The notes beneath the pieces were generated by a model. The model saw nothing but the letters and a program-made list of their open reading frames with translations. It was not told where the DNA came from and did not search any database. From the IMG/VR virus record IMGVR_UViG_3300032268_000444, positions 1-33,953 of that record: a stretch of DNA of 33,953 nucleotides. One strand, given 5' to 3'. The position numbers and the translations under genes are program-made. Positions 1 through 33,953 of this stretch are shown one piece after another; position 1 is the first letter of the stretch, and every line of letters starts with the position of its first letter. The DNA is from a virus.

Positions 1-1
1 A

Positions 2-64
2 TCCAACAAGCCTAAGGTTAATGTGATTCCGTCCGGCGTTCCGCAGCCGCCGGGAAACGAGTAA
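2..64 (+). CDS. Tail assembly chaperone, C-terminal end (partial copy of gene 33511-33894)
   Basis: This is the last 20 codons and stop of the gpG-like tail chaperone, duplicated by the contig overlap. The full gene is at 33511-33894. The slippery heptamer GGGAAAC (52-58) lies in these codons, read in the zero frame as ccG GGA AAC, four codons from the end of the frame counting the stop. The partial state is an artefact of where the circle was opened. Confidence 0.85.
   Translation, partial: SNKPKVNVIPSGVPQPPGNE
52..58 (+). promoter_or_regulatory. Programmed -1 ribosomal frameshift slippery site GGGAAAC
   Basis: The heptamer fits X XXY YYZ exactly in the zero frame of the chaperone gene (codons CCG, GGA, AAC). 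Lambda G/T uses the closely related GGGAAAG at the same genomic position, just upstream of the tape measure gene. The -1 frame is open from base 22 to the stop at 265-267. A GC-rich hairpin begins 7-10 nt downstream. The same site appears in the right-hand overlap at 33882-33888. Confidence 0.8.
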
Positions 65-267
65 CGCCAGGCGGAACCGCCTCGTGCGTGTTCGTCCTGG
101 CAAAAGAGACGGGCTGGTCAATGGAAACAATCTTATGGGATACACCCCTGCATTTAGTCCATCAGGCGGAACACGTTTTCATGTACATGAATGGGGCCAA
201 GTTGCGCCGGCCTTACGCAGTGGTAGGCACAGATCTCCGTGACATGGAGAAAGCGTTAGGACTATGA
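58..267 (+). CDS. gpT-like extension of the tail chaperone, made by -1 frameshifting
   Basis: In the -1 frame relative to the chaperone, 69 codons follow the slippery site and end in TGA at 265-267. Joined to the first 126 residues of the upstream gene, this gives a fusion of about 195 aa, the counterpart of lambda gpGT, which binds the tape measure protein and tail tube during tail assembly. An in-frame ATG at 121 would give a free-standing 48-aa protein, but no good ribosome binding site precedes it and the open frame extends well upstream. The stop overlaps the next start as ATGA (264-267). The shift is an inference from heptamer, hairpin, frame and gene position. Confidence 0.72.
   Translation, partial: RVTPGGTASCVFVLAKETGWSMETILWDTPLHLVHQAEHVFMYMNGAKLRRPYAVVGTDLRDMEKALGL
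66..101 (+). promoter_or_regulatory. Frameshift-stimulating RNA hairpin(s)
   Basis: Two mutually exclusive stems are visible downstream of the slippery heptamer. One is AGGCG (69-73) with CGCCT (78-82) around a GAAC loop. The other is a longer-range stem, GCCAGG (66-71) with CCTGGC (96-101). The 7-10 nt distance from the heptamer is the spacing expected for a -1 frameshift stimulator. Which fold forms, or whether they switch, cannot be decided by eye. Confidence 0.55.
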
Positions 268-1064
268 AACCAAGCCTTATTCTCGATAATAAAAAAATTA
301 ATAAGGCTCTCAATCTATGGAAAAAATTAACTGAAGAGGAGAGGGCAAAAGAATTAAAGAAATCTGGAAGATCTCTGGCCGTTCGATTGGCAAACGCAAC
401 TCAGCCTTTTGGATTAAATGCAAAGGCAAGAAAAAAGGGTGAGAACGCTGTCCTAGAAGATATTGCCGCAATTACAAAGCCTCTGAGCAGGCGCTGGATG
501 GATGAAGCAAGCCGCTTTAAGCAGCTAGATCCAGCGGCCTTTAGGCGTCGCTTTACAAACAAGGCGGGTCAGGTCTGGCTTGAGGAAGAGGATTTAGAAT
601 TGAATTCTTCCTCCATAAAAGAATTTCATCAAAAGATGCGAAACAAAGGCAACGGAAGAACTACACAGGCTGGCATGGGTGATCTTAACATTGGTCGGCA
701 CAAAGCTGCTAACCGTGGATTTATACTTAAAGTACAGCAGCAAAAATACATTAAAGAGACGCAAAAAAAAGTCGGTATTGCAAAAGCTGGCTGGGCAAAG
801 TGTGCCTCAGAGCTAGGCGGATTTGATGGCGTAAAAGGTGTTGGGAAAATTCAAGACTGGATTCAAAAACTTATATCAAAATATGGAAGTGGGTCGGTAG
901 TTCTTAATAATAAATATGTTAAACTAACAAACAGCATACCGTGGATTAGTAGGGCATTAGGCCGGTCTGCATTACGCAAGAGTCTTGACATCCAGCGAGA
1001 GACATTAGCCAAAAGCGTGATTGCCATCGTGAAACATAATTCCAAAAAAGCAGGGTTCGCGTAA
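264..1064 (+). CDS. Putative gp10-like tail/connector protein, 266 aa
   Basis: This is a lysine-rich basic protein between the frameshifted chaperone and the tape measure gene. No enzymatic motif is visible. The C-terminal part (a KAGWAK stretch near residue 175, then a pattern ending in SIPWISRAL near 230) recalls HK97 gp10-like or minor tail proteins, but this is a weak resemblance by eye. Base composition is visibly more AT-rich than the adjoining tape measure gene, suggesting a separate history. It overlaps the chaperone extension by 4 nt and the tape measure start by 1 nt (TAATG), so it is translated within the tail operon. A cargo gene inserted into the tail operon is the alternative. 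Confidence 0.6.
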   Translation: MKPSLILDNKKINKALNLWKKLTEEERAKELKKSGRSLAVRLANATQPFGLNAKARKKGENAVLEDIAAITKPLSRRWMDEASRFKQLDPAAFRRRFTNKAGQVWLEEEDLELNSSSIKEFHQKMRNKGNGRTTQAGMGDLNIGRHKAANRGFILKVQQQKYIKETQKKVGIAKAGWAKCASELGGFDGVKGVGKIQDWIQKLISKYGSGSVVLNNKYVKLTNSIPWISRALGRSALRKSLDIQRETLAKSVIAIVKHNSKKAGFA

Positions 1065-2410
1065 TGGACGCCACAGCCACAGCCAAGCTCGCACTAGACG
1101 CATCCGGCTTTGATCGTGGCCTAGCCACGGCTCAGTCGTCAGTAATGCGATTTGCCAAAACTACGGGTGGCTTAATAGCTGGCGCTTTTGCTTTAGACAA
1201 AATCATCGCAGGCTTTTCTAGCGCGATTGAGAAGGGCGACCAGTTGCAGGATATTGCGGAAAAGTTCGGCGTTTCCGCCAGTAAATTGCAGCTTCTGGGC
1301 AACGCAGCCAGCGTGTTCGGCAGCGGGATTGATCAGGTATCAGCAGGCTTAAACAAACTTTCACTAGCACAGCAGAAAGCTCTGGCAGGCGATAAGGGCT
1401 TAGCCGAGACATTTGCCGAAGTTGGAATCAGTTTGGATGAACTGCGCTCAATGGCGCCAGAGGATATTCTGCTCAGAATATCTGACAGCTTTGCCAGTGG
1501 GGCGAACGAGGGCCGTCAGTTCATAATTGTAAATGAACTCCTAGGCAAAGCGCAGACCGATCTGATTAAAGTTCTAAATCAAGGATCTGCTGCAATTATT
1601 GAGCAGGGCGAGAACATTGGCGTATATACGGACGAACAGATCGCAAGTCTTTCCGCCTTATCGGATTCGCTAAAACAATTTCAAAATCTTGCTAGCATCG
1701 TCTTTGGAGCTACCGCCACAGCCATCATGGACGCAGTGGAGGCTTATGCCAGATTCGCCGCGATTAAGCCTCTGATTAAATTCTTTGACCAGGCAAAGCC
1801 GGGATCAAGCAAGGCTGGCAGGGGTTCGGTCGACGTGACGGAAAGCGCAGATGCCATGGCGGCCGTAGTTGAAGAAAAGAAAAAGTTAGACAAGAAACTG
1901 TATGACGAGGAAATTTACGACATTCAGGAGGCCGCAAGACTTGAGGCCAACCGCGATAAGACAATCTTTGACCGCATGATGCGCGATGCGGAATTCGCAA
2001 GAGACGAAAAAAGCAGAATCCTTCAGCTTGAAAAGGAAACTGCCATCAAAAACAGGGAGCTGGTCATGCGTGGGATGGAGGCGTCTGGAACTATTCTGGA
2101 TCGTGTCCGGGCCGCAGCTGAACGCATGGGCATGGGCGGGCTGATTCGGCAGATTGATGTGCAAAGGCAACAGCAACAAAGGCAGACCGATATATCCCTA
2201 ATTTCTGGTATTGGCGCAAGGCCCGGAGAAAGGCGCAGCTTCCGAGACAATGAGCAAATTAACGCCCTTACGCAAACCGAGGGCGATTTGCAGAGGCAAC
2301 AAAACGCCGATCTGCTGAATAGCTTTAATGATATGCAGAAAATCGTTTCAAATATCTTAACGAAAATCGATGACAAACTAGGAGTGCCGATCTTGAAGTC
2401 GGCTTATTGA
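1064..2410 (+). CDS. Tail tape measure protein, 448 aa
   Basis: Its position directly after the tail chaperone block, the predicted long helices, the Ala-rich hydrophobic segment (about residues 30-55 and again near 205-230) and the charged coiled-coil region (about 265-360) are typical of tape measure proteins. These set tail length and help DNA ejection. At 448 aa it is short (lambda gpH is 853 aa), and at about 0.15 nm per residue it would predict a tail near 65-70 nm. The start overlaps the previous stop by 1 nt. No lysozyme-like or peptidase domain is evident. Confidence 0.8.
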   Translation: MDATATAKLALDASGFDRGLATAQSSVMRFAKTTGGLIAGAFALDKIIAGFSSAIEKGDQLQDIAEKFGVSASKLQLLGNAASVFGSGIDQVSAGLNKLSLAQQKALAGDKGLAETFAEVGISLDELRSMAPEDILLRISDSFASGANEGRQFIIVNELLGKAQTDLIKVLNQGSAAIIEQGENIGVYTDEQIASLSALSDSLKQFQNLASIVFGATATAIMDAVEAYARFAAIKPLIKFFDQAKPGSSKAGRGSVDVTESADAMAAVVEEKKKLDKKLYDEEIYDIQEAARLEANRDKTIFDRMMRDAEFARDEKSRILQLEKETAIKNRELVMRGMEASGTILDRVRAAAERMGMGGLIRQIDVQRQQQQRQTDISLISGIGARPGERRSFRDNEQINALTQTEGDLQRQQNADLLNSFNDMQKIVSNILTKIDDKLGVPILKSAY

Positions 2411-2411
2411 T

Positions 2412-3239
2412 ATGGCTGTTAGCATAGTCAACACGGTGCTCAACGCTGGCGGCAAGGTTCTCCGCAAGACAAGCCGGTCAACGTCGGTAGACGGTTTAGT
2501 AACGCTCGTCGAAAACTATACGATCCGCCTTGCGGATATTGGGTCACTTGAGCCGGATACGGGTATTACGCACAGCGCTTTCTCTACAGCATCGACTAAA
2601 TACACGAGGATGCTTGTCGAAACCACGGCCGTTAATCCCCTGGATGGCGATCTTGCGGATCTAATCGTTACCTACGTCGGGCTAGATTACGCATCTGGGC
2701 TGCCTTCCGCCTATATTACCGCAGTGGGCCAGCCAGGAGTGGGCGTGTTTGGGGCAGATGCGGCCATCGTTGTTAAATACATTACGCAAGATTCCCTATT
2801 TGATACACTTAAAGGAGGCAACATTTCGCTTAATCTTGGCGGGACAAGCCTCACTCTTCCTACAAAACGCCTTATGCCGACAAGCATTAACGGAACTGCT
2901 TTGCCGCCAAACCCCAGAGGCCGTGAATATCGACGAAGCAAAAATACTGCTGAGGCTCAAGCCACCGCCAATGTTGCTTTTGAATCATACTTAAAAGCAA
3001 ATCCAGTAGGCATCGGAGGAATAGCACTTCCACCCATTGTTAGTTACGCTCCTCAAAATGAATGGATTTATGCTGGATATGTTCAGAGTGGAATCAGCTT
3101 TCAACGCAGGGGATTATTCAACCAGATTGAGGAGCAGTTTACCGAATACTTCCGCGGCACAGACATATTTTATCAGACCGACGGCACGATCAACTTTGCA
3201 AAGGTCAATTCCTTCTCTGATGTAAATTACTCTTTCTAA
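2412..3239 (+). CDS. Tail-tip structural protein of unknown family, 275 aa
   Basis: This gene follows the tape measure, where distal tail proteins are normally encoded. The sequence is beta-rich with many Thr, Ser, Val and Gly and has no signal peptide or catalytic motif. The last 60 residues contain aromatic-rich segments (EWIYAGY, EEQFTEYF). By position it could be the distal tail (Dit-like) protein, but no family is recognised. The start is 1 nt after the upstream stop codon and no strong Shine-Dalgarno is seen. Confidence 0.6.
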   Translation: MAVSIVNTVLNAGGKVLRKTSRSTSVDGLVTLVENYTIRLADIGSLEPDTGITHSAFSTASTKYTRMLVETTAVNPLDGDLADLIVTYVGLDYASGLPSAYITAVGQPGVGVFGADAAIVVKYITQDSLFDTLKGGNISLNLGGTSLTLPTKRLMPTSINGTALPPNPRGREYRRSKNTAEAQATANVAFESYLKANPVGIGGIALPPIVSYAPQNEWIYAGYVQSGISFQRRGLFNQIEEQFTEYFRGTDIFYQTDGTINFAKVNSFSDVNYSF

Positions 3240-3243
3240 AGTT

Positions 3244-3471
3244 ATGGCTGAAAATCCTTCACCGCCAAAATTGCCAGGCAAAAGCCAACCACTCCGAACC
3301 ATTAGGGAAACACCAAATGGCGTCGGTATCTCCGCAGATTATATAAATAGCATCATTGATCGAATTGAGGACTTGGTTCTGGTGGCTCAATCCCAGAAAC
3401 CAATCGCAGGGAACAACATTCAGATAAACTTCACGGCTCAAGGTGCGGTTATTAACGCAGTTACACAATGA
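3244..3471 (+). CDS. Small tail adapter protein, 75 aa, paralogous to the next gene's N-terminus
   Basis: A proline-rich start (about residues 5-20) is followed by a helix and a beta-rich tail. Residues about 25-72 align by eye with residues about 10-60 of the downstream 320-aa protein: NGVGISADYINSIIDRIEDL matches SGTTLTTDLVNDIINRTEYA, then AGNNIQI matches AGNGMYV. It therefore looks like a free-standing copy of the adapter domain that attaches the repeat protein to the tail. The stop overlaps the next start by 4 nt (ATGA). Confidence 0.6.
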   Translation: MAENPSPPKLPGKSQPLRTIRETPNGVGISADYINSIIDRIEDLVLVAQSQKPIAGNNIQINFTAQGAVINAVTQ

Positions 3472-4430
3472 TTCGGCCACGGCTGTCGAAGGTGGCTAGT
3501 GGGACAACGCTGACCACCGATCTGGTTAATGACATTATCAATCGCACGGAATACGCCGCTGATCTTTTACGGCAATATAAGCTCACGGCTGGGAATGGAA
3601 TGTATGTCGAGCCGCATTATGACGGGACGCGGGTTAGCTATTTACAGCCGGTGGCTGGCGGAGCTACTCCAACGCAACCGATTAGCCCTGCATATAGGAT
3701 TGTTGGTTTTGCAACAGCAAGAACAATAAATCTTGGATGGGTTTATGATGGAACAACTTTTACAGATATAATCTATCCGGGAGCAACCAGCACTCTTCCG
3801 CTTGGAATTAATGGTAGAAATATTGTTGGAACTGCACCAAATCCTTCTGCAGCCCTGCAGGGCTTTTTATATAATGGTTCATTTATTGATATAGACTACC
3901 CCGGGGCATCGATCGGTAGTGCAATCGGTATTCAAGGCTCAAACATTGTTGGGGTTGCAATTGTAGGTGGAGTTAATAGGGGTTATTTGTATAATGGTTC
4001 AACATTTACAGATATAATTTTCCCAGGAGCATCAAGCACTAATGCTAGAGGTATTGATGGTTCAAACATTGTTGGAATTGCGGTTGTGGCTGGTATAACT
4101 AGAGGTTATTTGTACAATGGTTCAACATTTACAAGCATAATTTATCCCGGGTCATCGTTTACTTCCGCACTTGGATTGCAAGGCTCAAATATTGTTGGAG
4201 CTGCAACTCTAGGCGGAATAACTAGAGGTTATTTGTATGACGGCTCAACATTTACAAATATAATCTATCCCGGAGCATCAGAAACTCAAGCCTTTGGAAT
4301 CTTTGGCGCAAATATTGTTGGAACTGCAACTGTGGGTGGGGTCGGAATAGGCTTTTTATACAACGGCTCAACATTTACAGATATAATTTATCCTGATGCT
4401 ACAATTACCAACGCCTTTGCAATCGGCTAA
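3468..4430 (+). CDS. Tail protein with six HAF-like repeats, likely receptor-binding, 320 aa
   Basis: Residues 1-77 form an adapter domain shared with the preceding 75-aa protein. Residues 78-320 are six tandem repeats with a period of exactly 41 aa (the last is 38 aa), each built on IVG, then GYLYNGSTFTDIIYPGAS, then GI.GSN. The pattern resembles HAF-family extracellular repeats, which are predicted beta structures. Six blades could close a propeller. The repeat DNA is visibly more AT-rich than its surroundings, as often seen in receptor-binding regions gained by transfer. The function is inferred from tail-tip position and architecture. Confidence 0.7.
   Translation: MIRPRLSKVASGTTLTTDLVNDIINRTEYAADLLRQYKLTAGNGMYVEPHYDGTRVSYLQPVAGGATPTQPISPAYRIVGFATARTINLGWVYDGTTFTDIIYPGATSTLPLGINGRNIVGTAPNPSAALQGFLYNGSFIDIDYPGASIGSAIGIQGSNIVGVAIVGGVNRGYLYNGSTFTDIIFPGASSTNARGIDGSNIVGIAVVAGITRGYLYNGSTFTSIIYPGSSFTSALGLQGSNIVGAATLGGITRGYLYDGSTFTNIIYPGASETQAFGIFGANIVGTATVGGVGIGFLYNGSTFTDIIYPDATITNAFAIG
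3699..4427 (+). repeat. Six tandem 123-bp coding repeats
   Basis: Five full 123-bp units and a 114-bp last unit encode the HAF-like repeats. DNA similarity between units is high around the block encoding YLYNGSTFT, so unequal recombination could change copy number. The units are in frame and uninterrupted. Confidence 0.85.
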
Positions 4431-4452
4431 AATTGACACCTACTTACCCTAA

Positions 4453-6081
4453 ATGGCCTCTACACTAGACCTATACATCGACACCTCTTCTGGCCAGCTA
4501 ATCGACGGCGGGAGCGTAATCGGCGGGGCGTTACCTACATTCACTAGAAACGATGCCTACACGCTCCGCTTGCGGTTGCTTGAGAAAAAGGCAAATGGTT
4601 CGCTGGATGATATTGATTTTGGAAGCTCAAGTTTAAAGGCTGGGATAGGTAATATCGAGGAAGTACCCTCCGGGGGGTCGTTCAAACTTGCCATTAACGG
4701 AGTCACTTCTTCCGCAATCGCATATAACGCAACCGCCATATCGGTTTATAACGCCATTTCCAACAATGTTTCTACGGTGGCTTTGTATGGTGCTGGTACA
4801 TACGGTTCTTATCTGCTCACAGCCACCCAACCAAACACGGCTATGTCCTTTAGCCCAGATACATTTACGCTTTTCCCAAGTAGCTCAGTGCTGATTAGCA
4901 CTCGTCGCAATCCAGCTACAAGCATAGAGGCACAGCAAGTAGTCAAATTAGTACGCAATCCTATTGTTTATGCCGACACCTTTACGGCCACGCCCACGGC
5001 TGGCGAGCTTGCCCTTACTTTATTACAAAATGGAACGTCGGCCTTAAACGAAACTTATGAACTAACAGTCGGCCCACTTGCTAGGGGCGGATCGTTTGCA
5101 TTGGTCTTTGGGCCGAACGCCACCACGGCAATCCCTCTTTTTCAATCGGCCGTATCTGTTCAGGCAGCGATTTCCGCTGGCATCAATACGATCACTTCAA
5201 ATATCAGCGTACAAGAGAATGGAAAAGGCGGGTATATTATTGGATTTACGGGACGCCTTGGCCTAACAAACATCACCACACAGCTCGCGTTAGATGCCAG
5301 CGGAATCCAGTTTATTCCAATGCGGCAAACCACTCTCACTATTAACACGGCAGAGGTCGAAGATGCGTTTGCCGTTTCTGGTGAAACCACTATCACGCCC
5401 ACTTTGGAAATTGAGCTTACTCAAAGCGGAACTCCGAAAACAATCTATCAGGGAAGCGTTACCATACGCAAAGACCTAATCACCGCAGGCTCTACTGTTC
5501 CGGGTGCGAGAGATTCTTATTACACAAAATCAGAGGCTAACGCACTTTTTGTCGAGGATTCAGCGACTAATGTTGATGCAACAAATAGAAGCCTATACGC
5601 AAGCGATGGCAACCCCACGCTGGATTGGAATAATAGAACTTTTGTAGATACTTCATTAAATGAGGTTTTGGTTTTTACAAGCGGAATCAAATTGCAGGGA
5701 AATCTTGGTTTTTATGGCAACACCCCTATCGCCCAACCCGCCAACATCAATGCCGTATCGGGCTTAATCAATGTCGGTCTTATTGCCAGCGGGACTACCT
5801 ATGGAGTTCTCCCGCAATCCACAGAAACCATTAACGTAACAACGTCATTAAACTTTGGCTCGGTTGGAGCTAATTCCAGCACATCTATCACGGTTGCTAT
5901 GACTGGGGTGAATCTAAATGATTTGGTATTGCTTGGACTTCCGAACGCAATTTCGGAGGGATTAACATTTTTCGGCCATGTAGTCGCCGCCGATCAAGTT
6001 CACGTGGATGCAGTCAACGCAACTGGTTTAAGCAAAACTCAATCTGCCGCGACTTTCCGAATCACCGTCATCGGCTACTAG
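4453..6081 (+). CDS. Tail fibre/baseplate protein, 542 aa
   Basis: The N-terminal 45 residues have a BppU-like beta pattern (LYIDTSSGQLIDG then TRNDAYTLRLRLLEK). Two related beta modules follow at about residues 72-160 and 208-300; each starts with a GGSF segment and carries a helix containing VYNAIS or VQAAIS. A YYTKSEANALF segment (about residue 356) is a common fibre trimerisation-type motif, followed by a linker containing LYASDGN and GFYGNTPIAQP, both frequent in phage fibres. The C-terminal 80 residues (NFGSVGANSSTSITV onwards) are a typical fibre-end beta domain. Ten TTGACAC-proximal bases precede the start, with no clear Shine-Dalgarno. Confidence 0.7.
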   Translation: MASTLDLYIDTSSGQLIDGGSVIGGALPTFTRNDAYTLRLRLLEKKANGSLDDIDFGSSSLKAGIGNIEEVPSGGSFKLAINGVTSSAIAYNATAISVYNAISNNVSTVALYGAGTYGSYLLTATQPNTAMSFSPDTFTLFPSSSVLISTRRNPATSIEAQQVVKLVRNPIVYADTFTATPTAGELALTLLQNGTSALNETYELTVGPLARGGSFALVFGPNATTAIPLFQSAVSVQAAISAGINTITSNISVQENGKGGYIIGFTGRLGLTNITTQLALDASGIQFIPMRQTTLTINTAEVEDAFAVSGETTITPTLEIELTQSGTPKTIYQGSVTIRKDLITAGSTVPGARDSYYTKSEANALFVEDSATNVDATNRSLYASDGNPTLDWNNRTFVDTSLNEVLVFTSGIKLQGNLGFYGNTPIAQPANINAVSGLINVGLIASGTTYGVLPQSTETINVTTSLNFGSVGANSSTSITVAMTGVNLNDLVLLGLPNAISEGLTFFGHVVAADQVHVDAVNATGLSKTQSAATFRITVIGY

Positions 6082-6106
6082 CCCTTGACACAAGCCATCC
6101 AGAAGT

Positions 6107-6442
6107 ATGGCCGCTGGCGTATATAATCTCACTATCGAACAAGGCGTGGATCTTGCCTTGGAAGTAGCGGTTAAGGATGGCACTGGCGCAACTTATTCCC
6201 TTGCTGGTGCAACCGCCGCCGCTCAGATCCGCGACACATATAACGGCAATTTGCTGGCGTCATTCGCCGCCGTCACAGCTACTGGCACGACCGGCAGTCT
6301 TACCCTGGCGTTGAACGCAGCCACGGCCTCCGCCCTACCTATCAGCGGCGGCAAGTGGGATCTACTACTTACCACATCGGCCGCCACTAAAATCCGCCTT
6401 TTACAAGGATCGGTCACCATTGCAGGCGAGGTGACTGAATAA
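6107..6442 (+). CDS. BppU-like beta-sandwich tail protein, 111 aa
   Basis: The pattern YNLTIEQG, ALEVAVKDGTG, AAAQIRD and, near the end, LLQGSVTIAGEVT is that of a small beta-sandwich protein common in siphovirus tail-fibre operons, similar to BppU N-terminal domains. It probably links fibres to the tail tip. The stop overlaps the next small ORF start by 1 nt (TAATG). Confidence 0.7.
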   Translation: MAAGVYNLTIEQGVDLALEVAVKDGTGATYSLAGATAAAQIRDTYNGNLLASFAAVTATGTTGSLTLALNAATASALPISGGKWDLLLTTSAATKIRLLQGSVTIAGEVTE

Positions 6443-6576
6443 TGCCTATCACGGCGACAGTCTGCGGGCCTGCCAGCATCACGGTTGCCGTAGGCACTCC
6501 CATCGTGACGGGTGGAGCAGGCGCTGCTGGCGTTACTACTGCCGCGGCCGTGGCGCTGGCGATTGCGTTGGGATGA
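6442..6576 (+). CDS. Small hydrophobic Ala/Gly-rich protein, 44 aa
   Basis: This open frame starts on the TAATG overlap and fills the gap before the next gene, whose ribosome binding site follows its stop at once. The protein is Ala/Thr/Gly/Val-rich with a hydrophobic C-terminal half (AAAVALAIALG) and one Cys. It may be a small membrane or fibre-associated peptide. No family is recognised. Coding status rests on the overlap pattern and the lack of any other use for this stretch. Confidence 0.45.
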   Translation: MPITATVCGPASITVAVGTPIVTGGAGAAGVTTAAAVALAIALG

Positions 6577-6592
6577 CAAGGAGCACTAGAAA

Positions 6593-7738
6593 ATGAAACA
6601 GATCTGGCCTGATTATTCTTATTCGCCCACCACTAACGTCCTTACGCTCACCGGGCTAAACATCGATCGCGACCAGCTCTTGCTTGTAACCGCAGCGGAT
6701 CGCGGGCGGATTATGTATAACTTTGCCGATAGCTCGGTCACCGCTTCCGCCTTTACCTCTGGGGCAAATACCGCACTCACCCTAGTTGCAACAACGGCCG
6801 GGCTAACGACCACGGCCGCCTTAGTCATCTATTACGACGATCAGGTGGCCAGCAATTCAGTAACTGGCACTGTTGAGTTAGGCCCAACATCTCTTAACGC
6901 GCTAGAATCGATCACCGTTACCATGGGGCAGGTGACCGTCACTGGCGGCCTGACTGACGTGCAGCTGCGAGCCAGTGCAGTTACCGTTGGCGGGACGGTG
7001 ACAGTTGGAAACAGCTTAAACATCAACTCGCTGCCCGACATTTCTGGCACGGTCCATATTACAGCCCTGCCTTATGGCACAAATAGCATCGGTTCTGTGA
7101 CGGTTGGAGGAGGTTTTATTTCCCTAACGACTGGAACTAGTCGAATCGGAGTAGTTACGGTTGGAAATTCAGTCACTATCGGAGCTGGGACAGTCACCAT
7201 CGGAGCAGGGACAGCACAGATCGGAAGCGTCACGGCTTCCATTAGCGGGACTGTTCCCATATCCATTTCATCAGTTACTGTTGGCAACTCCATAACCATT
7301 TCCTCTCTCCCCGCACTTGTGGCTGGCACAGCTCAAATTGGCTCAGTCACCGCATCTATCAGCGGAACTGTTCCCATCAGCATTTCCTCCGTCACGGTTG
7401 GCAATTCGGTGACCATCGGCTCCCTCCCTGCGATTAGTGGCACGGTTACGGCCAACACCTTCGCCCTGCAAGGCACGGCAGTCACCACCTCTAACTTCAC
7501 TAGCACCACGGCCTCTACGGTGCTGGCTAACTTCAATGCAACAAGGGAAGTTCTAACAATTTTTAATGAGGGAGCTGGCAACCTTCATATTTGTGCAGGG
7601 GCAACTTGCACAACCATCGCCTATCAAGTTCGCCTATCTTCTGGGGATTACTACGAAGTGCCAAATCATCAAACGAGCCTTACGCACTCTGCTGTATTTG
7701 CGACGGCTGGCACGGCACGAATTTGCGAAGTTACCTAG
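6593..7738 (+). CDS. Beta-repeat tail fibre protein, 381 aa
   Basis: The centre (about residues 90-290) is a long series of short beta repeats of the type GSVT, TVGNSVTI, consistent with a trimeric beta-helical shaft. A 39-residue unit occurs twice and is nearly identical in protein. The C-terminal about 90 residues (from ATREVLTIFNEG to ICEVT) form a compact beta domain often found at the end of phage fibre or capsid-decoration proteins. A clear Shine-Dalgarno (AAGGAG, 6579-6584) precedes the start. It is probably a side or terminal fibre that contacts the host. Confidence 0.7.
   Translation: MKQIWPDYSYSPTTNVLTLTGLNIDRDQLLLVTAADRGRIMYNFADSSVTASAFTSGANTALTLVATTAGLTTTAALVIYYDDQVASNSVTGTVELGPTSLNALESITVTMGQVTVTGGLTDVQLRASAVTVGGTVTVGNSLNINSLPDISGTVHITALPYGTNSIGSVTVGGGFISLTTGTSRIGVVTVGNSVTIGAGTVTIGAGTAQIGSVTASISGTVPISISSVTVGNSITISSLPALVAGTAQIGSVTASISGTVPISISSVTVGNSVTIGSLPAISGTVTANTFALQGTAVTTSNFTSTTASTVLANFNATREVLTIFNEGAGNLHICAGATCTTIAYQVRLSSGDYYEVPNHQTSLTHSAVFATAGTARICEVT
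7211..7408 (+). repeat. 39-codon duplicated unit within the fibre gene
   Basis: Codons from 7211 and from 7328 encode the same 27 residues (TAQIGSVTASISG then TVPISISSVTVGNS), offset by 117 nt. By direct codon comparison, 18 of the 27 codons differ synonymously. The repeat is therefore conserved as protein but not as DNA. Confidence 0.9.
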
Positions 7739-7747
7739 GAGTAGGCG

Positions 7748-8545
7748 ATGCCTCTTTATCGCTCAACCTTTAGCGTTTTCATTCCTACTGCCGATGCCGA
7801 TGCCGCCTCATACATATCCAGGGTTGGCATCACAGATTTGCAGGGGCAGATAGACATTCACAATTTTGTAAAAGAACTAAAAAACCTTGGACTCTATACG
7901 CTATTAACTTCGATCTATCTATGTCGTTCTCGCCACAACAAAGGAAGCGGCACAACTTTATTTGATTTGAAAAACGCCTACGACCTTACCGCTGTTGGTT
8001 CACCTACTTGGTCTGATCTTGGTACTTTTTATGCTAGTGCTGGAAATGATTACCACGGCTCTGCTTCAATCACGCAAGCTGTAGCGGCATCTATTCTTCA
8101 AATTGGCTGTTGTGCTAGAACAAGAATAATCTCAAACAATCAACGAGTAATGGCTTATGACGGTGGGGCGAGTAGCGATAATTATTTTCAAATAAATTTG
8201 GACAACAATGCAAACTCTCAATTCTATGTATTTTACACTAGAAACTCGACTACATATTTTCCGACATCTGGAACTTCTACAAACAGAAATTCGGCTTATC
8301 AATCCTTGCAAACCTCTATGGGGGCAACTGTTCACAGGCAGATGATTAACGGGCAGCTGGTTTCAATCACCCTCGCTACTTCAAAAAATCCTACTGGTAC
8401 GCAAACATTCAAACTTGGCTCATCAGCAACATTTCAAGGGTATATAGGCTACGCAAATTTCGGCACTCAAGAATTAACACTCCAACAATTATCCGATTTA
8501 GAAATGTGCTACAACAATTACATCATGACTGGGTTGATGAGATAA
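7748..8545 (+). CDS. Lectin-like (concanavalin A-fold) tail protein, 265 aa
   Basis: The arrangement is that of LamG/ConA-like modules in phage tail proteins: a short N-terminal adapter (about residues 1-50), NKGSGTTLFDLKN (about 64-76), a beta-rich central region and an end with LGSSATFQGYIGYANFGTQE followed by a helix (LTLQQLSDLEMCYNNYI). Such domains usually bind host surface carbohydrate. An AGGAG (7737-7741) just before the start serves as ribosome binding site. The stop overlaps the next start by 1 nt. The carbohydrate-binding role is inferred. Confidence 0.65.
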   Translation: MPLYRSTFSVFIPTADADAASYISRVGITDLQGQIDIHNFVKELKNLGLYTLLTSIYLCRSRHNKGSGTTLFDLKNAYDLTAVGSPTWSDLGTFYASAGNDYHGSASITQAVAASILQIGCCARTRIISNNQRVMAYDGGASSDNYFQINLDNNANSQFYVFYTRNSTTYFPTSGTSTNRNSAYQSLQTSMGATVHRQMINGQLVSITLATSKNPTGTQTFKLGSSATFQGYIGYANFGTQELTLQQLSDLEMCYNNYIMTGLMR

Positions 8546-8667
8546 TGCCCCTCCTACTCATCACCCTCTTGCTCTGCTCCTGCTCGCCAAAGAAGCACAC
8601 GGAGAACAACGCCCTCCCAGATTACGGGGAGATGGGGGCTGCGGCCGACGCAGGCCAGGTGAAATGA
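8545..8667 (+). CDS. Small lipoprotein, 40 aa
   Basis: The start overlaps the previous stop (TAATG). Residues 2-10 are strongly hydrophobic and are followed by a lipobox L-C-S-C with Cys13 as the lipidated residue. The mature part is about 28 aa and polar. The same LCSC lipobox occurs in the spanin-like lipoprotein at 9400-9648. Possible roles are outer-membrane spanin component or superinfection-exclusion lipoprotein; the sequence does not decide. Its presence supports a host with lipoprotein processing. Confidence 0.6.
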   Translation: MPLLLITLLLCSCSPKKHTENNALPDYGEMGAAADAGQVK

Positions 8668-8823
8668 ATGACTGCGCCCGACGATCGCAACACGCCCGGC
8701 TGGCGTGAGTTTACTGCCAGCCTGCGCTGGCTTGAGGCCGAGGGATACATCGAAATGTTTTACAATGAAAAGGGCGAGGAGATGGTTCGGATCGCGGAAG
8801 GCGCAGAAACGGCCACCCTATGA
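8668..8823 (+). CDS. Hypothetical small acidic protein, 51 aa
   Basis: The start codon directly abuts the previous stop and the end overlaps the next start as ATGA (8820-8823), a strong coding sign in this genome. The protein is predicted mostly helical with many Glu residues and WREF and LRWLEAEG segments, recalling a small winged-helix fragment. No membrane segment is seen. Function unknown. Confidence 0.6.
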   Translation: MTAPDDRNTPGWREFTASLRWLEAEGYIEMFYNEKGEEMVRIAEGAETATL

Positions 8824-9080
8824 GCACCGACCAAGTCGCCGAACTTTCGGAACGGTTGAGCCTAGTGCGTGAAAGCATTGCAAGAATCGAAACCCGCCAA
8901 TCGGTAATTTTAGATTTACTAGAACGCTCGCAGGCCAGCCTGGGCGAGTATCACGGCCGTCTAACCAACATGGAACGCGACGCTCACACGATTAAGACGA
9001 AGCTGTGGCTAGTGGCTTTAGTGTCCGGGGCAGTAGTCAGCACCGCCTGGGAATTGATTAAGCGTCGTTTCAGCCTTTGA
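8820..9080 (+). CDS. XhlA-like holin-associated membrane protein, 86 aa
   Basis: Residues about 5-60 form an amphipathic coiled coil rich in Glu, Arg and Leu. They are followed by IKTKLWLVALVSGAVVSTAW, one membrane segment, and a short basic tail (KRRF). This is the organisation of XhlA/haemolysin-type proteins encoded beside holins, and its place at the head of the lysis genes agrees. It overlaps the preceding gene by 4 nt. A direct holin role is possible. Confidence 0.65.
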   Translation: MSTDQVAELSERLSLVRESIARIETRQSVILDLLERSQASLGEYHGRLTNMERDAHTIKTKLWLVALVSGAVVSTAWELIKRRFSL

Positions 9081-9095
9081 CACCCCGCTAGGGGC

Positions 9096-9260
9096 ATGGA
9101 AATCATCAATAATATACTAACCAACTGGCAGTCCTATCTTGGCGCCTTGTCGGCCGTGCTGGTCGCCGCCATCGCGGTCGCCTCTCTTATCCCCGGCGAC
9201 CAGCCTGAGAAAGCCTTGCAGGCTGTGGTGGACGTGATTTCACGATTCTCGCGAAAATAG
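9096..9260 (+). CDS. Holin-like small membrane protein, 54 aa
   Basis: A single hydrophobic segment spans about residues 15-33 (LGALSAVLVAAIAVASLIPG). It is followed by an amphipathic helix ending in a basic motif (SRFSRK). The size, one membrane segment, charged C-terminus and position between the XhlA-like gene and the endolysin fit a class III-type holin or holin partner. A TTGACAC motif lies 19 nt before the start. Function is inferred from context. Confidence 0.6.
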   Translation: MEIINNILTNWQSYLGALSAVLVAAIAVASLIPGDQPEKALQAVVDVISRFSRK

Positions 9261-9266
9261 TCGCAA

Positions 9267-9437
9267 ATGATCGCCGGCATACTAACGGCGCTGGGCGGGA
9301 TAATCGGGATCGTGCTCTGGTTCTTAAAACGTAAAACACCGCTTCAGCGCAACTTTGAAGCAATCGAAAAAGAACGCCGCAACAGGCAAAGAGACATCAA
9401 TGACTGGTGGACGAAACGCCCTCCTACTGATTCTTAG
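9267..9437 (+). CDS. Candidate inner-membrane spanin (Rz-like), 56 aa
   Basis: One N-terminal membrane segment (about residues 2-20) is followed by KRK and a charged helical stretch rich in Arg, Glu and Asn up to the stop. The lipoprotein gene at 9400 starts inside it in another frame, the overlapped arrangement typical of Rz/Rz1 pairs. At 56 aa it is far shorter than classical Rz (about 150 aa), so a short i-spanin or an accessory membrane protein are both possible. Confidence 0.5.
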   Translation: MIAGILTALGGIIGIVLWFLKRKTPLQRNFEAIEKERRNRQRDINDWWTKRPPTDS

Positions 9438-9648
9438 CCTTGCGCTGTGCTCTTGTGCGACCACGTCCCAAACGCAAGACGGCCCGCCGCCAAGCCCGGA
9501 CAGCATCTCGTATTTTATCTACGCCTGGGACAAAGCCGAACGCACCAATCCCCCATGCCCACAGGCTTATCGAGACTTGTTTGCGGAATCGCTCAAAGCG
9601 CTTTCTGATAGCCTGGCAGAAACTCAACGCGAGCGAGCCAGGCAGTGA
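9400..9648 (+). CDS. Candidate outer-membrane spanin lipoprotein (Rz1-like), 82 aa
   Basis: The start was chosen at ATG 9400, because the longer open frame from 9355 lies inside the upstream gene and would place a basic region before the signal. From 9400 the protein opens MTGGRNA, then a hydrophobic core and lipobox L-C-S-C with Cys19 as the lipidation site. The mature part has a Pro-rich stretch (DGPPPSPDS) and a C-terminal helix. Proline-rich short lipoproteins next to the endolysin are typical o-spanins. Overlap with 9267-9437 supports a spanin pair. The stop overlaps the endolysin start (GTGA). Confidence 0.6.
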   Translation: MTGGRNALLLILSLALCSCATTSQTQDGPPPSPDSISYFIYAWDKAERTNPPCPQAYRDLFAESLKALSDSLAETQRERARQ

Positions 9649-10163
9649 CCAGCCTCAGTGAGGCAAGCTCCCGCACCTTGCGGGCGATTGATTCCCTAGA
9701 CGCCAGCTTTCAAAAGCAGGTCAGGGGATGGGTGAATGAGATGGTCACAAGCCGGATCGAGCCGCTGATCTACTGCGGCCGTCGCACCATGGAGGAGCAG
9801 GCTGCGCTCTATGCGAAGGGCAGGACGACTAGCGGCCGGATCGTGACTAAGGCCAAGCCAGGCGAAAGCTATCACAACTATGGCCTCGCGTTCGATTGGG
9901 TGCCGTTAAAACAGTCAGGCAAAAACGCGGATCTGTGGATCGCAGACTGGGACAACGAGACAGCTTTCCGACTTGGCGAGCACGTGGGTATTTCATTCCG
10001 TTTGGCTGGCATTAGCTGGGAAACAGGCCACTTGCAAAGCAGTGACTACAAGAGCTGGCGTGACATTCCACGCGGGGGTGTGGAACAAGTGCAGGTCAAA
10101 GACATCCGCAAAAAGAGCAAGGCGACCAGCCTAGTTAGCAGTCGCCCGTGGAGTTCACGGTGA
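9645..10163 (+). CDS. Endolysin, M15-family peptidoglycan peptidase (VanY/L-Ala-D-Glu type), 172 aa
   Basis: The M15 zinc-site pattern is visible: His77 and Asp84 in HNYGLAFDW, and His129 in ETGHLQS. It presumably cleaves peptide stems of peptidoglycan to release progeny. There is no signal peptide, so it needs the holin-like proteins encoded just upstream. The start is GTG in a 4-nt GTGA overlap with the lipoprotein gene. The C-terminal about 25 residues are basic (KDIRKKSKATS). The length is typical of single-domain M15 lysins. Confidence 0.8.
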   Translation: MTSLSEASSRTLRAIDSLDASFQKQVRGWVNEMVTSRIEPLIYCGRRTMEEQAALYAKGRTTSGRIVTKAKPGESYHNYGLAFDWVPLKQSGKNADLWIADWDNETAFRLGEHVGISFRLAGISWETGHLQSSDYKSWRDIPRGGVEQVQVKDIRKKSKATSLVSSRPWSSR

Positions 10164-10474
10164 CGCCCGAGCACGAGAAGCATCTGGCGGGTATCATACG
10201 TGATTTAAGCAAGGATATAGACGCCAAGTATCGCAAAGGGCAAGAGGAGCACGGTGGAGCGCTTTGGCGTAGACCTGTGTGGAAAGATGCCTGGATGGAG
10301 GTTCTGGATCTTTGCACGTATGTACACACGTTAAAAATGCAGCTCTCCGTGATAGCCGAGATTGCGCTAATCGGAGCGAGCGATGAGAGCGTGGTGGCCG
10401 CACAATCGCGTGAGAGTTGCCGTCAGATTCTTGCCGTGCTGGAAGGATTCCCGTCGGCGGCAGATAAAAAATGA
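10160..10474 (+). CDS. MazG-like / nucleotide pyrophosphohydrolase-like protein, 104 aa
   Basis: KYRKGQEEHGG is followed by a helix with EVLDLCTYVHTLK, a pattern seen in short phage proteins of the all-alpha MazG/dUTPase-like group. These hydrolyse nucleotides or the alarmone ppGpp. The Glu/Asp metal ligands would be E in QEEHG and E..D in EVLDL. GTG 10160 was chosen because it gives the GTGA overlap and a GGAG lies 6 nt upstream; GTG 10148 is an alternative. The assignment is moderate. Confidence 0.5.
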   Translation: MTPEHEKHLAGIIRDLSKDIDAKYRKGQEEHGGALWRRPVWKDAWMEVLDLCTYVHTLKMQLSVIAEIALIGASDESVVAAQSRESCRQILAVLEGFPSAADKK

Positions 10475-11214
10475 AAGTCATCCGCAAGTGGAAGCGTTGG
10501 CTGGCCGTATCGTGCAGCCACGGACACTTGGCGAACTTGGCCGCCTGCAAGGCTGCTTTAGAGATGAAGCGGAGGTGGCAGCCAGATATGACGCTACACC
10601 TTGGCGATTTTGTCGATCTGTCTGGGCTAATGGGTAGCGCAAGAAAAGATCCAGATTCTCCCGAGCGCACCGCATCAATCCGCGAGGACTTCGACGCTGG
10701 CCTTAATTTCGTTCGAGAACTTGCGCCACGCTACATCTTTGAGGGAAACCATGAGCACCGCCTAACGGCTTTACAATACTCGCCAAGCGCGATTGTGGCT
10801 CACTGTTGCACGTCTGCTAAGTCGGAGATCTACAATATGTGCAAGGATCTAAAGGCGCAGTATGTCTCTTATGATATAGAGAAAGGCTGGCGGGATCTTG
10901 GCGGGACGGCATTCGGCCACGGGTTTATGTTTTCAGAATCAGCCGTGCGCGACCACGTAGAGATGGTCAGAAAGCCTATCGTCATGGGCCATTTGCACCG
11001 GGTGGATAGGATCGCAGGCCGTAGCATTGGCGCACCCGTGGGCTGGTCGATCGGTTGCCTAGCCGATATTCCGAGCATGCACTACGCCCGTCGCCAGCGA
11101 TCCGTTACCAGATGGCAGCACGGGGTGGCGTGGGGCGAGTACGTAGAAGGCGGGCAGGGATGCACGGTGAACGTTCTATCGCCCGTGGGAGGGGTATGGC
11201 GTTACCCAGTGTAA
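10471..11214 (+). CDS. Metallophosphoesterase (calcineurin-like), 247 aa
   Basis: The metallophosphoesterase motifs run in order: SCSHGH (14-19), LGDFVD (44-49), GNHEHR (92-97), a His in FGHGF (near 149) and GHLHR (173-177). The first motif normally reads D-x-H; here Cys15 stands in place of the metal-binding Asp, which may alter metal use. The substrate cannot be inferred, with phosphodiesters, nucleotides and DNA ends all possible. It overlaps the MazG-like gene by 4 nt, fitting a nucleotide-metabolism role early in infection. Confidence 0.75.
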   Translation: MKVIRKWKRWLAVSCSHGHLANLAACKAALEMKRRWQPDMTLHLGDFVDLSGLMGSARKDPDSPERTASIREDFDAGLNFVRELAPRYIFEGNHEHRLTALQYSPSAIVAHCCTSAKSEIYNMCKDLKAQYVSYDIEKGWRDLGGTAFGHGFMFSESAVRDHVEMVRKPIVMGHLHRVDRIAGRSIGAPVGWSIGCLADIPSMHYARRQRSVTRWQHGVAWGEYVEGGQGCTVNVLSPVGGVWRYPV

Positions 11215-11495
11215 AGTCAGATTGGGCGACTGTCCTAACGGAGTATGTCGCTGGGTATCGGCAGGAGGTAGTACCCGATGGCTGGCTAACTAAAAACCAG
11301 ATCGCCGAGCTTTGGGGCAAGTCGGCAAATTACGCAAACAAGCTTTTAGCTCATTTAGTTAAAGACGGCAGGGCCGAAAGAAAAAGTTATGTAATCCGAT
11401 TGCCTCACGTTGATTCAAGCGGGAAAAAGTTTCTAGGCCATTGCCGCAAGGTGCCGCATTACCGCCTTATTTCAGGCAAATCGCCCAAATCCTAG
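11196..11495 (+). CDS. Winged-helix DNA-binding protein, 99 aa
   Basis: The open frame extends upstream into the phosphoesterase gene, but ATG 11196 has a GGGAGG just before it and begins the protein-like composition. Residues about 28-75 (WLTKNQIAELWGKSANYANKLLAHLVKDGRAERK) read as a helix-turn-helix plus wing, with a basic tail. It is probably a small transcription regulator of phage genes. It overlaps the previous gene by 19 nt. Confidence 0.6.
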   Translation: MALPSVKSDWATVLTEYVAGYRQEVVPDGWLTKNQIAELWGKSANYANKLLAHLVKDGRAERKSYVIRLPHVDSSGKKFLGHCRKVPHYRLISGKSPKS

Positions 11496-11610
11496 CAGCC
11501 TTGCGACTGGACGTGCAGGGAAGGCTTTGGCGCCATCGCAAATAAATTTCACAATCGGATGCAGAAAACGCTTGCAGGGTTATTTTCTTTTCGATAATAA
11601 ATCACACAAG
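11496..11610 (+). promoter_or_regulatory. Intergenic segment with a weak promoter candidate
   Basis: This gap of about 115 nt precedes a small gene. It contains an AT-rich stretch with TTGCAG (11572-11577) and GATAAT (11593-11598) at 15-nt spacing, a weak sigma-70-type match. An open frame continues through the gap from 11527 (TTG), so part may be coding. No terminator or repeat is seen. Confidence 0.25.
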
Positions 11611-11829
11611 ATGAAGCCAGCAGTTCCGATAATAGACTTTTCTCAGAGCGGAAACGGGGTGATTCTAGATCAAGTCGTCAACCCATTAACTGAGCCTAAA
11701 AAGGCTCATTACCAACAACTAAATTTAAATTCTCGGGGCGGATACGATTTAACGCCCGAAGCGTTCGTTTATCACCCTAACCCCGCCGTGTGCCGTATGT
11801 GGCACGCCCAGCACGAGGCCAGCAAATGA
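11611..11829 (+). CDS. Hypothetical protein, 72 aa
   Basis: ATG 11611 was chosen over a TTG 84 nt upstream. The protein lacks membrane segments and Cys-rich motifs other than one Cys near the end (AVCRMWHAQHEA). It contains PKKAHYQQLNLNSRGGYD. The stop overlaps the next start by 4 nt (ATGA), supporting expression. No family recognised. Confidence 0.5.
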   Translation: MKPAVPIIDFSQSGNGVILDQVVNPLTEPKKAHYQQLNLNSRGGYDLTPEAFVYHPNPAVCRMWHAQHEASK

Positions 11830-11978
11830 TTTCGTGGGAAGTTATGCGGGATCTTGCCCAGGTATCGGCCTTAATTCTTGGCTGGCTACTGGCGATTGGT
11901 TGCGGAATTACCGGCCTGACCATTGGCGCCGTGATCTTTTTCTGGGTCGTAGATTTTATCCGCAAGGAGTTTCTGTGA
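11826..11978 (+). CDS. Small membrane protein, 50 aa
   Basis: ATG 11826 sits in an ATGA overlap with the preceding gene. Residues about 12-42 are a nearly unbroken hydrophobic stretch with Gly (LILGWLLAIGCGITGLTIGAVIFFWVV), followed by a basic/acidic end (DFIRKEFL). It is long enough for one membrane span or a short hairpin. Function unknown; it lies outside the lysis block, so a membrane-anchoring or exclusion role is as likely as lysis. Confidence 0.5.
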   Translation: MISWEVMRDLAQVSALILGWLLAIGCGITGLTIGAVIFFWVVDFIRKEFL

Positions 11979-12163
11979 GCGTACGCGACCTAGAACAAGA
12001 GGGCGTATTGCCAGCACCCGCCGCCAGTTACGGTTCTGGCGCTTTGTCGATGACGATGGCGCTGATTGATCTTCAGGCAAAAAACAAGGAACTACGCAAT
12101 CGGCTGGAACGCATTGAGGACATCATTAAGGGGCTAATCGAAAAACAAGGGGCAAGCCTGTGA
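11975..12163 (+). CDS. Small coiled-coil protein, 62 aa
   Basis: The start is GTG 11975, in a GTGA overlap, with AGGAG six bases upstream (11964-11968). The N-terminal 25 residues are Ala/Pro/Ser-rich. Residues about 26-58 form an amphipathic helix (IDLQAKNKELRNRLERIEDI) likely to make a coiled coil. Function unknown. Confidence 0.55.
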   Translation: MSVRDLEQEGVLPAPAASYGSGALSMTMALIDLQAKNKELRNRLERIEDIIKGLIEKQGASL

Positions 12164-12495
12164 GCGCATTGGCAAAAAAATTCGTCGTGCTTTGGACTGT
12201 GGCTGGTGGCCCGGAGCTAGTGGCCGAGCACACCTTTCATCCTACCCGTAAATGGCGTTTCGACTTTGCCTGTAAATCCGCCCGCTGTGCGATCGAGCTG
12301 GACGGTGGTGCATTCCTACCGTTTGGCGGCCGTCACGGTCGGGGGATGGGGATGGTCAAAGATTGCGAGAAGTACCGAGCAGCCGCCGACCTAGGCTGGC
12401 GCATCTGGCGTTTCACAACCAAGTGCCTGACGGCCGAAGCAGTGGCGATTACTGCCAAGTCATTCCGCCTTTCGATGAAGGAGAAAACAAAATGA
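12160..12495 (+). CDS. Vsr/DUF559-like PD-(D/E)XK endonuclease, 111 aa
   Basis: The core reads FHPTRKWRFDFA with Asp35, then AIELDGG with Glu46-x-Asp48, followed by GRHGRGMGMVKDCEKYRAAADLGWRIWRF. This matches the pattern of very-short-patch-repair-like/DUF559 nucleases found singly in phages, with restriction-endonuclease fold. Possible roles are DNA repair, recombination-intermediate cleavage or host DNA degradation. It is translated from GTG in a GTGA overlap. Asp48 in place of the usual Lys deserves note. Confidence 0.65.
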   Translation: MSALAKKFVVLWTVAGGPELVAEHTFHPTRKWRFDFACKSARCAIELDGGAFLPFGGRHGRGMGMVKDCEKYRAAADLGWRIWRFTTKCLTAEAVAITAKSFRLSMKEKTK

Positions 12496-12632
12496 GCGAA
12501 CCAAAGGAACCAACCAAATTTAACAACGAAAAGCCGGACTACGAAACCGAGGCTTACGAGCGCGAGGAACGTGACTCGGATTACGACTTCCATCGCTTCG
12601 CCGATTACTACGGGAACAACCGCCGGGGCTGA
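12492..12632 (+). CDS. Small acidic hypothetical protein, 46 aa
   Basis: The ATG is in an ATGA overlap with the nuclease gene. The protein is dominated by Glu, Asp, Tyr and Asn (ETEAYEREERDSDYDFHRFADYYG), predicted disordered or DNA-mimic-like in charge. The small size and strong negative charge recall anti-host-defence DNA mimics, but this is only a charge resemblance. Confidence 0.5.
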   Translation: MSEPKEPTKFNNEKPDYETEAYEREERDSDYDFHRFADYYGNNRRG

Positions 12633-12634
12633 TT

Positions 12635-12850
12635 ATGACCGACCTAACGAAATTCCGCCTAATTGAAAACATTGAAGTCATGGCCTGCCGCAACTCAGCC
12701 GAGCGGGTTGTGAAGGCGCTCAACCGCGGCGAGATCAACCAGGCAAAGCAACTGGCCCGCAAGCACGAGATCGCTTGGCACCTCGCCGACCGTGAGTTCC
12801 AAGACCTTAAGCAACCCCACCGAAACAATGACTTTTGCGATGATGAGTAA
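12635..12850 (+). CDS. Hypothetical helical protein, 71 aa
   Basis: Starts 2 nt after the preceding stop. It is mostly helical, with VVKALNRGEINQAKQLARKHEI suggesting a helical hairpin. No membrane segment or catalytic motif. Function unknown. Confidence 0.5.
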   Translation: MTDLTKFRLIENIEVMACRNSAERVVKALNRGEINQAKQLARKHEIAWHLADREFQDLKQPHRNNDFCDDE

Positions 12851-12907
12851 TCGCAAATCCAAGAAACAAAAACAAAGAAACAATAAACAAGAAAGGGAAA
12901 TCCTAAT
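12851..12907 (+). promoter_or_regulatory. A-rich unstructured leader before the DNA-binding gene
   Basis: The 57-nt gap is almost free of G and T for about 40 nt (runs of AAAC and AAAG) and ends with AAGGGAAATCCTAAT before ATG 12908. Such A-rich leaders are usually unstructured and favour strong translation. GAAATCCTAA (12897-12906) is one of several copies of a motif found next to starts in this genome. Confidence 0.45.
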
Positions 12908-13390
12908 ATGCCAATAGTAGCAAGCAGAGGGGGAACATATACCCCCGCACCCGAAGGGAATCACGACGCAGTGTTCTGCGACGTTGAGGATCTCGGCGTA
13001 GTAGAAACGCAGTATGGAAAAAAGCATCAGATCCGCCTTGTCTGGCAGATCGCTGAGAAGATGGAGGACGGGCGGCCGTTCACCATCGGCCGGCGTTATG
13101 GACTGAGCCTGCATGAGAAAGCAGCTCTGTTCAAAGATCTGAAATCCTACGCCAAAAAGGCGCCACCGCAGAATCTGGATCTGGAAACGCTTATCGGTAA
13201 GCCGTGCCAGATCCTTGTCACACATGCGGAGCGTGATGGCTCAACCTACGCAAACGTGCAGGCGGTACTGCCTGCCGGAGCGAACAAAGTGAAAGTCGAC
13301 AAAGACTTCGTCAGGAAATGCAATCGCCCTGGCGCACCGAAACCAGCCGTCGTGGAACTAGATGCCGACGGAACACCCGTGCCGTTCTGA
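12908..13390 (+). CDS. OB-fold-like single-stranded DNA-binding protein, 160 aa
   Basis: Residues about 10-50 (APEGNHDAVFCDVEDLGVVE, then GKKHQIRLVWQIAE) and the middle KDLKSYAKKAPPQ match a phage replication-associated family (DUF669-like) proposed to bind single-stranded DNA. The C-terminus has a basic stretch, then an acidic tail (ELDADGTPVPF), as in SSB proteins. It sits just before the RecB-like exonuclease, suggesting a recombination/replication partner. The SSB role is inferred from family resemblance and tail shape. Confidence 0.6.
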   Translation: MPIVASRGGTYTPAPEGNHDAVFCDVEDLGVVETQYGKKHQIRLVWQIAEKMEDGRPFTIGRRYGLSLHEKAALFKDLKSYAKKAPPQNLDLETLIGKPCQILVTHAERDGSTYANVQAVLPAGANKVKVDKDFVRKCNRPGAPKPAVVELDADGTPVPF

Positions 13391-13395
13391 GCACT

Positions 13396-13426
13396 TGGCC
13401 GAGGTGGTTCTATCCCTCCTTGGCCA
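13396..13426 (+). terminator. Hairpin after the DNA-binding gene (possible terminator or attenuator)
   Basis: TGGCCGAGG (13396-13404) pairs with CCTTGGCCA (13418-13426), nine pairs including one G-U, around a 13-nt loop. No U-tract follows, so if it terminates it does so weakly. It may instead stabilise the upstream mRNA. Confidence 0.4.
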
Positions 13427-13440
13427 GAAAGAATACCAAT

Positions 13441-13536
13441 ATGGAAATCCTAACTTTAGTAGTTCAAATCGTATTCCCCACAACCGCAGTCGTGCTGGCC
13501 CTAATGACCATGCGGCTGATTAAGGATTGGCAGTAA
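13441..13536 (+). CDS. Very small membrane protein, 31 aa
   Basis: ATG 13441 gives a 31-aa peptide that is hydrophobic over residues 3-23 (ILTLVVQIVFPTTAVVLALM) with a basic end (RLIKDW). It ends in a TAATG overlap with the exonuclease gene. Its coding status rests on the overlap and the single membrane segment. The sequence GAAATCCTAA occurs right after its start codon. Confidence 0.45.
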   Translation: MEILTLVVQIVFPTTAVVLALMTMRLIKDWQ

Positions 13537-14303
13537 TGGCTGCGCTTATTGCCACGGCAAAGACGGAGTCGTCGCACTATTACCTGGCGTCGGGTGAGTC
13601 GTGCCACGGTGATCTGCGGTCTGCCCGCAAGGTGGGAGCTTATCCGTCCGTGACCACAATTCTCGGAGCGGCTGGCCCCAGCAAGCAGGGCTTAATGAAT
13701 TGGAAGGAGGAGCAGGCGATTCTATCCGCCTTGTCGCTACCACGGAACGATGGCGAGGCCGACAGTGATTTTGCCAAACGAGTTGTATTAGACAGCAGAA
13801 AGGAAGTGGAGGCCGCTGCTATTAGGGGCACTCAGATTCATTCCCTGGCTGAAATCATAATCAACGGCGAGGAACCCGGTGAGCTTGTGAAAGGATACGA
13901 GCCTCACTTTGCATCGCTTAAGGAATGGCATAAAGACGTCACAAAAGTACACGCCAGTGAATCGGTGATGGTGAATGAAGCCGAAGGATACGCGGGCCGG
14001 GTGGATCTTATCTGCGACATCAACGGCGAGATCGAGGTGGTGGATTTTAAGACCCGCAAATTTAAGAACGGCAAGGCGGCAGGCTATGAGACTGATCTGC
14101 TTCAGCTCAGCGCCTATGCGTACGCTTTCACGGACGAGCACATGGCCTGTCGCAACGTTCTGATCGATCCAGTGACGGGGCAGTTGGCCGAGGTCAAATA
14201 CACGGCAGAGCAGGTCTGCTTTGCGTTCGAGGCGTTCACGTCCATTTGCAAGGTGTGGCGTTGGCTGAAGAAGTACGACCCACGGGAGGTGCGTTGTGAT
14301 TGA
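13536..14303 (+). CDS. RecB/Cas4-like PD-(D/E)XK exonuclease, 255 aa
   Basis: The motifs of this nuclease family are in order: His102 in GTQIHSLAE, Asp in GRVDLIC (about 157), Asp-x-Lys in VVDFKTRK (about 170-172) and QLSAYAYA (about 189-196). The protein probably processes DNA ends for recombination or replication, together with the DNA-binding protein encoded upstream. ATG 13536 was chosen for the TAATG overlap and the AAGGA about 9 nt before it; a TTG nine bases upstream is an alternative. No iron-sulfur cysteine set typical of Cas4 is seen. Confidence 0.75.
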   Translation: MAALIATAKTESSHYYLASGESCHGDLRSARKVGAYPSVTTILGAAGPSKQGLMNWKEEQAILSALSLPRNDGEADSDFAKRVVLDSRKEVEAAAIRGTQIHSLAEIIINGEEPGELVKGYEPHFASLKEWHKDVTKVHASESVMVNEAEGYAGRVDLICDINGEIEVVDFKTRKFKNGKAAGYETDLLQLSAYAYAFTDEHMACRNVLIDPVTGQLAEVKYTAEQVCFAFEAFTSICKVWRWLKKYDPREVRCD

Positions 14304-14448
14304 AATCCTACCCGAACAATCCACCCAAGAGCAGTTACTGAACCGCGTGCGCTCATTGGCCCGTGAGCTGGCTGAAGCAAAGGCTGCGCTGGCGGCTGCC
14401 GAAGGACGAGAAAACGATCTGATCGATCGCATCAGGAGCGGGCTATGA
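14296..14448 (+). CDS. Small coiled-coil protein, 50 aa
   Basis: GTG 14296 is preceded by GGGAGGT and overlaps the exonuclease end by 8 nt; the stop overlaps the next ATG by 4 nt. The sequence is a long Ala/Glu/Leu/Arg helix (ARELAEAKAALAAAEGREND). It resembles small phage coiled-coil proteins of unknown role. Confidence 0.55.
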   Translation: MIEILPEQSTQEQLLNRVRSLARELAEAKAALAAAEGRENDLIDRIRSGL

Positions 14449-14861
14449 GGACGCTGCTTTCAATTCTCGCCCTGCTTGGCTTTACAACAACAAAGCTAAG
14501 TAACGCACTTATCGATCTGCGCCCGATCGCCAAGAAGATCGACGTGAAGAAAATCAAGGTTCGCATCACTGGCTACTGGCCGGGTGAGGATGAGTGGAGC
14601 AGCCGCTATCAATCGAGCACTGGCACCAAGTTGCGTGCTGGTCGTCACTGCGCCGTCGATCCAGACATCATTCCGCTGTGGTCAAAGATCCGCGTGATGG
14701 GCGGAAAGCGTGAGTGGGTGGCCGTGGATACTGGCACTGCCGTTAAGAGCAAGAAGGCAAGCGGTGGAAAGCTTCCCGTGGTGGACGTCTTTGCTGCCAG
14801 CGAAAAGCAGTTCAACGCGATGCGATTGCCGAAAGTGGCGATGGTAGAGGTGATGAAGTGA
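14445..14861 (+). CDS. Secreted 3D-domain protein (RlpA/MltA-like double-psi barrel), 138 aa
   Basis: An N-terminal hydrophobic signal (about residues 3-22) is followed by the 3D pattern: ITGYWPGEDE, AVDPDIIPLWSKI, VAVDTGTAVK and VVDVF with Asp residues at the usual positions. In related proteins this domain binds or cleaves glycan strands of peptidoglycan (MltA, RlpA, YocH types). It lies among replication genes and far from the lysis block, so it may act on the cell wall early, e.g. in exclusion or wall remodelling. The start is in an ATGA overlap. Catalytic activity is not certain. Confidence 0.7.
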   Translation: MRTLLSILALLGFTTTKLSNALIDLRPIAKKIDVKKIKVRITGYWPGEDEWSSRYQSSTGTKLRAGRHCAVDPDIIPLWSKIRVMGGKREWVAVDTGTAVKSKKASGGKLPVVDVFAASEKQFNAMRLPKVAMVEVMK

Positions 14862-15139
14862 GCACGAAGGCCGCCACGTTTGCGTCTAAGCGCAATCGGG
14901 CTGCGGGCCTTGGCGATACTCGGCCGACGTTCCGCCGCTTGGGCGTGATCGCTGGCATGCTACGCCGGGATCTAACGCTGCCTAGCTGTGCCAGGTTGGG
15001 CGTTAAGCTCGAATGTAGCTACAAGACCATCCAGCGGGACATCGATCTGCTGCGTGACTTCTTTGGCTATCCCCTGCAATACGACGCCAGCAAGTACCAA
15101 TACAAATTGGCGGGGCCACTGCCGAAGGCCGTGCTGTGA
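14858..15139 (+). CDS. HTH protein resembling the N-terminus of WYL/DeoR regulators, 93 aa
   Basis: From about residue 28 the pattern RLGVIAGMLRR, SYKTIQRDIDLLRDFFGYPLQYD and YQYKL matches the HTH_11 plus wing of WYL-domain regulators. The ligand-binding WYL domain is absent, so it is a minimal DNA-binding version. It is translated from GTG in a 4-nt overlap. A role as early regulator is inferred. Confidence 0.65.
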   Translation: MSTKAATFASKRNRAAGLGDTRPTFRRLGVIAGMLRRDLTLPSCARLGVKLECSYKTIQRDIDLLRDFFGYPLQYDASKYQYKLAGPLPKAVL

Positions 15140-15348
15140 AATTTAGCAAACACATTTGGGCTGAGTTAAAGGTTGAGTCAGAAAAGTTAAGGCGTTACCC
15201 CGGCCATGCTCTGAATTGCTACATCCACATTGATTCTGAGGTGTGTAACTGCGGAACAGAAGAAGTGCAAGAAGAGCTGGCAAACGAAGAAACCAAAGCC
15301 GAGACGCGAGAAGATGATTCTTATGAAGGAAAAATCTATGACATTTGA
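15136..15348 (+). CDS. Hypothetical acidic protein, 70 aa
   Basis: GTG start in a GTGA overlap. Cys28 and the CNC motif (about 37-39) could bind metal, and the C-terminal half is very acidic (EEVQEELANEETKAETREDD). No known family. Confidence 0.5.
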   Translation: MKFSKHIWAELKVESEKLRRYPGHALNCYIHIDSEVCNCGTEEVQEELANEETKAETREDDSYEGKIYDI

Positions 15349-15466
15349 GCAGATCCTTATCATGTTTTCCGCCCGAGTCATCGGAACCTACACGCCGGAG
15401 CAGTACGCCGACTGTGTGCGAGAGGCCCGTGCCAATCGCCACAGGTGGGGAATGGGGCAGTGGTGA
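15338..15466 (+). CDS. Small hypothetical protein, 42 aa
   Basis: ATG 15338 has AAGGA at 15325-15329 in front and overlaps the previous gene by 11 nt. The protein contains TYTPEQYADCVREARANRHRWG, which reads as two short helices. Its stop overlaps GTG 15463 of the next gene (GTGA). Function unknown. Confidence 0.45.
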   Translation: MTFEQILIMFSARVIGTYTPEQYADCVREARANRHRWGMGQW

Positions 15467-16035
15467 AATTATCTGATAGGATAAATAACAGATCTCAAGC
15501 CTGGCTGGATGAGGCTAGAGACAAGAAAGAAAAGAACATAGCAGAACAAGAGCTGTTTATGGCTGAAGAAACGAAGGCAATCGAACAACGCAAAAAACGT
15601 ACATCTAAATTTCGCAAAGAAAACAAACCCTTTGATTGCATTCACAACAAACACATGGGCTCGTTAGCTGTTCAAAAGCTTATCACAGAAGTAATGCAAA
15701 GAGGGGCGAGCTGTTCGGTTCCGATTGGTGACGAGCAAGCCTATGACGTTATTGTAGATCCAAAAAACGGATTATTAAGAGTTCAGGTAAAAAGCACATG
15801 GTCTTGTGTTTACAAAAAAAACGGAGATAGGTGCGCCAACAGGTGCAGAGTTATTATTGCTAAAGGTGCTGGATGTAAAACGCCATACGGCACTGACGAT
15901 GTAGATGTTGTAGCTATTTATGTTCAGCCTTTTGATCACTGGGAGCTTTTATATAGCGATCAAGTAACCGGTGTTTCTTTTAGCTTTAATTCTAACCAAC
16001 TAAATCCGACCAACTGGGGAATTCTTGGCCTATGA
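15463..16035 (+). CDS. PD-(D/E)XK endonuclease-like protein (PDDEXK_5 type), 190 aa
   Basis: After a lysine-rich helical N-terminus (about residues 1-55) comes MGSLAVQKLITEVMQRGASC, VPIGDEQAYDVIVD with Asp95, and RVQVKS with Gln108-x-Lys110: the helix, D and QxK pattern of this nuclease group, which includes the homing enzyme I-Ssp6803I and resolvase-like proteins. The gene is clearly more AT-rich than its neighbours, pointing to recent transfer. It could be a free-standing homing endonuclease or a junction resolvase. GTG 15463 fits the overlap pattern; GTG 15445 is the alternative. Confidence 0.65.
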   Translation: MKLSDRINNRSQAWLDEARDKKEKNIAEQELFMAEETKAIEQRKKRTSKFRKENKPFDCIHNKHMGSLAVQKLITEVMQRGASCSVPIGDEQAYDVIVDPKNGLLRVQVKSTWSCVYKKNGDRCANRCRVIIAKGAGCKTPYGTDDVDVVAIYVQPFDHWELLYSDQVTGVSFSFNSNQLNPTNWGILGL

Positions 16036-16208
16036 GCGTTAAGCGTTTAACCTGGCATCTCGCCGTACTCGAACGTGCGAAGAAGAATTTGCTCAAAAAG
16101 CAGTACGATGCAGTACGCGCCCGGCTGGATCTGGCAGTTCTTATGGCTACGGAAATGCTGAAGCAGGCCGAGGACTATAAGGCCAAGGCGATGGAGGCCA
16201 AAAAATGA
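16032..16208 (+). CDS. Small helical protein, 58 aa
   Basis: ATGA overlaps at both ends support coding. It is Lys/Ala/Leu-rich and predicted to be one or two long helices (LERAKKNLLKKQYDAVRARL). Unknown function. Confidence 0.5.
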   Translation: MSVKRLTWHLAVLERAKKNLLKKQYDAVRARLDLAVLMATEMLKQAEDYKAKAMEAKK

Positions 16209-16384
16209 AACTTCTTTCAATCTTATTCTATTACTTAGGAGACATGGTCAGCCACACGATTGCCCGGTGGAGCTGGGGCGGGTGGCTGTATCAAAGGCTG
16301 ATGTTGTTGTCCGTGGACTGCGACAAGGACTTTGAAATTTGGAAGGAAGTGAAGCCACGCAAAAAGAGGAGAAAACGCAAATGA
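16205..16384 (+). CDS. Small basic protein with hydrophobic N-terminus, 59 aa
   Basis: It overlaps both neighbours by 4 nt. The N-terminus (LLSILFYYLGDMV) is hydrophobic, the middle Trp-rich (RWSWGGWLYQRL) and the end strongly basic (KPRKKRRKRK), which suggests membrane or nucleic-acid contact. No family recognised. Confidence 0.5.
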   Translation: MKLLSILFYYLGDMVSHTIARWSWGGWLYQRLMLLSVDCDKDFEIWKEVKPRKKRRKRK

Positions 16385-16572
16385 AGGATCTAGGCAAAAT
16401 TACTTTTGGCAAAGCACGCCCTGCGCCGAAGCAGGTTCTAGTCGACGTAACCTATGACGCCAAGACGGCAAAGGCGTTGCACGCATTTGGACTGAAGCAG
16501 TTAAAGAAAGATCAAGAGGCAGTGATCGAGTACGTGATCGTTAAGGCGCTAGGGGCGTTTGCTAAAAAATGA
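16381..16572 (+). CDS. Hypothetical small protein, 63 aa
   Basis: ATG 16381 is preceded by GAGGAG within 13 nt and overlaps the previous stop. The sequence has a beta-hairpin-like start and two helices (AKTAKALHAFGLKQL; VIEYVIVKALGAF), reminiscent of small ribbon-helix-helix proteins. Ends in an ATGA overlap with the primase-helicase. Confidence 0.5.
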   Translation: MKDLGKITFGKARPAPKQVLVDVTYDAKTAKALHAFGLKQLKKDQEAVIEYVIVKALGAFAKK

Positions 16573-18530
16573 TCGCACCCCTACCGCCCGCAATCGAAGC
16601 CATCCATCGCAACGGGGCCGCTGAAGGCGAACGCAACACGCAACTTTTTAAGCTGGCGTGCCAGTGGCGTGATCAGGGCCTGACCGAGTTCGACGCAACA
16701 ACCAACGCAGAGGAGTGGGCCTATAAGGTGGGGCTGTCGCAGAACGAGGCAGTATCGGCCGTAAAATCCGCATTTAGCAAGCCAGCGAGGGAGGCGTGGA
16801 AACCAAAAGCCAAGTATGGTTATCAAAATGGAGCGATCGTGCGTGAGGATCTGCCAGTACCGCCTATGCCGATCAGCGTGGAGAGTGGGCCGGTCGATAA
16901 GTTCCTGACTACGTGTTTCGACGTGGGTGATTACATTAACATCTGCCGATCGATTAAAGACAAGGACGGCCGGGAGCGGCCGGATGGTGCAGGCGAGACG
17001 CGAAGCCGTGAGGAATGGCTAGAGCTGTTTAAGGGCGACGGATTGAAGGAGTGGCAAGGCGACGCAGTGGGCGTGTATGTATCGATCAACGCTAACAACG
17101 GAAAGAATCGGAAAGCGGAGTCGATCGTGAAGTACCGCCACTGCCTAATCGAGTTTGATGAAAGCACGATGCAGGAGCAATGGGCGATTATTAAACGCAG
17201 CGGGTTGCCTACGTCGTCGATCATAAAGAGCGGGGCACGCAGCCTGCACGCATGGGTGGAGATTCGGGCAGCCAATGCCAAGGAGTTCGCTGAACGTGTG
17301 GATTTTATCTACAAGCACCTAGAGCACAGCAAGCCCGATCCGGCGAACAAGGACGCAGGCCGGTTGTCGCGGTTGCCCGGTGCGATGAGGACGGCCACAG
17401 GATTACAGCAAGAGTTAGTCGAGTGTGGCGCACCGACTTTGACCTACATGGAGTGGATGGAGCGCACGATTTACGGTGATATTCCTGAGCCGTATAGCTG
17501 GGAGCAGTTGGTTAATTTTAAGGAGGATGCCGACATAACGCAACTGCTGGGAAAGCGGTGGATATGCCGTGGCGGTTCAGCGTTGTGGGTGGGAAGCAGT
17601 GGCCTTGGAAAGAGCGTGCTGTGCTTACAGGCCGCAATCACCTGGGCGGCCGGGCGTGATCTGTTTGGCATTAGCCCACACGGCAAGCCGTTGAAGTCCT
17701 TAATCGTTCAAGCAGAGAACGACGAAGGAGACGTGGCGGAAGCGTTGCAGGGCATATTGAGGGCACTGGATTTGACCGCAGAGGAGCTGGATCGGGTGAA
17801 GCAGAACATTGTGATTGTGCGTGACTGCACGTCCACGGGTGAGCGCTTCGTCGATAGGATGCGTCGCCTAGCTGAAAAGCATAAACCGGATTTAGCCTGG
17901 GTAGATCCTTTGCTGGCGTTTATCGGTGGCGACTTATCCAGCCAGGAGACTGCCGGTGGCTTTTTGCGTAATTTGCTTAACCCACTCGCCCTATCTGGCG
18001 GATTTGCTTGGATGCTTATGCACCATACCCCGAAGCCAACACGGGATGGCAGTGGTTACCAAGGGCACGACAAGGCGTATAGCGGATTTGGATCGAGCGA
18101 GCTGACGAATTGGGCAAGAGCCGTTTTAATGCTGTCTCCTTGTGGCCAGGATGAGCAAGGAACGTATACATATAAGCTTGAGGTGACCAAGCGCGGGAAG
18201 CGGTCTGGCTTGCGTCCTAGCGTCACTGCGAGCGATTTTATAGCCAGCAAGACGCAGCCGTTAGTTCACTTAAAGCATGCCGACAGAGGGATGGCGTGGA
18301 TTGAAGTGGGAGCGCCTGAAAAGTCGGTAGGCAGAAAGGCTATGTCGATCGATTGGGGCAAGTTACCAGAAGGGGCTAAATACAGCCAAGTGGTCGCATT
18401 TGTACAGCAGGCCACCGGGTTGCAGGAACGGCAAGCGAAGGCCCGTGTGAAGCAGGCAAAAGAGGACGGTTTAATCGAAGAAACTGAGGCTGGTTTATTC
18501 AGCAAAAAGGTGACAAATGAGCCCTTTTGA
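16569..18530 (+). CDS. Primase-helicase (RepA-like ATPase with AEP-type primase-like N-terminus), 653 aa
   Basis: Residues about 110-280 carry a primase-like pattern: LIEFDES (193-199), SGARSLHAW (about 220) and DAGRLSRLPGAMR (about 262-274). Residues about 315-560 are a RecA-type ATPase with Walker A GSSGLGKS (342-349), Walker B near LAWVDPL (about 442-448) and a HHTPKP segment as in RepA/AAA_25 helicases. The last 60 residues look like a winged helix. It would prime and unwind DNA at the phage origin; the iteron-like repeats directly downstream fit. Single-polypeptide fusion is well known in phages and plasmids. Confidence 0.75.
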   Translation: MIAPLPPAIEAIHRNGAAEGERNTQLFKLACQWRDQGLTEFDATTNAEEWAYKVGLSQNEAVSAVKSAFSKPAREAWKPKAKYGYQNGAIVREDLPVPPMPISVESGPVDKFLTTCFDVGDYINICRSIKDKDGRERPDGAGETRSREEWLELFKGDGLKEWQGDAVGVYVSINANNGKNRKAESIVKYRHCLIEFDESTMQEQWAIIKRSGLPTSSIIKSGARSLHAWVEIRAANAKEFAERVDFIYKHLEHSKPDPANKDAGRLSRLPGAMRTATGLQQELVECGAPTLTYMEWMERTIYGDIPEPYSWEQLVNFKEDADITQLLGKRWICRGGSALWVGSSGLGKSVLCLQAAITWAAGRDLFGISPHGKPLKSLIVQAENDEGDVAEALQGILRALDLTAEELDRVKQNIVIVRDCTSTGERFVDRMRRLAEKHKPDLAWVDPLLAFIGGDLSSQETAGGFLRNLLNPLALSGGFAWMLMHHTPKPTRDGSGYQGHDKAYSGFGSSELTNWARAVLMLSPCGQDEQGTYTYKLEVTKRGKRSGLRPSVTASDFIASKTQPLVHLKHADRGMAWIEVGAPEKSVGRKAMSIDWGKLPEGAKYSQVVAFVQQATGLQERQAKARVKQAKEDGLIEETEAGLFSKKVTNEPF

Positions 18531-18532
18531 CG

Positions 18533-18666
18533 TTAGTGCAGTAACCCTTATTGCACTAGTGCAGTATTGCGGAGCATGTAGGTGCAGTAATAAAGGCCCT
18601 TTAGGGCCTATTATTGCACTAATGCAGACGGCCGTTTCCATTATTGCACTAACGACTGCACTAGCG
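18533..18666. repeat. Iteron-like repeat cluster (candidate replication origin or operator)
   Basis: The only sizeable gap in the replication block is filled with copies, in both orientations, of TTATTGCACTA: 18533-18544 (reverse, TTAGTGCAGTAA), 18548-18566 (with a 12-bp perfect palindrome TGCACTAGTGCA at 18552-18563), 18582-18593 (reverse), 18611-18627 and 18641-18666. A hairpin sits in the middle. It lies between the primase-helicase and an HTH gene, so it may bind the initiator or the HTH protein. Confidence 0.65.
18594..18609. other. GC-rich hairpin within the repeat cluster
   Basis: AGGCCC (18594-18599) pairs with GGGCCT (18604-18609) around TTTA. The flanking iteron copies 18582-18593 and 18611-18620 extend the symmetry imperfectly to about 40 nt. 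No U-tract follows, so a cruciform/operator is more likely than a terminator. Confidence 0.5.
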
Positions 18667-18679
18667 AGTTTAATCTAAT

Positions 18680-19153
18680 ATGATAGATCAAGAAGCAATC
18701 GAAAGAATCCCAGCGGTTATTCCGCATCCAGCAAGCATGATCGACAGCTTGCAAGACTTGGTCTTAGAGTCATGCGATGACCTAAAGATTACGGTCACCA
18801 CCTCAACGGTTGCTACTATCACAAAAGTTATAGAGCACTTAATGGACAAGTCTGCCGATCACCCAGCTATGGCTAACCGAACGGACACGCTGGGGCATGC
18901 GGTCTTAAACATATCCCTTAACCGTTCGCCTGAATCAATGACGGCCGTGGCTAAGAGGTACGGCATTACCAAGCAGGCGATCAGTAAGAAAGTCACAGAA
19001 GTCTATGATCGGTTAGGTATCCGAGCGCGATCGCAGAAGAGCGAGAAGGCCCGCGAGTCCTACCGAAAACGAGCATACCGCGTCCACGCCAAGCGGCGGC
19101 GTGAAGCGCCTAAATTTAATATGGCCGCATTAAAGAAAGGTATTAAGAAATGA
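18680..19153 (+). CDS. HTH DNA-binding protein (sigma-region-4-like), 157 aa
   Basis: Residues about 80-115 (SPESMTAVAKRYGITKQAISKKVTEVYDRL) form a helix-turn-helix with the spacing of sigma-70 region 4 or resolvase-type HTHs. The C-terminal 40 residues are very basic (YRKRAYRVHAKRRREAP). It follows the iteron-like cluster, which may be its binding site. It could act as late-gene activator or replication regulator. A small-terminase role is less likely since another candidate sits beside the large terminase. Confidence 0.6.
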   Translation: MIDQEAIERIPAVIPHPASMIDSLQDLVLESCDDLKITVTTSTVATITKVIEHLMDKSADHPAMANRTDTLGHAVLNISLNRSPESMTAVAKRYGITKQAISKKVTEVYDRLGIRARSQKSEKARESYRKRAYRVHAKRRREAPKFNMAALKKGIKK

Positions 19154-19614
19154 AATTACTATCTGTAATAAACAAACTAAACGAAACGCGGGACAAGGCG
19201 ATAGAGCTGGTAGGCAGGACGATCTCACTGGCATCTGACGCCGGCGAGATCATTGCGGTTGCACGCACTGAGGGTAAAGACGTGCAGGCGATATGTGAGG
19301 AGGCAGGGATTACTGAGGAGGTTGGCAAACGATATGAGAAAGTCGCAGCAACTCAGAAGCGATTGAGTAGTGGCGATGCAGACCCAAGCCTTATGCGTCA
19401 GACATATCTACGCATCGGCATATTGCCCGACCCCATCACGATGAGCGAGCCAAGCGAACCCAAGCATTTCCTGTTCCCCATTATGAAAGCAAGGCAGTGG
19501 CTTGCGTCCAGGGGCGCAAAATTTATCGCCCAGGATAAGGCGCTGAAGGAGCAATTCCTAGCGGAGGCCGAGCCGATCGTGAAGGCGTACAACGACCTGC
19601 GGGGGGCGGCCTAG
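19150..19614 (+). CDS. DUF3102-like helical protein, 154 aa
   Basis: Residues about 25-80 (SLASDAGEIIAVARTEGKDV, then AICEEAGITEEVGKRYEKVA) show a pattern of alternating helices with an HTH-like unit, as in DUF3102/ParB-like phage proteins. It overlaps the previous gene by 4 nt and is the last gene before the packaging region. Molecular role unknown; DNA binding is possible. Confidence 0.5.
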   Translation: MKLLSVINKLNETRDKAIELVGRTISLASDAGEIIAVARTEGKDVQAICEEAGITEEVGKRYEKVAATQKRLSSGDADPSLMRQTYLRIGILPDPITMSEPSEPKHFLFPIMKARQWLASRGAKFIAQDKALKEQFLAEAEPIVKAYNDLRGAA

Positions 19615-19646
19615 TTTGGCCAGCTTGCTGAAGTGACTAAGGAATC

Positions 19647-19713
19647 TTTTTACAAACCAAGGCGGATCGGGGTGCTTGCAACTGTCACCTCTTTTTCGAG
19701 TGGTTTGTAAAAA
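19647..19713. other. 13-bp inverted repeat upstream of the terminase genes (candidate cos/packaging site)
   Basis: TTTTTACAAACCA (19647-19659) and TGGTTTGTAAAAA (19701-19713) are perfect inverted repeats 41 nt apart in a 113-nt gap ahead of the small terminase gene. An inner GGTG/CACC pair (19671-19674/19686-19689) adds symmetry. In GpA-type phages cos lies just upstream of the small terminase gene. It could alternatively be a bidirectional operator. Confidence 0.45.
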
Positions 19714-19727
19714 CATAGTTAGACCCT

Positions 19728-20219
19728 ATGGGACGCCGACCGAACACCGCAATCCTAGCTCAAGCCGCTGCCACCGGCGTCGGTTTGCGCCAAGCCCGGC
19801 GCCAGCTTGAGAAAGGGCAGGCGGTTGCGGCCGCAAAGCCGATGAAGCCGATCGCCGGGATAGGATTAGACGGCGAGATCGATCGACTTGAATCACTGGC
19901 CGCTACCCTGGGCGAGGCAGCCAAGGAGGCGAGCGGGCCGGAGCGGTCGTCACTGATAGGCGATTACACCCGCGTCGTGGAGGCACTGCGAAAAATGAAG
20001 GGCGATCGTCCTGATATTAACGAGGCCGAGGGCAAGATGGTTCCGATCGATGAGGCAGACAAGATACTGGCACGCCGAACCAACGCACTAATCCCGCTGC
20101 TGCTCGGCATGCCCAAACGCCTAGCGCCTATCTGCGCTCATCGGCCAGCAGCCGAGATCCAGAAAGAGGTGGAGAACGAGGTGGGGCAAGTAATGCGACA
20201 AGTGCAGGCAGCGCTGTGA
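19728..20219 (+). CDS. Terminase small subunit (candidate), 163 aa
   Basis: The gene lies immediately before, and overlaps (GTGA), the large terminase gene. The N-terminus (ILAQAAATGVGLRQARRQLEKG) reads as a helix-turn-helix like Nu1-type subunits; the middle is helical and the end could form the oligomerisation/large-subunit contact helix. It would recognise the packaging site, possibly the inverted repeat just upstream. Assigned by position and fold pattern; sequence families are poorly conserved. Confidence 0.65.
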   Translation: MGRRPNTAILAQAAATGVGLRQARRQLEKGQAVAAAKPMKPIAGIGLDGEIDRLESLAATLGEAAKEASGPERSSLIGDYTRVVEALRKMKGDRPDINEAEGKMVPIDEADKILARRTNALIPLLLGMPKRLAPICAHRPAAEIQKEVENEVGQVMRQVQAAL

Positions 20220-21964
20220 AGGCGGCCGAACAACTACTAAAACGCGAACGCGATCGATGGAACTTCGAGCCACCGCCGTCGGTTATCGAGTGGGCGGAAA
20301 AGAACATCCAGCTAGATAGCAGGATCACGGCTCGCCCAGGTCTTTACTCAACCAAGTACACACCCTACGTCGCGGGCGTGCTTGAGGCATTGGCGGATCC
20401 GGGCGTCCATACCGTTAGCCTTTGCTGGGGATCACAGACAGGCAAAACGCTGACGCTCGCCATCTGGCTGGCGTACAGAATCGCCAACGATCCAGCGCCG
20501 GCATTACTAGTAATGCCAAACGCAGATCTGGCCAGGAGCTACAGCGAAACCCGACTGACTCCGATCTTTGAAAAGTGCAAGCCAGTAAAGGCGCTGTTCC
20601 CATACGACAGCGACGATTTTAAAATCCTAGAGATGCAGTTTACCAGCATGACTCTCAGCCTGGTCGGATCGAATAGCCCGGCCAACATCAGCTCACGTCC
20701 GATCTGCATTGCGGTATTGGACGAGCTGGACAAGTTCGCGCCACCAACCGAACGCGAGGCGGCCGCCTATAATCTGGCGCTGGAACGCACAAAGGCTTTC
20801 CCAAACCGCAAGCACGTCCTGACTAGCACGCCGACGTTAAGCACAGGCGATATATGGCAGAACTATCAGGCAGGAACGCAGGAAACTTTCCACGTCCCTT
20901 GCCATGCTTGCGGTGAAATGCAGGCGATGGAGTTTGGGCAAGTGCGATGGGCAGACAGCGCACGCAATCCTGACGGTAAATGGGACTTACAGAAAGTGGG
21001 CGAGACGGCCGCCTACCATTGCACAAAGTGCAACGAGCCGTGGACTGAAGGTCACAGACGATCAGCCGTTGAACAGGGCAAGTGGGTGGCAGCAAATCCA
21101 AACGCAGAACGTGGCAGGCGAAGCATGCGACTACCAAGCTGGTATTCGCCGACCGTCACATTTGCCGACTGCGCCAAACAGTTCCTAACTCAAAAGCATT
21201 ATCTGCACGGCTTGCAAGGATTCGTGAACGGATGGAGTGCGATGCCGTGGGAGGATCAGTTTGATGATGATAAAACAATCGACATTCCCGCCGGCGCATT
21301 TGCGAAAAAGCAAGATTGGGAAACGGAACATATCAAACTGGCGGCCATAGACAGACAGATCGACGAGTACTGGTTTGTGGTAAGGGCATTCGCCAGGGAC
21401 GGAACGAGCCGACTAATCGACGAGGGCCGGGCGAGAACGATCGAGGACGTGGCACAACACCTGCACACGCTAGGCGTTCAACCTAAGCACACGGCGATGG
21501 ATAGCGGATACGAGACGCAAGACTCCTACCGAATCTGCGCCCGCTATAAGTGGACTGCATTAAAGGGCGAAGAGCGCCCAGCTTATTGGATCGAAACGCC
21601 CCGTGGGCGGATGAAGTCGGTACACTCGGCGGAACAACCCACTGACGCGGGCTGCATGCTTCTGCTACTCAGTTCGCCAGCCTGTCAGGATCTGCTGGCA
21701 TGGTTGCGACGAGGGCAGGGGCCACGCTGGGAAATTGCGCATGACGTAAGCCCAGACTATCGCGAGCACATGAGCAGCCACAAAAAGGTTCATCGGATTA
21801 ACCGCAAGACAGGGCGCGACCATTACGAATGGATACGGATCAAAAGCAGGCAGGATCACTTGTACGACTGTGAAACATACTTGGCTGGCTTTGCCGTGTA
21901 CGGAAAAGTGATTAGGCCGACCGCTTCACTGGATGAGGAATCGTTGACACCCGTGGCGACGTGA
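20216..21964 (+). CDS. terL: Terminase large subunit, GpA family, 582 aa
   Basis: Walker A WGSQTGKT (residues about 71-78), Walker B AVLDE near 166-170, a zinc-ribbon-like pair CHACG and CTKCN (about 230 and 270) and nuclease acidic residues in AAIDRQ, AMDSGY and HLYDCE mark the GpA family of packaging ATPase-nucleases. It pumps DNA into the prohead and cuts it. The family is associated with cos packaging in lambda, consistent with the inverted repeat ahead of the operon. Start GTG, in a 4-nt overlap. Confidence 0.92.
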   Translation: MKAAEQLLKRERDRWNFEPPPSVIEWAEKNIQLDSRITARPGLYSTKYTPYVAGVLEALADPGVHTVSLCWGSQTGKTLTLAIWLAYRIANDPAPALLVMPNADLARSYSETRLTPIFEKCKPVKALFPYDSDDFKILEMQFTSMTLSLVGSNSPANISSRPICIAVLDELDKFAPPTEREAAAYNLALERTKAFPNRKHVLTSTPTLSTGDIWQNYQAGTQETFHVPCHACGEMQAMEFGQVRWADSARNPDGKWDLQKVGETAAYHCTKCNEPWTEGHRRSAVEQGKWVAANPNAERGRRSMRLPSWYSPTVTFADCAKQFLTQKHYLHGLQGFVNGWSAMPWEDQFDDDKTIDIPAGAFAKKQDWETEHIKLAAIDRQIDEYWFVVRAFARDGTSRLIDEGRARTIEDVAQHLHTLGVQPKHTAMDSGYETQDSYRICARYKWTALKGEERPAYWIETPRGRMKSVHSAEQPTDAGCMLLLLSSPACQDLLAWLRRGQGPRWEIAHDVSPDYREHMSSHKKVHRINRKTGRDHYEWIRIKSRQDHLYDCETYLAGFAVYGKVIRPTASLDEESLTPVAT

Positions 21965-22257
21965 TGGCTATTTCCCGCAGACTTACGCGGGCAGTTGCGA
22001 CGAACTACCTGGCACAAGCCTCTGGGGTTACCGCAAGCGCCCTGACTAACCTTAGCACTGACCGCAACGCGGCAATGACAGGCGCAGCATCAGGCCGTGC
22101 TCTGGTTGGATCTTCAGCGGGCGGGCAGTCGGCCAGCTTTCAGATTGATCTTAAACCGACCGAACGGGTTGAGTTATTTCAGGCCGCAATCGATTACCTA
22201 AATGGCGTACAGGTCACACGCACCAGCGCTTCATTTTCTTACATTCTGGATAGCTGA
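21964..22257 (+). CDS. gpW-like head-tail joining protein, 97 aa
   Basis: It sits between the large terminase and portal, the gpW position in lambda. The end (FQIDLKPTERVELFQAAIDYLNG) fits a small alpha+beta joiner. ATG 21964 overlaps the upstream TGA by 1 nt (TGATG) and has TTGACAC 20 nt before it; GTG 21961 is an alternative. Confidence 0.65.
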   Translation: MAISRRLTRAVATNYLAQASGVTASALTNLSTDRNAAMTGAASGRALVGSSAGGQSASFQIDLKPTERVELFQAAIDYLNGVQVTRTSASFSYILDS

Positions 22258-22259
22258 TT

Positions 22260-24722
22260 ATGGCACAGAAACTTTCACTCGTGGCTCGGATGGGCGCAGG
22301 CATTAAAGCGTTTGGAGCTGGATTCGGTGCAGGCATCAGCACGTTCCAACCTTACGAAGGCGCAGGCTTTTCCCGTAAGCGCCCCGTCATCTATGGCGCC
22401 CATGCCCGCGATTCACGACTAGATCTAAACGAAGCGACACGAGTTGAGCTGCTAAAGCTCGCCCGGCACATGTACCGTAACGTCGGGCTGATTAAAGGGG
22501 CGGTGGATTCGATCGCCACCTATTCGATTGGCCCAGGACTCCGGCCGCAGTATCGCGGTGCAAATCAAGATTTTGGCAGATTGTGTGAGGAATACTGGCG
22601 CGATGTGGTAGTGCCATCGCCTGAAGTTACTGGGCGCATGACTTGGACAGACATACTGCTTGCACTATCGCGATCGATCGACGTGGATGGTGATGTATTC
22701 GTCATCATGACGGAAAAGGGTAAGCTGCAAATTGTCGAAGGTCATCGCGTTTGCGAGGGCGATGACTACGGAACTTCTGACGGAGTGTTCCTCGGCAAGC
22801 TTGGCGAGCCTACTGGATATTTAGTTCAGACTGGCGAGCTGTATCGCAAGCTGGGCGCAGATACCGTCATTCATTTAATGGAGCTCGAACGGCCCGATCA
22901 GATTCGCGGAGGATCCTCACTCGCTCGCGCATTGAATCACGTCCGCGATCTCAAAATGCTGGGCGAGTTTGAGAAGGATGCTTTGAAATTGCAGGGATCG
23001 ATTGCCGCAGTCATCACCACCGACCAAGGCGACGAGCTGGCAGGACAGGGTGGATTCTTTGGAACCGTGCAGGCTCAAGATACTGGCGAACCAACAATCG
23101 CCCGCGAGGAGATCACCAGCTCGGCAACCATCCCACGCCTTTCACCTGGCGAAAAGATTGAGATGATCGGGCCGAATAGACCGCACGCTGGCTTTGAGCC
23201 TTTCGCCAAGTTTCTGATTCGTGACGTGGCCATGGGCCTCGGCTTGCCGGTTGAATTTGTTTACGACCCAGCCAGCGTCGGCGGTGCAGGGATGCGGTTT
23301 ATTGTGGCAAAGGCACAGCGCAGATTTGAACAACGGCAACGCCTGCTTATCGACAGATTCTGCAACCGCGCATGGCGATACTTCATCGGCGGCGCGATTG
23401 CCAACGGCGACCTACCGGCCGTGGAGGACTACGCAAAAGTTACGTGGCAGACTCCGAAGTCGCTGACCGTGGACGCAGGGCGCGAGGCGATGCAGGCACG
23501 CGAGGACTACAAAGCAGGCCTATCCAGCTTGCAGGATTACTTTGGCGAACTTGGCCAAGATTGGGAAGAGCAAGTCAGGCAGATCGCAAAAGAGCGTGAG
23601 TTTGTCGCATCAATTGGAACAGTCGCACCCCAGACCGACGTGGCGGCCCCGGTGGAAGTAGTCAAAGAAGCACCCGCAATCGACGAACCCACGCCAGTTA
23701 ATCCTGAGAAAGATCCGAACGCTGGGCCAGATGCGGAACTAAGCGCAAAGGTTGAGCTAGATTTGCCAACACAAAACGCAGGCGAGACTGATGATAAGTT
23801 TATGGATCGCTGCATGGGTAATCCCACAATGGTGTCCGAGTTTCCAGAAAACGATCAAAGGGCAGCCGTGTGTGCCAGGCAGATGAAACTATCCGCCAAG
23901 CCACAGACAGAATCTTTCACCATGCGGGACGACCCAGACTACAAGCTCAGCGACAAAGAACTAGACATGATCGCGAGCGCAATCGGGCTTAAAAAAAAAG
24001 AGAAAACAGAATTAGCTAAACCTACGGCCGGCATGATTGCCGAAGCCAAGAAGGGGCTAGAGTGGCGTCGGGAATACAAACGCGGCGGGACTGAAGTGGG
24101 CGTGGCTAGGGCACGCGATATAATCAATAACGTAGACTTTCCAGACGAGACCATCGCCCGCATCAGCTCATACCTAGCTAGGCATGAAGTGGATAAAAAA
24201 GGCGAAGGGTTTAACCCTGGCGAACCGGGATTCCCATCGGCAGGCCGGATAGCTTGGGCGCTTTGGGGTGGCGATCCTGCCCAGAGCTGGGCAGCGGTAC
24301 AGATGCGCCGGATCGCCCGCGAGATGGCGGCACGGCCGGGGCCGAAGTCAGCCAGCCAAACACCCGCGCCAGCAAGTGAACGTAAGAAGGGCAGTGATAC
24401 GAACCCAGCCGGCACAGCCTCCACTAGGTCAAAGGCAGGGGATATTGAGATCAGCGAAGCCGTTGAAGAAACTTTAAAAAACAAAATAGCGGATTTTAAA
24501 AAGCGCCATCCTAATCGCAAAGCGCCCACCCTAGGGGCGCTCAAGAAAGTTTTTCGCAGGGGTGCTGGCGCTTTCTCAACCAGCTTCAGGCCAACGATCG
24601 GCGGGGGAAGGCCCAACAGCCGGACAGCCTGGGCGATTGCTAGGGTAAACAAATTCTTAAAGATGGCAGGCGGTGGCGAGGTAAAGAAAAGCTACCGCGA
24701 AGCTGACGGCGATCTGCTTTAA
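22260..24722 (+). CDS. Portal protein (lambda type) with long C-terminal extension, 820 aa
   Basis: Residues about 30-455 follow the lambda portal pattern (RHMYRNVGLIKGAVDSIATY, SRSIDVDGDVFV, DQIRGGSSLARA, GLPVEFVYDPASVGGAGMRFI and QRLLIDRFCNRAW). This forms the vertex ring through which DNA enters. The core ends near 455, and another 365 residues follow with three modules: AGETDDKFMDRCMG (507-544), AKKGLEWRREYKRGGTEVG to GRIAWALWGGDPAQSW (about 588-690), and KKVFRRGAGAFS to SRTAWAIARVNKFL (about 746-820). Such modules usually occur on other phage head proteins. No frameshift is needed. Confidence 0.88.
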   Translation: MAQKLSLVARMGAGIKAFGAGFGAGISTFQPYEGAGFSRKRPVIYGAHARDSRLDLNEATRVELLKLARHMYRNVGLIKGAVDSIATYSIGPGLRPQYRGANQDFGRLCEEYWRDVVVPSPEVTGRMTWTDILLALSRSIDVDGDVFVIMTEKGKLQIVEGHRVCEGDDYGTSDGVFLGKLGEPTGYLVQTGELYRKLGADTVIHLMELERPDQIRGGSSLARALNHVRDLKMLGEFEKDALKLQGSIAAVITTDQGDELAGQGGFFGTVQAQDTGEPTIAREEITSSATIPRLSPGEKIEMIGPNRPHAGFEPFAKFLIRDVAMGLGLPVEFVYDPASVGGAGMRFIVAKAQRRFEQRQRLLIDRFCNRAWRYFIGGAIANGDLPAVEDYAKVTWQTPKSLTVDAGREAMQAREDYKAGLSSLQDYFGELGQDWEEQVRQIAKEREFVASIGTVAPQTDVAAPVEVVKEAPAIDEPTPVNPEKDPNAGPDAELSAKVELDLPTQNAGETDDKFMDRCMGNPTMVSEFPENDQRAAVCARQMKLSAKPQTESFTMRDDPDYKLSDKELDMIASAIGLKKKEKTELAKPTAGMIAEAKKGLEWRREYKRGGTEVGVARARDIINNVDFPDETIARISSYLARHEVDKKGEGFNPGEPGFPSAGRIAWALWGGDPAQSWAAVQMRRIAREMAARPGPKSASQTPAPASERKKGSDTNPAGTASTRSKAGDIEISEAVEETLKNKIADFKKRHPNRKAPTLGALKKVFRRGAGAFSTSFRPTIGGGRPNSRTAWAIARVNKFLKMAGGGEVKKSYREADGDLL

Positions 24723-24745
24723 AGTTGACGTTTGCTCTGGCCTAT

Positions 24746-25645
24746 ATGGCCAACAAATTAAACGGCGTTTCTATTTTAACGGTTGGAGAGGCTAGGGGCC
24801 ACAACCTCAAGATCGACCAAACCTCCCTCGAGCAAGCGCTCAAAGTGGCGCAAAGCATGAAGCGGATCAAAGTGACCATGGGCCACGGCGCACCCGTCAC
24901 TGGCATCCTTGGTTACATAGATAATTTTTCAATCAAAGGCGACCGCCTATTGGGCGATCTAAACCTCTTTAACACTAACGAGGCGCAGTTTGTCGAGCAG
25001 TTGGCCCAAGTGTTGCCCGAAGGCTTTGGCATCTCCCTTACCTTTAGCGGCGTGCCTGAGATTATGGGGTCGGAACGCTTTGCCCGGGTGACTGAAATCT
25101 ATGACTGCTCAATCGTTTCTGAGCCAGCCGCCAATCCCGCAGGGATGTTTTCTGCCTTCTCAGCAGTTGACATGAAAAAACTGCAAATGAACGAAGCACC
25201 TGTCGAAGTAAAAAAAGAGCTGAGCGAGCCTGCCGTCGTGGCAGTTCCCGCACCCGAAGCTCCTGCCGTTGAAACTCCCGCCGTCGTCGAAGCACCGAAA
25301 GCCGAACTGGCTGAAATGCCCGAAGAGAAAAAGGACGAGCAGAAGATGGCCGAGCCTACTCTGACCGACATCGCGGGCATGTTGACCAAACTAATCGGCA
25401 TGCTGACTCCCAAGATCGAAGAGGACGAAGATAACGAGGAGATGGGTTACAAAAAAGAAGAAATGTCCAAGGCCGATGACAAAACCGTGACCACTTTGGA
25501 AAAAGCCAAGGCCGACGCTGCTGGCGCAGTGGCGGTTCCCGCTGAATCGAGCCAACCGCTCGGCCGGGCAGAAATCCTCAATCAATTCAACGCGGAAAAG
25601 AACCCGACCCGTCGGTCGGAACTGCTCCGCAAACTCGGACTGTAA
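24746..25645 (+). CDS. Putative prohead protease/scaffold, 299 aa
   Basis: It lies between portal and major capsid. Residues about 45-145 show a herpesvirus-like/prohead-protease pattern: VTMGHGAPVTGILG (His), GISLTFSG (Ser) and YDCSIVSEPAANP. From about 160 the chain is Ala/Pro/Glu-rich linker and coiled coil (EKKDEQKMAEPTLTDIAGML), typical of scaffold parts, ending with a short structured NPTRRSELLRKL. ATG 24746 is preferred, with TTGACG 21 nt before; TTG 24725 is an alternative. Catalytic residues are proposals. Confidence 0.6.
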   Translation: MANKLNGVSILTVGEARGHNLKIDQTSLEQALKVAQSMKRIKVTMGHGAPVTGILGYIDNFSIKGDRLLGDLNLFNTNEAQFVEQLAQVLPEGFGISLTFSGVPEIMGSERFARVTEIYDCSIVSEPAANPAGMFSAFSAVDMKKLQMNEAPVEVKKELSEPAVVAVPAPEAPAVETPAVVEAPKAELAEMPEEKKDEQKMAEPTLTDIAGMLTKLIGMLTPKIEEDEDNEEMGYKKEEMSKADDKTVTTLEKAKADAAGAVAVPAESSQPLGRAEILNQFNAEKNPTRRSELLRKLGL

Positions 25646-25670
25646 TCCAGTCCACTAGGAGAACACTACA

Positions 25671-26561
25671 ATGGCCAACACAATCGGAACAACGAATGCG
25701 AACGTAATCGCACAGAGGGCGCTCGAGATCCTCGTGGCGGATTATTCGTTCCTTCGGAATTCAGTTTCAGATTTTTCTTCTGAAGCTGCTAAATACAACG
25801 CCTCGATCTTCACCCACCGCATCTCTGCGACGACTGCCCAGGACTATTCCCAGGCTAACGGTTACGTAGCGACTGCGACAACCCAGACGGACGTGCAGAT
25901 CACTCTCAACAAGTTCAAGCACGTTACCTACTCTGTGGACGATCAAGAGCGCACCAGCTCCAACATCAACCTCATCGAGCGTTTCGCCGGCGCAGCCGCG
26001 CACGCCCTCGGGTTGCAGATGGTTGGGGATCTGTTGGCTCTCGTGACTTCCTCCACCTTCACCAATGCGTTGACGGTTGCTTCCAGCGCCTTCTCCTACC
26101 GTTCGGTAGTGTCGGCCGGAATCACCCTCAACAGCAGCAACGTACCAGTCAACGGCCGGTACGCTGTTCTTAACCCTAGCTTCTACGGCGCACTCTTGAA
26201 TGATACGACCGTCGTGGCCAATCCTCAGATCACTGGCGACCTCGTTCGCACGGCTGGGATCGGAAACGTGGCTGGATTCAACATCTCGGCCTACAGCGCA
26301 ATCCCAAGCAACAGCATCACGCTCGGCGGTTTCTTCGCCCAGCAGGAAGCCTTGTTGATCGCGGCCCGCGTTCCTGAAGTTCCGACCGGTGTTCCCATCC
26401 CAGGGGACATCTCGATTGTGACGGAACCCCGCACAGGACTTTCCGTCCAAGTGCGCGAGGCGTATTCCGTCCAAACGGGACAGCTCAGCAGAACCTACGC
26501 GCTTATTTACGGCGTGAAAGCCGGAGAACCCGCGAGCTTGGTTCGTATCAACGGTAGCTAA
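25671..26561 (+). CDS. Major capsid protein, 296 aa
   Basis: Strong AGGAG ribosome binding site at 25657-25661 and a position after portal and protease. The protein has the composition of an HK97-fold shell protein: alternating beta strands, an E-loop-like region near residues 50-90, and a segment PVNGRYAVLNPSFYGAL like the coat-protein pattern of P22-related phages. The mature N-terminus may be trimmed by the protease. A hairpin terminator follows it, as often seen after abundant structural genes. Confidence 0.85.
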   Translation: MANTIGTTNANVIAQRALEILVADYSFLRNSVSDFSSEAAKYNASIFTHRISATTAQDYSQANGYVATATTQTDVQITLNKFKHVTYSVDDQERTSSNINLIERFAGAAAHALGLQMVGDLLALVTSSTFTNALTVASSAFSYRSVVSAGITLNSSNVPVNGRYAVLNPSFYGALLNDTTVVANPQITGDLVRTAGIGNVAGFNISAYSAIPSNSITLGGFFAQQEALLIAARVPEVPTGVPIPGDISIVTEPRTGLSVQVREAYSVQTGQLSRTYALIYGVKAGEPASLVRINGS

Positions 26562-26572
26562 TTCACTCGGGG

Positions 26573-26604
26573 AGGGCGGTGGGCTGAAAGGCTCACCGCC
26601 CTTT
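26573..26604 (+). terminator. Hairpin terminator after the major capsid gene
   Basis: AGGGCGGTGGGC (26573-26584) pairs with GGCTCACCGCCCT (26590-26602) over 12 pairs, one of them G-U, with a six-base loop, followed by TTT. The U-tract is short, so partial termination is likely; it would keep capsid mRNA above that of the following genes. Confidence 0.65.
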
Positions 26605-26624
26605 CCACTTTAAGAAATCCTAAC

Positions 26625-26924
26625 ATGTCTGAATTTACAGAGTGCCTAAAGGAAAGTCTGGCCGCTCTATACGATCAAACCGGCACGGCCGCCACTATCG
26701 GTTCCACTAGCGTTACTGGCATTCTCTCGACAATCACCCGCAAAGAAAGCGTGGAGCTGGGCGGGTTTGATCTGGATCTTAACTCCACCTTTACCATCGA
26801 CGTGGCTAACTTGGCAACGGCTCCCACGATTGGATCGATTCTGCTGGCCAACTCCGTCAGCTATCGGGTGGCGTCGATTGATACTTCTATCGGTAGTTAC
26901 GTGCTTGGGTTGCGAGAGGTTTAA
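26625..26924 (+). CDS. Head-tail connector (gpFII-like), 99 aa
   Basis: A short beta-rich protein downstream of the capsid gene, in the position and size of the lambda FII-type joiner. The pattern ALYDQTGTAATIGSTSVTG to YVLGLREV reads as a small beta barrel. A conserved GAAATCCTAA lies directly before its ATG. The island of enzymes begins right after it. Confidence 0.6.
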   Translation: MSEFTECLKESLAALYDQTGTAATIGSTSVTGILSTITRKESVELGGFDLDLNSTFTIDVANLATAPTIGSILLANSVSYRVASIDTSIGSYVLGLREV

Positions 26925-26926
26925 CC

Positions 26927-28612
26927 GTGGCCACTCGAAATCCTAAAATCTCCATCTACGCTATCGCCGGGCACGAGGCGCAATTCATGGAGCGCTTTGT
27001 AACGGCATTTTTACCATATTGCGATGAGCTGGTAATTTGCATGGCTCAAGGCGCAAAGCCTGACGACGGCACGCGGGCGATCGCTGAAAAGTCAGGGGCT
27101 AAGATAGTTGAATATAAAAATGCACCCGCAGGGGCGAGCTGGCCGCACGTCGATAACTTTGCCGCCGCCCGCAACACCGCGCTAGATGCCTGCACTGGCG
27201 ACTATGCGGTCTGGGTCGATTGCGATGACTTGCCACATAAAGACCTCAAAAACGCTTTTAAAAGGGGCGTAGAAGCGTTTGAGCAGAATCCCAAGCTCGG
27301 CATCTACGCGGGCGTCTATGACGTTATAAACGCCAAATTAAGGCCAGTACGTGAGCGCATGGTGCGGCGTATAGACGGCGTATGGTCTGGGAGGTGGAAC
27401 TACGCCGTCCATGAGGCGCTGTTGCCCAATGCTGGGCTAGAATCTGTGGGTGAGCAGGCGGTATGGGTAGAGCATCACCCAGGCGGATATAAGCCAAACA
27501 GCGCCGATCGTAATCTCCGCATCCTTCAAGGCCAGTTAAGCGAGGCGGGCAAGTATGCGTACTACTACCAGCAGGAACTTTTCCTAGGAAATAGGCGGGT
27601 TGAATCGGAACCATGGTCACACGTTGCGGCCGTCTGGCCGGGGCAGGAGGCAACGCTGGCTTACGAAGCCGCCTGCAATCAGGCCACGGCTACGCAGGAT
27701 CGCACCGTCAGGATCGGCCTATATCAAAAGGCCCATCAGATGAATCCTGGGCGAAGGGAAGCGATTTACTTTTTAGCCAGGGAAGAGGCCAGCGTGGGTG
27801 CGTGGTTACAGGCTTATCACTTGCTGAAATCGGCCATGGTACAGCCCGATCCGGGCGTAAAGATCTGGAACGCCCAGCGCACCATTTACGACTTTGAGTG
27901 CATTGATCTGTACCTAGCGGCCTGCAAAGCCGTGGGCGATACGGGTGAGGCAGAAAAGATTGAAAAGATGTGGCGGGCACAGAAGCCGGTGAAGATTAGC
28001 GTCTGCCACGCCACGCGAGGCCGCCCCCAAGAGGCCATTAACGCCCGTATCTTGTGGATGAAAAAGGCGGCAGATCCAGCGTCAGTTGAGTGGATTTACT
28101 CAGTCGACGATGACGATCCTAAAGCCGACATGCTGAAAAATTGGGGAATCGTAAAGGGTAAGGGCGGGTGTATTGCCGCATGGAACAGAGCGGCCGAGGT
28201 GGCCCGTGGTGAAATTATCATTCAAGGCTCCGACGATTGGGATCCTCCACTGCACTGGGATAAGATAATCAGCGACAGGATTGGCGATACCAGCAAGCCC
28301 AAGGTGCTGGCTATATCCGACGGCCATCGCAAAGACGATCTGCTGTGTATGGCAATCCTCACCAAAGCACGTCTGCAAGATCAGGGCGCAATGTTTGCCG
28401 CTGAATATGACGCATGCTCAGGAATTTTCAGCGATAACGAATTTTCCAAGAGAGCTGCATACGACGGCGTGATCATTCCTGCTAAGGACATCGTATTCAC
28501 TCACAATAATCCGCTATTCACGGGCGCAGCGCAGGATGCGGAATTTAAACGCCACAACGCCAAGGAGAACTACGAGCTGGGCGAAAAGATATTTAAGGAG
28601 CGGAACCCGTGA
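26927..28612 (+). CDS. Double-domain GT2 glycosyltransferase, 561 aa
   Basis: Residues about 5-200 form a GT-A domain with an acidic motif VWVDCDD (Asp98, Asp100, Asp101). Residues about 250-345 look TPR-like (IGLYQKAHQMNPGRREAIYFL). Residues about 350-545 form a second GT-A-like domain with YSVDDDDP (about 394) and QGSDDWDP (about 435). A soluble enzyme transferring sugar, possibly to host surface or phage structure, is likely. The start is GTG 26927, 3 nt after the connector gene. It ends in a GTGA overlap with the next gene, so it is expressed with the tail genes. Confidence 0.75.
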   Translation: MATRNPKISIYAIAGHEAQFMERFVTAFLPYCDELVICMAQGAKPDDGTRAIAEKSGAKIVEYKNAPAGASWPHVDNFAAARNTALDACTGDYAVWVDCDDLPHKDLKNAFKRGVEAFEQNPKLGIYAGVYDVINAKLRPVRERMVRRIDGVWSGRWNYAVHEALLPNAGLESVGEQAVWVEHHPGGYKPNSADRNLRILQGQLSEAGKYAYYYQQELFLGNRRVESEPWSHVAAVWPGQEATLAYEAACNQATATQDRTVRIGLYQKAHQMNPGRREAIYFLAREEASVGAWLQAYHLLKSAMVQPDPGVKIWNAQRTIYDFECIDLYLAACKAVGDTGEAEKIEKMWRAQKPVKISVCHATRGRPQEAINARILWMKKAADPASVEWIYSVDDDDPKADMLKNWGIVKGKGGCIAAWNRAAEVARGEIIIQGSDDWDPPLHWDKIISDRIGDTSKPKVLAISDGHRKDDLLCMAILTKARLQDQGAMFAAEYDACSGIFSDNEFSKRAAYDGVIIPAKDIVFTHNNPLFTGAAQDAEFKRHNAKENYELGEKIFKERNP

Positions 28613-29373
28613 TTCACACGCACAACGCACTGCGTTTGGGCGACAATTTGGTGCAGTTAAACTTTCTACGTCGGCTATGCCTGCAAAATCCAGATCTTGA
28701 GATCACGCACTATTATAACCCTGGGCTGTGTAGGTTTGAGGAAATTGATGCATTGCGAAGCGACATGTCTTTACGCCTACACATTAGGCCCATCGATCAA
28801 GCGCCGGCCAATAGCATTGATTCTTGGCGTAATGCAGGCGGATATTGGGAGAGTCACCCAGATAAATTAAACTTTGCCAAATTTCATCTATGTTGGTTTG
28901 AGGAACTGGCCAGCAGGATGTGCGTAAAGAATCCGATCGGGAAAGTCGATGACCTCCTGTTTGACTATCCGGCCTTAGATTCTTTCATTCCGATGGCGCC
29001 AGATTGCGACATTGTCGTGATAAATTCGCCAGGGTTGTCTGGTCAATTTACAAACTTTAACCCCGACGATTTTCGCAACCTAGTATCTAAGCTAGTTAGC
29101 AAGGGTCATCGTGTAATTAGCACAGTCGCTACTGGATTATGCCCGGCATTTGATGGCAAGAATGTGACCTGGATAGGGGCAACGGCTGCCAAGGCAAAAG
29201 CTGTTATCGGAACATCCACCGGTCCGAGCTGGCCGTGCCTTAACGTTCATAACAAAAATGCCTTTCACCTGCTTTGTGGAGATACCGAAAACGTGATTCT
29301 TACTGAGCGCGGGCAGATGGCGAGAAGCGCATATCATGCAATTCATATACTAGAAAATGAGGGAATATTGTGA
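28609..29373 (+). CDS. GT-B-like glycosyltransferase (GT9/heptosyltransferase-like), 254 aa
   Basis: The N-terminus (ALRLGDNLVQLNFLRRLCLQ) matches the GDNL loop of GT9 enzymes. The C-terminal half has DIVVINSPGLSGQ, then AVIGTSTGPSWPCLNVHNK, like the sugar-nucleotide site with a GPSH/GPSW turn near the end. It is shorter than typical heptosyltransferases (about 320-350 aa), so a minimal version or a nucleotide-sugar-binding relative is possible. GTG start with AAGGAG before it and 4-nt overlaps on both sides. Confidence 0.6.
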   Translation: MIHTHNALRLGDNLVQLNFLRRLCLQNPDLEITHYYNPGLCRFEEIDALRSDMSLRLHIRPIDQAPANSIDSWRNAGGYWESHPDKLNFAKFHLCWFEELASRMCVKNPIGKVDDLLFDYPALDSFIPMAPDCDIVVINSPGLSGQFTNFNPDDFRNLVSKLVSKGHRVISTVATGLCPAFDGKNVTWIGATAAKAKAVIGTSTGPSWPCLNVHNKNAFHLLCGDTENVILTERGQMARSAYHAIHILENEGIL

Positions 29374-30011
29374 ACCTTACAAATCGCAAAAAACTAATTT
29401 ATCGAACAATAGAAATCGATTACAAGCAGCAGCATCGCCACGCCTCTGGATCCCTTTCAGCACTTCCAATTATGCTGGAAATATTTGAGCAAATGAGGCA
29501 TGGCTCGGATATTTTTATTTTGTCAAAGGGTCATGCCGCTCCATCTTATTACGCAATCTTAGAAGAACTGGGATACAAGCCAGATATATCGCATCCGCAT
29601 CCATATAGAAACCTAAAAGAAGGAATACCAGCGACAACAGGGTCACTCGGTCACGGACTTCCTATTGCGGTTGGGTGGGCGCTTGCAAACAAAATCTCTG
29701 GGAAAAATGATCGCGTCTTTGTTTTGCTGGGTGATGGCGAAACTCTGGAAGGAACAACCTGGGAATCACTAAATCTCGCAAAATCACTTCAACTTGAAGA
29801 GCATCTATTTGTTCACATTGATTCTAACGGCTGGCAAGGATCTTGCCGCACAATATGCAATACAGACGACATTATCCCTCATATCTATCCAGTTAAAATA
29901 CATAAGACAAAACGAGGCGCAGGGGTACGGATACTTGAGGAAAATGAAAGTTGGCACACTCACACAATTACCGACGATGAATTTCAGGCCATGATTGAGG
30001 ATCTAAAATGA
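29370..30011 (+). CDS. Transketolase-like, N-terminal (thiamine-diphosphate) subunit, 213 aa
   Basis: It has the TPP-domain features: ILSKGHAAPSYYAI, TTGSLGHGLPIAVGWALA, GDGE (about 121-124) and an Asn in DSNGWQGS about 30 residues later, the GDG-N thiamine diphosphate motif. It forms half of a split transketolase together with the next gene, presumably as a heterodimer pair. The substrate of this type is usually a sugar phosphate. The gene is more AT-rich than phage core genes. Start GTG, in a 4-nt overlap. Confidence 0.85.
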   Translation: MNLTNRKKLIYRTIEIDYKQQHRHASGSLSALPIMLEIFEQMRHGSDIFILSKGHAAPSYYAILEELGYKPDISHPHPYRNLKEGIPATTGSLGHGLPIAVGWALANKISGKNDRVFVLLGDGETLEGTTWESLNLAKSLQLEEHLFVHIDSNGWQGSCRTICNTDDIIPHIYPVKIHKTKRGAGVRILEENESWHTHTITDDEFQAMIEDLK

Positions 30012-30463
30012 GGTGGCCTTTTGCCCAGGCCGTGACTGCTCTGGCCGAAAGCGATGAGCGCATAGTATTGCTGATAGGCGATGTTGGAGGAGGATTGTTT
30101 TCAACCTTTGCCAACAAGTTTCCAAAACGATATTTTAATCTTGGTACTGCAGAACAATCATTAGTCGGAATTGCATCAGGCATGGCGCTGGCAGGTCTAA
30201 GACCGATTGTTTATTCATTTACGCCATTTATTTTAGAACGAGCATACGAGCAAATTAAACTAGATGTCTCGTTGCAGCGTGCTCCTGTCCTGCTTGCAGG
30301 CTGGCAGGACGAAGTCCACGGTCTTACGCATCAGTCGCACAATGCACAACGTATTGTCGCAACTATTGATGGGTTAAGAGGCATTTATCCTCAAAACGCC
30401 GAGGAAATCCCATTGGCGATTGCCAAACCCGATGAATGGCCTGCATTTATTCTGCTAAAATAA
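30008..30463 (+). CDS. Transketolase-like, pyrimidine-binding subunit, 151 aa
   Basis: The pattern FNLGTAEQSLVGIASGMALAG, then PIVYSFTPFILERAYEQIK, then VHGLTHQSHN is the Pyr domain, with the glutamate of GTAEQS that activates thiamine. The normal third (C-terminal) transketolase domain is missing, so the two subunits total only about 364 aa against about 600 or more for complete enzymes. Overlaps its partner by 4 nt (ATGA), consistent with equal synthesis. Confidence 0.85.
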   Translation: MRWPFAQAVTALAESDERIVLLIGDVGGGLFSTFANKFPKRYFNLGTAEQSLVGIASGMALAGLRPIVYSFTPFILERAYEQIKLDVSLQRAPVLLAGWQDEVHGLTHQSHNAQRIVATIDGLRGIYPQNAEEIPLAIAKPDEWPAFILLK

Positions 30464-30475
30464 GAAAGAAAAAAA

Positions 30476-31168
30476 ATGAATAATCTAACACCAGATGAAC
30501 AAAACGTAGTCTTTGGTTTAACTAATATGCATGACGGACGGCAACAAACACTGAATCGATTGCGATGGGAAGTTATGCAAAATACAGGTTTACAAATAGC
30601 TGGCAAAACAATCTTTGAACCAGGGGCCGGGATAGGAGATCAGACGGAATGGTTGTTAGCTCAAGGCGCTAGCCGCGTAATAGTGAACGATGGCCGAGAA
30701 GCTAATCTAAGTGTTATTAGAAAGCGTTTTATCTCAGATAATCGGGTAAGTACAATTCTTGGGAACATCGAAAACTGCTTAGGATTACAAGAATTCCTAA
30801 ATATTAAAGCCGATATGGTTTTTTTATGGGGCGTATATTATCATGCCAACGATTCTTTGAGCGAGTTTGGAATTCTTAAAAGCCTAGCACGCATCGCTCC
30901 AATAGTTGTATTTGATTACTTGGAAAGCGCAACTGGTCAGGACTGGATCGAATCATACGATTACGATCACCCAACCACTTCTATTTCAAGAAAATCACCG
31001 CGGCCTACTTATGACACGATGATGTCGGGAATTAGAAAAACATTTGGAAACGCATACGTGCCGGTAAAGCAATTTGATTGGTTCGATTTCTGCGCCCCAC
31101 AAACGCCAAGAAAAATAGCAGTTGGATCAAAACATCCGTTAAATCTGCCAGGGCTTATCAGCGCATAA
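30476..31168 (+). CDS. SAM-dependent methyltransferase (class I fold), 230 aa
   Basis: TIFEPGAGIGDQT (about residues 46-58) is the SAM-binding motif I, with RVIVNDGREANL as the post-motif acidic loop and DMVFLWGVYYH as motif IV-like. It could methylate a sugar, a lipid or another small product made by the neighbouring enzymes. The gene is AT-rich. The longer open frame of the next gene overlaps its end, but the ATG at 31171 lies after its stop. Confidence 0.75.
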   Translation: MNNLTPDEQNVVFGLTNMHDGRQQTLNRLRWEVMQNTGLQIAGKTIFEPGAGIGDQTEWLLAQGASRVIVNDGREANLSVIRKRFISDNRVSTILGNIENCLGLQEFLNIKADMVFLWGVYYHANDSLSEFGILKSLARIAPIVVFDYLESATGQDWIESYDYDHPTTSISRKSPRPTYDTMMSGIRKTFGNAYVPVKQFDWFDFCAPQTPRKIAVGSKHPLNLPGLISA

Positions 31169-31170
31169 TA

Positions 31171-32262
31171 ATGAAACAAAATAAATACAGCGATTACAAA
31201 ATCTTTTCATTTCAAGAAAAGATTGCCAGCTTTCGCGACGATATTATTACCGCTCCCATCTACGTGCGGATCAAGCCGACAAATATCTGCAATCACGCCT
31301 GCCGTTTTTGCGTTTATTCAGATGGCACAACTCGGCCCAAGGATCGGCCTGATTTGCACCTACAGGCTGGCATGCACACCAGCATGAACGAGCGGGACGT
31401 GATGCCACGAGATAAGGCACTAGAACTAATAGAGGATCTTTCAAACATGGGAACAAAAGCCGTCACCTTCAGCGGTGGCGGAGAGCCTTTGCTGCATAAA
31501 GACATTGTCGAGATTATGACTAAGACAGTTTCGTCTGGGCTGGATCTATCCATTATTACCAACGGCCAACTGCTTGCGGGAGAAAGGGCTGAAGTATTGG
31601 GCAAGGCAAAGTGGGTTAGGATTTCGATGGACTACACAAGCGCAGAACAGATGGCGTCCAGCCGTAACGTGCCGGACAGATCGTTCGATTCGGTGATGCA
31701 AAACATAAAAAACTTTTCAAATACCAAAACGGAAAGCTGTGATCTTGGAATTAACTTTATTATTACCCGCTATAATTACGAGGGCTTAGTTCCATTTGCC
31801 AAGCAGCTTAAAGATTCAGGCGTCAGTAACGTTCGCTTCTCGCCTGTCTACGTTCAGAACTTTAAGGACTATCACAACACGATTGCAACTAGGGTGCGAG
31901 AGCAACTAGCCGAATGCCAATCCTTTTGTGATTCAGATTTTACCATTAACACGACCTACGATCTGGATAGTCCAAGTAAGTCGCCCGTTCGGCCATTCCA
32001 TCGCTGTCTCTACGCTCAGGCCGTTTGCGTGGTAGGTGCGGATCTCAATATCTACGCATGCCACAACACTGCGTATAGCGATCACGGCCGAATTGGGTCG
32101 ATTAAAGAGCAATCGTTTAAGCAGGCTTGGTTTAGTGACGAAGTGCGTAAATGGCATAAAACATTTAACCCTGGCGTCAGTTGCCTGCACGAATGCGCCA
32201 ATCACGCCAAGGTCGCACTGTATGAAAAGCTGGCCACCGATAGTCACGACGCCTTTGTGTAA
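31171..32262 (+). CDS. Radical SAM enzyme with SPASM-like C-terminus, 363 aa
   Basis: The CxxxCxxC iron-sulfur motif is Cys40, Cys44, Cys47 (ICNHACRFC). FSGGGEPLLHKD (about 101-112) is the SAM-binding GGE motif. Further Cys in RCLYAQAVC (about 279-286), IYACHN (about 295) and SCLHEC (about 340) fit auxiliary clusters. Such enzymes catalyse radical reactions on peptides, sugars or nucleosides. ATG 31171 was chosen as the motif sits 40 residues in; the frame opens upstream at 31078 inside the methyltransferase. Substrate unknown. Confidence 0.8.
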   Translation: MKQNKYSDYKIFSFQEKIASFRDDIITAPIYVRIKPTNICNHACRFCVYSDGTTRPKDRPDLHLQAGMHTSMNERDVMPRDKALELIEDLSNMGTKAVTFSGGGEPLLHKDIVEIMTKTVSSGLDLSIITNGQLLAGERAEVLGKAKWVRISMDYTSAEQMASSRNVPDRSFDSVMQNIKNFSNTKTESCDLGINFIITRYNYEGLVPFAKQLKDSGVSNVRFSPVYVQNFKDYHNTIATRVREQLAECQSFCDSDFTINTTYDLDSPSKSPVRPFHRCLYAQAVCVVGADLNIYACHNTAYSDHGRIGSIKEQSFKQAWFSDEVRKWHKTFNPGVSCLHECANHAKVALYEKLATDSHDAFV

Positions 32263-32292
32263 CATCTGCTCTGGTGACAAGAATCTAGTTAT

Positions 32293-32739
32293 ATGCCCGC
32301 CGTCACCATGCTCGATCGTCTAATTGAAGCTGCGTTTCAAGAGCTTCTAACTACAACCGTTACCGGGGTGACCTACCACTTGTCGCACGATAAGACGGAA
32401 AATATGCCGCCATCGATCGTCATTAAGGCCACGCTAGGAACGGAAGAGCCGGTGCAAGGATCTGGCGTGTTTAGCGTGCCGGTTGAAATTGTGGTGGACG
32501 ATTCATATGACGACACAACTGTGGACGCCCATACTCAAAAATGCTCCAAAGTACTACAGGCTTTTTATGATTCCAGCCCGCTCGCAACGCGATTAAACGC
32601 TACCACCGCCATCGGATCTGCCCGCTGTTATAATGCGAAGCTGGAATCAGTTGAGCCAGAGGCCGACGATGAGGAGCGCACCATGCGTCGCACCTACCGG
32701 CTGGCAGTGATTGCCATGCCCAATTCCATCGCGAGTTGA
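32293..32739 (+). CDS. Tail terminator/completion protein (gpU-like), 148 aa
   Basis: First tail-module gene after the enzyme island. The alternating beta pattern with helix, MLDRLIEAAFQELL, then VPVEIVVDDSYDDTTV and RRTYRLAVIAMP, fits tail-terminator proteins that cap the tube and contact the head. No motif is definite, so the call relies on position and size. Start may also be ATG 32308. Confidence 0.6.
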   Translation: MPAVTMLDRLIEAAFQELLTTTVTGVTYHLSHDKTENMPPSIVIKATLGTEEPVQGSGVFSVPVEIVVDDSYDDTTVDAHTQKCSKVLQAFYDSSPLATRLNATTAIGSARCYNAKLESVEPEADDEERTMRRTYRLAVIAMPNSIAS

Positions 32740-32757
32740 CACAAAATTTAAGGCAAT

Positions 32758-33105
32758 ATGGCAGCCACATTAATCGGAACTTCTAACCTACAATTCGGTA
32801 TCACTGCTGAAGCTGGTGGGCTTGTGCAATCTTTCACAGAAACTCGTAACGCCGAACGTGCAGAAGTTCGCAATTCCAGCGGGGAAGTAGTTGGAGTTTC
32901 CGTCTATAACGCTACTGATACATTCGCCTTTTCCACCACGATCACAGGTTCTTATGCCACTACGGCTGGAGCAGTCCTCACAACCTTGGCCAACGCAGCC
33001 AGCACCGCCGGCAAGATCATCGTGGATAGCGTCACGGTTAATAGGGCATCGGACGGGTTTGTAACCGTGGACGTATCTGCGACTCGATTCCCCAACATGA
33101 CCTAA
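32758..33105 (+). CDS. Tail tube protein (candidate), 115 aa
   Basis: Small beta-rich protein without Cys, followed by a strong terminator, as is common for the abundant tube protein. Residues contain many Thr, Ala and Val (TAEAGGLVQSFTETRNAE, SATRFPNM). Its length is close to the short tube proteins of some siphoviruses; lambda gpV is longer (246 aa). TTGACAC lies 22 nt before the start, overlapping the previous stop. Confidence 0.6.
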   Translation: MAATLIGTSNLQFGITAEAGGLVQSFTETRNAERAEVRNSSGEVVGVSVYNATDTFAFSTTITGSYATTAGAVLTTLANAASTAGKIIVDSVTVNRASDGFVTVDVSATRFPNMT

Positions 33106-33123
33106 CCCGCCCCGTCGGGTTTT
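33104..33123 (+). terminator. Rho-independent terminator after the tube gene
   Basis: AACCCG (33104-33109) pairs with CGGGTT (33116-33121) around a six-base loop (CCCCGT), followed by TT and A (the U-tract TTTT is 33120-33123). It begins in the stop codon of the tube gene. Confidence 0.75.
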
Positions 33124-33136
33124 ATGAGATCCTAAA

Positions 33137-33514
33137 ATGGTTGATAGCTTTTGGGGAACGACAAATATAAAAGTAGCAGCGGCCGCCTCGGCCTTTGGCG
33201 CAAAGTTGCGCCCGATGGATCCTGTCACTTGCATTATTAAAGAAGATACAGGCCAAAAGCAGTTCACGTTCTGGTTCACAATATCCGGCGGGGAAGAAGC
33301 AAAGGCTGAAATGGAGCGCACCTGGGCAAACATGAAGTCGGACGAAGAGTCTCCAATCCGATATGTCAGGGCAGCGCTCGAGAACAGAGAGACGCTTCTT
33401 GGATTGATGCGATCCGCAGAGCCTATTATTTCGATTCAACGCGGTGGGCAAACCTTGCTCGTCAGTCAGCGGGCCAGCCCAGAGCTGAAACGAGCGCTGC
33501 TAAAAAAACTATGA
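33137..33514 (+). CDS. Tail assembly protein of unknown family, 125 aa
   Basis: Lies between the tube and the frameshifted chaperone, where an additional tail protein is common. It has an N-terminal beta part (IKVAAAASAFGAKLRPMDPV) and a helical C-terminus (ASPELKRALLKKL). No family recognised. GAGATCCTAA precedes the start, and the stop overlaps the next start as ATGA. Confidence 0.55.
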   Translation: MVDSFWGTTNIKVAAAASAFGAKLRPMDPVTCIIKEDTGQKQFTFWFTISGGEEAKAEMERTWANMKSDEESPIRYVRAALENRETLLGLMRSAEPIISIQRGGQTLLVSQRASPELKRALLKKL

Positions 33515-33894
33515 GCGAAGAAAACTTGCAACAAGAATTAGATCAGGCATTCATATCGCCAGATCGATATTTCAAAGATCAAAAACTCGCTCCATATACA
33601 GAGGGCAGTCGCCTGCTGATGATTCAAGTTCGCGACGAGGCCGACAGCCCTATTTTCTTTGTATATGCCTTTGTATATATCCACATCCTGCTGGCTAAAA
33701 ATCGTAAGGCAGCTCTAAAGCTGGCGTGGGATAAGGAGGGATTTCGAGATAAGGTGATGGAATGGTCTGAGACAATGACCGAACAGGATCGGGATACGGC
33801 CAGCCTTCTAGTTGCAAGCATTCTAAACGAATCCAACAAGCCTAAGGTTAATGTGATTCCGTCCGGCGTTCCGCAGCCGCCGGGAAACGAGTAA
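33511..33894 (+). CDS. Tail assembly chaperone (gpG-like), 127 aa, with -1 frameshift
   Basis: A mostly helical protein upstream of the tape measure (via 264-1064) in the gpG position, with helices such as AALKLAWDKEGFRDKVMEWSE and a flexible Pro-rich end (VIPSGVPQPPGN). The slippery heptamer GGGAAAC at 33882-33888 lies just before its stop; -1 slippage would fuse it to the frame ending at base 267 of the window's start, as in lambda G and GT. Its C-terminal codons are repeated at 2-64. Confidence 0.75.
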   Translation: MSEENLQQELDQAFISPDRYFKDQKLAPYTEGSRLLMIQVRDEADSPIFFVYAFVYIHILLAKNRKAALKLAWDKEGFRDKVMEWSETMTEQDRDTASLLVASILNESNKPKVNVIPSGVPQPPGNE

Positions 33895-33953
33895 CGCCAG
33901 GCGGAACCGCCTCGTGCGTGTTCGTCCTGGCAAAAGAGACGGGCTGGTCAATG
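33831..33953. repeat. Terminal direct repeat, right copy
   Basis: This is an exact copy of bases 1-123. Gene 33511-33894 is complete on this side, whereas the left copy carries only its last codons, which shows that the contig start is arbitrary. Confidence 0.95.
33888..33953 (+). CDS. Start of the -1 frameshift extension (right-hand copy, runs off the end)
   Basis: These bases equal 58-123. They encode the first part of the gpT-like extension in the -1 frame. The end is only the window boundary; the reading frame continues at base 124 of the left side. Confidence 0.65.

Follow-up and report, generated by a model that had tools for sequence, protein, structure and literature searches.

A recombining phage gene cassette that pairs a radical SAM enzyme with a minimal two-subunit thiamine-dependent enzyme, and its proposed role in building an unusual sugar

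The gtrABC serotype-conversion cassettes are swappable phage genes that modify glycans and include a membrane flippase and a membrane glycosyltransferase. The genes described here appear likewise to be swappable phage glycan modifiers, but they include neither a membrane flippase nor a membrane glucosyltransferase and they sit in the structural region of the genome. Glycans carried on phage particles are known from mycobacteriophage virions, on capsid and tail tube subunits (Freeman et al. 2023, as related in PMC12619734); to such particle glycosylation the present locus would add a dedicated sugar-building module, predicted from its genes. In antibiotic clusters, alphaKADH2 E1 alpha/beta pairs (aldgamycin, avilamycin, kibdelomycin) and split-gene transketolases (miharamycin, amipurimycin) represent thiamine-dependent (ThDP) classes for which C2 branching of keto-sugars is known or has been proposed, the products being subsequently reduced or methylated; for the split transketolase itself, branching is still a proposal (PMC12247030). 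They share two ThDP superfamilies, a two-subunit make-up and adjoining sugar-tailoring genes with our locus (PMC12247030), whereas the predicted viral pair comprises only PP and Pyr domains, has a radical SAM partner and is phage-borne. Bacterial surface-sugar clusters also combine a split transketolase, a methyltransferase and a radical SAM enzyme; in the Campylobacter fetus recombination region CFF8240_1582-1612 (PMC5013579), which resembles our locus in gene content, the two transketolase subunits and the methyltransferase are accompanied by radical SAM proteins as well as glycosyltransferases.

The window analysed is the whole 33,953-nucleotide stretch of an uncultured phage (IMGVR_UViG_3300032268_000444, positions 1 to 33,953). 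Six tightly packed + strand ORFs occupy 26927-32262; three neighbouring pairs overlap by 4 nt, the others are 2-12 nt apart, and the next structural-region gene begins after a further 30 nt, an arrangement that bears out the six consecutive, closely spaced genes described in the first-pass annotation. Their placement between head and tail genes, also claimed there, stands on the upstream side, where a P22-like major head protein is encoded (25671..26561, +; PHROG 283, 5e-29; PF11651, 6e-7). The names 'connector' and 'tail terminator' for the immediate neighbours, a small structural-region gene of 99 aa (26625..26924, +) and a 148-aa gene (32293..32739, +), are guesses from position because neither matched any family in profile searches; the position of the former beside the head protein gene and that of the latter are conserved. 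Downstream, the cassette is followed by two small genes, of which the 148-aa gene is the first. No hydrophobic segment above threshold was detected in any of the six cassette proteins, all of which look soluble, and the cassette encodes no flippase, polymerase, isomerase or nucleotidylyltransferase. The enzymes initially listed were recovered as a double GT2, a GT-B-type transferase, a split transketolase minus its C-terminal domain and a radical SAM enzyme, the methyltransferase being a weak match, and the active-site motifs, whose loss had been raised as a concern, are intact.

The first cassette gene (26927..28612, +) encodes a 561-aa double GT2 glycosyltransferase (PF00535, 1e-10), in which PHROG 13126 (residues 6-343) and PHROG 14945 (residues 356-556) mark two separate glycosyltransferase domains. 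The sequence of the following 254-aa protein (28609..29373, +) has zero matches in Pfam, NCBIfam and PHROG; its AlphaFold model is confident (pLDDT 90.7) and was matched by Foldseek to the heptosyltransferases WaaC/TibC (E 2e-6, prob 1.0, TMq 0.53-0.63). The modelled fold is the GT-B fold of these ADP-heptosyltransferase-like enzymes, and we label the protein 'GT9-like fold', not a GT9 member, because no sequence match to the family model was obtained. The C5 protein of other cassettes was considered as a homologue of it and rejected, as hhalign gave no support, and the lineage of locus L201 has an Anp1/GT2-like enzyme instead.

The next two genes encode the subunits of a ThDP enzyme. The 213-aa PP (cofactor diphosphate-binding) subunit (29370..30011, +; PF00456, Transketolase_N, 4e-12) has the Carboxydothermus split transketolase 6yak as its nearest solved structure (1e-19) and carries the GDG...N ThDP/Mg motif (GDG at 121, with the N of DSN ~30 residues later) together with the transketolase His (SKGH at 52). 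The 151-aa Pyr subunit (30008..30463, +; PF02779, Transket_pyr, 2e-22) matches 6yaj/DXS and has a Pyr domain with the catalytic Glu, in AEQ at 48, and LTHQ at 106. No Transketolase_C match was found in this protein, whereas its bacterial homologues in such clusters, the transketolase C-subunits, are mostly ~306-320 aa long and include the C domain. Because the third domain is missing, we name the enzyme 'transketolase-type' rather than a standard transketolase. The viral ThDP enzymes, both transketolase-type and E1-type, appear to be minimal in this respect, with PP and Pyr domains and no third domain. From its class and gene context, the pair in the window is predicted to be a C2-branching enzyme of keto-sugars.

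The product of 30476..31168 (+) is a probable SAM-dependent methyltransferase with the motif EPGAGIGD; its matches to PF13649 (E=2e-4, which misses the curated cut-off) and to a CmoB model (3e-4) are weak, and its structure model (pLDDT 37) comes from too shallow an alignment. No strong relative of it was found in the isolated-phage collection, and homology with the methyltransferase of 220 aa that bacteria encode at the corresponding place was rejected for want of a BLAST match. The last gene (31171..32262, +) encodes a 363-aa radical SAM enzyme (PF04055, 2e-19) with one twitch/SPASM-like auxiliary cluster motif (SPASM, PF13186, E=1e-4); an upstream TTG start at 31078 was dropped for the ATG at 31171, from the N-termini of homologues. 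CxxxCxxC (C40/C44/C47) and GGGEP at 102 are invariant in 12 divergent sequences, and C279-x17-C297 and C338-x3-C342 are likewise invariant; these four cysteine ligands fit one auxiliary cluster (twitch) and not a full SPASM set. Among the solved enzymes matched are cytosylglucuronate decarboxylase, DesII and BtrN, whose substrates are sugars or cyclitols, and these matches support a sugar as substrate. The enzyme likewise resembles MoaA and peptide-modifying enzymes, which counts against the branched-sugar proposal. Its only strong relatives in the isolated-phage collection are in megaphage LR756501/LR756503.

The earlier view that the enzyme genes interrupt the usual gene order did not survive comparison with relatives: in 62/62 typed relatives the double GT, the invariant first gene of the locus, follows the head genes, and one of five alternative cassettes comes next. 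An empty site was not seen in the best 80 head-protein relatives, all at least ~81% identical. The commonest cassette, type B (39/62), comprises the GT9-like and radical SAM genes and an E1-type two-subunit ThDP enzyme. The window carries type A, present in four phages, and among the typed relatives the methyltransferase is confined to these four. The GT9-like and radical SAM genes are common to most relatives, their DNA being 86-90% identical with that of type B phages, and are retained in type A, where the transketolase pair stands in place of the E1 pair; the comparison indicates that the former displaced the latter. The spacer at 32263..32292, whose 30 bp are the same in each of the four type A phages, holds an apparent leftover (CTCTGGTGACAAGA) from the 3' end of the E1-PP gene of type B; in type B phages, ATCTGGTGACAAGA forms the last codons of the E1-PP gene, which follows the radical SAM gene. 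Because the four phages share this 30-bp spacer with its apparent E1-gene remnant, the type A cassette apparently derived once from type B, and the sequences indicate that it later spread by recombination between phages. A one-off recent insertion of all six genes was rejected, since no typed relative lacks the double GT and most relatives have the GT9-like and radical SAM genes. The AT-rich stretch on which a recent gain had been based is real (GC3 of 0.36/0.38/0.35 in the two ThDP genes and the methyltransferase, against 0.48-0.69 in the other genes measured), and the idea of gain holds for these three genes but not for the double GT, GT9-like and radical SAM genes, which are older parts of the locus. 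As to the suspicion that the genes might never co-occur in relatives, the double GT2, GT9-like, radical SAM and ThDP pair genes do so, while the methyltransferase is variable.

In eight divergent viral radical SAM clusters (cut at 65% identity), from 33 kb to a 735-kb megaphage, the radical SAM gene lies <=5 kb from PP and Pyr genes, as counted where the record was long enough; at other radical SAM loci a ThDP gene was absent in 12/15. Gene order in the modules varies, and PP and Pyr are fused in L056/L196. An SDR gene comes after the transketolase pair in L208, and a GDP-mannose-4,6-dehydratase-family gene lies between Pyr and radical SAM in L213. The module is not adjacent to capsid genes in L200/L201 and the megaphage, near replication-type genes in L200/L201, and virion targeting is therefore not implied everywhere.

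A virus-only radical SAM clade, an idea that came from a genome-contig pattern scan in which, among the matches listed, relatives reached only 22-30%, was abandoned when whole-genome searches turned up bacterial orthologues in three phyla (30 of 399, 5 of 297 and 1 of 40 genomes). These orthologues, in the sampled genomes and on Solidesulfovibrio carbinolicus plasmid pDCAR1, lie in nucleotide-sugar or surface-polysaccharide type clusters, with a split transketolase alongside in 15/20 regions retrieved and frequent methyltransferase, APH-type kinase, PfkB/cytidylyltransferase, epimerase/dehydratase and DegT aminotransferase neighbours. Locus L250 shares the order TKN-TKC-MT-rSAM with the window. 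The bacterial sets differ from the window in often including genes for a kinase, a nucleotidylyltransferase and an epimerase, and in a methyltransferase that is not homologous at BLAST level. The combination that had looked unfamiliar in a phage thus proves to be a radical SAM/ThDP partnership across many phages and bacterial sugar clusters and, being conserved, is therefore not random cargo. We found no described function for the partnership; literature on radical SAM and thiamine enzymes in phage glycosylation yielded nothing on point, most subscription journals being outside the search.

The cassette most likely serves to make an unusual sugar, probably carbon-branched, that ends up on the phage particle or the host surface. 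The module and its sugar role are well supported, as is the biosynthetic route ending in glycosylation that had been suggested at the outset; we infer the exact chemistry and the acceptor. The conserved core would be the double GT2, then another transferase-like gene in each type, and the variable part would determine the sugar made. The radical SAM/twitch enzyme would take a sugar from host metabolism and, most simply, oxidize it to a keto-sugar, to which the transketolase-type pair would attach a two-carbon (hydroxyacetyl) branch; after capping by the methyltransferase, the branched sugar would be transferred by the GT9-like and GT2 enzymes. In type B, the E1-type pair in the same slot would be expected to add an acetyl branch. 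The proposed C2 branch is supported by the precedent of E1 pairs and split transketolases (PMC12247030), by the methyltransferase of the window and by the L208 SDR and L213 dehydratase-family genes. Because it is placed with late structural genes, the cassette is probably expressed late. Keeping in mind that the six proteins look soluble, that the cassette lacks flippase and polymerase genes and that it lies among head and tail genes, we consider a virion protein the most likely acceptor.

Cumulatively, we give an even chance to a polymorphic, recombining glycan cassette with a keto-sugar from the radical SAM enzyme, a C2 branch from the ThDP pair and a virion acceptor. We advance more tentatively, at rather less than even, a virus-encoded branched-sugar pathway of this radical SAM clade and minimal two-domain ThDP carboligases, extending from ~33-kb phages to the 735-kb megaphage and serving this phage group as a recombining 'serotype' locus through which particles would acquire a different sugar coat. 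If true, phages would build their own unusual sugars, beyond borrowing them, and close relatives in a phage group would exchange sugar-building cassettes much like bacterial O-antigens, so that glycosylation of phage surfaces, together with what selects for it, could be tested directly. The very small ThDP enzymes of both kinds, which in one lineage are fused, would become candidate C-C bond-forming catalysts, and the radical SAM/split-transketolase set of many bacterial surface-sugar clusters would gain a testable function.

Against branching, the transketolase and E1 families could instead build or extend a ketose. The ThDP pair would then make or lengthen a ketose- or heptose-type sugar phosphate, the radical SAM enzyme would epimerise or dehydrate it and the GT9-like enzyme would transfer an ADP-heptose-like donor, with no C2 branch. 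A heptose-like product fits the GT9/heptosyltransferase fold, the retained transketolase His motifs SKGH and LTHQ and the APH-type kinase and PfkB/cytidylyltransferase (HldE-like) genes of bacterial clusters. We nevertheless find this route unlikely, if a serious competitor, as most phages have in the same slot an E1-type pair, of enzymes that decarboxylate 2-oxoacids and are not heptulose makers, the phage cassette is without isomerase or nucleotidylyltransferase, and the L201 lineage dispenses with the GT9-like enzyme. On a par with it is a glycan that the infecting phage would place not on the virion but on LPS or a capsule precursor of the host surface, where it would block superinfection or re-adsorption. 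The surface-polysaccharide type clusters of the bacterial homologues, the gene set of the C. fetus region (PMC5013579) and the location of the L200/L201 module near replication-type genes speak for such a role; the cassette, unlike gtr serotype-conversion sets, has no membrane protein or flippase, and its late structural position favours particle-bound use.

Even with a virion protein as acceptor, the radical SAM/SPASM enzyme might modify a peptide side chain at which the glycosyltransferases then act, the ThDP pair being separate. Peptide maturases are indeed among its best NCBIfam similarities, but its clade partners ThDP enzymes in phages, and mostly also in bacteria, where sugar-nucleotide genes form the context, and we regard this version as improbable. 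DNA, one of the acceptors first suggested, ranks slightly lower still: phage glycosyltransferases are reported to glucosylate phage DNA (PMC12619734) and could thereby shield the genome from restriction, but Pfam searches of 20 further ORFs recognised neither a pyrimidine hydroxymethylase nor any other gene for base modification, many ORFs being unassigned, and the late-gene position also argues against it. An auxiliary metabolic role, raising host pentose-phosphate flux like cyanophage talC, is hardly credible; transketolase homology alone suggests it, whereas the enzyme is a minimal two-domain form linked to glycosyltransferases and a radical SAM enzyme, and an E1-type pair substitutes for it in relatives.

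ORF calls in the window, a complete IMG/VR virus record of 33,953 bp, confirmed the first-pass annotation of six tightly spaced genes at 26927–32262, all on one strand and separated by 4-nt overlaps or gaps of 2–12 nt. Family searches matched two glycosyltransferase (GT) domains in the double GT2, transketolase (TK) PP and Pyr domains in the two genes of the ThDP enzyme, and a radical SAM domain with a SPASM-like end in the rSAM protein, while the 254-aa protein without a family gave a confident predicted model (pLDDT 90.7) that matched the GT9 heptosyltransferases WaaC and TibC. The GDG..N and SKGH motifs of the PP subunit are intact, the Pyr subunit keeps the AEQ glutamate and LTHQ, and the rSAM protein retains CxxxCxxC, GGGEP and four conserved C-terminal cysteines. 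The methyltransferase (MT) gave a weak family match and a poor structure model (pLDDT only 37), and its assignment is therefore based on an EPGAGIGD motif and a profile match below threshold. PP, Pyr and MT have a GC3 of 0.35–0.38, versus 0.48–0.61 in the remaining three cassette genes and 0.50–0.69 in the flanking genes measured. Upstream, the head protein (25671–26561), at 296 aa a compact P22-like coat protein, aligns with the 423-residue P22 coat model over its first half only (residues 1–209).

The module resembles two known kinds, phage glycosylation loci and ThDP sugar-branching enzymes; the literature searched gave no described function for its pairing of radical SAM and ThDP enzymes. 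When viral rSAM proteins were clustered at 65% identity and ThDP neighbours counted within 5 kb, PP and Pyr genes were found at this distance in each of 8 clusters, the few counted exceptions being records that end near the rSAM gene; at 12 of 15 other rSAM loci used for comparison, no ThDP gene lay nearby. Relatives with identities as low as ~40% were found in widely differing viruses, among them the 735-kb megaphage LR756501, contigs of 100–120 kb and 470 kb, and two loci (L200, L201) with the module near replication-type genes, and gene order varies (Pyr-rSAM-PP, PP-Pyr-rSAM, rSAM-PP-Pyr). In two of the 100–120-kb contigs the PP and Pyr parts are fused (L056:10588–11793, 401 aa; L196:6968–8299, 443 aa from an upstream start) into what is predicted to be a minimal single-chain E1-type ThDP enzyme. 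The megaphage (LR756501.1; L136:331–18413) surrounds its GT-Pyr-rSAM-PP module with ~18 kb of glycan-related genes, including C-methyltransferases and an NAD epimerase (Pfam), several GT-like genes recognised by inspection and an FkbM-like gene; its public record carries no annotation.

The window Pyr subunit (30008–30463) has no third domain, and viral Pyr subunits of both TK and E1 type measure ~151–192 aa where clearly bounded across all viral module loci (e.g. L016:7489–8007, from a type B phage); bacterial counterparts in similar clusters are mostly 306–320 aa. Judged from sequence, both viral enzyme types thus lack the third domain.

Scans with TK, rSAM, head and double-GT proteins gathered many relatives, of which 62 distinct records contained both a complete head gene and a cassette that was typed. 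In every one of these 62, the double GT comes after the head genes and is itself followed by one of five cassettes: type A, that of the window (n=4; GT9-like-PP-Pyr-MT-rSAM); type B (n=39; GT9-like-Pyr-rSAM-PP, with an E1-type ThDP pair); or three further cassettes (n=10, 5 and 4) with neither rSAM nor ThDP genes, which carry methyltransferases and/or a DUF5672 protein plus a small protein, C5, that gave no family match. Loci L090, L099 and L072 show such cassettes at the same site, with Methyltransf_11/23/24 proteins, a DUF5672 protein and C5. Placed on the head-protein tree, the five types require 19 changes versus a minimum of 4, indicating that cassettes are exchanged among phages. The PP/Pyr/MT genes of type A share 98.3–99.8% DNA identity between the window and phages with a head gene just 78–88% identical. 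The 820-aa portal ORF (22260–24722) matches PHROG 2859 in its C-terminal part, and since the portal hit is much shorter or split in many relatives (e.g. L035, L039), the portal region is variable too.

The 30-bp spacer 3' of rSAM, CATCTGCTCTGGTGACAAGAATCTAGTTAT, is identical in 4/4 type A phages and includes CTCTGGTGACAAGA, a match to the 3' end of the PP gene of type B phages (ATC TGG TGA CAAGA), which in those phages lies at the same place. The simplest reading of these sequences is that a type B ancestor would have lost its E1-PP gene and had its E1-Pyr gene replaced by TK-PP, TK-Pyr and MT, the resulting cassette then spreading by recombination. The GT9-like and rSAM genes were retained through this change, and the type A and type B (L016) rSAM share 88.8% DNA but 96% protein identity, which suggests purifying selection. 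Exchange of one ThDP pair for another around a conserved rSAM implies that both pairs act at the same pathway step. The recent gain proposed earlier applies to the low-GC3 PP/Pyr/MT genes, of which the TK pair replaced an E1-type pair, but not to the double GT, GT9-like and rSAM genes, which are older at the locus.

The two interchangeable viral pairs correspond to two classes in a review of ThDP enzymes (PMC12247030): alphaKADH2 (E1-pair) enzymes, by which keto-sugars receive acetyl branches, and split-gene transketolases, for which hydroxyacetyl branching is proposed but not yet shown in vitro. Acetyl branches are subsequently reduced, methylated, oxidised or transaminated (PMC12247030), and TK-type viral pairs are accompanied by an SDR or a methyltransferase. 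At L208, a viral locus whose TK-type subunits are 43–47% identical to those of the window over the aligned parts, a short-chain dehydrogenase lies directly 3', and a QueE-like ORF (7-carboxy-7-deazaguanine synthase, by eye; L208:861–1697) is seen upstream; at another, L213, a GDP-mannose-4,6-dehydratase-family gene separates Pyr and rSAM. Solved relatives matched by the rSAM protein include DesII, BtrN and cytosylglucuronate decarboxylase, as well as MoaA and peptide-modifying enzymes. A branching ligase of this sort needs a ketone; the DesII/BtrN/decarboxylase matches and the motif for one auxiliary cluster make rSAM, by analogy, a good candidate for the ketone-making enzyme, despite the MoaA and peptide-enzyme matches. 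We infer a pathway in which rSAM would make a keto-sugar and the ThDP pair would then add the branch. The main rival to this branching scheme, that the ThDP pair builds an ordinary ketose or heptose, draws support from the GT9 fold of the 254-aa protein and from kinase/cytidylyltransferase genes in bacterial clusters.

As to the acceptor, no membrane segment is predicted in the six cassette proteins, the set lacks a flippase and a polymerase, and its genes sit tightly packed, with head genes on one side and more structural-region genes on the other. Together these features favour an acceptor that is cytoplasmic and produced in the same period, most likely a virion protein. Modification of the host surface is possible; DNA is an unlikely acceptor, as Pfam scans of 20 further ORFs revealed no recognisable base-modification enzyme. 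The initial proposal of sugar building and glycosylation was right in kind, but its scope was too narrow and its account of the locus history was partly wrong.

Among the matches listed by a genome pattern scan there were no close bacterial rSAM relatives, a first impression overturned by whole-genome profile searches, which gave strong matches in 30/399, 5/297 and 1/40 genomes of three phyla. A split transketolase was in the cluster at 15 of the 20 bacterial regions fetched, and recurring neighbours (family counts, Pfam names) were a Methyltransf_11 protein, an APH-type kinase, a PfkB/cytidylyltransferase fusion, an epimerase/dehydratase, an RmlD-type reductase, a DegT aminotransferase and a B12-binding radical SAM protein. 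Viral and bacterial sequences fall into large separate groups on the rSAM tree, whose deep joins are unsafe because the branches are long. On plasmid pDCAR1 of Solidesulfovibrio carbinolicus, pseB/pseC stand in one gene row with an APH kinase, a transketolase C-domain, a methyltransferase and a radical SAM gene. For Campylobacter fetus, a recombination region is listed as encoding radical SAM proteins together with both subunits of a transketolase, one methyltransferase and two glycosyltransferases (PMC5013579). Three bacterial split-TK/rSAM clusters (L243, L244, L246) additionally hold a second E1 alpha/beta ThDP pair on the opposite strand, beside a PfkB/cytidylyltransferase-like gene.
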